From Antedon mediterranea (Eukaryota; Echinodermata; Crinoidea; Comatulida; Antedonidae), in NCBI RefSeq assembly GCF_964355755.1, contig NC_092679.1, forward strand, positions 18,590,932 to 18,654,931: 64,000 nucleotides of DNA, written 5' to 3'. A model generated the notes under the pieces. That model was given only the letters and a program-made list of their open reading frames with translations. It had not been told where the DNA came from and ran no database searches. This document shows, piece after piece, positions 1 through 64,000 of the stretch. Positions within the stretch are counted from its first letter, which is position 1, and every line of letters starts with the position of its first letter. The position numbers were made by a program, and so were the translations under genes.

Positions 1-61
1 ATGTTTTAATGTTAACAAAAGCTACCTAAACATTGATAAATTAATTGAAACAAATGTTTAA

Positions 62-348
62 AGATGTATTGTCCCCCAAAAACATGAAAAATGAAGATTA
101 AATAAATCAGACTTTGAATATGTTATTTTTGAGTTTTAATAAAGTTAATCACTTCCATAGACAAAGAAACAAAAAAAAATCAAGTTTTCACTTATAAAAT
201 GACAAAATAAATGGTTAAATTCAACCTTTAAATACATTTGTTTTCGATCCAATTTTTGGTCAAAGTGGATAACTATTATGCTACATTAAAATGGAATATT
301 CAACAAAAAATTGTTTAGGAATTATTTTTTCAGGGGTACAATACATCT
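62..348. mobile_element. TTAA-flanked MITE, copy 1
   Basis: The left end AGATGTATTG (62) and right end CAATACATCT (to 348) are inverted and each is flanked by TTAA (58-61, 349-352). No coding capacity. It belongs to the family also seen at 4642, 8540, 28035, 49300, 57580 and 61718. TTAA targets are typical of piggyBac-like transposases, which is an inference here. Confidence 0.85.
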
Positions 349-352
349 TTAA

Positions 353-1363
353 TGAATGCAATTTACTACAAATTTATGATTCAGGATTTCTGCAAGTAAA
401 TATGTTATTCATTTATTTATTAGTATATTAATTATATTAAATTTATAATAAAGTTCACATTCATTCAAGATCACTGAAAAAAAATATTCTAAAGACAACT
501 TATTATGGTTTCTCTGGATTATATCCAAAAGCATTCATAAAAAAAAAACCCCTTCATATGAATTCAAAACTGCCAATGACTGGAGAAGAAAATCGGGGTG
601 ACATGATGGATACCTCTTCCCACAATGCAACTAATTTGCTGCCATGTTGAGTACGTTCCTTACCGTGTAATCATTTACCACCATTCGGGTACATCCACAA
701 TCAGTTCCCTTGACATCATTACAACCATCACAGAAATAAAAGACCTATTCCAAAAAACATTTGTTTCTCTGACCTTAACAATAAACTACCAAGTAAAATC
801 TAACCTAGCAGAGTAATACCCAATATTGCATTGGTTTAGTACATTCAATATTATAAGCATATACAATTTGGAGGGAAAAATAAATATAATTGTTTACAAT
901 ATGTGTGCGTTTATCAGGGGCTTTAACATAAGCGATGTGACAAAATGCATACTTAATTGTGATATTACCTGTAATTTCTATTGGTTGATTAATCTGAAAA
1001 ACTATTTAAATAAATCAACCTTGTTATCTAGGTAAGAATTTGATCGAGTAGATAACATTTAGGTATTTTTAGGAAAACTATAAAAGCGATTTACAATGGG
1101 TGAATTTGTTAATGGAAATTGATCAATTATAAACTGTGTAATTCTTATAATGAACAAAGTTGCGAATTGAGCACGAGTTGTAAATATTCTAATCACTAGT
1201 TTCACACTTAATTTGTGAATAAAAATGTTACAAAGAGACCACCTCTATTAAAAGACCATCCTTTTCTTTCTCATCCACAAATCAAAACATTCTTATACAT
1301 TGTTATATTTATTTACGGTCATTTACATATTATTTCAGGAATTTACTTGTTTTTTCCAACAAG
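353..1363. other. gene-free 3-prime flank of NAPA
   Basis: AT-rich sequence beyond the 3-prime end of NAPA. Short ORFs here have no recognisable domain, and I see no RNA gene. Confidence 0.5.
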
Positions 1364-1537
1364 CAGGGGCGTAACCATGAGCGCTTACCAGGGGCCCTGA
1401 AGCTTACAGGGGCTCACTTAGTAGGGGATGAAGGAAACAACAGATATTCAAATATGTTAAAAAAGGTTAAAAACGCTTAAGGCCTCCAGCTTTGGAGGGC
1501 CACTGAAGGTCCCTAAGACCTCTGTGTTACGCCACTG
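1364..1537. mobile_element. hAT-like MITE with 8-bp TSD
   Basis: The ends CAGGGGCGTAAC and GTTACGCCACTG are imperfect inverted repeats. The 8-bp word CCAACAAG is directly repeated at 1356-1363 and 1538-1545. An 8-bp duplication with CAGxGGCG ends is typical of hAT elements. 174 bp, non-coding. Confidence 0.85.
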
Positions 1538-1931
1538 CCAACAAGAAAGCTGTTGAAAAACTAGTTGGCATGGGCCTAGAAGCATATTTATGGTCTGAAA
1601 TAATTTGTAGATGATGCTTCCAATTTCCATTCTATGGTCCTTTAATAGCATCTCCAATATAATGTTTATAAAATACAATAATTTTCGTTTGTATAATACA
1701 CTAGTCACAGCCAACAAGACGTATCAATCAACCGTATATTACCATCCAGTTTTACAAGTTAGTACACTATGTCAATACAAATGTTGACAGATTTCATTAA
1801 AAGGGAATCTGGAAGATCCATTAACTGCAGTCTACGTAAACTCGCCTTTAACAAGCCATCCTGATGGGATAAAACATGAAGAAATAAGCATGGTATGTTT
1901 CCATTTCCAGTTTCTGATTACAAAGACTGAA

Positions 1932-2093
1932 GCTCCGGCTAGACTATCAAACTTTATGTGACAAAAAAATGTGATATGCCAATACTGTATATGGACATGA
2001 TGTCATAGCACTAGCATATTTGGGCGTATCACTAGCATATTTGGGCATATCACTAGCATATTTGGGCACACTATTTATGTCAAACTAGAGCTT
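1932..2093. mobile_element. palindromic MITE (CTGTCTACACTATCAAAC family)
   Basis: A diverged copy of a foldback MITE whose arms read GTCTACACTATCAAACTTT and its complement. The core ACTAGCATATTTGGGC is tandemly repeated three times. Confidence 0.7.
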
Positions 2094-2280
2094 AAAGAGT
2101 CCACCTATGGTCTGAAAGTTTTTTCTGAGGCAGTCTCAACATTGTGGAGTTCCTTACCTAATTGAATTCGACAGCTTTTCTTTTCTGACATTGACAAATT
2201 TTTTCATTTATCTAACAATTTTGCCATTTTCTGTTTTACTTTCAATTTATGTACAGCACAGACTGCTCATAAATCCCGGT

Positions 2281-2400
2281 CTACACTAGCAAACTTTATG
2301 TGATAACAAAATGTGATGTGGATATATGGATATGATGATGTCATATCACTACCATATTTGGGCACATCACACTATTTTGATAGTGTAGACAGCGTTTAAG
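2281..2400. mobile_element. palindromic MITE, same family
   Basis: Begins CTACACTAGCAAACTTTATG and ends TTTGATAGTGTAGACAGC, with the central CATATGG/TATTTGGGCACATC segment. Non-coding; just past the NAPA stop codon, so possibly within the 3-prime UTR. Confidence 0.8.
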
Positions 2401-2483
2401 AATAATTAATTTTGTGACGATGGCAACATTATAGATAAAACTTACCATTAATTAAAATGATTCTTTAATATATTATAGTATGA

Positions 2484-5400
2484 TTATGTAAGATCCATGC
2501 CACCAATAGATTTCTTGATTCGAAGTAAAATTGTTGTTAGCCATTGGTCAAGTCTAGAGATTGAGTCGTATTCTTTCACCTGTCAATAAAAAATATATAA
2601 GATATATAATAGAAGATATAACAGATGATATTGAATAGATTGATAATGTGTTACCCAAAGTTGCTGTTGAAACTGAACACACACAAAACTGTTTTGGAAT
2701 TGAGTTGGTTTTTCGTTTATATACTGTATGTATATGACAGACAGAATTTTAACCTAGGACCCTGGGATGGGGAAGCCTAGCATCTTTTTTTGGGGGTCAT
2801 TCTCATTTTTTTTTGTAGAATTTGTCTCTACAAGATTAGGAGGTATACAACTTACAGCATCGGTATAGCCATCAACATCTTCCTCTTCTAGGGCTGCCAA
2901 CAATTTCTGAAATAAAAATTAATACAAAAAAATATTCTCTAACTATAAAAATACTGAATATAGAGAAATGAAATACTGGACAGGTACATCCAGTGGTGTG
3001 TTTACATTACTCTTTTTAGAACAACACTTTCAAGGTGTTTAAAGCTCTGTCTACACCATCAAACTTTATGTGACAAGAAAATGCCATATATGGACATGAT
3101 GATGTCATATCACTGCCATATTTAAGCCTATCACTACCATATTTGGGTACATCACACATTTTTTGTCACATAAAGTTTAATAGTGGAGACAGAGCTTGAG
3201 TGTTGATTTGACGAAGTATGGTACTCACATTAAGAAGTTTATATTCACGACTATCAGCAAAAGCAGGAAACATCTCTTCATACTTTTGTACAGCGTGCTT
3301 TGCGTTTAGCGTATCTATACACATGTTACACAAAGCGGCCTTAAAGAAGTAATCCTTAGCGCTGTACTTTAATAACGGGGTATTCAACGACACTTCCGCA
3401 ACCTCGTTATAGATGTCAACGGCCTTGCTGTAATTCTCTAGTTGAGCGCTGTACTGGGCAACTTTCAGGAGGCATTTATTAGCTGAACTGTGGGAAAAAA
3501 ATATATTATTATTTTTAATTCATTATTTAATTTCTTTATAAAGTCAAAAAGTGTAAATTAACCAATGTATTCGGTCATATGACAAAGTTTATCTAATGTC
3601 ACAAAAGAAAAACATACCTGGTAGAGTCCTCTCCCTTATAGTAATCTGCTGCCCTTTCGTAATACTCAATAGCTTTCTCAAGATCGATGGAGTTGCCTTC
3701 GTAGATCTCTGCCACAGATATAAGATGTTTAGCTGCGATTGCAAAACGCCCCATGTCTGTGAAGATTTCTATGGCTTGCTGCAAACATCTCACAGCCTCT
3801 ATAGAATACAAATATAAATGGAACATTTAGTTACCACAATCAGAATTAGAGATCTTCTAATTGCAGGACACCATACCAATGAGCAACAAAAACTGTGATG
3901 TGATAGCTATCGTAACTACACCAAATTCTGTATATATGACCATTGTACTGTGCAACATTCAAGTCTTGTATCCCTCAAAATAAATTGTCAAATTTGCGTA
4001 ACTTCATATTTATGTACACTAACTTGGTGTTGCATGATACAAACAAAACAAGACACAAAATATATTCAGTACATTAAAACACATACATTATATAGCTATC
4101 CAATCATCTGTGTATACATTGTAATGTGAATCAAGATTAGACAACCATTGCTTTTACCAGAACAGAGTAATTAAAATATTTAATGTGCTGAAATTATTAA
4201 AACAGCACACTGAATTATACATAATTTCAGATTTGTGTATTCTTGACAAAGAATATCAAATTAATGTTTACTATGTAGATATATAATATTTAAAAAAATA
4301 TCAATATTTTGGTAAAAATACTGCACATTTTTCTGGAAAATAAATGAATGCATTAATTATGCAAATCTTATTAAAAGATGTAGTCTGTTGAAGAGATTAT
4401 ACGCTCCAGTTACTAATGCGATTAGTTTTCTTAATTGAAAAATTAGTTACCGGATTAGTAATACAATAACCTATATATAAAGTAGACAAGCTTAGATAAT
4501 AATAATAATAATAATATACTGTGTAGTTTAGGCACATACATATGATACAGTAGAGAGAATTTTACCCAACCTCTTTGATGTCAAGTTGACCTAAACTTAC
4601 TACTGTAGTAACATTACATACATTACAGGTGTCTCTCTTAAAGATGTATTGTCCCTTGAAATACAAAAAAAATGAAGGTCAAAATATTCTAAATTTAAAG
4701 TGGCCATATCAAAGTAATATTAAAGTTATTCACTTTAAGTCGAAAATTCGAGCTAAAAACAACAAGTTTACGTAATTAACAGGTAAATTAGTTTGATTAC
4801 ATTTCATCTGGAAAAGATGTATTGTCCCTTGAAATACAAAAAAAATGAAGGTCAAAATATTCTAAATTTAAAGTGGCCATATCAAAGTAATATTAAAGTT
4901 ATTCACTTTAAGTCGAAAATTCGAGCTAAAAACAACAAGTTTACGTAATTAACAGGTAAATTAGTTTGATTACATTTCATCTGGAAAATCATCGCAAGCG
5001 AAAGTAAACAAAGATTTCAAACCATGAGTACGCATTATGCATACGTTAATTAGGATTGTTTACAACTTGTCACGGTTGAGAAGGTATTTTCACACGGATC
5101 ATAAGGAAGTTTTATTATTATGGATACAGAGTAGCCTAACAAGCGTGTTTCATTATGGGATATGTTTTTATCGAAAACTTTGACTGGAAGTCAAAGTTAT
5201 TTTTTTAACAAAAACAACGTCTGTATTTCAGTTAAATGATTTTTTTTTTCGAAAATTTTTTGGTGATAGTTAATAATTATTATGATACTTCAAAATGAGC
5301 CACCTTTTTTCAAAATCTTTTATTTTTTATTTTTTTGGAATTAGTCAAAGGGACAATACATCTTTTAACTTTTTAACTTTAACTTTTAACTAGAAGATCA

Positions 5401-8400
5401 GTAAAGTTATATTTTCAATAGTCCTCCACTCTGGTCACAGAGTATCAGCAAACTAAGGAGGCCTTCAATTAACTAAAAATAAGGTAAAGACAATCAACCT
5501 TGTTTCAATAGTCTAGGTGTAAATATCGTGAAGAGATAAATTATTGATATTTCGTCAGATTTTATTGAAATTGTAAAGGGGCAATCAGACTTGTTATCTG
5601 ACTATTTAACTGGTCCGCAACGCATTTAACTGGCCATTGGCCGGCGGATCAGTGTTATTGCAAACGCTGATGACATACATTTTCCTTAGTTTTTCCTAAT
5701 CCAACAGAATTCAAGAAAAAGTCTAACAACATTTACCGATATGTAACCACAGGTGACAAACTGAATTGTGACATGCTATAACACAGTGATATCGACAAGG
5801 ATTACACTATACACATTATCTACTAATATTATAGAACATTCTAGAATTCTTGTGAAAATATGCAAACAATCTTTCACAATTTATTCAAATCGTGAGATAA
5901 TAGACAATATTGAACTGTTATACAAAATGCAATGATTATACAAATGGAATGAATAAGATAGGTAAATAGGAACAATTTCATGTACATAACAATCATCTTT
6001 ATAATATAGTAGTATGTGGATAAGAATAAATTACATTTCTAAATGTATCTATATTATTATGTTTATTATACATTCAAGCACTTATTCATGATGTGGATTC
6101 AGCCTAACATGCAGATTATTATCATGCGTATATATATATTCATCTGAAATTTGGCAAAAATTAGAGGGGTGGGCTTATACTTGGATTGCCATTAACAATG
6201 TAATAATGTAGTGTTTTCCCAAAGCAAGTTTTGCCAGTAAGATTTTCTTGCCAAAATTGGCTCCAACCTGTCTATTAAAAAAAACTAGTAGTAAAACTAG
6301 CCATTAAAAACATAGACAAAGAGCAATTGAAGGCTTTATTTTGTCAATTCGATAGGCAAAATACAATATTTTTTGACTTTTTTGTATTTAGTAGATTAGT
6401 TACATCTTATACAGTACATAAATAATTTGTTACTTTACTTAATTTGTCTGAATTTGGAGAGTGGGATTTGTGATTATAGATAATATTTATTTATATATAT
6501 TTTGTGTGATGGGTGAATGATTAACATAATATTAAATTGTTTTATGTTTTCTATTTGTATTGAATATTAGATAATAAATTTCATATAAAAACGATGCAGA
6601 GAGTATAGAAAAACATGCAGTCATTCCAATCAAGTCATCACTAGGGAGCTCTCGATTTGTGGCAACCAACGACCTAACAAGGTCAGGTCAATTGATGTGT
6701 CATAGGACGTCGCCTGGACCTAGAAACCATTAAAATGATGTAGTTTGGTTGTCGGTCGTCACAAATCAAAAGCTCCCTATCAGGTACTCATATTCAAACA
6801 CTCTATTCATTGATGCGAAAAGGAACATGCACACCATACTATCAATACAATTTTCAGTTTATACTCAATTACTTATACTGTACAATGTTCAGTTTGACAC
6901 TTGTGAAACAAAACTATGTATAAACAGATTAAAAACCCGCCAGCCAAAAACAACAGCAAGTAATAGAGAATCCCATGAAAAAAGCTTGTAGTTTACAGAT
7001 CAACGAAAGAGTAGCATAGATGGAACACACGAACCTCCTGTTTACATGTGTGTACATGTGAAATAATTATATATAGAGGCAGTAGATAAAATTATATTTG
7101 ATTATTGTTATAAATTTTGTATGTATTGACAATGAAAATAACCAAGCCAATCAGATTTGCTATAATCACTGAGAAAAGTAGCAGGCTAATTTGTTACTGA
7201 GCATTGTAAGTAGCACAGTTAGTTAAAATAGTGTGCAAAGAGCGCAAGTAGGATACTTGTAGCTATTGTTGTGGCTGGCAGGTTACCTAACAAGCTGAGG
7301 CAAGGTGCAGAACAATTTCCCTTTCTGAACTGAGTGTGGATTGCAGCTGGGGGGGATACAAAATCATGGCCTTAAATTTTAAATTTTCTTTAAAAAAATT
7401 GTTCCTGTATAAAACAAATTACAGGGAGTTGGTTAAACTTCTGCTTTATTCATATATTGAATAACAAATCTTTGTTATATTATTTATTAGTTTAGTGTTT
7501 AGGCCATGTTGGGACAGACAAGCATTCAGACAAGGCACAAAGCATTCTGCAATCCACCTCTGGATATTGTATCTGATACCTTCGCCGTCAACTTTCTTGA
7601 AACAGGTTCCAGCGTCCACAAGTCTGTAGCCAGCACGATGTTTCTTTTTCATCTTTTTTTCTAACGAAGCAGATTTTTTAAATGCCATTCCTGCAGCTAG
7701 ATTTCAAGAGATAGAAAAAAATCATTAGATTTTTTAGAAAAATTAACAAAAACTTACCATCCCCATCTGTTTTCTTGAAGCAAGTGCCTGCATCAACACA
7801 AGCACTTGCCGCTTCATGCTTGTTCTGTAGCCGTAGATGTATTTTAGCCGATTCGTAAAATGCGTTTCCAGCAGCTTAAAGCATAAACAAATTATTAGGT
7901 AAAACAAACAAGTTGTAAGCTCTGTATACACTATCAATCTAGTTTGACAAAAAAGTGTGTGATGTGCCCAAATATGGTACAGTAGGGATATGACATCATC
8001 GTTTCCATATATGGGCACATCACATTTTTTTGTCACATAAAGTTTGATAGTGTAGACAGAGCATTAAAAAAAATGATCTAGTTATAAAGTATACCAAATA
8101 TAATGAATACAGTTAAATCTTAAGATTGATGTTTCTACTTGGACGAAACGTAAGGAGGTAAGACCACCGGAATTTGACCAATCACAATGCGATGGGTCAT
8201 CCAAACTGTCGTTTATAATTGGTCAATTCACTTGCATTGTGCCTACATTGTTGTGAAATTCACATTTATGTTTGTGGATTGCTTGGGTGTGATTACTTTT
8301 CAAAACTTGATACAAACGATCGCAAATGCTGGACTGGTTTAAAATATAGTGGACAAAAAACTAACTAACTAAGTATTACAAATTACACATTCATAATAAA

Positions 8401-11400
8401 TTATGTTAATCAAATTAATACATTCACCACTATAGTAAAAATGTTATACGATCAACTTGATATGGAAATATAGTAACACAAAAAAAGATAAAAATATTGA
8501 TTACAGTTCATGTCTCGGATTATATGGACAATTTCTTAAAGATATATTGTCCCCTAAAAAATATATATATTTTTTTCTAAAGTGACTTTATTAAAACTGC
8601 AAATGGCCTATTTAAAAGTCTGATTTGATAAATCTTTATTGTTCATGTTTTTGGGAGACAATATATCTTTAATATTTTAATATGGTTTAAATTTATCATC
8701 ATTTTCCTGAAATATTTTCTGTCCATTTATTTAATTTTACAATAAATATTTGGATAATAGATTTTTTTATTTTAGCCATATTTAATGAGGGTGATCCATC
8801 CAGCATTTGCTGATCATTTGGGACCCTCAGAACAGATACAATATACAAAATACAACAGAAAAGTAAAAAAAAGAAAAAAAGAAAAAAAAAGAAAAAAAGA
8901 AAATTAATTACATAAGACTAAAAATCTGAATAAGAAAATTTGAAATATAGAAAATAACTGAAATGTTAAATCAAGCAAAAATATATAATATTTATATAAT
9001 AAATATTTATACTATTTTACAATGAAAACATAGTCTAGTTACAAATGAAGGTAAAAATATGTGTATTTTAATCTAGGTTTAAACCGAATATTAAGTGAGT
9101 GAGTGGCCGAGCGGTTAAGACAGTGGAACCGTAATTACGTAGCCATAACATCGGCAGAGGTTCGAGGATCACTCACTCCATGGTTCTGGTGGTAGAACGT
9201 GTCTTCTCGGATAAGGACTACAAACCGTAGGTCCAGTGTACACAACTTGCTCGTGTGCACTTTAAAGAACCTAGTACATCTTTCGAGACGAGTAGGGGTT
9301 ACCCCTGTGTATTAGTACATCACAGCCACTGATCATAACTGGGCCCTCTGGGAGATCAGTCTTTGAATGAAGAGGTTACCCAGTATAAATATATTTCAAT
9401 CAAATTCAATCAATAGGCTCCATAGTGACATTTGATTTGTGTCAATAGGACTTTCAATTTCAATCCACATTATTTTGCATTTCAATACATATTATTTTTT
9501 ATTAAAATCTCCAAGATCAGGTTGCGATTTCAATCAACAATTTGGGGATTGAAATACAATTCATTCATGGTGGTGGGTTGCATTTTCCCTGCCTGAAGTT
9601 TATTTTATCACACCAGCTACATTTTTACAACTCCCACCACTTGTCTACGCTCCAAAATAATATTACATCTTTTGTTGTATAAATAAATACCTTACCAGAC
9701 CATGCTTTTGCCATTTTAAACGAATTTGCTGCTCGTTGGTAAGTTTCACTGGCTTCTTCTAGTTTTGATGTTGATCTAAAATTATCAAATTGTAAAACCA
9801 TTAAGTCGAAACATGGAGTAATCTTCACCAGTGGCGTATCCAGGATTTTGAAGTTGGGGGGGGGGCCGGGAATTGCCAATTTGCCGACAAAATTGGTGTC
9901 ATTATCTGCTGTACATACACGATGTCTCTGATCAATATATTTTCTAGGATTACATAGTCATATTGTCTTATATGGGATAACGATGCAAAATTAAAACCAA
10001 ACCAACATTATCTGTTAGTATGTTGTATTCATATTACAATAAAGAAAGAATTAGGAAAATCTGATTTGTAGTTTTCGAAATATAGGGTCTAAAACATCGC
10101 CGAAAATTATCGTTTTTAGCCACGAAAGAAGTAAAACAATTTGCGGCCTCAGTCGACAATTCTATTAACTACGCCATTTTTGGTTAAAATAATTACATAT
10201 AATTACGTTTTTTAGTAATTTATTTTATATATAACCATTGCAAATATCAATAAAACATGTTATTAAATGCTTATAAAATATATAAAGTTGTTTACTTAAC
10301 GGAATTCGGACAAATTCATTGCTCTAACTTTGTGTAGTAACGATCAGAGAGATTCATGGCGCGAGAGAAAACATTCCGCTGCGGGTGATTCGCATCCACC
10401 AATCAAATCAGCTAGAATCCTAAATCATTCAACCGTGAGCAATGCCAATCGCGAGAAAGCTCAGCTTTGATTGGCTTACGATGACATCATATCACAAAAT
10501 GGTGGTTTTGTAGTTGAGCCTCACGGAATATTCTGTTCCAAAAATGAAATAGGGCCTACATGGATATTTTTTATGGTATATGTGCTTTTTCTTTAAAAAT
10601 TTTGAATAATAAAGGCCTCATATCGAGAAAAAAAAACGGGTTTTTGGCACTTATAATAAATATATCTTAGACAAAAAAGCACATGGCATGTGGAACTATA
10701 TAATCTCTTAGCGTAGGAAGACATACAAATCCCAGGTCATGAGAGGCTCAACTGCATGCAAAAACAAGGTTTTAGGGTAAGGTCAAAGACTTTTGAGTAA
10801 ACAATCTACCGCGTACGGCCGTACGTACGTGCTACACATTTTTTACGTGTTTCGTTAGATGTAATGAAAATAAAAAATAGTTGATCTGAAGGGATCAATG
10901 ATGATATGATATGTAAATAAACAAACACTCAAAAGAATTATGTTTACAGTTCAATTATTGTCAGAATAAATAGTTTATTTTTTTTTCCCGGCACCTTTGT
11001 TTGCCGACGGCCGCGATGATGTGCCGACGAAAACGAAATCAGGGGGGGCCCGGGCCCCCCCGGCCCCCTACTGGATACGCCACTGATCTTCACTCCATGG
11101 TCGAATCAATATTATCATTAAATATTGTAGCAATAAATGCTGAAAGAGCAGGTTTTTTTTGCTTTTCTTTTGTTGGTTATAATACAAAACATTACTATTT
11201 TTTAACTTTGAATTTTATGTCTACAAACAGTACAGACACAGTATATTAATTGTTAAAATATTGAAGAAAAATCAATAAATATTTTTGAGAAGGAAAAGTC
11301 AATTATGAGCAAGGAAAGACACAGGGAAAGGAAATTGACATTAACAAAAGCGGAATTAATTATCCGACTGTGCCTGCCTGTACTGCATGTGGATGTGGCT

Positions 11401-11784
11401 AAAAATAATAATTAAATTATTCATTTAGGCTAGGCTAGCTAGGGCTAGGTTTAGCTTATTATTAATATTATAAATAAAATTCTTCACAATATTTAATCCT
11501 AGCCCTAGTCTAGTTAGGCCTAGAATATATAGAGTACGCCCAACGGTACTGTCTATCAATCATACAGTATAATATAGTCATTTAATAATTTACCATAGGC
11601 CGAGGCTAGGCCTACACCGTACGAATTATCAACACTCTGGCATGCAGCATATCACGCGATCTGAGCGATTAAATAAAAACAAAACATACCCTCCAAACAG
11701 GCCTCCGAAAAAAGTCTGCGACGACTTGACTTTCTTCTCAGCTTCAGCAATAAGCTCTTTTCCTTTCTGCTCTTGATCTGCCAT
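2484..11784 (-). CDS. NAPA: alpha-soluble NSF attachment protein (alpha-SNAP)
   Basis: Adaptor that binds SNARE complexes and recruits the ATPase NSF for SNARE disassembly in the cytosol and at membranes. Coding exons, each bounded by GT/AG in phase: 11690-11784, 9696-9775, 7758-7874 (or alternative 7580-7696), 3618-3798, 3229-3487, 2856-2906, 2484-2579. They give 292 residues against about 295 for vertebrate alpha-SNAP. Visible landmarks are the membrane-loop segment TFFGGLFGG (24-32), the helical repeats with DMGRF and [35 protein letters not shown], and the family C-terminal signature [12 protein letters not shown]. The usual penultimate Leu is kept (MDLT end). The start is the ATG in a first exon encoding [11 protein letters not shown]. 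It is divergent from CATSPER1. Introns hold many transposons. Identity is very secure; expression of the alternative exon is not tested. Confidence 0.96.
3043..3196. mobile_element. palindromic MITE in NAPA intron 5
   Basis: Starts GCTCTGTCTACACCATCAAA and ends TTTAATAGTGGAGACAGAGC, giving a near-complete hairpin. Ends about 30 bp from the exon 5 donor. Confidence 0.9.
4642..5363. mobile_element. TTAA MITE, long copy with duplicated left end
   Basis: Left terminus AGATGTATTGTCCC after TTAA (4638-4641), right terminus GGGACAATACATCT. The first roughly 172 bp are tandemly duplicated (4642-4812 and from 4814). Lies in NAPA intron 3. Nearly the same body recurs at 28035-28580. Confidence 0.88.
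5364..6643. other. NAPA intron 3, remainder
   Basis: AT-rich intronic sequence. No exon, RNA gene or clear repeat boundary recognised; a small TIR element follows at 6644. Confidence 0.5.
6644..6777. mobile_element. small TIR element (GGGAGCT family)
   Basis: Ends GGGAGCTCTCGATTTGTG and CACAAATCAAAAGCTCCC are inverted and flanked by TA on both sides, as in Tc1/mariner-type MITEs. A relative at 28005-28740 is interrupted by a TTAA MITE. Confidence 0.75.
7580..7696 (-). other. NAPA: NAPA coding exon 3, version b (candidate alternative exon)
   Basis: Also 117 bp with identical phases, acceptor ATCTAG and donor GTATCA. It encodes [20 protein letters not shown] ... [13 protein letters not shown]: the same start and end as version a but a lysine-rich middle. 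Open throughout, so it has been kept under constraint or is recent. The intron separating it from version a is only 61 bp, which would hinder splicing of both into one mRNA. Confidence 0.85.
7758..7874 (-). other. NAPA: NAPA coding exon 3, version a
   Basis: 117 bp, phase 1 at both ends, encoding residues 59-97 ([20 protein letters not shown] ... [13 protein letters not shown]). It closely follows the canonical alpha-SNAP segment. Acceptor TTTAAG, donor GTAAGT. Confidence 0.93.
7919..8062. mobile_element. palindromic MITE in NAPA intron 2
   Basis: Begins GCTCTGTATACACTATCAAT and ends TTTGATAGTGTAGACAGAGC, a clean hairpin-forming copy. Its near end is about 45 bp from exon 3a. Confidence 0.9.
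8540..8668. mobile_element. TTAA MITE, 129-bp copy
   Basis: Ends AGATATATTGTCCC and GGGAGACAATATATCT with TTAA at 8536-8539 and 8669-8672. A minimal family member. Confidence 0.85.
8867..8902. repeat. A-rich (GAAAAAAA)n simple repeat
   Basis: A-runs interrupted by G at 7-9 bp steps. The preceding 100 bp resemble a retroelement 3-prime tail, but no coding part is present to prove it. Confidence 0.7.
9095..9412 (+). mobile_element. tRNA-derived SINE (Leu/Ser-type head)
   Basis: The head contains a box A (TGGCCGAGCGG) and a box B (GGTTCGAGGATC) inside a tRNA-like fold closed by GTGAGTGAG/CTCACTC. A conserved-looking core follows (TTCTCGGATAAGGACTACAA, TGTGCACTTTAAAGAACC). The core resembles the deeply conserved eumetazoan SINE domains (Nin/Deu type) from memory only. 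Inserted antisense in NAPA intron 2. Confidence 0.75.
9829..11085. mobile_element. non-autonomous hAT element with perfect 8-bp TSD
   Basis: Termini CAGTGGCGTATCCAG and CTGGATACGCCACTG are exact inverted repeats. ATCTTCAC is directly duplicated at 9821-9828 and 11086-11093. 1257 bp, no transposase ORF, with G-rich/C-rich subterminal tracts (9856-9868, 11041-11068). Inserted in NAPA intron 1 close to exon 2. Confidence 0.95.
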
Positions 11785-12512
11785 TTTAAACAGAGTTTTT
11801 ATAATCTAACTGCCAAAAATGCACTTATCAAAATCAATCATATACGCATAAAAATGAGAGGTTTTACACGTCAATATGTATTTACATTGACTGAATATCA
11901 CTCAGCCATTTTTATTTCAGCTCGAAATATTTCTGAGCATGCGTAAACTTTTACAGTGATGACGTTTGGCAAAATGATAAAGTGCGTTTCAATCGAACGC
12001 GTTCTGAATTCATTTATTTAACGGCAAATTTGAACACGTGACGCACTGGTGGTTCATGAACATTAACCGGGATTTTTCAAGTAAATTTCGCTATCCTATC
12101 TTCGCTTAAAATATGTAAGTATAGACCAAGTATTTTCAATAAAATTAATTTACTATAGGCCTATATGATAAACTCGAAATCATAGCCTATACCTATGAAA
12201 TAAATTCACAATGTTATTTTTGTTCTTCATGTCCCAACAAGAGTGTTTCTGAGATTGAAAATAAATTGACCAATGAATTAATACAATAAACGAATGATGA
12301 ACAAATCAAAGTAAGTAGCAACATTTGATAAGCTTGGCAGGGAAACATTTTATTTTATTTAAGTCCATGGAGCAGCATGCCTGTAAAGGAATTCCATCTA
12401 CTGGAGTCGGTGCCATAGAGTGAAGTATAGGCATAGACAACTCAATAATCAATTAATTCTTTCTAGGTTATAGGCTAGACCTAGCAACATAGAACCTACA
12501 AAGTTAGACGTG
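11785..12512. promoter_or_regulatory. shared divergent promoter region of NAPA and CATSPER1
   Basis: 728 bp between the two start codons. On the plus strand a possible CATSPER1 5-prime UTR intron runs from donor GTAAGT (12115) to acceptor TTCTAG (ending 12466). No clear TATA box. A similar donor-bearing stretch occurs at about 25228, so the UTR intron may itself be repeat-derived. Confidence 0.5.
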
Positions 12513-15500
12513 ATGAAGCCCTCTAGTTCAAACAACTTGGTTCCTTCTACTGGAAAATCTTCCAACCCGTCTCTTCACAAGCAACATCTCAAAGCTCCGC
12601 ACATCGATCCCCCGAGCCAATACAACATCCAGTTGAGCCACCGTAAAGAATCCATCATCCCAAGTAACAATGTCTTCGAAACAGTCAAGATAAACGACAA
12701 AGAAGAGCTGGAAATGATGGAGAAAGAGATGAGAAAGAGGAAGCTGCTTCAGAATGCTTCTCCGTTTCACAAGATGATGTACGAGTTTACGGAGTCGATG
12801 CTTTTTAACGGTTTCATCATGGTTGTCATATTAATGAATACTGCGATACTCTGTGCTCTGACGTATGAGATAGTAGCCGTACGACTTGGTAGGACTTCAT
12901 TCAAATGATGGAAGAGTGTGTGTTTGGTGAGATAGCGGTTGGACCATGGCTTCATGGTTAATAATGGTGGACCAAACGAAAAAAAAACAACAAAAAAACA
13001 ACTTTGAAACGTTTTTGATTCAGTATAATATAGTAAAAATAATAATACAGTAAAACTCCTCCTTTGAGACTCGCCTATCAAAAATAAATGTTGGCTTCGG
13101 CGCCGTTCAACATCTTTAAAGCTCTGCCTACACTATCAAACTCTTGTGACGAAAAATGTGATGTGCCTATGGACATGATGATTTGGGCGGCACATTGCAC
13201 TTTTTTGTCAATCTAGTTTTATAATGTAGACAAAGCTTAAGTGGGTTGTCTTCACTTTCTTGATGAAAGACTCGGTAGAGAGTGAATGAATGTTTTAGCA
13301 AATTTGTTTAACAATGTTATATTTCTTAGGCTGGTACATGACGTTCGTGGATTACATATTTTTGGTCATCTACTTTCTAGAATGTGTCGTCAAACTTTAT
13401 GTCTGGCGTTTGGGCTATTTCAAGGAAGCATGGAACATAGTGGGTAGGACTATTTTGTAATAATAATTAAAAAATAAATCATCAGCAACACCAGTATATA
13501 GACACAAAATAAAATAGCACAGAACGTAAATTATGGAATACGTGCTGGGCAAAAAAAGAAGCTCTGTATACACTATCAAACTAGTTTAGTATAGTTATAT
13601 GCTTAAAAGGCCCATTTACACTAGGACGATAACGATCGAAGATAAATAGATAAATAGGCCTATGCATTTTCATACATAACACAACATAAATATAAACACT
13701 TTTCATTCCAGAACCATCTATGCTCCTTTTGATGAAAATGATATTTTCACACGTCTAATCAAATGACGTCATGATTAGTAAGAGCAATAATATCGTGACA
13801 ATACAACGATTTTATTGTTTTTATTTATCATGACATCATTTGATCAAAGACAGCATAAATGATTATCCTATAGTTCTAGAACGAAAACCTTTCTAATTTC
13901 TTTTGTTTTATGTAATGAAAATGCTTATATATTTATCGTCGATCGTTATCGTCCTAGTGGAAATGGGCCTTAAATATGTCCATATTGTCACATGAAATTT
14001 GATAGCTTAAGACCTACTACGCAGTTTTTGACATAAGCTGTCAAAGTATACTGAGGCTGAGTGGCTATTTTCCAAAATGATGAATATTTAAGAATTAATA
14101 ATAATTAATATCATGTAACTAAATCATTTGTTACTATTTATTTTTAGATTTTCTAATAGTACTGTGTAACATAGCCGATCTCTTAGTGCCAGTCATAATG
14201 GGTAACGAAGTGAACATACTGCAATTTCTAAGCATACTCCGTTCAATGAGAGCTTTGAGGGCCTTACGAGTGCTTCGTACAGTGAGGTGAGAACAAACAA
14301 GGCCAACAGCCATTAAGTCGCGTGCTACAATGCATAGTGATACCGGACCGACAGACAAACAGACCGACAGACAGACAGACAGACCGACAGACAGACGGAC
14401 CGACCGACATAGTGAACTATACTGACCGAAATTACTGAACATGTTTAAAAATGTTGAAATGTTTAAAAACATTTATATTTTTTTAATTTACACGTGCGTA
14501 GCCTGTCACTTTTGACGTGCTCGTATAACGGAATTTCGAGTTGAAAAGTAAGTCAAGAAAACAGAAATCGGGCAAGAAGAGTGCGCAATAACATTTAACG
14601 CGCAGTGCGCGCGCAAAAATCTGCGCACTCATGGCAATTTTGTAAACGCTTAAAATTGCCTGAAACGTACTCTTATTTCATCGGAAATAAATTTTGAAAA
14701 TTTTAAGCGCGCTTACGCATGCGTTACATGCGCTACGCACGTAATTGTATTGCCATTATGATGATTTATGCCCTGAAATTTATGAGTACCAAATTTTATT
14801 TAATTGTGATTCATGGTTGTTAAGATATGATTACAAACGTGATTTCGTTAAATCGTGCGTAGACCGCGTAATTTTTTATTGCGCACCGTGAAAACATAAC
14901 CACATCGATTCCTGGCCATAAGGAATATTCTGTGAAAAATTGACTTAGCTAGATTAAACTGATATCAAGATAAGGTCATAAAGCGATAAAACGCATAGTG
15001 ATACCGGACCGACAGACCGACAGACAGACCGACAGACAGACCGACAGACAGACCGACAGACAGACAGACAGACAGACCGACCGACCGACATAGTGAACTA
15101 TAGAGTCGCTTCCACGCGACTAAAAAACGGCATCACCAAATGTATTTATATTCTTTGCATTCATTTTTAAATAATTGAAAAAAGTAATAGTCTAGTATCT
15201 TTTGCAGGTTTCTAAACAGTCTACAAGTTATCATGAATACATGCCTTCAATCGATGCAATCTATGGGTGCTATCGTGTCACTAATCTTTCTCTTTCTATG
15301 TATCCTTTGAAAAAGAAGTGTTATTAGGCCCTTGTGTTGCAATATTATTAATGGTAACTTCCTCTCCACTTGATGCTCCTCTCCAGATGATGCTCAAGTT
15401 GGTTCTCTAATTGGTGCGACCTTTTCGCTACCGTTTACTCTAATTGGTGCGCTACCTTTATTGCTACTTTTTTTCCTCTAATTGGTGCGCTACCTTATCG

Positions 15501-18500
15501 CTATACTTTTTGCCCTAATTTGGTGCGCTACATTTTTTATCTAATGGTGCGCTACTTTTTGCTTTAATTGGTGCGCTACCTTATCGCTATACTTTTTGCC
15601 CTAATTGGTGCGCTACCTTATCGCTATACTTTTTGCTCTAATTGGTGGGCTACATTTATTGCTACTTTTTGCTGTAATTGGTGAGCTACCTTTTTGATCT
15701 AATGGTGCGCTACTTTTTGCTTTAATTGGTGCGCTACCTTATCGCTATACTTTTTGCCCTAATTGGTGCGCTACCTTATCGCTATACTTTTTGCTCTAAT
15801 TGGTGCGCTACCTTTATTGCTACTTTTTGCTGTAATTGGTGAGCTACCGTTTTGATCTAATGGTGCGCTACTTTTTGCTTTAATTGGTGCGCTACCTTAT
15901 CGCTATACTTTTTGCCCTAATTGGTGCGCTACCTTATCGCTATACTTTTTGCTCTAATCGGTGCGCTACCTTTATTGCTACTTGTTGCTGTAATTGGTGA
16001 GCTACCTTTTTGATCTAATGGTGCGCTACTTTTTGCCCTAATTGGTGCGCTACCTTATCGCTATACTTTTTGCTCTAATTGGTGCGCTACCTTTATTGCT
16101 ACTTTTTGCTGTAATTGGTGCGCTACCTTTTTGATCTAATGGTGCGCTACTTTTTGCTGTAATTGGTGCACTACCTTATCGCTATACATTTTGCTCTAAT
16201 TAGTGCGGTACCTTCGCTACTTTTTGCTCAAATCGGTGCGCTACTTTTTGCTTTAATTGGTGTGCTACCATTTCGCTACTTTTTGCTTTAATTTGTGCGC
16301 TACCGTACTTTTTGCTATAGTTGGTGCGCATCCTTTTTGATACTTTCTGCTCTAATTAGTGCGCTACCTTTTGCTCTAATTGGTGAGCTATTTTTATCTA
16401 CTTATTGGTGTTCTACTGTATGCTCCAGTCATTTACCGTCTTTTCTCAGATACAAATTAGTAAATATAAGTGTCATGTCATCATCACATAGATACAGATA
16501 CAGATACAGTATTTGCGTTTGACTCAGAAATATAAACACTAATTATTAATTGCATTACAATAATATATGAATATTGTTGACCTTTATAATGACGTAGACA
16601 TGTTTGCAGTAATTGGGCGTGGTCTGTATTCAGAGGTAGATCCTGATAGGTTTGGCAATTTGACGTCAGCAATGTTTACAATGTTTCAACTTCTTACTCT
16701 AGATGATTGGTTCTATATTTACACTGATGCTGTTAAAAGAGACCCGGGTATGACATACTGGGAGGGGTTGAGAGGAGGGGGGGGGGGAGGGGTACGCACT
16801 GTCCTGATTCACATGTTTTTGTGGTCCTTCATACGCGTTACGCGCGTATGTGTTAAAAGCGGTAAACAGATTTAAAACGGGTTTACACCAGCAATGCCCA
16901 CCCAAGGTACTCGTCATCTTCTTCATCATCATCATCAAATAAAAAATATTCCTTTATTTTAAACAGGATCTTTTCATATAATATTCTACCTCATGATGTA
17001 CATAGCGACTGAATATTTCATATTCCTAAAGTAAGTACCAAAACGAAACAAAGTTGTCATGCTTTACGACGATATGTCTTGGATCATGAATCCAGTGATA
17101 CCGTAACAAATTCAATTTTACAATTTGATTATTTGAATAGTTTGTTCGTTGCTGTGTTAGTGGACAACTTTCAACTGACGCTAGAGGCAGCAGCGGAAGC
17201 TGACGCAGAGAGAAAAGCTGCGCTGGTAAGTCTCCATTTTTTTTAAAAAGAATTTAGAACATACGCATTCAATTCCAAAGTAACTGACATGAAAACCTCA
17301 TTAAGGCTTGTCTACACTATCAAACTTTATGTGACAAAAAAATGTGATGTGCCCATATATGGATGATGTCATATCACTACCATATTTGGGCATATTACTA
17401 CCATAATATGTGAGCACATCACACTTTTTTTGTCAAACTAGTTTGATAGTGTAGACAGAGCCTTAGTTCAAGCTACATCTTGTAGTATTTTTGGTTGAAT
17501 GACGTTATAAAGATAACAGTCAAGACCAGTAACCGTTACAAAAAGAAGCCAATTTTCTTCTAGAAAGCTGAAGAGGAGGAGCAAAACGAAAAACATGCAA
17601 GCATGATAGAACGCCAAAAGATGAGTGAAAGTAAGCATACCTCAACACCTATACCTGTATACAACAGGCCTAATGACAAATAGAAGTGCTCAGTTGCAAT
17701 GATCACATACCATAGGCATATTATTATATGACATATCTTCTCTAATTCTGGTAAATTAAGGTCTTCCAGTAGATGCGATTTAAAAGAACCATTCTCATTA
17801 CTCGACACATTTTAGAAAATTCTTCACATCCCGGTTATGCAAATTAAACTCCACCATACCAGGTTAATTATTTAAATTTCTACAAGGTATTCAAAATTCA
17901 TTACCCAACATTCCTTTTTTCCCTACTAAAGCTTGAATTCCATTGGACGCAACGCAATGACGTAAGCACGCCGCCAGTGATCTGACCAATCACGACGCGA
18001 TGGATATTCAACTGTCGCTTGTGATTAACCAAGCGTCGAGAGCATTGACATTGTTTACTTTTATTATATCCCATAGATTTGAGTTTAGCCTCATCTGTAG
18101 AGGTTCCACACATCAAGAGAACTATTGATGATTATTACGACGAACATAAATACAACTCGGGGTAGGTTTATTATCATGTAAAATAATAATATAAAATATT
18201 TTGATTCATAAATCGCGCATAATTGCTATACTATAAATGCGCCATGAAAGATGTGCCTTAATGGTTTTATCAGATAACAAAATGGATTAAAAATACTTTA
18301 CAGTTATACTGTAATCCGGAACTCATGTTTTTTTGGCTCCAACTTAACATTTATGAGCCGTCATTTTTGCCGTCATAAATTCACAGACAAATAACAAATT
18401 TCCAGTTAACCCGTCATAGAGTTGTTCATAATATAGTGTATTGGTCAACACATAAACCACGTTATTTTATACGGTTTATGGTAATATGCCCACATATGGT

Positions 18501-19086
18501 AGTGATATGACATCATCGTGTCCATATATGGCACATCACATTTTTGTCACATAAAGTTTTATAGTGTAGACAGAGCTTAACACAATAAATCTGCGATTTC
18601 AGTGATAGAAAAAGTCTTGGTCATCTTTTTCAACTGTTTGCGGCGATTGAATACCAGGGTCACGTGCTTCGCAACCAACAAGGAACACTCAGTAAAGTTA
18701 TAGAATTGGTACAGGAGGTAAGAGCTTTTTAGTTGCTCAGCCCAGTTCTCTGAACATGCAATGAATAACTTATGTAGGCCTAAAGCTCTGTAAACACTAT
18801 CAAATTAGTTTGACAAACAAAGTGTGATGTAATATGTATGGTAATGATATACCCAAATATGATAGTGATATGACATCATCATGTCCATATATGGGCACAT
18901 CACATAACGTTTGATAGTGTATAGACACAGCTTTACACAAATATGGTAAAACGACCAGTAAAATGCCGGTGGTCCCACAGAGTTGTAGGGACATCATTGC
19001 AGCTACTGTACTACACCACGTGTATTAAAAAAAATTAAATGTGGTCTTGGTATTTTGTTTTGTTTCAGACTGTTGATGATGTATGA
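12513..19086 (+). CDS. CATSPER1: sperm cation channel pore subunit CatSper1
   Basis: Pore-forming subunit of the sperm flagellar Ca2+ channel. Coding exons, all GT/AG and in phase: 12513-12888, 13330-13443, 14148-14286, 15208-15299, 16598-16747, 16967-17030, 17141-17225, 17564-17630, 18077-18161, 18603-18717, 19069-19086, giving 434 residues. A cytosolic N-terminus (1-about 90) precedes S1-S6. S4 has six Arg at every third position (195, 198, 201, 204, 207, 210). The selectivity filter is TLDDW (274-278), the CatSper T-x-D-x-W type. S6 ends FIFLNLFVAVLVDNFQ, followed by an acidic, charged coiled coil. The C-terminal block (LGHLFQLFAAIEYQ, ELVQETVDDV) matches the CatSper1 tail. The start is the first ATG after an in-frame stop at 12471. 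The N-terminus is short and lacks the long His-rich tract of mammalian CatSper1. CatSper2-4 are less likely given the C-terminus. Confidence 0.92.
13121..13238. mobile_element. palindromic MITE in CATSPER1 intron 1
   Basis: Starts GCTCTGCCTACACTATCAAA and ends TATAATGTAGACAAAGC. The centre is shortened compared with the copy at 17305. Confidence 0.8.
13561..14010. mobile_element. palindromic MITE split by a second MITE
   Basis: Left half GCTCTGTATACACTATCAAA (13561) and a degenerate right half (CATATTGTCACATG, TTTGATAGC) lie on either side of an inserted TIR element at 13607-13971. Confidence 0.7.
13607..13971. mobile_element. nested TIR element (GGACGATAACGATCG family)
   Basis: Inverted ends AAGGCCCATTTACACTAGGA and TCCTAGTGGAAATGGGCCTT, continuing into CGATAACGATCG on both sides. 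TTAAA flanks both ends as a probable target duplication. 365 bp, non-coding. Confidence 0.85.
14299..15125 (+). mobile_element. dispersed element with (CAGA/GACC)n microsatellites, plus copy
   Basis: Begins about 12 bp past the CATSPER1 exon 3 donor. Outer ends AAGTCGCGTG and CACGCGACT are inverted. Two (CAGA)n/(GACCGACA)n tracts (14341-14408, 15003-15090) enclose a body rich in GCGCAC words. An inverted relative is at 22452-23092. Confidence 0.75.
15395..16400 (+). repeat. minisatellite with 158-bp higher-order repeat in CATSPER1 intron 4
   Basis: A basic unit of about 34-37 bp (CTAATTGGTGCGCTACCTT ... CTTTTTG) is repeated about 28 times. The variant word CTAATGGTGCGC recurs at 15541, 15699, 15857 and 16015, exactly 158 bp apart, then at 16136, one basic unit short. 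Confidence 0.93.
16757..16793 (+). other. G-rich tract, potential G-quadruplex
   Basis: Four or more G runs (GGGAGGGG, then a run of about ten G, then GGGG) start about 10 bp inside the intron after the pore exon donor at 16748. Confidence 0.7.
17305..17464. mobile_element. palindromic MITE, best-preserved copy
   Basis: Begins GGCTTGTCTACACTATCAAA, with TATGTGACAAAAAAATGTGA inside, and ends TTTGATAGTGTAGACAGAGC. Arms about 70 bp around a CATATATGG/CCATATTTGGGC core. Confidence 0.92.
18484..18578. mobile_element. palindromic MITE, left-truncated
   Basis: Only the right arm and core remain, ending ATAGTGTAGACAGAGCTT just before CATSPER1 exon 10. Confidence 0.8.
18783..18932. mobile_element. 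palindromic MITE in last CATSPER1 intron
   Basis: Begins AGCTCTGTAAACACTATCAA and ends TTTGATAGTGTATAGACACA, with the usual central ATGTCCATATATGGGCACAT. Confidence 0.85.
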
Positions 19087-19376
19087 TTGAAGTACAATAT
19101 CTGCCATTTCTGAACCAAACTAAAACAACGCTACTAGTCTTTTTTAAACGAAGGACCGTGGTTGACATGCTCGCGCTGATTGGACCAAAGTATAGAGGCG
19201 CTATGCATCGCTGAACAGGGTGGTGTAGGCCTACACCGACGAATTATAATCGTACAAAAAAAAACAATATTTACAATTTTTATATTAAAAAGAATGCTTT
19301 ATTACGTTACGGGCTTGTCCAGTTTTTTAACCTACTTACAATAATTGGCACATGGCACCAAGGAGGGTAATAACTA

Positions 19377-19812
19377 TCTCACTAGCGACGCAGCGTAACG
19401 CGACCTACGCAACGTAAAAAAATGCCCTTCCAATAATTTATTTTCCCCCGCCTGCGTGAAATCAAACCCGCAGCACAGTTGCGTCGTCGGTTCTCACTTG
19501 TGTTTACGCAATACAGAATTATTCTGCGTCGATATACGTCGCTGCGTTGCGTTCTAGTGGGAACCACGTTTAAACAACGTCACTCGATTGTATCTAAAGC
19601 GTGGTTCCCACTAGAACGCAACACATTGACGTATCGACGCAAAGTGATGTATTGCGTAATCACAAGTGGGAACCGACGACGCAACAACAGTGCTGCAAAA
19701 ATCGCAGGTTTGATTTCACGCAGGCGGGGGCAAACACAATTATTGGTAGGCATATTTTCTTACATTTCGTTGGTTGCGTTACGTTGCGTCGCTAGTGAGA
19801 ACCAAGCTTTAA
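19377..19812. mobile_element. two head-to-head MITEs (CCCACTAGAACGCAAC family)
   Basis: Two elements of about 195 bp in inverted orientation, forming arms 19379-19568 and 19601-19798. Each is bounded by a form of GGTTC(C/T)CACTAG(A/C)(A/G)(A/C)GCAACG. A partial relative lies at 22325-22412. Any ORF across here is a by-product of the palindrome. Confidence 0.8.
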
Positions 19813-20321
19813 AAATCGATTTTAAATGAAGACGTTTCGACGTATATTCAGATGCACGGTATCACATTTTAATAGTTTGATACATCATTACAAAGAAGTC
19901 ATGAAATAATTTTTTAAAAGATGTAAACCAACCTCATTTCTTAAGTAGGCCTATTGTATTTAAAGCAATTAATTAAGTTAAAATTAGTAGTAGTAGGTTT
20001 GATACAAAACAACTTTATGTAACCGGTGATATTTGATACGCTAACTAAAGAGTTTTAAATTCCTCAGATTACACAACTGTATTATTTTACACTAATATTA
20101 CCAGAGACTCAATAAAATGACAATTTACCATTTAACTATTTAATTGAAAATTATTAGCATTCAGTATACGTTAATACATTAATATAAGTACACGTACTGG
20201 CACAATAAATCAAAACCTATTTTTAGAAATGTTTTCAATTTAAAAAATAAAAAAAAAACTGTCCTCATAAAAAACTAATTGACATAAAAAAAAACCAAAT
20301 TAATGAAAATGAATTGTTTTG

Positions 20322-21119
20322 TTACGTCACCCACTGACGATATATTTCACTCGCAGACAAAGCCTTTCCATAAAATTTGATTTCGTCAATAAATCCATAT
20401 AAATTAAATTGAGGAAAATCTTCTTTTCCTCCGAATGTAATTTGGCTACGTATGGCCGCATAAGGTGTTGGTAATTCGTAACTTATTACGTCGTACTTGT
20501 CCAAATATAAGTTTGAGAACGTTCCATTGTGTGTAAGTGTAACGTGGTGCCAATCATCCAAACCGGTAATAGCAGAATCAATCTGTGATCCTGATGGTGT
20601 TTTAAACAGTTTTACTTTAACCCGAATTGTATCATCACTTGACATCCTAATGCATCTAAGTGAATAATGGTGGTCCTGCTTTTTACCATGAACTATCAAC
20701 AATTGTTTAACATTACCATCTGCTTGACATTTAAACCAAAAACTAACAGTAAAATTTACTCCAAAATCGTAGTCGCGAAACCCATCTACAATAACATACT
20801 GCATACCGTTGAATAGAGCAGCAGTTCCAACGACGCCTGGTGGATACGTTAGATTTGAACCGTTAACTTCGCCGTGACGTTCGTTGCCGGAGACGTCATT
20901 AACGTTACCTTCAAATGCGTAGTGTGCAAGTAAATATAAGTTTGGATCTTCGACTGGTGTTGATTGTCGAGTGGCGTTATATTTGAAGCATTTCGTTGGA
21001 CTTATTTTCTCCATACATCTATTTTTACCTACCAACTTGACCATCGTTTGGTTTCTTCCACATTTGTCAAGACTTACCAGTCTCAGTAACATAAACATGA
21101 TTAACCAACGAGACAACAT
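20322..21119 (-). CDS. secreted LamG jellyroll protein, type A, copy 1
   Basis: 265 residues: signal peptide (1-about 17), cysteine module with C20, C35 and C44 around NQTMVKLVGKNRCM, a short linker, then one LamG/concanavalin A-like jellyroll (about 61-262; LLAHYAFEGNVND, TVSFWFK, DWHHVTLTHNG, YGFIDEIKFYG). This is the Laminin_G_3 type of fold, so probably extracellular; ligand unknown. One coding exon: an acceptor (CTGCTTTTCAG) lies 13 bp before the ATG and a donor GTAAGT at about 21370 suggests a non-coding first exon. Several NxT/S sites. About 95 percent like the copy at 23506. Confidence 0.88.
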   Translation of the reverse strand: MLSRWLIMFMLLRLVSLDKCGRNQTMVKLVGKNRCMEKISPTKCFKYNATRQSTPVEDPNLYLLAHYAFEGNVNDVSGNERHGEVNGSNLTYPPGVVGTAALFNGMQYVIVDGFRDYDFGVNFTVSFWFKCQADGNVKQLLIVHGKKQDHHYSLRCIRMSSDDTIRVKVKLFKTPSGSQIDSAITGLDDWHHVTLTHNGTFSNLYLDKYDVISYELPTPYAAIRSQITFGGKEDFPQFNLYGFIDEIKFYGKALSASEIYRQWVT

Positions 21120-21505
21120 CGAGCAAGAACAACTGAAAAGCAGAACTTATTAAATTCAGACAAACAAATCTAAATCGACAGAATAAATGTTTGAATATGT
21201 TTAAAAAAGAAATATATTTCGTTTCGTACAGTTATATTTAGGTTACCTGTACTATATCTCCATAATGGAGAAAAGACCTATCCTAAAATTCACACCTAAA
21301 CAGCACCATTTGTTTAGTTATTTAATAAAATCCTTTCTTTTCTGTTCAAGATTTCTTAAAGAATACTTACACTAGCACTCCGTTCGATGAAACTTCAATG
21401 AAATGAATATTCCTTCTTTTTTCCCCGAATACTTGTTTTGTTGATATTTAATCAAAAAGTGTTATTTTAATATGAATTGTTCAGTATTTATTTGAATTTA
21501 CGCCC

Positions 21506-21955
21506 TCAGACTCCTTTAATATAATTATATTGATTACTTTTTCCTGATTTGTTTTTCTTTTGTCGTGGTCGTGTCATCAAAACCTTCTTCAAGACATCTG
21601 ATGTTACGACATTTATCTCGGATTTAGTACTAGACTCATTTTCCAGTCCATTAGGTATGGATTCCATACTTTGAAATTCTTCATCTGACGTCATGACATT
21701 AGTTTGTTGATTCTCATTAAATTGGTGAGCCAAATACGGAGCAACCAGTTGATGTTCATTGGAAATATTATACAAATTCTTTACAAGAAACTTAAAATTA
21801 TCACTGGAATAGCAAATGCGTTTTGTACTAACGATCAACATACAATTATCGCGACCAGCTAATTTCACCAGTGTTTGGTTGTTTCCACATTTTGTTTGAC
21901 GTTTACCATTTACGGAAAATGTTCCAAGAACCAGGATCAACATACTGCAATACAT
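21506..21955 (-). CDS. short cluster member, N-terminal cysteine module only
   Basis: 149 residues: signal peptide, KCGNNQTLVKLAGRDNCM module, STKRICY, then the Ser/Glu linker (SDEEFQSME, NGLENESSTKSE). In place of a LamG domain it ends in a basic stretch (TRPRQKKNKSGKSNQ). Its 5-prime half matches the broken gene at 30930. C-terminal remnants recur at 24652 and 27826, upstream of the other type A genes, so it travelled with type A duplications. It may be a truncated pseudogene or a real short secreted protein; the ORF is uninterrupted. Confidence 0.6.
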   Translation of the reverse strand: MYCSMLILVLGTFSVNGKRQTKCGNNQTLVKLAGRDNCMLIVSTKRICYSSDNFKFLVKNLYNISNEHQLVAPYLAHQFNENQQTNVMTSDEEFQSMESIPNGLENESSTKSEINVVTSDVLKKVLMTRPRQKKNKSGKSNQYNYIKGV

Positions 21956-22139
21956 AATCTGTTAAACAAAATAAAAAATACTGCATAATACATTATCTAT
22001 TTCTGGAAATAAATATTTAGGCCTACAATGAAATAATAATAATAATAATGAGGAAACAAAAAACGAACACTTGCCAACATTCACATAATAGTCGAGAGGC
22101 TATCCACATCGAAAGTATGCCTACCTAAATATAACTATT

Positions 22140-22330
22140 TTGTAAACGAGTGAAAATGTTACTCACTCTTTAGAGTAAAACTGTTTTCGCTCAAAAAGAG
22201 CGAGTCTGCACTCTTTAAGTGTGGTTAAAAATTCCTGAGATTATGTAATCGATTGTAGTTCACTCTGTGACGAGTGAAAATCTTTAATTAGTGACTTTCA
22301 CTCTTTTAAGAGTGGTCCTTAAACGATCTT
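22140..22330. repeat. repeat block with ACTCTTT/AAAGAGT motifs (uninterrupted copy)
   Basis: The stretch with GAGTGAAAATGTTACTCACT and later hairpin words matches the flanks of the pogo-like insertion at 32400-35547 (32385-32399 plus 35550-35710), so it serves as a paralogous empty site. Confidence 0.8.
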
Positions 22331-22451
22331 TGCAGCACTGTTGCGTCGTCGTCGGTTCCCATTTTTTATTACGCAATACAGAACCACGCTTAAGCAACGT
22401 CACGCGATTGTACCTTAAAAATCGATTTCCAATGAAGACGTTTCGACGTTT

Positions 22452-23092
22452 TTAGTCGCGTGGACGCGACTCTATAGTTCACTATGTCGGTTGGTCGGTC
22501 GGTCTGTCTGTCGGTCCGGTATCACCATGCGTTTTATCGCTTTCTGACCTTATCTTGATATCAGTTTAATCAAGCTAAGTCAATTTTTCACAGTATATTC
22601 CTTATCGCCAGGAATCGATGTGGTTATGTTTTCACGGTGCGCAATAAAAAATTACGCTGTCTACGCACGATTTAACGAAATCACGTTTGTAATCATATCT
22701 TCACAACCATGAATCACAATTAAATAAAATTTGGTACTCATAAATTTCAGGGCATAAATCATAATATGGCAATACAATTACGTGCGTAGCGCATGTAACG
22801 CATGCGTACGCGCGCTTAAAATTTATTTTCGATGAAATAAGAGTACGTTTCAGGCAATTTTAAGCGTTTTGCCCGATTTCTGTTTTCTTGACTTACTTTT
22901 CAACTCGAAATTACGTTATACGAGCACGTCAAAAGTGACAGGCTACGCGCGTGTAAATTAAAAAAATATAAATGTTTTTAAACATTTCAACATTTTTAAA
23001 CATGTTCAGTAATTTCGGTCAGTTGGTAGGTTGGTCAGTCGGTCGGTCGGTAAACACTAATGAGCACGCGACTGCAGCCATCTATATGGCCT
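22452..23092 (-). mobile_element. dispersed (CAGA/GACC)n element, minus copy
   Basis: Reverse complement relative of 14299-15125. Flanking sequence continues without interruption at 19840-19860 (GACGTTTCGACGT then TTCAGATGCACGG), so that locus marks the pre-insertion state. Confidence 0.78.
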
Positions 23093-23505
23093 TGTTCAGA
23101 TGCACGGTATCTCACATTTTGAATAGTAAACCAACCTCATTTCTTAAGTATTATATTTAAAGCAATCAAGTTACAATTAGTAGTAGGTTTGCTAATAAAA
23201 CAACTTTATGTAACCGGTGATATTTGATACGCTAACTAAAGAGTTTTAAATTCCTCAGATTACTGTATTATTTTACACTAATATTACCAGAGACTCAATA
23301 AAATGACAATTTACCATTTAACTATTAAATTGAAAAATTATTAGCATTCAGTATACGTTAATACATTAATATAAGTACACGTACTGGCACAATAAATCAA
23401 AACCTATTTTAGAAATGTTTTCAATTCAAAAAATTAAAAAAAACTGTCCTCATAAAAAACTAATTGACATAAAAAAAAACAAATTAATGAAAATGAATTG
23501 TTTTG

Positions 23506-24300
23506 TTACGTCACCCACTGACGATATATTTCACTCGCAGACAAAGCCTTTCCATAAAATTTGATTTCGTCAATAAATCCATATAAATTAAATTGAGGAA
23601 AATCTTCTCTTCCTCCGAATGTAATTTGGCTACGTATGGCCGCATAAGGTGTTGGTAATTCGTAACTTATTACGTCGTACTTGTCCAAATATAAGTTTGA
23701 GAACGTTTCATTGTGTGTAAGTGTAACGTGGTGCCAATCATCCAAACCGGTAATAGCAGAATCAATCTGTGATCCTGATGGTGTTTTAAACAGTTTTACT
23801 TCAACCAGAATTGTATCACTTGACTTCCTAATGCATCTAAGTGAATAATGAAAGTTCTGCTTGTAACCATGAACTATCAACAATTGTTTAACATTACCAT
23901 CTGCTTGACATTTAAACCAAAAACTAACAGTAAAATTTACTCCAAAATCGTAGTCGCGAAACCCATCTACAATAACATACTGCATACCGTTGAATAGAGC
24001 AGCAGTTCCAACGACGCCTGGTGGATACGTTAGATTTGAACCGTTAACTTCGCCGTGACGTTCGTTGCCGGAGACGTCATTAACGTTGCCTTCAAATGCG
24101 TAATGTGCAAGTAAATACAAGTTTGGATCTTCGACTGGTGTCGATTGTCGAGTGTCGTTATATTTGAAGCATTTCGTTGGACTTATTTTCTCCATACATC
24201 TATTTTTACCTACCAACTTGACCATCGTTTGGTTTCTTCCACATTTTTCAAGACTAACCAGTCTCAGCAACATAAGCACGATTAACCAACGAAACAACAT
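23506..24300 (-). CDS. secreted LamG jellyroll protein, type A, copy 2
   Basis: 264 residues with the same plan as the gene at 20322: signal peptide, C20/C35/C44 module, one LamG domain. Differences are few and concentrated around residues 140-165 (VHGYKQNFHYSLRC). A UTR-intron acceptor (TTTGCAG) lies just before the ATG and a donor near 24566. The 3-prime and 5-prime flanks are also duplicated from the 20 kb copy, marking a recent segmental duplication. Confidence 0.88.
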   Translation of the reverse strand: MLFRWLIVLMLLRLVSLEKCGRNQTMVKLVGKNRCMEKISPTKCFKYNDTRQSTPVEDPNLYLLAHYAFEGNVNDVSGNERHGEVNGSNLTYPPGVVGTAALFNGMQYVIVDGFRDYDFGVNFTVSFWFKCQADGNVKQLLIVHGYKQNFHYSLRCIRKSSDTILVEVKLFKTPSGSQIDSAITGLDDWHHVTLTHNETFSNLYLDKYDVISYELPTPYAAIRSQITFGGREDFPQFNLYGFIDEIKFYGKALSASEIYRQWVT

Positions 24301-24651
24301 CTAGGAAGGTCAAAAACTGCAAAGCAGAGAACTTATTATATTCAGACAAACGAATCTAAATCGACAGAATAAACGTTTGAATATGTTAAAAAAGAAATAT
24401 ATTTCGTTTCGTACAGTTATATTTAGGTAGTACCCGGTTACCTGTACTATATCACCATAATGGAGAATTGAAAGGACCTATCCTGAAAATTTATTCAGCA
24501 CCATTTTGTTTAGTTATTTAATGAAATCCTTCTTTTCTGTTAAAGATTCTTAATTTTTAAAAAAATACTTACCACAACCACTACGGTCGGTGACACTTTC
24601 ATGAAATGAAAAGTTCGTCTTTTCGAATATTTGATTTGTTGATATTTACTC

Positions 24652-24790
24652 AAAGAATGCTATTTTAATATGAATTTTTCAGTATCTATTTGAATTTACG
24701 CCCTCAGACTGTAATATATATATATATATATATATATTGATTATTTTTTCCTGATTTGTTTTTCTTTTGTCGTAGTCGTATCAAAACACT
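24652..24790 (-). pseudogene. remnant of the short module gene (C-terminal end)
   Basis: Matches the last about 90 bases and 3-prime flank of the gene at 21506 (ACGCCCTCAGACT, TTTTTCCTGATTTG), with a (TA)n expansion at 24716-24735, then homology stops abruptly. Confidence 0.7.
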
Positions 24791-25702
24791 GCATTTTTGG
24801 TAGATACACGTCTTCCTATCCATCCATGCGTTGCTCTGTAGAGGGAACCAAACAGGTTACCGAGGAGCGGAAAGTCTGTATCTCTACTACAACCTCCCAT
24901 CTTTTCTCTATTAACTGTGTTTTAGAGCGTGTGTGAACACCAAGACAATTAAGAAAAAAATAAAAAATAAAATAAATCTAAAAATTAATATACTTTGTAC
25001 ACGTGACGTATCTTACATACTACACCGAAATGCTTTTTCCTAATCTGGGCTCCAGACGGAGTTTTGTCTTAATATTAGTAAAAATATAAATATTTTTGCA
25101 CATATGGCGTTTCATACGTGTATTACTTGAGTTTGAATTTTCAGACAAAAATCAAAACGACGATGTGTGGAACGACATAAAAAAAAGACAATAAATACAG
25201 ACTTGGAGCAAGTCTAGCTTTTTCCAAGTAAAATTTCTTATCTTTGCTTAAAATATGCAAGTAAAGTAAACTCAATTACTCAACATCTTATGTTTTATGT
25301 TCAATATCCAAACTGCACCATTTCTATACTTTTAATGATCATGCTAGTTTGTTTGTTTGTATATTTTTTAGACTCTGTTTTTATATCTTCTACTATGTGG
25401 AAATGATTCTATGACAAAGTAATTTACTTTTAAATACTGTATAAATACCTATTTATTAAAATATGATACGTTTTTTTTCAATGGCATAAAGTGTGAAGAA
25501 CTCATAAAAGACAACAGAAAATGTATGTATACAGTTTTCATCGGTAAATAAACGGAATCTATGACATTAATTTGATATTGTTTAGGAACACCTTTCGATT
25601 TCATTTTCAATTTCGATCAATTCCGTAGGTATTGACAAATAGGGTAAAAGATCTGCTTGCCCTTAGATTAGGCCAATTAGCCCATCATTATTATTTAGTA
25701 GT
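24791..25702. other. gene-free stretch
   Basis: No domain-bearing ORF. A poly-A-rich segment at 24953-24977 after unfamiliar sequence could be a retroelement tail; not provable here. Confidence 0.4.
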
Positions 25703-25930
25703 AGGTGCATACAATATACTGGCCAGGGCCTACTAGTTGATGCAATACCATATTCTAAGGCATATAGTATGTAACTGTAGGTATATACAATATACTGGCC
25801 AGGGCCCACTAGTTGATGCAATACCATATTCTAAGGCATATAGTATGTAACTGTAGGTATATACAATATACTGGCCAGGGCCCACTAGTTGATGCAATAC
25901 CATATTCTAAGGCATATAGTATGTAACTGG
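25703..25930. repeat. 76-bp tandem repeat, three copies
   Basis: The word ACAATATACTGGCC recurs at 25711, 25787 and 25863, exactly 76 bp apart; units are almost identical. Confidence 0.95.
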
Positions 25931-26098
25931 TATTTATTACATTATCTGCTTTTCGAAATGAAATATCCCAAGCTACATCAAATTATTAAACGTCGAGAGA
26001 GTATAGGTAGGTTTTGCTAGATAGATTTCATGTTGCATACTGTAGTTTTATACATATTTATCATAAACCATTTTAAGGGTGTAAACCTACCTCTTTTC

Positions 26099-26215
26099 CT
26101 AAGTATCATATTTTAAGCAATTTTTATTGCTTAAGATATGATACTTAAACCTACTACTACTAATTGTAACTTCTCAGTTACAATTAGTAGTAGGTTTAAT
26201 ATTTAAAGCAATTAA
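26099..26215. repeat. double hairpin from local inverted duplication
   Basis: Two adjacent inverted repeats: AAGTATCATATTTTAAGCAA with its complement, and ACCTACTACTACTAATTGTA with its complement. The homologous places at about 19935 and 23135 carry a single forward copy. Confidence 0.85.
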
Positions 26216-26601
26216 GTTAAAATTAGAGTAGTAGGTTTGATAACAAAACAACTTTATGTAACCGTTGATATTTGATACGCTAACTATTGTTTGACATGGC
26301 TCCGATTGTACAACTGTATTATTTTATACTAATTGTTAGAGACTCATTCATTATACATCGTCTTTGCAAACGAACATACATTAATTGCATATTATGATGG
26401 AGTAGGTGCTATTATACAACCTACTGGTATAATCGATAAATCAACACGCATTTTATAATACGTTTTCAGGTAATTATTATTGGAAAGGATTCACACGTAA
26501 TGATGACCTAAAATTAACTCAAAATAAATCTACACACGAAATGACGACCTAAAATTTAAAATAAATTTACTAAAAAGAACCATCTTGTCACGTGACTGGT
26601 A

Positions 26602-27384
26602 TCACTTAAAGGCATATATTTCTTCCGCAGACAAAGCCTTACTGTAAAATTTTATTTCGTCAATAAATCCATGAAAATTAAATTGAGGAACATTTTCTCG
26701 TCCGCCGAATTTAATGTGGTTGTTACGCATGATCGGACGATATGGTGATTCGTAACTTATTACGTCGTATTCGTCCAAATACAAGTTCCACAACGTTCCA
26801 TTGTATGTAAGTGTAACGTGGTGCCAATCTAAATCGGTAATAGCAGAATGAACATTTACTGATCCGGGATTGTCAAAAATCTTTACTTTAACCTGCATAG
26901 TATTATTTGGCATTTTATTACACCTTATTGAATATTGCAGGTTCTCTTTGTTGTCACTATATATCAAATGCATGTAGTTACTAACAGCATGACGCTTGAA
27001 CCAAAAACTAACAGTAAAATTTACTCCAAAATCGTAGTCGCGAAACCCATCTACAAAAACAAACTGCATACCGTTGAATAGAGCAGCAGTTCCAACAACG
27101 CCTGGTGGATACGTTAGATTTGAACCGTTAACTTCGCCGTGACGTTCGTTGCCGGAGACGTCATTAACGTTGCCTTCAAATGCGTAATGTGCAAGTAAAT
27201 ACAAGTTTGGATCTTCGACTGGTGTCGATTGTCGAGTGTCGTTATATTTGAAGCATTTCGTTGGACTTATTTTCTCCATACATCTATTTTTACCTACCAA
27301 CTTGACCATCGTTTGGTTTCTTCCACATTTTTCAAGACTAACCAGTCTCAGCAACATAAACACGATTAACCAACGAGACCACAT
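26602..27384 (-). CDS. secreted LamG jellyroll protein, type A, copy 3 (divergent C-terminal half)
   Basis: 260 residues. Residues 1-130 are almost the same as in the 20322 and 23506 genes, but from about 131 the LamG half diverges sharply (FKRHAVSNYMHLIYSDNK instead of FKCQADGNVKQLLIVHG) before similarity resumes at GFIDEIKFY. It lacks the final QWVT and loses one Cys (C131 to R). Uninterrupted, with donor CTTAC-type signal near 27730 for a UTR intron. Confidence 0.87.
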   Translation of the reverse strand: MWSRWLIVFMLLRLVSLEKCGRNQTMVKLVGKNRCMEKISPTKCFKYNDTRQSTPVEDPNLYLLAHYAFEGNVNDVSGNERHGEVNGSNLTYPPGVVGTAALFNGMQFVFVDGFRDYDFGVNFTVSFWFKRHAVSNYMHLIYSDNKENLQYSIRCNKMPNNTMQVKVKIFDNPGSVNVHSAITDLDWHHVTLTYNGTLWNLYLDEYDVISYESPYRPIMRNNHIKFGGRENVPQFNFHGFIDEIKFYSKALSAEEIYAFK

Positions 27385-27825
27385 CTAGGCAAGAAGTAGG
27401 GACAAGAACTATTATAATGTATTATTTTGACAAAACTAACAGAAAATGACAGTTTTAATCAAGTTTAAAAAATACACATTAGGCCTACAGAGAGATAACA
27501 ATTATCGTACAGTGATTTCTTCATATTGAAGTCGCCAATTTTATAGTTGAACGACTTATACAAATGACGTATAATGCATCATTTACATAAGTTTATGGGT
27601 CTTCGCAAATCGAAAGCTCCCTAACAAAACACCGTGTGCAGGCATCATACCTGGGCGGTAGGCTACGGTACCGTTGTTTAGTTAAATCCTTGGTTTCTGT
27701 TAAACAAGTTTGACAAAATAATATTACTTACCATAAGTCGATAACACTGTAATGAAAATTAAGTCAGTTCAGGTACTTGGTTTGTTGATCAAAAAAAATG
27801 TTAATTTGAAAGGTTCAGTATTTTT

Positions 27826-27930
27826 TAATTTATGCCCTCAAACTTACATATTGAATACTTTTAGCCTATTCATTTGTTTTAGTAAGTGCTTATTCCGTCC
27901 TCAATATTCGTTTTGATAACATCAAACGTA
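27826..27930 (-). pseudogene. second remnant of the short module gene
   Basis: Weak match to the 21490-21600 segment (ATGCCCTCAAAC, AACATCAAACGTAACAACG), in the same relative position upstream of a type A gene. Confidence 0.5.
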
Positions 27931-28034
27931 ACAACGCATGCGTCTACATAAATGGCTTGTAATTGGTCAGATGAAAATCTTTCTTTTCTTTACCGAGTGA
28001 TTTAATAGGAAGCTTTCGATTTGTTTAAGTTTAA

Positions 28035-28580
28035 AGATGTATTGTCCCTTGAAACACAAAAAAATGAAGGTCAAAATATTCTAAATTTAAAGTGGCCATA
28101 TCAAAGTAATATTAAAGTTATTCACTTTAAGTCGAAAATTTGAGCCAAAAACAACAAGTTTACGTAATTAAAAGGTAAATTAGTTTGATTACATTTCATC
28201 TGAAAAATCGTCACGAGCGAAAGTAAACAAAGATTTCAAACCATGAGTACGCATTATGCATATGCTAAATTAGGATTGTTTACAACTCGTCACGGTTAAG
28301 AAGGTATTTTTACACAGATCGCGAGGAAGTTTTATGATTATGCATACAGAGTAGCCAAACAAGCGCGTTTCATTATGGGATATGTTTTGATTGAAAACTT
28401 TGACTGGAAGTCAAAGTTATTTTTTTAACAAAAAAACGTCTGTATTTCAGTTAAATTTTTTTTTTTCAAAAAATGTTTGGTGATATTCAATAACTATTAT
28501 GATACTTCAAAATTACCCACCTTTTTTCGAAATCTTTTATTTTTTATTTTTTTGGAATTAGTCAAAGGGACAATATATCT
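28035..28580. mobile_element. TTAA MITE inserted in another TIR element
   Basis: AGATGTATTGTCCC to GGGACAATATATCT with TTAA at 28031-28034 and 28581-28584. The flanks (AGCTTTCGATTTGT; TCAATTGATGTGTCGTCGCC) are parts of the GGGAGCT-family element seen at 6644-6777. Confidence 0.88.
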
Positions 28581-28620
28581 TTAAGTCATGTCAATTGATG
28601 TGTCGTCGCCTGGACATAGA

Positions 28621-29600
28621 AACCACCTAAACTGTGTCGAGTTGGGGAGCGAGTAAGTAAGCCTTCGTCTCAACTTTCCCGCATACATGCATTGGTCGTC
28701 ACAAACTCCACGGTGAACATCAATACGACTTTATGTTGCCTCACGATACTATTTAATTTAAAACTTACTTTACCATGGCAGGACTAGACAAAAATATGTA
28801 CAATATACATAAATAGAAAAAAAAATCTCATAATTTTGAATGTATTTTACTTAAGAAATTTAATATAAATACATGTAATACGAAATAATATTCATAACTA
28901 TTAATTTTGTTATAGCATTACGCACGCGCAAATCCATACTAGTCAACATTTCTAAAGATCGGTTCCCACTAGGACAATCAAACGACTACTCACTTGCATT
29001 GCGCTTACGTCTTTGCGCTGCGTTGAACCATGGATTAAAAAATTAGAAGGATATGCATCGACGGTGACATCAAACGATTTTACAACGCGCTTGCCTATAC
29101 TAAAGCACTGCTGCCAATCAAACATTGAACTCCGTGTCTCTAACTGCGGCCATCTGTAGAACGCTGCGAATCAACTGCTACATTTTTTTAGACCAACACG
29201 TAACCATGTAGAAATCGGATGCGCAGTCTGAATGTTCTATTGACATGTCTGTGTTGATGATTAATTGACAACAAAAATGTATTGCTGAACAATTCTGTTT
29301 TAGTTTCATAACAATCGGACTACGAAAAGTTCACTTTCTTACGACTGGTAATTTTAAGTAGTTGGTAATATTAATAAAATATGCAATTTTTATATTTGAA
29401 TTATCATTATTTGCCTGCCATCTTCTGTCATTAAAAATTGCGTTAATCTATAGAATATTAAATTGTGCATTTGACCATGTATGTTGTTAGCGTGTCCGGT
29501 GTCCACACATAGAACAATCGTGTTTTTAATATATGGCTAAGCAGTGGTTTCTTCATAAATCTCCTTAATTATCGATGTAATTATATTTAAATTTTAGTGC
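28621..29600. other. gene-free stretch
   Basis: No coding or RNA gene recognised. 28961-29055 weakly resembles the CCCACTAG MITE of 19377. Confidence 0.4.
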
Positions 29601-29806
29601 CTGGTGATTGGCTAGTGGTTATGTCATCCACATCACATCCAATCACCGGGCCTAATTGAATGAAAACAGCGATCCCTCATCCGGGATTGGCTGGCTATGT
29701 ATAGTTGCGATACGTTACCTAGCGGTCGTTTTGAAAAGTACACGCAGGGCAAACTTAATCACGAACAAACGAAGTACCTATTATTATTCACACAAGAAAG
29801 ACAACG
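29600..29806 (+). promoter_or_regulatory. candidate promoter and orphan first exon
   Basis: Three CCAAT boxes in either orientation (GTGATTGGC, ATCCAATCACC, GGGATTGGC) precede CTATGTATA, and a GC-richer stretch ends in a consensus donor ACG|GTGAGT at 29807. No following coding exon was found downstream, so this may be a non-coding transcript start or a gene severed by insertions. Confidence 0.35.
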
Positions 29807-29991
29807 GTGAGTAGGCCTATATAGATCATGATTACACGTTGTATCTACTACACTTAATATTAGCCTAGGCCTACCTAGGCAGTATCAATGTCGGCAAATC
29901 ATATGGTTTACTAGTAAGCCTAGAAGGCCTAGGCCTAGTATCCTTGCTGATTTTGTAATTTTACATGTAGGCTGAGACAACAAATAGTTAT

Positions 29992-30743
29992 CGCCGTGGT
30001 TAGGATTCCGGCACCGGAACTCAACTGCCCACCGTTAGGGAATCCGACACGCTATTGCGCATGCTCATAGCTCTGGGAAGTGAATTTATAGCTTGCACAT
30101 CGAGTGCCACACACCGTACACCACACCACCGAGAGTCGGAGTGTTATAGGGATTTACTGTAGCCTAGATAGTCGTTGCGCGAGCGAGAGCGATGGATGAA
30201 ACTTGGCCTATGCCATACATGAATTAATAATTAAAATACGACTACGCCACGCGTTAAAATAATTATAATGATATTAATAAGTATCAGTATCTATCTAAGA
30301 ATCTTAATGCTGTTTTTAGCGTTGCGACCCTGACTTTCCGAACAGTTTTCACATCCACGCGGTGGCTGCCGTCAACAAATCAACTTGTGATTGCATGTTG
30401 TTATGTACAGTATAATGCGTTATGAAAAATCATAAAACTAGTCATGTAATTATATAATTCATAATGATATGAAGTTTATATATGAATGAAGCAACCACTA
30501 TTTAATTAAAAAATAAATAGGCCCACTGGTCACGTCTAACTGGTAGCCCTAGCCTAGATTAGTGGATACCGTATTAGTAGGCATCTAGGCTAGTTCGCCG
30601 TGTGGCGCAGCTATGAAATGATCTATCGCTGTTGTTGATAGGTATAGAGTCGCCGATTACCTCGCTCTGGGCATGCGCAATAGCGTGTCGGATTCCCTAA
30701 CGCTGGGCAGTTGAGTTCCGGTGCCGGAATCCTAACCACGGCG
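29992..30743. mobile_element. Mutator-like TIR element, 9-bp TSD
   Basis: About 73-bp inverted ends (left CGCCGTGGTTAGGATTCCGG; right 30671-30743) with only a few differences. AATAGTTAT is directly repeated at 29983-29991 and 30744-30752. Long TIRs with a 9-bp duplication fit MULE-type elements. 752 bp, no transposase. Confidence 0.85.
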
Positions 30744-30929
30744 AATAGTTATTGTCTCAGATGTAGGGCTAGCCTACTACAGACAGGTCATAAAATGCTA
30801 CTTTATTGTCATAAAAACATTAGCGTAGATCAATCGCGGCAGAAACCTATACTACAATTATAGCATCTACAATTCTAAGCTAAATACTTAAACAAAATGT
30901 CTGGTCGTCATGAAACGATGCTTGTTTGA

Positions 30930-32193
30930 TCAGTTAATTTTGTTGTTGTCGGCCTCCACGTTTCGCGGCGAAAGAGAGGTATTGTAGAATTTTAATTTGT
31001 CAATCAATCCATAAAAATAACGATTGGTAATGTTTACTGTTCCAATAATGACTGGGTTAGGATTGATCGGTATAGGACCAGAGCAACAGTCAGACTGACC
31101 AGACTGTATTTCTGCATTAATATACAAAGCTGTGTAACTGCCGTTGTAGGTTTAAACCACATGTCGCCAAACTCCAAATTGAACCACTGGCGTATACACA
31201 AACGTACTAGTAGTTGGTTTTGTAAAAAGTGATAGTCTTAAAGAGTAAAACCAAGTTTAATCTCAAATTCACCATCTTCCCGGAAACCATTATTCAAAAT
31301 AAACTGTTGGTCATTACCTCCTTCCAAACTTTTATACCACAAACTAACCGTAAATTCTGATCCAAAATCAAAGTTACTGAACTCATCAACAACAATGCTC
31401 TGAGAACCAGTGAAGTTGGCGGCTAAACCACTTATACCAGTTGTGTATGTTAAGTCTGTACCATTAGATCTTCCATGGCGTTCATTGCTAGATGTATCAT
31501 TTACGTCACCCTCAAATGCGTAATAAGCAAGTAAATACTGGTTTTCTCCAACCAAGACACTGTTAGTAGTTAAAGATTGACTGATAGACTCATTTTCAAG
31601 ACCATTAATTGCGGATTCCGTTTCCATTGTACTGCCACCTTCATCTGATGTCACGACATCATCATTCATCTCGGATTGAGTACTAGACTCATTTTCCAGA
31701 CCACTAGTTGATGATCCCGTTACCATCATTGTATTATGACTACCTTCATCTGATGTCATATTACCATCCATCTCGGATTGAGTACTAGACTCATTTTCCA
31801 GACCATTAGTTGATGATCCCGTTACCACCATTGTATTACGACCATCTTCATCTGATGTCATATTACCATCAATCTGGAATTGAGTACTGAACTCATTTCC
31901 CAGTCCATTAGGTGAGGATTCCATACTTCATCTGAGGTCCTGACATTGTTTTGTTGATTCTCATTAAATTGGTAAGGAGCAACCAGTTGATATTCATTGT
32001 AAATATTATACCCATTCCTTTCAAGAAACTTAAAATTATTACTGAGATAGCAAATGCGTTTTGTACTCAAGATCAACATACACTTATCGCGACCAGCTAA
32101 TCTCACAAGTTTTTGGTTGTTTCCACATTTTATTTGACGTTTACCATTTACGGCAAATATTCCAAAAACCAGGATCAACATACTGCAATACAT
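30930..32193 (-). pseudogene. broken type B LamG gene with expanded linker
   Basis: The start, signal peptide and cysteine module (KCGNNQKLVRLAGRDKCM) are intact. Lesions: a 10-bp deletion around 31925 compared with paralogs (GAAGTATGG for the longer SDEEFQSME codons), a frameshift near 31240 after FEIKLG, and TTA to TAA in the VVLTYNG motif near 31151. The linker has about three and a half copies of a roughly 34-residue unit (NGLENESSTQSEMD, MTSDEG), more than any other member. LamG pieces YYAFEGDVND, TVSLWYKSLEGG and QSDCCSGPIP are recognisable. A 3.1-kb transposon sits about 200 bp upstream. Confidence 0.85.
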
Positions 32194-32833
32194 GATCTGT
32201 TAAACAAAATAAAAAATACTGTATAATACATTATCTATTTCTGGAAATAAATATTTACAATTAAATAATAATAATAATGAAACAAAAAAACGAACACTTG
32301 GCAAAATTCACATTATATTCGAGAGGCTATCCACATCGAAAGTAGGCCTACCTAAACATAACTATAGAAGTCCTCTCTTATTGTAAACGAGTGAAAATAC
32401 AGTCGACTCCGCCTAAGTCGAATCTAATGGGACCGGTATAAAAATTCGAGTTACGCGAACTTCGACTTACAGATTTGCCAAAAAAAAAGCTAGGCCTAGG
32501 CCTAGGTTCACTCACTAGCCGCGCTATGGCTAGCTAGGCCTAGTGGATCCTGCCCTGTCTCGCGATCGCGGCCCACACGATGAGCCTTATTGAATTGAGT
32601 TTGCTTAGCTAGCTAGCTAGGCCTAATAAATGCTAAGCCTCTTTTTAGGCAATGATAAACTGTATTTTCTTTTATGGTTTAAGCCCGAAACAATACAAAA
32701 ACGTATAATAAATACATTTCGGTTTTTATTCGAAATCGGTATCCATTGTTTATTGCCATCTGTCTAGCACAAAATAGGTACCCACAAAACGCCGCTCAAG
32801 TTCTCAACTCTGAAACAACTCATACACTATATA

Positions 32834-35187
32834 GTCCATGGGATTTAGCTAAAAAATGACCCTTTTCTCACACAAATTGCAAGAAAAGGTTTTTTTGATG
32901 AAATGTGTTCTTTAGACCCTACTGAAGACATTTATCAACGTTAGGACATTTTTCGACAACGGGAAGTAGCCTAATTTGCATAATTAAAAATGGCGGCCAT
33001 TTTTAATAACGTACTATGTATCTTGGAAACCGCTTGTCACAGATACTTAATTATGGTGTTAAAATCGTTAGAATATATGTATTTATATTCACTTTAATGA
33101 AAAAGTTTGTCCAAAAATGAATGGAAGTGCTTTTTCTAACATTATTGACCTTTGACCTTGATTTATCATATCTCAGCAACCACTAATCGGAGATATACAA
33201 ATTAGGGCTTAAATTGTTCAGAAACTACACATTTATATCCAGTCTAATGGCATGTTTTTGCAAAAAATGGCGGATTCTAACATTATTGACCTTTGACCTT
33301 GAGTTATCATATCTTAGCAACCACTAATAGGAGAGACACAAAATATGGCTCAAAATGTTCAGAAACTACACATTTATATTTAGTCTAATGGCATGTTATG
33401 GTGGTAATTTAAAGTGCATGTAACCAGTTGATTTAATTTAGTTACTGAAAATATTCACTTTAAAAAAAATATTAGACTATGTATACATACATTATAGGTT
33501 TGGATTATTAATTAATTTTAAATTAGGTCTTACATCTTACTCAGGAGAAAGTTGGTGTTCACACTATTAACAGAGCCAACAAAGATGTCGTTTTTTTATG
33601 ATATATTGTACATACTTTAAATAGGCCATGTCATTTTGCAGGTTTATTAAAGTTTTTTTCAAATTAGTAATTTATTTTTCGATCAAATTAAATTGGCATT
33701 AAATGGCATATTCAACAAACAAATTTCTAAAGATTATTTAGTTTATACAGGGAGTTGTCTAATAACAACTCCCTGGTTTATATTTTGTGTTAAGGATAGC
33801 ATCACTCTTGAGGGCATTCTTTTAGGTTGAAACATAGTCTTATTAAGAAGGCCTTTTCTACTACTAGACGAATTGTTGACAACTGGAATTTTAAAAGATC
33901 GATATTAATGCAACATATTTAGTTTAGTTTAAATTGGCTATCGAGACTCATAATTAGGCTGACCACCACTTGCAATATTTTTGCCGTATACAGTAAAAAC
34001 CTCAGTTTCTTATGGAATTTATTTATTATTTCAATATAAACCATTATTATACAGTATGACTACTAGTGGTGTATAGTTTTTAACCTTTTATAATTTGTTT
34101 TTGTACTTTTTTTACGTGAATGTATTGTGTATGTACCATGTTTCTATGTGGTTTAATTTTTACCATTTTTAACCATCAATTTTAATTCTTTTAATATAAT
34201 TATCTTGTAATTCAGCTTCAGCTGCGAAGACGATAAGAAATAAAATAAACAAACGTGTAAACTTGTAGGCAGTTTATGAATGCAATAGTTTATGCTTATA
34301 AATTTAATGTACCAATGGCCTACTTTAAACTAAACATAATAAGTCAACGTTGCAACTCTTAAATTTTAGAGTGCCAAATCACATGTTCTAATGGATGTCC
34401 ATATAAAGAAGATTCCGGGTTTAAATCCTTTTCAAATATCGTTCAAATGTTAATAACCATACAATAGGCCATTATTGTACATAATGTGTTATTGGACTCT
34501 ATAGAAACATGTATGTTCTGAACAATTTGACACTAAAAATAATTTCATATGTACAATATTTTCAAAGTTATGCGATTTTATGTAGTGTAAAGTTCAAAGG
34601 TCAATAATGTTAGAATCGGCCATTTTTTGCAAAAACATGCCATTAGACTGGATATAAATGTGTAGTTTCTGAACAATTTAAGCCCTAATTTGTATATCTC
34701 CGATTAGTGGTTGCTGAGATATGATAAACCAAGGTCAAAGGTCAATAATGTTAGAATCCGCCATTTTTTGCAAAAACATGCCATTAGACTGGATATAAAT
34801 GTGTAGTTTCTGAACAATTTAAGCCCTAATTTGTATATCTCCGATTAGTGGTTGCTGAGATATGATAAATCAAGGTCAAAGGTCAATAATGTTAGAAAAA
34901 GCACTTCCATTCATTTTTGGACAAACTTTTTCATTAAAGTGAATATAAATACATATATTCTAACGATTTTAACACCATAATTAAGTATCTGTGACTAGCG
35001 GTTTCCAAGATACTTAGTACGTTATTAAAAATGGCCGCCATTTTTAATTATGCAAATTAGGCTACTTCCCGTTGTCGAAAAATGTCCTAACGTTGATAAA
35101 TGTCTTCAGTAGGGTCTAAAGAACACATTTCATCAAAAAAACCTTTTCTTGCAATTTGTGTGAGTTAAAAGTCTAAATCCCATGGAC
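32834..35187. mobile_element. nested foldback element with long arms
   Basis: Ends GTCCATGGGATTTAG and CTAAATCCCATGGAC, flanked by TA. Arms of about 560-600 bp (32834-33395; 34580-35187) are inverted and near identical, including CGACAACGGGAAGTAGCC. The centre (33400-34560) is AT-rich, has a diverged TTAA-MITE-like stretch near 33610-33745 and a small hairpin CAGGGAGTTGTC/CAACTCCCTG at 33750. Confidence 0.85.
34601..35023. repeat. 141-bp tandem repeat in right arm
   Basis: TCAATAATGTTAGAA recurs at 34601, 34742 and 34883, spaced 141 bp, with a third partial unit. The left arm has a matching pair near 33143 and 33284. Confidence 0.85.
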
Positions 35188-35796
35188 TAATACACTAGCG
35201 CGAGTTGTAGGACGCCGCCTATACTATACAACCTGCTTGAGAGAACCGATATGGTCCCACATTATCCCCTCTGTTGTTTGTTTATCGAATTACGTACGTT
35301 TCATCGGCTTTTTTAGCGCGTTGTTGCCGCGTAATTTGTGACTTCGACTTATACGATATAAATCACTAAAGAATGTGTGTATTCGGACCGCAAAAAGACG
35401 TCGACTTAGGCGAATTTCGACTTAGAAAAATTCGACTTACAAATAAAAATTACACAGTAATATATAGGAAAGAATTGGGACTTTCCTAAAAATTCGACTT
35501 TCGCGATTTTTCGACTTACGCGAATTCGACTTAGGCGGAGTCGACTGTATTACTCACTCTTTAGAGTGAAACTGTTTTCACTCAAAAAGAGGGAGTCTGC
35601 ACACTTTAAGATTGGTTAAAATTGTCTGAGATTATGTAATCGATTAAAGTAGTTCACTCTGTGACCAGTGAAAATCGTTAACTAGTGACTTTCACTCTTT
35701 TAAGGGTGGTCCTTAAACACACTTCTCAAAGAGTGACCACTCTAAAAGAGTGGATTTATGACTGAACAAAATCAAACAAAAAACTAAATAAAAACT

Positions 35797-36465
35797 GACA
35801 AGCACCTCTCTATCCACATCCCCCCTTGACATATACATAACAGGTGACAAGCACCTCTCTATCCACATCCCCCCTTGACATATACATAACAGGTGACAAG
35901 CACCTCTATCCACATCCCCCCTTGACATATACATAACAGGTGACAAGCACCTCTATCCACATCCCCCTTGACATATACATAACAGGTGACAAGCACCTCT
36001 ATCCACATCCCCCCCTTGACATATACATAACAGGTGACAAGCACCTCTATCCACATCCCCCCTTGACATATACATAACAGGTGACAAGCACCTCTATCCA
36101 CATCCCCCTTGACATATACATAACAGGTGACAAGCACCTCTATCCACATCCCCCTTGACATATACATAACAGGTGACAAGCACCTCTCTATCCACATCCC
36201 CCCTTGACATATACATAACAGGTGACAAGCACCTCTATCCACATCCCCCCTTTACATATACATAACAGGTGACAAGCACCTCTATCCACATCCCCCCTTA
36301 ACATATACATAACAGGTGACAAGCACCTCTCTATCCACATCCCCCCTTGACATATACATAACAGGTGACAAGCACCTCTCTATCCACATCCCCCCTTGAC
36401 ATATACATAACAGGTGACAAGCACCTCTCTATCCACATCCCCCCTTGACATATACATAACAGTAA
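35797..36465. repeat. about 46-49-bp minisatellite, about 14 units
   Basis: Unit GACAAGCACCTCTATCCACA followed by TCCCCCCTTGACATATACAT and AACAGGT. Each unit contains the small palindrome AGGTGACAAGCACCT. Units differ by presence of CT and number of C. Frame-open but not coding. Confidence 0.95.
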
Positions 36466-36499
36466 CAAAAATACATACAAACAACATACCAACTGAACT

Positions 36500-38790
36500 A
36501 TTGATGGCTGCATCGGTAGCATCGGCAACGTGATATCCACGTGCATGTATTATTTGGGTCATTGTTTTTAAATTTTACACCGTCAAATTTACAAACAGGC
36601 TTATTGATAAGTAAATGAGAATTGTTAGACCTGATTCGATAACTGATTCCAAATGGGGATAATCCTTTGAAAATATGATAATTTGTGAAATTCAGTTTTA
36701 CACTTTTCGTACATAAGAACATGCTGGTCAGATGCAGTTCTTGTAATTCGACAACCTTCGGTATATAGAAGAATTACATTTTACATTATCAATTTGAATA
36801 TCGTAATGGCCATATTTGCACTTCTCTTCTATAAGAAAGCGGTAGGAGATTAAGCTCGTCAAGTCTTTCTTTGTAATCGGATTCGGGATAGTAAAGGATA
36901 AATTTAGTGGCCCACCGTTGAATTCGTTCCACTTTAATTAAATTACGTTTAGAGGTTCCACTCAAGATATTTTACTAGCAGTTTTTATACTAACATTATT
37001 ACTTTCAATTTTAAAGTCATTTGGGTAAAGAGAGAAAAGAACAGGAGAAAGAACACATCCCTGATGGACACCCGTGTTAGTGAAAAGAGTACTAACTAGA
37101 AGAATGTCCACCTATCCTAACCACCTGTGGTCTGTTTGATAGAAAATCACCAATCCACAAGATTATGTGTGAATTAATATTCATATCACAGAGTTTCCGG
37201 AGCAGAATATGTGATTGGATAGTATTAAAGGCTGAAGAGAAATCGAAGAACATAGAGCGAACATATGATCGCGGTCTCTCGAGACCAGAAAAAACAGACT
37301 CAAAAAAAGTTAAGACTGCATCACTAACCCCTTTCTTACTCTTATATGCAAACTGACACGGATCACGTAACTCATTACAGTACATTCATTTAGCAGAAAA
37401 TGCTTAACAATGGATTATAGACACTTCATAATGATCGATGTCAAGGCAACGGGTCTAGAGTCGTTGTTAGTACTTGGTTTAGGTTTTTTAGGGAGTGGTG
37501 TTATTGAGGACTTTTTCCATATCACAGGTATACAGTAGTATGCGAATGATGTGACCAATTAAATAATTTATGAAAGACATAACTTATTTCATTCGAACAT
37601 CTTTTGATAAGCTTCGCAGAGATACCATCAGGTCCTGTAGCTTTTCCAGATTTAACATTCTTAAAACAATTCCTAATTGTATTAATGTCTAATTCTAAAT
37701 CACACATATGTAAATTATTTTTAATTTCTTGAATCACGTTATCTTTGTCATCAATAAAACGAGTCAAAACGAGTATAAAAAGTGTTCAAGTCATTTAAGT
37801 CCAAATTCGAGTCCAACTTATTTTCTTTCTTTCCGATTCCTGTTATAGATTTCAAGCCTTTCCATGTTGATTTAGTATTTTTTCTGTTTAAAACTTTTCT
37901 TTCCATACTTTTCTTTCACTTCCTTTATTTTTTTCCTTATCAACAGTTTTATTTCAGTAAGACGCGCCAAGTCATTGTTTTTAAAGGTTTCCTGTTTACT
38001 AATTATACGTTCACGTAGTTCTTTTATCCACGGCTTGTTGTTTGCATAAACTTTAAATTTCACATCTGATATAATGCTGTTCTCACAGAACTTAATATAT
38101 TCCGTTACGCATTCTGTAGCATTATCTATTGAAGACGCATTATCTAGAAAAATATCCCAATTAGTATTATCAAAGCAGTCCTTCAATTCTTCCTCATTTT
38201 CTTTGCTCCATTTCTTAACAGATTTAACCACAGGTTTTTCGCGCTTAACCTTCTGTATATATTTAGGTAAAAGATGCACCATATTGTGATCAGACAATCT
38301 AATTGCCGGGTTATTCTCAGCTTTGTACGTGTTCTTAATCTTACTGTAACAGAGGTCGATGGTTTTCTCCCTTCTAGTTGGAATATTTAGGCCTACATGT
38401 TGATATAAGTTAAGTAGGACATGATTCAACTTACACTTGTTAAAGTCACCAAGAATAATAGATACCGCTTCAAGAGATTTATTTTGAAGATAATGATAAA
38501 TCTCGGAAATTTTAGATAGCACTTGCTATATTAACATCAGCTCCAGGGTGGACATATACCATGGTAATGAATATCTGATTCTCTTGGTAGATAGAAAGGA
38601 CGCGACCGGAACGCTAGTAACTCCACACGACCATAATTATGTAACTACTGGAATAGATTGGCGGTAGTCCAGGCTAGGTACAATAACATCAATTTCATCG
38701 AAAACGAACAATATAACAGCAAAACAACACAACCACATATTTCTATAAAATATCATAACGGTTGGATGACAACAATAAATACAAAAAAAA
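36500..38790 (-). mobile_element. degenerate non-LTR retrotransposon (endonuclease-RT)
   Basis: Reading minus: endonuclease end (ILGDFNKCKLNHVL; RLSDHNMVHLLP), a linker, RT motifs (GKATGPDGISAKLIK; FFDFSSAFNTIQSHILL; TGVHQGCVLSPVLFSLY near 37050), then the C-terminal QRWATKF and YKERLDELNLLPLSYRRE around 36850. Frames change several times and the segment with the catalytic F/YADD box is missing between about 37020 and 36960. 5-prime truncated. CR1/Jockey-like by motif order. Confidence 0.85.
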
Positions 38791-38829
38791 CTTCACCTCT
38801 GCTTCTAAAACAGTAAAAATTTCAAAAAC

Positions 38830-39258
38830 TCAACACTGGATAAGGCACAGAATAGGCCTGCACTGACATCCGACATTTCTATTTACATCTTCATCCATCT
38901 CGGATTGAGTACTAGCCTCCTTTTCCAGACCAATTGTTGGGGATTCCGTTACCACCATTGTATTATCAACGCCATCATCTGACGTCATGACATTATTTTG
39001 TTGATGGTCATTTAATTGGTGAGGAGCAACCAGTTGATATTCATTGCAAACATCATTCCCATTTCTTTCAAGAGACTTAGATTCAGAACTGGTAGGCTCA
39101 AACCTAATGCATTTTGAAAGTGAAACCACCTCAAACATACATTTCTCCTGACCAGCCACTTTCACCAGTCTTTGGTTGTTTCCACATTTTATTCGACGTT
39201 TACCATTTACGCCAAATATTTCCAGAACAACGATCAACGTTAACACACCAAAATACAT
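38830..39258 (-). CDS. short type B member lacking LamG
   Basis: 142 residues: signal peptide, module KCGNNQRLVKVAGQEKCM with LSKCI, then the acidic Ser/Thr linker (TSDDG, VVTESPTIGLEKEASTQSE). The ORF ends in a new Cys-rich tail (GCQCRPILCLIQC) where paralogs enter LamG. The degenerate retrotransposon lies immediately downstream, so the domain was probably lost by insertion or deletion. The upstream UTR exon donor (near 39625) and CCAAT cassette (39794) are kept, so transcription is possible. Could be a pseudogene. Confidence 0.6.
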   Translation of the reverse strand: MYFGVLTLIVVLEIFGVNGKRRIKCGNNQRLVKVAGQEKCMFEVVSLSKCIRFEPTSSESKSLERNGNDVCNEYQLVAPHQLNDHQQNNVMTSDDGVDNTMVVTESPTIGLEKEASTQSEMDEDVNRNVGCQCRPILCLIQC

Positions 39259-39330
39259 AATCTATTAAACAAGAGAATACTGAATGTGAAAATCAGTAGC
39301 TAATTGTATTAAACAAGACTGAACATATTA

Positions 39331-39385
39331 CATTTACGTAAAATATTCCAAGAACCAACATCAACGTTAAAATACTGAAATACAT
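39331..39385 (-). pseudogene. orphan signal-peptide fragment of a type B gene
   Basis: Reads from an ATG at 39385 as a type B leader (MYFSILTLMLVLGIFYVN), including the upstream ATTAGATT acceptor context; nothing further of the gene follows. Confidence 0.7.
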
Positions 39386-39793
39386 AATCTAATAAACAAA
39401 AGAAAAAATACTATACGAGGTCTTTTCCCGTGAAATTTGAACTTGGAAATAAACTTGTAAATTAATGATAAATGAACCAAATGTTGCATTGACAAAATGT
39501 ATATAAAAAAAGAAATCATCTAAGATTTAATATAGAAATATACGAGTTTTAAAACAATTCATATTTGAAAGGATACCCATGGAAGTATCTAAATATTAGG
39601 AAAAGAAATGAAGAGAAACTAACTTACAAAATGTGTACTTTGATACCACTCAGCACGCATTAAATTCTGCTCAATCTTTAATATTTATCACTTTTAGGCA
39701 ATAACTCGTTCTGTTGTCTCGAAGTATACACTGTGTGCATTTTAAACATGACAAACACACAAAAAGATGTTCAACCACTATTGTGCCAAAATA

Positions 39794-39827
39794 AAGCTTT
39801 TTAATTGGTTACACAGACAATGACAAT
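39794..39827 (-). promoter_or_regulatory. conserved upstream CCAAT-like cassette (38830 gene)
   Basis: TTAATTGGTTACA followed by GACAATGACAATGA, a version of the block found upstream of the other type B genes; contains an inverted CCAAT. Confidence 0.5.
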
Positions 39828-39984
39828 GAAACTCTATCTTATTTTATTTCCAGGTAAACTTAACGAGTGTCAAATTATGTGATACCAATAAATTATTAGC
39901 ATTAGCAAGTTTAATTCAATTAATTAAAAGCTACGGTACCTTAGCAATATACATCAACTCACTTCATTTAACTCAATCAATTCC

Positions 39985-40900
39985 ACAATGTCCAAAACTA
40001 TGTATGTACTAGGACCATTATTATTGTTTATTGATATCAACGACATACCTAACACATCCAAACTTTTACATTGTATTTTATTTGCCGATGACACAAATAT
40101 ATTTTACTCACATAAAAATAAAAAGACATTATTTACAATTATTAATGTTGAATTTATTAAAGTTGCAAACGTGTTTAAATTAAACGAGCTTTCCCTTAAT
40201 ATTAAAAAAAACAATTATCTTCTGTTTAATTATAAAGTTAAAGCTTCTATTAATGATCATATTTTTATTGATAATTTTAAAATGTTAACGAATTTAAATT
40301 CCTTGGTAGAAAAACTAACATGGAAACCTCACCTTCATATAATTAGTAATATAATTTCGCGAAATATTGACATTATGAATAAACTCAAATACATACTTCC
40401 GAGTCCCTCTAATATAGACTCATAACCCTATATAATAGGCCTACCTTAGTTCTATCGTATATTTCATATTGCAATTTAATTTGGGCCGTAACTATTATGC
40501 CCTTTGACAAGCCTTGAATCATCAAGAGAGACTTGAGAATTTGTGATGGTTTATCATTTCAATCTCACACCAAACCTTTATTCCTTAAGTTCAATGTTTT
40601 GAACATCTACGATATTAATAAACCCCAAACGGTTCTGTACATGTATCGTATTCACAATTTAATTATTCCACCTAATATTTCTTCATTATTTGTCAAATCA
40701 TCTGACAAGCATGCATTTAATACTAGACATGCAGATAATTATGTAACCGAAGCTTTTACAACAAACATTAGACGTAATTCTGTTTTATATATTGGTCCGA
40801 ACTTTGTAAATCTCTAGATTGAATTAAAAAACAAACCATCCATTGCTAATTTTTAATATAAACTCAAGAAATCTCTGGTCTGTACAATAAAAAATAATTG
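39985..40900 (+). mobile_element. non-LTR retrotransposon 3-prime fragment
   Basis: Encodes RT palm pieces LGPLLLFIDINDIPN and FADDTNIF (catalytic box), then LSLNIKKNNYLLF, followed after stops by a C-terminal part (HAFNTRHADNYV, VLYIGPNFVNL) typical of CR1/L2-like ends. Interrupted by stop codons. Confidence 0.85.
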
Positions 40901-41134
40901 CCTGACATGCACAATCTGATTTGTTTTGCCTATTTATTTCCCTTTCTCTCAAATAATGTATCGATTACATTTCCATTATATTGTTGTTATTATTATACTC
41001 GGTGTCATGATTTTATTTCCATATGCATATTTGCTTTTTATCCTATATCCTAATAATACTCTGTTTATTTATTTATTATTTTTTAACTTGTTTTTTCCTA
41101 CTTCTTTATTATCCTTTTTATAGCATCTATATAT

Positions 41135-41293
41135 AAATTTACGTAAGGGCAAAATTCGGTAAATCGCGCGTTATTTCTAGAATGTTTACTCGATGGTATA
41201 TAAAATTGGATAGAAATTTACGTAAGGGCAAAATTCGGTAAATCGCGCGTTATTTCTAGAATGTTTACTCGATGGTATATAAAATTGGATAGA
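41135..41293. repeat. 79-bp direct tandem duplication
   Basis: AAATTTACGTAAGGGCAAAA begins at 41135 and again at 41214; the two copies appear identical, suggesting recent origin. Confidence 0.93.
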
Positions 41294-41895
41294 ATCTCGG
41301 TACTGATTTTAACCACCTGATGTAACCCTGTTTACTAATTAAATTTAGTTGGATAATTAGTTATTGACAATTAAAACAAATTTAGGTTCAACGATTTGCC
41401 CCAAATAGGGGTGTTTTCCGATCGTGGTATACACTGTTTAATGGATGTCCTCATGAAAAATACCGGCACACAACAATACGAGGATACTTCGCATTTTCCT
41501 ATCTCCTCCTACGATAATTGTTTTTAATAGCTGAAAACCGGTTGAACAGCTAGAGTACAGTATCATAATGTTGAAGACAGGCCGATTTTCTTTCAAAAAT
41601 ACTATTTTGATAGATTTAATATACGTTTATACAAATGTATTGATTTGCGATGAATGGAACATTCCAATCTCTCAGACTCCCAGTTTGCAGGTAAACTTAT
41701 GAGCCCTTGGTTTAACACAAGTAGGTAAATTTATGGGCCCTTGGAGAATAAAACTTATATAGTATTGCAATACTTTTTTTTTTCTCTTTTGTGGCGTTAA
41801 CCACTATTTATTTATTCATTTCATTTCATCAACAGATTAATACAATTATTTCTAATAATAATAATAACTATTCATTGTTATTCTTACTTTTGTTT
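41294..41895. other. gene-free stretch
   Basis: No coding or RNA gene recognised before the (AT)n microsatellite at 41900-41947. Confidence 0.45.

Positions 41896-41899
<4 letters not shown>

Positions 41900-41947
<48 letters not shown>
41900..41947. repeat. (AT)n microsatellite
   Basis: Uninterrupted AT run of nearly 50 bp directly upstream of the SINE at 42001. Others: 42182-42218, 46006-46030, 46472-46502, 46708-46735. Confidence 0.95.
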
Positions 41948-41949
<2 letters not shown>

Positions 41950-42000
41950 ACAATGAGAGAATGTATCTGGTGGGTGAAAATCTGTGATAATACCATACAT

Positions 42001-42180
42001 GGCTCTGTGGTCTAGTGGTATGATACTCGCCCTGTAAGCGAGAGGTTGCAGGTTCGAATCCAGCCAGAGACATTTTTTCATACAACTAAAAAATACGGAA
42101 CTTTCGCCAATGAGCTATGCTCGACGCGATTATGAGATCATGTTCCGAATATGAGCACTGTTTCTATAATTTACAGTATG

Positions 42181-42190
<10 letters not shown>
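42001..42190 (+). mobile_element. tRNA-derived SINE, full copy
   Basis: The head folds as a tRNA: box A TGGTCTAGTGG, box B GGTTCGAATCC, anticodon arm CTCGC-CCTGTAA-GCGAG and acceptor GGCTCTG/CAGAGAC. Mismatches (G2:A71, one T-stem pair) and C at position 33 argue against a working tRNA. A shared tail (TTTTTTCATACAACTAAAAA ... CGACGCGATTATGAGATCAT) follows here and at 46503, ending in (AT)n. Confidence 0.88.
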
Positions 42191-42221
<31 letters not shown>

Positions 42222-42260
42222 CAAGATCAAATAAGTTAAAACTGCCTCAATATAGATTTA

Positions 42261-42303
42261 TTTTAACGACATGTTTCGGGCATAGCCCATCATCAGGTGA
42301 AAA
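42261..42303 (-). ncRNA. hammerhead-like ribozyme motif
   Basis: On the minus strand: CTGATGA (42296-42290), stem II GGGC-TAT-GCCC, GAAAC, then a two-pair stem III and cleavage triplet GTC (42268-42270). Flanks TTTTCAC and GTTAAAA pair as stem I with one mismatch. This is a type I arrangement with minimal stem III, as described for Penelope-like retroelements. One extra U sits between the CUGAUGA core and stem II. No PLE reverse transcriptase is visible nearby. Confidence 0.6.
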
Positions 42304-42415
42304 GAATTGTAACAAAGGATAACATATAAGTCACAAAATTACATAATAAAACAAATCAACCAATCAAAAATGTTAACAAACAAAAGGCATAGTTATAAAG
42401 GCACGCCTCCAAAAG

Positions 42416-42963
42416 CTAGGTTTTAGTAAAGGGTTTTACTTCAGTGCATTCATAAAAGAAATGGACATCATCCTCTACTACGTTGCATTGTAGGCAAGTA
42501 TCTGTGTTGCTTATTTTCCATTTTAACAGCCTTCTTTTGGTAGGTGTTATACAATGCAATAGTTTGATGTTCAACTGTTTAAGTTTATTATCTTTAATAT
42601 CTTTAATTTTTCTTTTCCATGTTAGAGACCAATCGTTCTCCATGTTAAAATATGTTTCCCATTTTGTTTTACTTTTGGATGGTTCTAGACATTTTTCCTT
42701 AATAAAAAAAAGAACATATTTGTTTGCTACTCATATTCAAACATCGAACGTGTGTTGTTTTTGAGTGCTTTTGGTTTTTATTCCTTAAAAAGATTTTCTC
42801 TTTCCATTCTTTTGGAATTGCGTTTAATACAATTTGCCATTCAGCAATCCAGTTTGATTTATACCTAAGCATATCAAGTAATTCATTTGCGTTAATGAAC
42901 CTATTCTCAATTACAATATCCTTAATATTTCGCACACCTGACCTTATCCAGTTTCTAAAATAA
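42416..42963 (-). mobile_element. non-LTR retrotransposon C-terminal fragment with zinc knuckle
   Basis: Two open pieces in different frames: SNWIAEWQIVLNAIPKEWKE (about 42850) and LTWKRKIKDIKDNKLKQ followed by TPTKRRLLKWKI and CLQCNVVEDDVHFFYEC, the CxxC-H-C zf-RVT signature. Typical of RT-element ends, frameshifted. Confidence 0.75.
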
Positions 42964-43620
42964 TGACATGTCCTTGTATAAAATCATTTTGTTATACCAG
43001 AGTTGTTGATGCAATAGGCATTTGTGTGTGTGTTATATAGGCCAAAATTTAAAAGTTCCGTAAAAGATTTTCCCCAAGACCCTGGGATGGGATTTTTTTT
43101 TCTGACATTCTATATGGTATACTCTATCAGAAAAAAAGGAAAAAAATGTTCCTATACTTTTTTCCCGCAAAATTTGTACTGCACCCAGGCTACTAATGTT
43201 ATATACAAAACACAAATTGGGTTTGTTTAAATGAGTTCAAATAAAAAAATTGGACTCATTTTTAAGACAAGGCCTAATTCCCAGGGTGCAAATTTTACAT
43301 AAATCATCGTGTCTATTTATTCGTTTCTGTAAACGACAATGTACTATAGTCCTGCGGTACGTACATTTTTACGCTGAAATTACTGTGTATTCGAGAACCA
43401 TCTGTGGACACGACCTAGATGGTACGCGAGCGAAGCGAGCGTACCATCTAGTATCTATAATTATAATAATATAATATATGTATAATGTTTGAAATGGGGG
43501 TCAGTTCTTCTTTAACTTCTTCAAGTTGAAGACCTCCATCCACACTCATATTTCTTTTAATCTAATTTATAATTAATCTATGTTATATTAGAATGTACAA
43601 CTGTATTATTTGAGGTGTTT
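42964..43620. other. gene-free stretch
   Basis: No recognised gene. Contains a self-complementary word pair near 43420-43450 (GATGGTACGC/GCGTACCATC). Confidence 0.4.
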
Positions 43621-43651
43621 GGAAAATGTAATACAACAAACAAACAAAGTC

Positions 43652-44030
43652 ACAATCCTCCTGGAAACCATTATTCAAAATATACCTCTTTCGAAACTGT
43701 TTTACCACAAACTAAACGTAAATTCTGATCCAAAATCAAAGTTACTGAACTCATCAACAACAACACTCGGAGAGCCAGTAAAGTTGGCGGCTACACCACT
43801 TATACCAGTTGTATATATGTAAAGTCTGTACCATTAGATCTTCCATGGCGTTCATTGCCAGATGTATCATTGACGTCACTCTTAAACGCGCAATAAGCAA
43901 GTAAATAGTCGTTCTCTCCAACCAAGAGACTGTCAGTAGTTAGACATTGGCTAATAGACTTATTTTCCAGACCATTAGTTGCGGATTCCGTTTCCATTGT
44001 ACTGCCACCTTCATCTGGAGGATTCCGTTA
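43652..44030 (-). pseudogene. type B LamG gene fragment
   Basis: Linker end (METESATNGLENKSISQ) and first half of LamG (LLVGENDYLLAYCAFKSDVN, NERHGRSNGTD) with a frameshift near 43815. The second half and all N-terminal parts are missing. Confidence 0.85.
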
Positions 44031-44292
44031 CCACCATTTTTTCTAATAATAGTAACTATATATTTTCAAATACTATCGACTCCTAAACTTACTGTAACTT
44101 CAGGAGGCCAGAAGAAAATATTATTCCATGGGTAAGGCGCATCACATTATTCAATCATACTTCATTATTATTATACCTGCATTTGATTACAGTTCTAAAC
44201 ATGATAAGGCCTACTCACACGATGAATACCGTACAATATATATTTATAATCCCGAAAAAGAATTTAATGGGCGGCAAACGCTGCCTTAATAC

Positions 44293-45285
44293 TTATGGTA
44301 TCTTAGTAATATTATAGTAGTAGGCTTCTACTTGTTGTGACGACACAAAACTATTGTAAAACTGGACCTCATCAATCAAGCCATAGAAATAATGTTCGTT
44401 GTTGCCATATGCTGTTCCAATAACGACTGGGTTGGGATTGATCGGTATAGGACCAGAGCAACAGTCAGACTGACCAGATTGCGTTTCTGCATTGACATAA
44501 AACGCTGTGTAACTGCCGTTGTAGATTAAAACCACATGTCGCCACATTTGTGTATCCAATGGCGTATACAGAAATCTAGAGTTGTTCCTTTCGGTGAAAA
44601 GTGATGCATATAAATTAATATGATAACCAAGTTTAAATTCAAATTCACTATCAAAACGGAATCCATTATTCAAAATAAACTGGCTGTCAGTGCCTTTTTC
44701 GAAACTTTTATACCACAAACTAACCGTAAATTCCGATCCAAAACTAAAGTTACTGAACATGTCAACAACAATGCTCTGAGAGCCAGTGAAGTTGGCGGCT
44801 AGACCACTTATGCCAGTTGTGTATGTTAAGTCTGTACCACCATTAGATCTTCCATGGCGTTCATTGTCAGATGTATCATTTACGCCACTCTCGAATTCGT
44901 AATAAGCAAGTAAATACTGGTTCTCTCCAACCAAGACATTATGCTCATGATGGGTGCCAGTTTGCGTACTAGACTCAGTTTCCTGACAATTAGTTGAGGA
45001 TTCCATACTTTGAAATTCTTCATCTGACGTCATGAAATTATTTTGCCGATTCTCATTAAATTGGTGAGGAGCAACTAGTTTATATTCGTTGCAAACATCA
45101 TCCACACTCTTTTCGAGAAACTTAAATTTAACACTGGAACACTTAATGCATTTTGAAAGTGAAACTACCTTTAACATACATTTCTCTCGATCAGCCAATT
45201 TCACTAGTTTTTGGTCGATTGTACATTTACCATTTACGACAAATATTCCAAGAGCTACGATCAGCATTAACGAACTGCAATACAT
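44293..45285 (-). CDS. secreted LamG jellyroll protein, type B (44 kb gene)
   Basis: 330 residues: signal peptide (1-about 19), cysteine module C21/C36/C46/C49 around DQKLVKLADREKCM, an acidic Ser/Thr linker with SDEEFQSMESSTN and ESSTQT (about 70-118), then one LamG domain (about 122-325; LLAYYEFESGVND, TVSLWYKSFEKG, WRHVVLIYNG, QSDCCSGPIPINPNP, YFYGLIDEVQFYN). Single coding exon: acceptor TTAG just before ATG, UTR exon donor near 45620. The only type B gene outside the triplicated blocks that is intact. Likely extracellular; binding partner unknown. Confidence 0.88.
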   Translation of the reverse strand: MYCSSLMLIVALGIFVVNGKCTIDQKLVKLADREKCMLKVVSLSKCIKCSSVKFKFLEKSVDDVCNEYKLVAPHQFNENRQNNFMTSDEEFQSMESSTNCQETESSTQTGTHHEHNVLVGENQYLLAYYEFESGVNDTSDNERHGRSNGGTDLTYTTGISGLAANFTGSQSIVVDMFSNFSFGSEFTVSLWYKSFEKGTDSQFILNNGFRFDSEFEFKLGYHINLYASLFTERNNSRFLYTPLDTQMWRHVVLIYNGSYTAFYVNAETQSGQSDCCSGPIPINPNPVVIGTAYGNNEHYFYGLIDEVQFYNSFVSSQQVEAYYYNITKIP

Positions 45286-45815
45286 AATCTAATGAAACAA
45301 ACAGTGAAATATGAATTTTTGGAAATAACTTGTAAATTAATAATAAATGAACAAAACTAAGTCCTGCATTGACAACAAGTATAAACAAAAAGAGTAATCA
45401 ACGAAGATTTACAAATTTAAGTTTAAACAAACGACCAACTAGAAAATCTAACAAATGCTTTAGAAATATTCTATTTATGAAGTTCAGATAAACATATAAA
45501 TTACCAAATTTATGAAAATACGAGGCCTACTTTAAATTAAACCTTAACTAACGTTGTCAATAACTAAGCAAACGAGTACATATCTGTTTTATTTTGTTGA
45601 AAGAATTATGGAACTAACTTACAAATGTGTACTTTGATACCAGCCGTCGCATTAAATTACCACTACTGGCTACTCTACCATTAATATTGATCACTTTCGT
45701 AGGTAATAACTCGTTTTGTTTCCACAATGAGTATACTGATATACTTTTACATGACAAAATGACAAACATACAAAAAGATTATTAACCTCTATTGTGTGAA
45801 AATGAAAACAAAAAT

Positions 45816-45845
45816 CGAGCTTTAATTGGGTACAGGCAATGACAA
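45816..45845 (-). promoter_or_regulatory. conserved upstream CCAAT-like cassette (44 kb gene)
   Basis: CGAGCTTTAATTGGGTACAG then GCAATGACA. About 530 bp upstream of the start codon, just beyond the putative non-coding exon. Confidence 0.5.
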
Positions 45846-46004
45846 TGAGACACTGTCTTATTCGTGTTTAATTAAACCTCAATGAGTGTCAAGTTTTGGA
45901 TGCATCGACCATCCATCTGCCCCAACCACTGCTAATCGAAAAGGGTGTGGTCATGTGGTGGACAAAATGTGGCTTGGATATATATGTATTTATAAGTATA
46001 TATG

Positions 46005-46035
<31 letters not shown>

Positions 46036-46275
46036 TTCGGTATCTTTTATTCATCAACAAGTATATACATAAAACAATTCATGGCAGTATAAACTGAATT
46101 GCGAACTAAGTAGTTAAAAACATTATACTAAATATACAGAATTAAACAAAATGAGCAAAATGAAGATTAATACATTAGTTAAGTTACGGTTATGTGATTG
46201 CCGGTGTTTGTCTTATATAAGGTTTATTCGAAGTTATTAATATAAAAAAAGGAAAAGGAAGTGAAAATAGTCTAT

Positions 46276-46466
46276 ATATATATATATAAATCCAAAGCCA
46301 AATTACTGAAAAAATGGCAATGCTGTGGGTATCAGTGGCTGGATCTCAATGGAGATACAAAATAAAAGCGAAAAGCTAAATCAAAACGAGAAGTAAAACA
46401 GCCAGAAAAGTTAGCAGAGCTTTCGGGCAACACTGGCCCTTCATCAGTGCAAGTGAATGAATTTGG

Positions 46467-46470
<4 letters not shown>
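46276..46470. mobile_element. Penelope-like LTR-type fragment
   Basis: Contains (minus strand) CTGATGAAGGGC ... GCCCGAAAGC, the hammerhead-like arrangement of PLE terminal repeats, but the cleavage position reads G, so probably inactive. Bounded by (AT)n tracts. Confidence 0.5.
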
Positions 46471-46502
<32 letters not shown>

Positions 46503-46506
<4 letters not shown>

Positions 46507-46680
46507 GTATGATACTCGCCCTGTAAGCGAGAGGTTGCAGGTTCGAATCCAGCCAGAGACATTTTTTCATACAACTAAAAAATATGGAACTTTCGCCAAT
46601 GAGCTATGCTCGACGCGATTATGAGATCATGTTCCGAATATGAGCACTGTTTCTATAATTTACAGTATGATTTATATATA
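46503..46680 (+). mobile_element. tRNA-derived SINE, 5-prime truncated copy
   Basis: Starts inside box A (AGTGGTATGATACTCGCC) straight after an (AT)n run; otherwise nearly the same as 42016-42190, including the shared tail. Confidence 0.88.
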
Positions 46681-46739
46681 ATTTACACAGTGCTACGCAA
46701 CATCATTGATTTATATATATATATATATATATATATCGA

Positions 46740-47461
46740 AATGTATTATTTGAAATTCGTACTTTCTTTTTAAATACCTTATTCATTTGTTTACTGTAAT
46801 TGATAGAAAGAAAGATAATAAAGTTTACGTTGATTGATTGAGAATGTAGGATAGGGTAACGAATTTCAGTTATTTAACATTTTGATATATTTACATAAAT
46901 AAATGCGATTTATTAATTACATTTGGTATATCACATCCTTTGAAAGAATTTGGTAATTCTCAAAGAAATTGATTTATAATGATCTACAATTTACTAAATA
47001 TTTTGATAACATTTTTAGCGTATTTTATCATGTCTTGATATTACTGTAATTGTGTTTTATTTCATATTTAGTGGGTATATACTTGATAATACAGGTCACC
47101 ATATTAGACCCAAACAAAATAAACACCTTCCTAAAAACCCTTCTGAACAATAAAAGCCCCGGGCATTTATCCAAAAGAAATACATTATCTACATTTTCAT
47201 CTTAACATAACGCATTGAATTTCAATAAATGCGATTTCTTTTAGCCATCACTTCTCATAGTTCAGAAATATATCCATGTAAACCAGCTTCTTTTCTTAAA
47301 TATTCTACTAAAAGCAATTAATTCACAATTACAGTGCTAAAACTAATGTTATGATGTCGGTAAATTAGTATGTAAAATACAGTAGGCCTTACTAAACTTT
47401 ATAAAAATGTCTTCAAATTCTCAGCTAGCTATATTAGTTAACATGTTGATGTTGGATCATT
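46740..47461. other. gene-free 3-prime flank
   Basis: AT-rich. The part from about 47000 is homologous to the 3-prime flanks at 54140-54500 and 58340-58690, marking the edge of the triplicated block. Confidence 0.6.
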
Positions 47462-48032
47462 TTATTTAATAATTTCAGTCACGTTGTAATAGTAGGTTTC
47501 CACATACTGTGAAGCAACTGTAATATTGTAAAATTGGACTTCATCAATCAAGCCATAAAAATAACGGCCGTTGCTGCCATGTGCTGTTCCAATAACGACT
47601 GGGTTAGAATTGATCGGTATAGGACCAGAGCAACAATCAGACTGACCAGATTGTATCTATACATTGACATAAAACGCTAGGCAACTTCCATTGTAGGTTA
47701 AAACCAAATGTCGCCACACTCCAAATTGAGTCACAGGAAAATACTTGAATCTAGAATTAGATCGGAATAAAGTAAAAAGTGATACCAATAACTTATTAGG
47801 ACCAAGTTTGAATTCAAATTCACCATCTTCCCGGAAACCATTATTCAAAATAAACTGGTTGTTATCACCTCCTTCCAAACCTTTATACCACAAACTAATT
47901 GTAAATTCTGATCCAAAATCAAAATTACTAAACTCGTCAACAACAACTCTCTGAGAGCCGGTCGCTTGTACATTTACCATTTACGGCAAATATTCCAAGA
48001 GCTACGATCAGCGTAAACGAACTGCAATACAT
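47462..48032 (-). pseudogene. type B LamG gene with internal deletion
   Basis: The signal peptide (MYCSSFTLIVALGIFAVNG) is joined after KCTSD directly to the LamG motif TGSQRVVVDEFSN, removing the module, linker and LamG start. Junction microhomology is GACC/ACCGG-like, and the frame is lost. A second lesion turns the NAEIQSGQ codons into a stop (GAG to TAG near 47655). The upstream region is also cut: homology to the 54503 and 58691 5-prime flanks stops at about 48665. Confidence 0.9.
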
Positions 48033-48664
48033 ACTCTAATGAAACAAAGAATAAATGCCGCATATACGTGGTAGTTTTCAGTGAATATGAATTTTGTAAA
48101 AAAATAAACTTGTAAATTAATAATAAATGAACAAAACTAAGTTCTGCATTGACAAAATGTATATAAAAAAAAAATAAATCAACGAAGATTTACATATACA
48201 AATATACGAGTTTTAAAATAATTAATAGTTGAGAGGCTATCCACATTGAAATGTCTAAATATAAACAAAAGTAATGAATGACTGTGCGTTTAAACCAAGG
48301 ACTAACTAGAAAATCTAACAAATGCTTTATAAATATTAGCGATTTATGAAGTTCAGATAAACAGATAAGTTACCAAATTTATGAAAATATGATAACTTGT
48401 CGAGGCCTACAGTACTTTAAATTAAACCTTAACCAACGTTGTCAATAGGTAAACTAACAAGTACATGTCTGTTTTACTTTGTTGAAAGAATTATGGAACT
48501 AACTTACAAATGTGTAGTTTGATACCAAACCGACGCATTACATGAGCACTACTGGATACTCTATCTTTAGTATTGATCACTTTCGTAGGTAATAACTTGT
48601 TTTGTTTCCTCAATGAGTATACTGATATACTGTACGTTTACATGACAAAATGACAAACACACTT

Positions 48665-49200
48665 TAAGTTGTGCTTATGTGATATTGAAAAACAAAAATG
48701 CATTCAAAAATTTAGTTCACATAATAAGTTAAGGCTCTTTTCTCTTTATAAAAAAGAAATATGTTTAAGTTATCACTTGACCAACATCATTAATTTTAAA
48801 CAAAGAAGATTATTAACTAAGTTACGTTTAGGGATATTAGAGCTAGAAATTGAAAAGGGCAGATGGGAGGGTGTAGAAAGGTATAAGAGAACGTGTAAAT
48901 TATGTAAAAAGAACATTATTGAGTATGAATATCATTTTATTTTGCAATGCACATTTTATAATGATTTAAGAAAAAGTTTTATTCCAAGATTTATTCGTGT
49001 TTTTACTTCTATTAATAAGCTATGTTTATTACTTTCCAACACAAATTTTACTTATAATTTAGGAAAATACGTCTACTTTGCTTTTGAAAGAAGAAATCAT
49101 TATCTTAAGTTATAGTTATTTTTTATTTGTTTGTATTAGGGCCAAAGGCCAATATACATTGAACTAATAAATTCCCTGAAGAGGGAAAGAAGAAGAAACT
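48665..49200 (+). mobile_element. LINE 3-prime fragment, block I
   Basis: Encodes QRRLLTKLRLGILELEIEKG and CKLCKKNIIEYEYHFILQC, a C-terminal zinc-knuckle region of a non-LTR element, then a 3-prime UTR with hairpins (GGGCCAAAGGCC; TTCCCTGAAGAGGGAA). Duplicated with the LamG block. Confidence 0.8.
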
Positions 49201-49299
49201 ATTTTGTAGAATTTGTTTAATATTCTCCGCAATAACACAAAACCAATAAACATAAACAATTGATTTCCAATAAATGAGATTTACTATTGATTTACTTAA

Positions 49300-49708
49300 A
49301 GATGTATGAAAAATGAAGATTAATAAAAGCAGATTTACTATTGATTTACTTAAAGATATATAAAAAATGAAGATTAATAAAAGCAGATTTACTATTGATT
49401 TACTTAAAGATGTATGAAAAATGAAGATTAATAAAAGCAGATTTTGATTAGGCCATTTGGAATTTTTATCAAGTTATTTACTTATGTAAAAAAAAGAAAA
49501 CCAACAAACATACTGATTTTACTTACAAAAAGACAAAATAAACGGTTAAATTTAACCAAAAACAGACAGAATACTTTTTGCTTAAAATTACATTATTTTC
49601 AGGTATAATAATAATTTTAATTTTCGATCCAAAATTTGGGGAAAAGTGAATATCTAAATGTGACATTAAAATTACATTAAAATTATTTTTTCAGGGGTCA
49701 AAATATCT
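49300..49708. mobile_element. TTAA MITE with 54-bp left-end array (3 units), block I
   Basis: TTAA plus left end recurs at 49296, 49350 and 49404 (54-bp steps); the right end ...AAATATCT is followed by TTAA (49709-49712). Confidence 0.9.
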
Positions 49709-49842
49709 TTAAATTTCCTACCTAAAGAAATAAATTTACAATGTTGGTACTAAGGCCAAAAACGAACTACGAATTCAGAGTAAGCCTATATTTCACTATA
49801 TTTAAACAGGTTAACAAACGATGCGTCACTCAGAAATCAACT

Positions 49843-51069
49843 TTAAATTTCAATCACATTATAATAATAGGCTTCCACTTGTTGTGATGTCACAGAACTA
49901 TTCTAAGATTGGACTTCGTCAATCAAGCCATAGAAATAACGTTCGATCTTTTTATGTGCTGTTCCAATAACGATTGGGTTAGGATTGATTGGTATAGGAC
50001 CAGAGCAACAGTCAGACTGACCAGAGCAACAGTCAGACTGACCAGAGCAACAGCCAGACTGACCAGGTTGTATTTGTGCATTGACATATACAGCTGCGTA
50101 AATGCCGTTATAGGTTAAAACCACATGTCGCCACACTCCAAATTGAACCACAGGCTTATACTTAAATCTAGATTCACGTCGGGTAAAAATACTGTTAAAT
50201 TAGGATCATTCATCATATGACCAAGTTTAATTTCAATTTCACCATCCTCATGGAAACCATTATTCAAAATAAACTGTTTACGATCACCTCTTTCGAAACT
50301 TTTATACCACAGACTAACCGTAAATTCTAATCCAAAATCAAAGTTACTGAACTCATCTACAACAATGCTCTGAGAACCAGTGAAGTTGGCGGCTAGACCA
50401 CTTACACCAGTTGTGTATGTTAAGTCTGTACCATTAGATCTTCCATGGCGTTCATTGCCAGATGTATCTTTGACGTCACACTCAAATGCGTAATAAGCAA
50501 GTAAGTACTGGTTCTCTCCAACCAAGACATTGTGTTGATGGGTGTCAGTTTGAGTACTAGACTCACCTTCCAGACAATTAGTTGACAATTCAAATTCCAT
50601 TGTATGAACTTCATTTGATGTCACGACATCATCATCCATCTCCGATTGTGTACTAGACTCGTTTTTCCAGACCATTAGTTAAGGATTCCGTTAATACCAT
50701 TGTATTACGACCATCTTCATCTGATGTCATAATATTACCATTCATCTCGGATTGAGTACAAGAGTCATTTCCCAGACCATTAGTTGAGGATTCCGTTTCT
50801 ATTATATTTGTATTATCAACTCCTTCATTTTGATTCTCATTGAATTGGTTAGCCAAACCAAAGCCAATCAGTTGATATTTATTGCAAACATCATCCGTTT
50901 TAACATGGGAATATGTAATGCATTTTGATAGTGAAACCACTTTCAACATACATTTCTCGAGATCTGCCAATTTCACCAGTTTTTGGTTGTTTCCACATTT
51001 TGTTTGACGTTTACCATTTACGTCAAAAATTGAAAGAACCACGATCAACGTTAACACGCTGTAATACAT
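49843..51069 (-). pseudogene. broken type B LamG gene, block I (paralog of 62424 gene)
   Basis: Lesions relative to the intact 62424-63629 copy: one extra T in a T-run near 50665, a 4-bp deletion near 50186, and a stop (TTT TAC to TCT TAG) near 49903. Other domains are recognisable: KCGNNQKLVKLADLEKCM, YYAFECDVKD, TVSLWYKSFERG. It carries the longest Cys-Cys repeat, three GQS(D/G)CCS units. The start is the ATG at 51069, right after acceptor TTTTATCAG. Confidence 0.88.
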
Positions 51070-53084
51070 AATCTGATAAAACAAAATAAAACTGTATGTG
51101 AAAACTAGCTGTTAATTCGTATTAAAAAAAACAAACTTGAAAATACGAGTTAGTTAAAGCAAGGATAGGAACTACAGTCCTTTGATCTTATGTCTGGCTG
51201 CGACAAATACCAACAGTACTATAAATAATCTCCGCGGCGCACGGTGTATGTTAGGGATGTGGAACTGATCGTGTCGCAACTACAGATAAACCGTATGATC
51301 TCCGAAAATCATCATCCTGTGATTGCCTTAGAGTTTAGAGGTTCTCCACATTTTTGCCCAATAAACATAGTGAACAAATGACAGTCAATCAAAGGAGACA
51401 AATGGAAAATAAATAACGATAACAGAAAATTACGAAATTATGTTACCTTCAACATGAACCAGATTGTAATAAATCGACGGAAATAGCAGAAGCATCACAT
51501 GCTTAACTTCATAATGTAGCCAATCACATGAACTTCACAATAGTTACAATACAATAACAAGCGCATATTCCTACAGAAGACTTTCTGAATGTATTATCTT
51601 ACAATACTGTTACACGAATAAATTCTTTTTGTATACTCGTCACGTTATATTGATCTTTCTCTCTCTAAAAAAAAGTAAAACCAATATACAGTTACATGAC
51701 AATGCCAGAATACACAAAGATGATTAAGTCAATATTAGTTAAAGGCAGTTTTCTCTTTTTAATCAATATTCAATTTATGACTTGATTTATATACAATAGA
51801 CGTACCACAGTATCAATGTGTAAACCAGTATTTTAAATATTAGTTTTACTGTGAAATTTTAAATGTACGAATTGCCCCTTTATATTACATTTTAAACATT
51901 TTATTGAATAATTTTATATATTTTATAACTTTCGTATGGTAATAACTCGTTATGTTGTCTCAAAGTACAGGTAGGCTACACTGTATACATTTACATGACA
52001 AACACACAAAAAGATGTTCAACCAGTATTGTGCAAAAATAAAGCGTTTTAATTGGTTACAGGCAATGAGAATATAGGATTCTAACATTCCTTATTCCAGG
52101 TAAACTTAACGAGTGCTAATATTTGAGTCTAGCATTGACCATCAATCTCCGAACCTCTTATAAAGGCACAGATGAGTGGTAACGATAAGCGTAAAACCGT
52201 GTAGATTGTCCCGCTATCCTGAGCGGAGTTTCTTCTCAACCGCCCGTCCGCTTTTTGGGTAAATATAGTATAGATTTTATATTATTATTGTTATCCGATT
52301 ACCGTTTACCGCTATCACTCGTCTGTGTAAATCTGCCTTTAAAGATGTATTTTCACCCAATCAGACTCTCAATAGTCCGTTTTGCAGTTTTAATAAAGTT
52401 ATTCACTTCTGATTTCACATATAAAGCCAAACGAAACGATTAATTTTAAACAAAAAAACATTTTCTGATAAACAATTTTAGTTTTTTTTCTTTAAATTAC
52501 TTTTTTTTAAGAAAAATTATTTTTTTTTTCAAAAGAATAGTAGTTATTTATCGTTGTTTTGTTTTAAAGTGGAATAATTATTACAGTCTGTCGTTTTCTT
52601 TTTATGTTGCCATCTTGTATAAGATCAGGGATAAGAGCTACAGAAAATGTTTTTATCCAGTTAGCTGCTGCTGACTGAATTCCATTTGACAGACAAAAAC
52701 TTTCTTTCTTTCTTTCCACCAATGGCGAAAACGACTACTAGTTGCGAACAAGACATTTGATGAAATCTCCACCTGGTCTATCTTGTCCGACTTATCTTTT
52801 AATTCGTATCTTGTTCATGAGTTTTTGATCGGAGGTCGGGAAGGGGCTAATTGGACCATCTGTATGCTAAATCATCCTTCTGGGAATTAAAGTTTTTTTT
52901 TGCGGGGAATTTTAATCATATAATTTATTTTCTATTTATTCAGAGACTAGGGTTCGCACGGTCTTCAAACTTGGTTTCGGTATAAGAAAAAAAACGAGTT
53001 AGGCCGTCAAGGTCAAATATCAAAATGTTCAAATTGCTCCGATCGAGCTGAAACTTGGTTGCTTGTATATTCACGTCAAATATT
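51070..53084. other. 5-prime flank and gene-free stretch
   Basis: 51070-51450 matches 63630-64000, including a candidate non-coding exon with donor near 51447. A CCAAT-like cassette is at 52041-52070 and a stray TTAA-MITE left end at about 52338. No gene seen in the rest. Confidence 0.6.
52041..52070 (-). promoter_or_regulatory. conserved upstream CCAAT-like cassette (block I)
   Basis: AAGCGTTTTAATTGGTTACA then GGCAATGA; same block as at 56251 and 60424. Confidence 0.45.
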
Positions 53085-53940
53085 CAAAGAAAAAACTCCG
53101 CAATACATAATCTAGTGAAAAAAAAAATGATGGTGGATATGCATGGTTTTCTGTAAAAATGTGAACTTAATGACATAAACTTGTAAATTAACGATAAATG
53201 AACACAATTTTGACAAAATGTACACAAAATAGAAATACAAATAGAAAATTTACATATAGAAACATACGGGTTTACAAACAATTAATAGGTGAGAGGCTAT
53301 ATCCACATTGATTGAAATGCAAATATAACAAATGTAATATAGGAACGATCAGTACATACCAAAGACCAACTAGAAAACGCAACAAATTCTTTTAAACTTT
53401 TGGATTAAGTTTAGATAAACATATACATTTACCAATTTTATGAAAATACGCTAACTTGTTGAGGCCTACTTTAAGTTCCAAACTAACGTACTGTACTGTA
53501 CCTATCTTTCTAATTTTTTGAAGAGAATCATGAAACTAACTTACAAATGTGTAGTTTGATCCAATTGACAATTTAAATGATTTTTAATGACTTTAATATT
53601 GATCACTTTTGTAGATAAAAACTACTCTTTTGTTTTCTCAAATGGATATACATTTACATGGCCAAACAAAAAGATTAACCACTATTGTGTAAAAATCAAA
53701 AATAAATCGAGCTTTAATTGGTTACACGAAATTGAAATAAGACTCGATTGTATTCGTGTCAAGGTAAACTCAATGAGTGTCAAGTTTTAGATCCAACGTC
53801 GGCCACTCATCCGCCCAAACCTCCTCTAGAGTAAAACACTGCTAATCGACCAGGGTGTGGTCATGTGGTGGACAAAATGTGATTTTGATATATATGTATT
53901 TATAAGTACATGTGATTACCGGTGTAAGGAATTTCAGTTA
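53085..53940 (-). pseudogene. relic 5-prime region of a lost type B gene
   Basis: CGCAATACATAATCTAGTGA (start-codon context) then about 850 bp homologous to type B upstream regions, including UTR exon donor (53540) and cassette (53708-53735). The coding body is absent. Confidence 0.75.
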
Positions 53941-54502
53941 TTTAACATTTTGATATTTACACATTTATTTTCATCAATCAAGCAAGCAAAAATCAAAAGT
54001 AAGATTAAACATTTAATAAAATACAAAACTGTATAACAATCTATTCTCCGCAATAACACAAAGTTTTCATCTAGTAAGCATAATCAATTGATTTCCAATA
54101 AATGCGATTTATTATTTCGTTTGGTGTATCACATCATTGGTAATACCCAAAGAAATTGATTTACAATGATTTACAATTTACCAAGCATTTTTATACAATA
54201 CATAAAAACCCTTCTGAACAATAAACGCCTCGAGGCGTTTATCCAAATAGAATACAGTATCTTCATTTTCATCTTAACACGATTTTCAATAAATGCGATT
54301 TCTTTTTTCTTTCAGACGTCACATTATTTCTAGTTCAGATATATATCTATGTAAACCAGCTTCTTTTCTTAAATATTCTACCGAAAGCAATTAATTCACA
54401 ATTACAGTGCTAAAAGTATTTGACAAGCTAAATTAAAATTCTTAAAAATGTCTCCAAATTCTCAGCTAGCTATATTAGTTTATATGGTATTGTTGGACCA
54501 TT

Positions 54503-55582
54503 TTATTTAATAATTTCAGTCGCGTTGTAATAGTAGGTTTCCACATGCTGTGAAGCAACTGTAATATTGTAAAATTGGACTTCATCAATCAAGCCATAAA
54601 AATAACGCCTGTTGCTGCCATGTGCTGTTCCAATAACGACTGGGTTAGAATTGATCGGTATAGGACCAGAGCAACAATCAGACTGACCAGATTGTATCTC
54701 TGCATTGACATAAAACGCTAGGCAACTTCCATTGTAGGTTAAAACCAAATGTCGCCACACTCCAAATTGAGTCACAGGAACATATTCGAATCTAGAAATA
54801 GATCGGAATAAAGTAAAAAGTGATACAAATAAATTATTAGGACCAAGTTTGAATTCAAATTCACCATCGTCCCGGAAACCATTATTCAAAATAAACTGTT
54901 GGTTATCACCTCCTTCCAAACCTTTATACCACAAACTAACTGTAAATTCTGATCCAAAATCAAAATGACTAAACTCGTCAACAACAACTCTTTGAGAGCC
55001 AGTGAAGTTGGCGGCTAATCCACTTACACCAGTTGTGTATGTTAAGTCTGTACCATTAGATCTTCCATGGCGTTCATTGCCAGATGTATCTTTGACGTCA
55101 CACTCAAACGCGTAATAAGCAAGTAAATACTGGTTCTCTCCAACCAAGAGATTGTCATAGTTGCCACTTTGCGTACTGGACTCAGTTTTCAGACAATTAG
55201 TTGACAATTCAGATTCCATTATATGATCTTCACCTGATACATCATCATCCATCTCGAATTGAGTACTAGACTCATTTTCCAGTCCATTAGTTGAGGATTC
55301 CATACTTTGAAATTCTTCATCTGACGTCATGACACTATTTTGTTGATTTTCATTAAATTGGTGATGAGCAACCAGTTGATATTCGTTGCAAACATCATCC
55401 ACACTCTTTTTAAGAAACTTAAATTTAACACTGGAACATATAATGCACTTTGAAAGTAACACTACCTCCAACATACATTTCTCTCGATCAGCCAGTTTCA
55501 CTAATTTTTGGTCGCTTGTACATTTACCATTTACGGCAAATATTCCAAGAGCTACGATCAGCGTTAACGAACTGCAATACAT
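54503..55582 (-). CDS. secreted LamG jellyroll protein, type B (block II)
   Basis: 359 residues: signal peptide (1-about 19), cysteine module C21/C36/C46/C49, C65, acidic Ser/Thr linker (about 70-147; SDEEFQSME, NGLENESSTQFEMDDD), LamG (about 150-350) with LLAYYAFECDVKD, SLWYKGLEGGDNQQ, RHLVLTYNG, one QSDCCSG unit and GLIDEVQFYN. Single coding exon after acceptor TTAG; non-coding exon donor near 56055 and cassette at 56251. AATAAA overlaps the stop codon. Nearly the same as the 58691 gene, including non-coding flanks, so a recent duplicate. Function unknown. Confidence 0.9.
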   Translation of the reverse strand: MYCSSLTLIVALGIFAVNGKCTSDQKLVKLADREKCMLEVVLLSKCIICSSVKFKFLKKSVDDVCNEYQLVAHHQFNENQQNSVMTSDEEFQSMESSTNGLENESSTQFEMDDDVSGEDHIMESELSTNCLKTESSTQSGNYDNLLVGENQYLLAYYAFECDVKDTSGNERHGRSNGTDLTYTTGVSGLAANFTGSQRVVVDEFSHFDFGSEFTVSLWYKGLEGGDNQQFILNNGFRDDGEFEFKLGPNNLFVSLFTLFRSISRFEYVPVTQFGVWRHLVLTYNGSCLAFYVNAEIQSGQSDCCSGPIPINSNPVVIGTAHGSNRRYFYGLIDEVQFYNITVASQHVETYYYNATEIIK

Positions 55583-56250
55583 AATCTAATGAAACAAAGA
55601 ATAAATGCCGCATACGTGGTAGTTTTCAGTGAATATGAATTTTGTAAAAATAAACTTGTAAATTAATAATAATGAACAAAACTAAGTTCTGCATTGACAA
55701 AATGTTTATAAAAAAAAAAAAAAATCAACGAAGATTTACATATACAAATATACGAGATTTAAAATAATTAATAGTTGAGAGGCTATCCACATTGAAATGT
55801 CTAAATATAAACAAAAGTAATGAAGAACTGTGCGTTTAAACCAAGGACTAACTAGAAAATCTAACAAATGCTTTATAAATATTAGCGATTTATGAAGTTC
55901 AGATAAACAGATAAATTACCAAATTTATGAAAATACGATAACTTGTCGAGGCCTACAGTAGGCCTACTTTAAATTAAACCTTAACCAACGTTGTCAATAG
56001 GTAAACTAACAAGTACATGTCTGTTTTACTTTGTTGAAAGAATTATGGAACTAACTTACAAATGTGTAGTTTGATACCAAACCGACGCATTACATGAGCA
56101 CTACTGGATACTCTATCTTTAGTATTGATTACTTTCGTAGGTAATAACTGGTTTTGTTTCCTCAATGAGTATACTGATATACGTTTACATGAAAAAATGA
56201 CAAACACACAAAAAGATTATTAACCTCTATTGTGTCAAAATGAAAAAATA

Positions 56251-56280
56251 TCGAGCTTTAATTGGTTACAGGCAATGACA
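56251..56280 (-). promoter_or_regulatory. conserved upstream CCAAT-like cassette (block II)
   Basis: TCGAGCTTTAATTGGTTACA then GGCAATGACA, about 670 bp upstream of the start codon. Confidence 0.5.
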
Positions 56281-56579
56281 ATGCTATCTTATTCGTGTTT
56301 AATTAAACCTCAATGAGTGTCAGGTTTTGGATGCATCGACAATCAATCCGCCCAAACGTCCTCTAGAGGAAAACACTGCTAATCGACAAGGGTGTGGGCC
56401 GGTGGTGGACAATGTGGTTAGAAGTATATGTGATTGCCGGAGTTTTTCTTGGGAATGGTGTAACATGATAAATGTCCATTATTTAACATTTTGATATTTA
56501 CATATTTATTTTTAAAAATCAAGAAAGTATAAAACAAGAGTTAGAATAAACATTTGATACAAAAAATAAATAAATATCT

Positions 56580-57480
56580 TCACTAATTATTTTGTAGTCT
56601 GGGGAATGTCATATGGCACAAACATTATTGAAAAAACACATACTAAATTTTGTAGATATTTATTTCAAGTTGGGAAAAATGCACCAAATACCGCTGTTAT
56701 TTCTGAGTTAGGTAGATTACCACTTTCTTTGGATTGTTTAGTTACAGTTATAAGATTTTGGTTACATATTATTACTTTAGATCATGACAGATTCATTTTT
56801 AAGGGTTATGAGTTTCAACTTAGAAAAGTTAACCGTAATGAGAATTGTTGGGCACAACAGGTCAAACACTTACCTTTTTCTACTGGTTTTGGTTATATAT
56901 GGTTACAACAATATGTTAATAGTAAAGGTTTATTTTTGAGAGAATTTAAGTTGCGCTTATGTGATATTGAAAAACAAAATGCATTCAAAATTTAGTTCAC
57001 ATAATAAGTTAAGGCTCTTTTCTCTTTATAAAAAAGAAATATGTTTAAGTTATCACTTGACCAACATAATTAATTTTAAACAAAGAAGATTATTAACTAA
57101 GTTACGTTTAGGGATATTAGAGCTAGAAATTGAAAAGGGCAGATGGGAGGGTGTAGAAAGGTATAAGAGAACGTGTAAATTATGTAAAAAGAACATTATT
57201 GAGTATGAATATCATTTTATTTTGCAATGCACATTTTATAATGATTTAAGAAAAAGTTTTATTCCAAGATTTATTCGTGTTTTTACTTATATTAATAAGC
57301 TATGTTTATTACTTTCCAACACAAATTTTACTTATAATTTAGGAAAATACGTCTACTTTGCTTTTGAAAGAAGAAATCATTATCTTAAGTTATAGTTATT
57401 TTTTATTTGTTTGTATTAGGGCCAAAGGCCAATATACATTGAACTAATAAATTCCCTGAAGAGGGAAAGAAGAAGAAACT
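56580..57480 (+). mobile_element. LINE 3-prime fragment, block II (longest)
   Basis: Open from NTAVISELGRLPLSLDCL through LQQYVNSKGLFLREFKLRLC, then a frameshift from shortened A-runs near 56975-56990, then the zinc-knuckle end as at 48665. No RT core, so a dead 5-prime truncated copy. Confidence 0.85.
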
Positions 57481-57579
57481 ATTTTGTAGAATTTGTTTAA
57501 TATTCTCCGCAATAACACAAAACCAATAAACATAAACAATTGATTTGCAATAAATGAGATTTACTATTGATTTACTTAA

Positions 57580-58151
57580 AGATGTATGAAAAATGAAGAT
57601 TAATAAAAGCAGATTTACTATTGATTTACTTAAAGATGTATGAAAAATGAAGATTAATAAAAGCAGATTTACTATTGATTTACTTAAAGATGTATGAAAA
57701 ATGAAGATTAATAAAAGCAGATTTACTATTGATTTACTTAAAGATGTATGAAAAATGAAGATTAATAAAAGCAGATTTACTATTGATTTACTTAAAGATG
57801 TATGAAAAATGAAGATTAATAAAAGCAGATTTACTATTGATTTACTTAAAGATGTATGAAAAATGAAGATTAATAAAAGCAGATTTTGATTAGGCCATTT
57901 GGAATTTTTATCAAGTTATTTACTTATGTAAAAAAAAAGAAAACCAACAAACATACTGATTTTACTTACAAAAAGACAAAATAAACGGTTAAATTTAACC
58001 AAAAACAGACAGAATACTTTTTGCTTAAAATTACATTATTTTCAGGTATAATAACAATTTTAATTTTCGATCCAAAATGTGGGGAAAAGTGAATATCTAA
58101 ATGTGACATTAAAATTACATTACAATTATTTTTTCAGGGGTCGAAATATCT
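57580..58151. mobile_element. TTAA MITE with 54-bp left-end array (6 units), block II
   Basis: Left end repeated at 54-bp steps from 57580 to 57850. Right end is followed by TTAA (58152-58155). Confidence 0.9.
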
Positions 58152-58281
58152 TTAAATTTCCTACCTAAAGAAATAAATTTACAATGTTGGTACTAAGGCC
58201 AAAAACGAACTACGAATTCAGAGTAAGCCTTTTATTTTTAAACATGTTAAAAAACGATTATGCGTCACTCAGAAATCAACT

Positions 58282-58330
58282 TTAAATTTCAATCACATTA
58301 TAATAATAGGCTTCCACTTGTTGTGATGTC
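58282..58330 (-). pseudogene. 3-prime relic of a 62424-type gene at the block junction
   Basis: Stop codon and last coding bases (SQQVEAYYYN codons) of a type B gene, then abrupt fusion at about 58330 to the 3-prime flank of the next gene with GAAATTGATTTA microhomology. Confidence 0.85.
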
Positions 58331-58690
58331 GTTTGAAATTGATTTACAATGATCTACAATTTACCAAGCATTTTTATACAATACATAAAAACCCTTCTGA
58401 ACAATAAACGCCTCGAGGCGTTTATCCAAATAGAATACAGTATCTTCATTTTCATCTTAACACGATTTTCAATAAATGCGATTTCTTTTTTCTTTCAGAC
58501 GTCACATTATTTCTAGTTCAGATATATATCTATGTAAACCAGCTTCTTTTCTTAAATATTCTACCGAAAGCAATTAATTCACAATTACAGTGCTAAAACT
58601 ACAGTATTTGACAAGCTAAATTAAAATTCTTAAAAATGTCTCCAAATTCTCAGCTAGCTATATTAGTTTATATGGTATTGTTGGACCATT

Positions 58691-59767
58691 TTATTTAATA
58701 ATTTCAGTCGCGTTGTAATTATAGTAGGTTTCCACATACTGTGAAGCAACTGTAATATTGTAAAATTGAACTTCATCAATCAAGCCATAAAAATAACGGC
58801 CGTTGCTGCCATGTGCTGTTCCAATACCGACTGGGTTAGAATTGATCGGTATAGGACCAGAGCAACAATCAGACTGACCAGATTGTATCTCTGCATTGAC
58901 ATAAAACGCTAGGCAACTTCCATTGTAGGTTAAAACCAAATGTCGCCACACTCCAAATTGAACCACAGGAACATATTTGAATCTAGATTTGATTAAAGTA
59001 AAAAGTGATACCAATAAAGTATTAGGACCAAGTCTGAATTCAAATTCACCATCTTCCCGGAAACCATTATTCAAAATAAACTGTTGGTTATCACCTCCTT
59101 CCAAACCTTTATACCACAAACTAACTGTAAATTCTGATCCAAAATCAAAATTACTAAACTCGTCAACAACAACTCTCTGAGAGCCAGTGAAGTTGGCGGC
59201 TAATCCACTTACACCAGTTGTGTATGTTAAGTCTGTACCATGAGATCTTCCATGGCGTTCATTGCCAGATGTATCTTTGACGTCACACTCAAACGCGTAA
59301 TAAGCAAGTAAATACTGGTTCTCTCCAACCAAGAGATTGTCATGGTTGCCACTTTGCGTACTGGACTCAGTTTTCAGACAATTAGTTGACAATTCAGATT
59401 CCATTATATGATCTTCACCTGATACATCATCATCCATCTCGAATTGAGTACTAGACTCATTTTCCAGTCCATTAGTTGAGAATTCCATACTTTGAAATTC
59501 TTCATCTGACGTAATGACACTATTTTGTTGATTTTCATTAAATTGGTGATGAGCAACCAGTTGATATTCGTTGCAAACATCATCCACACTCTTTTTAAGA
59601 AACTTAAATTTAACACTGGAACGTATAATGCACTTTGAAAGTGAAACTACCTCCAACATACATTTCTCTCGATCAGCCAATTTCACTAGTTTTTGGTCGC
59701 TTGTACATTTACCGTTTACGGCAAATATTCCAAGAGCTACGATCAGCGTAAACGAACTGCAATACAT
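58691..59767 (-). CDS. secreted LamG jellyroll protein, type B (block III)
   Basis: 358 residues, same order as the 54503 product: signal peptide, DQKLVKLADREKCM module, acidic linker, LamG with RHLVLTYNG and one QSDCCSG unit. Differs by a few substitutions and a small deletion at SLFTLIKSRFKY; C49 is replaced (KCIIRSS). UTR-intron acceptor TTAG before the ATG. The retained cassette at 60424 and intact ORF suggest it is functional. Confidence 0.9.
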   Translation of the reverse strand: MYCSSFTLIVALGIFAVNGKCTSDQKLVKLADREKCMLEVVSLSKCIIRSSVKFKFLKKSVDDVCNEYQLVAHHQFNENQQNSVITSDEEFQSMEFSTNGLENESSTQFEMDDDVSGEDHIMESELSTNCLKTESSTQSGNHDNLLVGENQYLLAYYAFECDVKDTSGNERHGRSHGTDLTYTTGVSGLAANFTGSQRVVVDEFSNFDFGSEFTVSLWYKGLEGGDNQQFILNNGFREDGEFEFRLGPNTLLVSLFTLIKSRFKYVPVVQFGVWRHLVLTYNGSCLAFYVNAEIQSGQSDCCSGPIPINSNPVGIGTAHGSNGRYFYGLIDEVQFYNITVASQYVETYYNYNATEIIK

Positions 59768-60423
59768 AATCTAATGAAACAAAGAATAAATGCCGCATAG
59801 GTGGTAGTTTTCAGTGAATATGAATTTTGTAAAAATAAACTTGTAAATTAATAATAAATGAACAAAACTAAGTTCTGCATTGACAAAATGTATATAAAAA
59901 AAAATAAATCAACGAAGATTTACATATACAAATATACGAGTTTTAAAATAATTAATAGTTGAGAGGCTATCCACATTGAAATGTCTAAATATAAACAAAA
60001 GTAATGAAGAACTGTGCGTTTAAGCCAAGGACTAACTAGAAAATCTAACAAATGCTTTATAAATATTAGCGATTTATGAAGTTTAGATAAACAGATAAAT
60101 TACCAAATTTATGAAAATACGATAACTTTTCGAGGCCTAATGTACTTTAAATTAAACCTTAACCAACGTTGTCAATAGGTAAACTAACAAGTACATGTCT
60201 GTTTTACTTTGTTGAAAGAATTATGGAATTACAAATGTGTAGTTTGATACCAAACCGACGCATTACATGAGCACTACTGGATACTCTATCTTTAGTATTG
60301 ATCACTTTCGTAGGTAATAACTTGTTTTGTTTCCTCAATGAGTATACTGATATACGTTTACATGAAAAAATGACAAACACAGAAAAAGATTATTAACCTC
60401 TATTGTGTCAAAATGAAAAAATA

Positions 60424-60456
60424 TCGAGCTTTAATTGGTTACAGGCAATGACAATG
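60424..60456 (-). promoter_or_regulatory. conserved upstream CCAAT-like cassette (block III)
   Basis: TCGAGCTTTAATTGGTTACA then GGCAATGACAATG; same spacing to the start codon as in block II. Confidence 0.5.
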
Positions 60457-60739
60457 CTATCTTATTCGTGTTTAATTAAACCTCAATGAGTGTCAGGTTT
60501 TGGATGCATCGACCATCAATCCGCCCAAACGTCCTTTAGAGAAAAACACTGCTAATCGACAAGGGTGTGGGCCGGTGGTGGACAATGTGGTTAGAAGTAT
60601 ATGTGATTGCCGGAGTATTTCTTGGGAATGGTGTAACGTGATAAATGTTCATTATTTAACATTTTGATATTTACATATTTATTTTTAAAAATCAAGAAAG
60701 TATAAAACAAGAGTTAGATTAAACATTTGATACAAAAAA

Positions 60740-61615
60740 AAATAAATATCTTCACTAACTATTTTGTAGTCTGGGGAATGTCAGATAGCACAAACATTAT
60801 TGAAAAAACACATACAAAATTGTGTAGATATTTATTGCAAGTTGGGAAAAATGCACCAAATACCGCTGTTATTTCTGAGTTAGGTAGATTACCACTTTCT
60901 TTGGATTGTTTAGTTACAGTTATAAGATTTTGGTTACATATTATTACTTTAGATCATGACAGATTCATTTTTAAGGGTTATGAGTTTCAACTTAGAAAAG
61001 TTAACCGTAATGAGAATTGTTGGGCACAACAGGTCAAACACTTACCTTTGGTTTTGGTTATATATGGTTACAACAATATGTTAATAGTAAAGGTTTATTT
61101 TTTAGAGAATTTAAGTTGCGCTTATGTGATATTGAAAAACAAAAATGCATTCAAAAATTTAGTTCACATAATAAGTTAAGGCTCTTTTCTCTTTATAAAA
61201 AAGAAATATGTTTAAGTTATCACTTGACCAACATCATTAATTTTAAACAAAGAAGATTATTAACTAAGTTACGTTTAGGGATATTAGAGCTAGAAATTGA
61301 AAAGGGCAGATGGGAGGGTGTAGAAAGGTATAAGAGAACGTGTAAATTATGTAAAACAATAGCAATGCACATTTTATAATGATTTAAGAAAAAGTTTTAT
61401 TCCAAGATTTATTCATGTTTTTACTTCTATTAATAAGCTATGTTTATTACTTTCCAACACAAATTTTACTTATAATTTAAGAAAATACGTCTACTTTGCT
61501 TTTGAAAGAAGAAATCATTATCTTAAGTTATAGTTATTTTTTATTTGTTTTTATTAGGGCCAAAGGCCAATATACATTGAACTAATAAATTCCCTGAAAA
61601 GGGAAAGAAGAAGAA
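60740..61615 (+). mobile_element. LINE 3-prime fragment, block III
   Basis: Homologous to 56580-57480, with different breaks: loss of a few bases near 61045 and a deletion inside the zinc knuckle (CKLCKT) at 61355. Confidence 0.85.
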
Positions 61616-61717
61616 ACTATTTTGTAGAATTTGTTTAATATTCTCCGCAATAACACAAAACCAATAAACATAAACAATTGATTTCCAATAAATGAGATTT
61701 ACTATTGATTTACTTAA

Positions 61718-62286
61718 AGATGTATGAAAAATGAAGATTAATAAAAGCAGATTTACTATTGATTTACTTAAAGATGTATGAAAAATGAAGATTAATAAAA
61801 GCAGATTTACTATTGATTTACTTAAAGATGTATAAAAAATGAAGATTAATAAAAGCAGATTTACTATTGATTTACTTAAAGATGTATGAAAAATGAAGAT
61901 TAATAAAAGCAGATTTACTATTGATTTACTTAAAGATGTATGAAAAATGAAGATTAATAAAAGCAGATTTACTATTGATTTACTTAAAGATGTATGAAAA
62001 TTAAGATTAATAAAAGCTGATTTTGATTAGGCCATTTGGAATTTTTATCAAGTTATTTACTTATGTAAAAAAAGAAAACCAACAAACATACTGATTTTAC
62101 TTACAAAAAGACAAAATAAACGGTTAAATTTAACCAAAAACAGACAGAATACTTTTTGCTTAAAATTACATTATTTTCAGGTATAATAATAATTTTAATT
62201 TTCGATCCAAAATTTGGGGAAAAGTGAATATCTAAATGTGACATTAAAATTACATTACAATTATTTTTTCAGGGGTCAAAATATCT
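61718..62286. mobile_element. TTAA MITE with 54-bp left-end array (6 units), block III
   Basis: Units start at 61718, 61772, 61826, 61880, 61934 and 61988. Right end is followed by TTAA (62287-62290). Confidence 0.9.
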
Positions 62287-62423
62287 TTAAATTTCCTACC
62301 TAAAGAAATAAATTTACAATGTTGGTACTAAGGCCAAAAACGAATTACGAATTCAGAGTAAGCCTATAGTTTACTATATTTAAACAGGTTAACAGACGAT
62401 TATGCGTCACTCAGAAATCAACA

Positions 62424-63629
62424 TTAAATTTCAATCACATTATAATAATAGGCTTCCACTTGTTGTGATGTCACAGAACTATTGTAAAATTGGACTTCGT
62501 CAATCAAGCCATAGAAATAACGTTCGATCTTTTTATGTGCTGTTCCAATAACGATTGGGTTAGGATTGATTGGTATAGGACCAGAGCAACAGTCAGACTG
62601 ACCAGAGCAACAGCCAGACTGACCAGCTTGTATTTGTGCATTGACATATACAGCTGCGTAAATGCCGTTATAGGTTAAAACCACATGTCGCCACACTCCA
62701 AATTGAACCACAGGCTTATACTTAAATCTAGATTCACGTCGGGTAAAAAGTAATACTGTTAAATTAGGATCATTCATCATATGACCAAGTTTAATTTCAA
62801 TTTCACCATCCTCATGGAAACCATTATTCAAAATAAACTGTTTACGATCACCTCTTTCGAAACTTTTATACCACAGACTAACCGTAAATTCTAATCCAAA
62901 ATCAAAGTTACTGAACTCATCTACAACAATGCTCTGAGAGCCAGTGAAGTTGGCGGCTAGACCACTTACACCAGTTGTGTATGTTAAGTCTGTACCATTA
63001 GATCTTCCATGGCGTTCATTGCCAGATGTATCTTTGACGTCACACTCAAATGCGTAATAAGCAAGTAAGTACTGGTTCTCTCCAACCAAGACATTGTGTT
63101 GATGGGTGTCAGTTTGAGTACTAGACTCACCTTCCAGACAATTAGTTGACAATTCAAATTCCATTGTATGAACTTCATTTGATGTCACGACATCATCATT
63201 CATCTCCGATTGTGTACTAAACTCGTTTTCCAGACCATTAGTTAAGGATTCCGTTAATACCATTGTATTACGACCGTCTTCATCTGATGTCATATTACCA
63301 TTCATCTCGGATTGAGTACAAGACTCATTTCCCAGACCATTAGTTGAGGATTCCGTTTCTATTATATTTGTATTATCAACTCCTTCATTTTGATTCTCAT
63401 TGAATCGGTTAGCCAAACCAAAGCCAATCAGTTGATATTTATTGCAAACATCATCCGTTTTAACATGGGAATATGTAATGCATTTTGATAGTGAAACCAC
63501 TTTCAACATACATTTCTCCAGATCTGCCAATTTCACCAGTTTTTGGTTGTTTCCACATTTTGTTTGACGTTTACCATTTACGTCAAAAATTGAAAGAACC
63601 ACGATCAACGTTAACACGCTGTAATACAT
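62424..63629 (-). CDS. secreted LamG jellyroll protein, type B, long form
   Basis: 401 residues from the ATG at 63629, which follows acceptor TTTTATCAG as in paralogs; the five codons upstream are intronic. Signal peptide, module KCGNNQKLVKLADLEKCM with LSKCI, linker with about three degenerate NGL(E/G)NE(S/F)(C/S)TQSEM units, LamG from about 186 with LLAYYAFECDVKD, TVSLWYKSFERG, WRHVVLTYNG and GLIDEVQFYN. Two GQS(G/D)CCS units give four adjacent-Cys residues in the surface loop. Intact twin of the pseudogene at 49843. Confidence 0.9.
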   Translation of the reverse strand: MYYSVLTLIVVLSIFDVNGKRQTKCGNNQKLVKLADLEKCMLKVVSLSKCITYSHVKTDDVCNKYQLIGFGLANRFNENQNEGVDNTNIIETESSTNGLGNESCTQSEMNGNMTSDEDGRNTMVLTESLTNGLENEFSTQSEMNDDVVTSNEVHTMEFELSTNCLEGESSTQTDTHQHNVLVGENQYLLAYYAFECDVKDTSGNERHGRSNGTDLTYTTGVSGLAANFTGSQSIVVDEFSNFDFGLEFTVSLWYKSFERGDRKQFILNNGFHEDGEIEIKLGHMMNDPNLTVLLFTRRESRFKYKPVVQFGVWRHVVLTYNGIYAAVYVNAQIQAGQSGCCSGQSDCCSGPIPINPNPIVIGTAHKKIERYFYGLIDEVQFYNSSVTSQQVEAYYYNVIEI

Positions 63630-64000
63630 AATCTGATAAAACAAAATAAAACTGTATGTGAAAACTAGCTGTTAATTCGTATTAAAAAAACAAACTTGGA
63701 AATACGAGTTAGTTAAAGCAAGGATAGGAACTACAGTCCTTTGATCTTATGTCTGGCTGCGACAAATACCAACAGTACTATAAATAATCTCCGCGGCGCA
63801 CGGTGTATGTTAGGGATGTGGAACTGATCGTGTCGCAACTACAGATATGGTCTCCAAAAATCATCATCCTGTGATTGCCTTAGAGTTTAGAGGTTCTCCA
63901 CATTTTTGCCCAATAAACATAGTGAACAAATGACAGTCAATCAAAGGAGACAAATGGAAAATAAATAACGATAACAGAAAATTACGAAATTATGTTACCT
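63630..64000 (-). other. 5-prime flank of the last LamG gene
   Basis: Homologous to 51070-51450 nearly base for base, with a 10-bp difference near 63847. A donor for the non-coding exon reads GTAACATAA at the window end. Confidence 0.7.

Follow-up and report, generated by a model that had tools for sequence, protein, structure and literature searches.

The alpha-SNAP gene of the crinoid Antedon mediterranea carries two adjacent versions of one coding exon, here called 3a and 3b, and the best explanation of the whole pattern, judged from sequence, is that the choice between them probably yields two alpha-SNAPs with different SNARE or membrane handling. As the shared adaptor for the recycling of SNAREs by NSF, alpha-SNAP is usually treated as one form, bar the vertebrate alpha/beta gene pair. 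The exon pair lies in the window, the whole 64-kb stretch of DNA that was analyzed, and was compared with the complete 354-Mb genome.

Alpha-SNAP gene model and tandem exon pair

The alpha-SNAP gene is intact and is read from the minus strand, from an ATG at 11784 to a stop codon that ends at 2484. Its coding sequence occupies seven positions (1, 2, 3a/3b, and 4 to 7), the third being available in two versions, as follows:

11690 to 11784, minus strand: alpha-SNAP exon 1, coding part (frame open from the ATG at 11784, donor GTATGT, translated match)
9696 to 9775, minus strand: alpha-SNAP exon 2 (AG acceptor, donor CTG/GTAAGG, protein match)
7758 to 7874, minus strand: exon 3a, 117 nt, canonical version, residues 59 to 97 here and 60 to 98 in mammals (acceptor TTTATGCTTTAAG, donor ATG/GTAAGT)
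7697 to 7757, minus strand: 61-nt intron separating 3a from 3b (CTAAT branch-point-like match)
7580 to 7696, minus strand: exon 3b, 117 nt, the alternative rich in lysine (acceptor TCTCTTGAAATCTAG, donor AAG/GTATCA, no G at +5)
3618 to 3798, minus strand: alpha-SNAP exon 4, which takes 3a or 3b in frame (spliced reading frame)
3229 to 3487, minus strand: alpha-SNAP exon 5 (protein match and reading frame)
2856 to 2906, minus strand: alpha-SNAP exon 6 (protein match and reading frame)
2484 to 2579, minus strand: alpha-SNAP exon 7, coding part to the stop (spliced reading frame)

The introns measure 1914, 1821, 61 (between 3a and 3b), 3781, 130, 322, and 276 nt. The protein carrying exon 3a matches mammalian alpha-SNAP with a score of 430 bits, and the full-length match, the N-terminal FF loop, and the aligned equivalents of K122 and K163 identify it as a member of the alpha-SNAP/Sec17 family. 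Comparison of the full-length isoform-a protein with the genome gave eight matches, all of them inside this gene. The genome profile search with PF14938 was above the cut-off in all four of the matches listed, which also fall in the alpha-SNAP gene. As far as these searches show, this appears to be the only alpha-SNAP gene in the genome.

Exons 3a and 3b are both 117 nt long and stand in the same phase, 61 nt apart, each with AG before it and GT after it. Their split codons are also common to both, a G/CT codon being completed at the start and a G/AG codon being left at the end. Spliced between 9696 and 3798, either exon gives an open alpha-SNAP of 292 amino acids; 3a and 3b joined in series are likewise in frame and open to the normal stop (331 amino acids), and skipping of both leaves an in-frame product of 253 amino acids. 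For the prediction of mutually exclusive exons, the part of PMC5740500 that describes WebScipio lists a candidate in the adjoining intron, the same or nearly the same length, the same frame without a stop, GT-AG borders, and similarity. All of these features, from location to similarity, are found in 3b.

The original prediction had described two 117-nt exons of the same phase at 7874-7758 and 7696-7580 of the minus strand, 61 bp apart, the first being canonical and the second keeping both ends around a lysine-rich middle. The coordinates, the splice sites, and the open frames agree with this description, the distance is as measured, and the kept ends and the lysine-rich middle are seen in the 3a/3b alignment. 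Exon 3a is indeed the canonical version, with 23 of its 39 residues identical to those of mammalian alpha-SNAP.

Predicted consequences of the exon swap for the protein

Mammalian numbering was fixed on eight published residues (F27, F28, E39, E40, E43, D80, K122, and K163), all eight of which fit a single offset, and the exon covers mammalian residues 60 to 98. Over these 39 residues, 3b is identical to the mammalian protein at 18 positions and to 3a at 21, compared with the 23 shared by 3a and the mammalian protein. The exon carries a net charge of +7 in 3b, against 0 in both 3a and its mammalian counterpart, and residues 73 to 80 of 3b form the basic run KKMKKKHR. The run ends at position 80, where mammals have D, 3a has E, and 3b has R. 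This position gives a specific residue to the suggestion, made in the original prediction, that the alternative segment could affect SNARE binding.

D80 is one of four acidic residues (EEED) that were mutated together to disrupt the contact with a positive patch near the SNARE C-terminus, and the EEED mutant slows disassembly by NSF, a milder defect than that of K122E,K163E, which abolishes it (PMC6130971). In the part of that study dealing with these mutants, the effect of D80 is known only from its joint change with the three other acidic residues. In the alignment, those three are located in exon 2 and are present and unchanged here, and the equivalents of K122 and K163 are present outside the swapped exon. 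The mammalian positions 39, 80, 122, 163, and 203, which read E, D, K, K, and K, are spaced 40 to 42 residues apart, suggesting that they may be equivalent places in successive repeats. The R at position 80 of 3b would thus make this place basic, like the grip sites that follow it along the protein.

The hydrophobic pattern of the segment is largely kept. The mammalian protein and 3a agree in having a hydrophobic or small residue at 19 positions; 3b keeps such a residue at 16 of them (shuffle P 0.0125) and departs from the pattern at residues 66, 73, and 84. At the second of these, L73 is replaced by K at a position that is hydrophobic in both comparison sequences. The isolated 38-residue fragments were modeled with AlphaFold2 in single-sequence mode, which gave, at low confidence and out of context, one helix at residues 4 to 27 for 3a (pLDDT 69.8) and no helix but two short strands for 3b (pLDDT 63.7, pTM 0.25). 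These fragment models give no support for equal folds of 3a and 3b, and they carry little weight.

In the mechanism that we propose, 3b would swap one segment of the size of a helical hairpin, leaving its two ends and the larger part of its hydrophobic pattern intact. The acidic SNARE-contact position, D80 or E80, would become R80 in an exon with a net charge of +7, and this change of charge would sit close to the alpha-SNAP end contacting the C-terminal portion of the SNARE bundle. Because of R80 and the added charge, we infer that the 3b form would differ in its binding to particular SNARE bundles or to acidic membrane and would alter the efficiency of disassembly by NSF in the cells that use it. 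Taken by itself, a changed handling of SNAREs or membrane by the 3b form is a proposition that we regard as evenly balanced.

The charge reversal at the D80 position would also fit a 3b form that acts as an inhibitor or decoy, binding SNAREs or membrane and disassembling poorly, such that its splicing lowers alpha-SNAP activity. The slowed disassembly by the mammalian EEED mutant and the presence of the K122 and K163 equivalents outside the exon point in the same direction. Nevertheless, 3b alters a single member of the EEED quartet, and the defect of the full EEED mutant is itself the milder one according to the mutant comparison in PMC6130971; we therefore consider this reading possible but doubtful.

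The +7 charge and the basic run at residues 73 to 80 might instead give the 3b form another cellular address, through an acidic lipid patch or a nuclear import signal, with SNARE binding unaltered. KKMKKKHR looks similar to short basic motifs of the kind that serve as nuclear signals or lipid patches. However, the residue at position 80 is on the SNARE face, as described in part of PMC6130971, and a change of address by itself seems to us unlikely.

A short intron and the probable choice between 3a and 3b

Candidate branch points in the intron at 7697-7757 come from pattern matching: the best is CTAAT, whose A is at +33 relative to the donor and 28 nt away from the acceptor, and a second, TTAAT, is found at +15. 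Vertebrate work places the steric threshold for joint splicing at approximately 50 nt from donor to branch point (section on steric interference in PMC7969005). If this limit applies here, 3a and 3b cannot be joined.

For comparison, intron lengths were estimated from the gaps between adjacent exon matches in kinesin (134 rows) and TCP1 (56 rows) genes of the same genome. None of the 87 estimates was at or below 61 nt, or even at or below 75 nt; the smallest was 83 nt, and the medians were 397 and 378 nt. In this survey, two exons separated by under about 60 nt might have been scored as one match. An excess length above 30 nt was noted in 14 single matches, and the six of them with at most 69 nt extra were checked by a permissive GT-AG scan, which gave candidates in all six. 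Those of 51, 56, and 57 nt (at L010, L008, and L006) occur at matches with internal stops and were read by eye, which is not proof, as matches overrunning the exon end into a longer intron. Myosin rows were left out of the survey because just the best 65 of 334 candidates had been scored. As seen from these estimates, the 61-nt intron is shorter than the introns ordinarily spliced in this genome, all 87 kinesin and TCP1 values being longer. The argument from spacing made in the original prediction is strengthened by this count and by a best branch-point match that lies 33 nt from the donor, inside the threshold of about 50 nt.

The two donors are of unequal quality. That of 3a, GTAAGT, is the full consensus, and that of 3b, GTATCA, has no G at +5, suggesting that 3a, with the stronger donor, is the default. 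Moreover, the same two ends are kept in both exons, which fits the substitution of one for the other. Since joint inclusion and skipping alike stay in frame, no frameshift would back up the exclusion, and splicing would be the sole barrier to either.

A further possibility is that 3b is an optional cassette, includable together with 3a to give a 331-amino-acid alpha-SNAP with one extra hairpin-like repeat. The open frame of the joint mRNA up to the normal stop would allow it, as would the full-consensus donor of 3a and the AG acceptor of 3b with its pyrimidine-rich stretch. An intron of 61 nt, however, is shorter than all 87 estimates and shorter than the 84-nt intron of a tandem myosin pair described below, its best branch-point match falls within the donor distance given in that section of PMC7969005, and the common ends of the two exons fit substitution. 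Joint inclusion is for these reasons decidedly unlikely.

Overall, the spacing and the common ends suggest that 3a and 3b are most likely mutually exclusive. As we picture the choice, the 61-nt intron would be too short for the branch point of 3b to work with the donor of 3a, exon 2 would join either 3a or 3b, and exon 4 would accept whichever was chosen. Exon 3a, with its full-consensus donor, would then be the default, and 3b, with its weaker donor, would be the regulated choice.

Coding constraint in exon 3b

Exons 3a and 3b differ at 42% of sites, corresponding to a Jukes-Cantor distance of 0.61, and the conservation of 3b was judged from this comparison with 3a alone, in one genome. The same residue is encoded in 22 of 40 codons, or in 20 of 38 when the codons wholly inside the exon are counted, and 12 of the identical-residue codons differ silently. 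By codon position, the differences number 14, 10, and 25 of 38 at positions 1, 2, and 3, and 8 of the 11 comparable fourfold sites differ. A simple Nei-Gojobori count gives a pS of 0.79 and a pN of 0.33 overall. With limits between ends and middle that were chosen after the alignment had been inspected, the values are 0.80 and 0.16 for the ends and 0.77 and 0.51 for the middle. In the other two frames, only 8 of 39 and 7 of 39 residues are shared, and stops are found in 3b for one frame and in both exons for the other.

When 49 changes were placed on 3a at random (20,000 times), identical residues averaged 12.2 with a maximum of 20, silent-difference codons averaged 4.0 and reached 12 or more in 2 of the 20,000, and 14% of the versions stayed open. 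Under neutral drift of 3a to a distance of 0.6, an open frame with at least 22 identical residues was obtained in 21 of 20,000 runs, and in none of 20,000 once at least 12 silent codons were demanded as well, in agreement with a smaller first simulation. At a distance of 0.3, at least 22 identical residues were kept in 9,536 of 20,000 runs, and in a single run when the silent condition was added; a young neutral copy is therefore excluded by the many silent changes alone, and not by identity. Across distances of 0.3 to 1.0, the three conditions coincided in at most 1 of 20,000 runs.

A non-functional leftover of the duplication, or a chance open frame, could appeal to the 3b donor without G at +5, to the much diverged middle (pN 0.51), and to the frequency with which a young copy keeps 22 residues, but such candidates are ruled out by the substitution pattern in the random-placement and drift simulations and are left highly improbable, since identity and silent changes are far above random placement, drift almost never combines the conditions, and 3b has retained the length, the phase, and the splice dinucleotides of the exon.

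The duplicated coding exon pair proposed for this gene is thus present, with protein-level constraint in its substitution pattern, and 3b is, on this pattern, almost certainly a functional coding exon. From the silent changes together with the kept residues, we infer that the tandem duplication of exon 3 would be old and that 3b would have been translated during most of its existence. S68, T90, C91, and G97 are common to 3a and 3b and absent from mammalian alpha-SNAP. These four residues fit a duplication after the split from vertebrates, and they are just as compatible with older states that mammals have since lost.

The 3b peptide, searched against the whole 354-Mb genome at E values up to 10, gave two matches, 3b itself and 3a, and the 3b DNA matched one place. 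No third exon version or further copy of 3b was found in the genome searches with the full-length protein, the 3b peptide, and the 3b DNA.

A hairpin-forming repeat upstream of exon 3a

One further feature is located in the intron before the exon pair:

7920 to 8061, minus strand: palindromic repeat, 142 bp, separated by 45 nt from exon 3a downstream (long RNA hairpin fold)

The fold of 7875-8075 has an energy of -71.1 kcal/mol and a z score of -9.4. The 142-bp repeat gave 89 match rows in the genome, on both strands, from the best 40 of 2501 candidates. In the window, its end motif was matched eight times, at the 7920-8061 copy and at 1939, 2281, 3051, 3165, 17312, 18546, and 18899. An RNA hairpin as the exclusion device was considered and not taken as a dedicated selector because it is a high-copy genomic repeat, and the palindrome is probably no part of the original exon arrangement. 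The copy 45 nt upstream of 3a could affect the use of 3a.

Other observations in the genome and the window

A tandem pair of myosin exons separated by an 84-nt intron was observed at G000:C1:19159516-19159821, where profile positions 107 to 152 are matched twice. In this pair, which ends in NDNSSRF, 21 of 28 compared residues are identical, and 11 of those codons differ silently. We take it to lie at the apparent stretch from the end of loop 1 to switch 1, and on sequence it is probably another mutually exclusive pair, which makes it helpful for comparison with 3a and 3b. Elsewhere, at G000:C3:19614624-25122537, one myosin-head exon (profile positions about 342 to 408) is matched at least 19 times with similar scores over approximately 5.5 Mb of a single contig, and the same region also has matches to a later exon (about 564 to 640), again among the best 65 of 334 candidates scored. 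These matches represent either an expanded family or a pseudogene array.

In the window, several related, secreted-looking open reading frames (ORFs) occupy the minus strand between 20322 and 63644, and those at 20322-21119 and 54503-55582 match Laminin_G_3 (concanavalin-like). No Pfam family was matched at an E value of 0.001 by the ORFs at 31238-31924, 37872-38522, and 12510-12908 (plus strand). The last of these is a 132-amino-acid ORF divergent from alpha-SNAP with a membrane-helix-like end, which by eye looks like part of an ion-channel gene. A minisatellite-like open frame with repeat units such as GMWIEVLVTCYVYVK was seen at 35859-36242 on the minus strand. On the plus strand, the ORFs at 48669-49115, 56961-57395, and 61017-61379 have long stretches in common, such as FSSHNKLRLFSLYKKEICLSYHL, and those sharing FSSHNKLRLFSLYKKEICLSYHL are, by eye, perhaps the end portion of a retroelement's reverse transcriptase.

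Significance and comparison with known systems

A natural swap at a SNARE-contact residue that has also been mutagenized is evolution's own experiment. The question it poses is whether the selection of SNARE bundles for disassembly, and the speed of the process, depend on the acidic contact close to the SNARE C-terminus. The 61-nt intron offers a test of branch-point crowding outside the vertebrates. We tentatively suggest, with less assurance than for the exon choice itself, that the pair may be an old splice-switch in the NSF adaptor of one marine invertebrate lineage, with a second alpha-SNAP that would select other SNARE bundles, lipids, or NSF rates. If this is true, cells could tune general SNARE recycling by splicing.

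One close likeness is to exons 5a and 5b of SNAP-25, mutually exclusive close tandem exons of 39 residues, nine of which differ (PMC2581893, in the part describing the pair). Both cases involve tandem 39-residue exons in a gene that is single-copy and serves one and the same membrane-fusion machinery. SNAP-25 is a different protein despite its name, however, and the exons diverge less there than here, where 18 of 39 residues differ. Moreover, the SNAP-25 pair is a vertebrate event shown by RNA, whereas the alpha-SNAP pair is known here from the genome sequence.

Exons 4a and 4b of OGDH are likewise a tandem pair with a short intron and a branch point close to the donor, the human branch points being 25 to 41 nt from it (OGDH section of PMC7969005). 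Those branch points were mapped by experiment, in a mitochondrial enzyme in which the exons form a calcium switch, whereas ours is a pattern match. Muscle myosin heavy chain genes also show tandem exon substitution in invertebrates, with mutually exclusive exons reported in cluster 8 of sea urchins and an acorn worm (part of PMC3912159 on these clusters). A described series of clusters exists for that gene, unlike alpha-SNAP, for which a search of open-access papers found no report of an exon pair, in agreement with the original prediction, whose author knew of none.

Compared with mammalian alpha-SNAP (NAPA), the 3a form is alike, with the 23 identical exon residues and the 430-bit overall match given above. 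The matched mammalian chains carry the canonical version, from which 3b differs by the charge reversal at position 80 and by a net charge of +7 against 0. Tandem exon substitution is a known kind of event, and alpha-SNAP appears to be a new gene for it.
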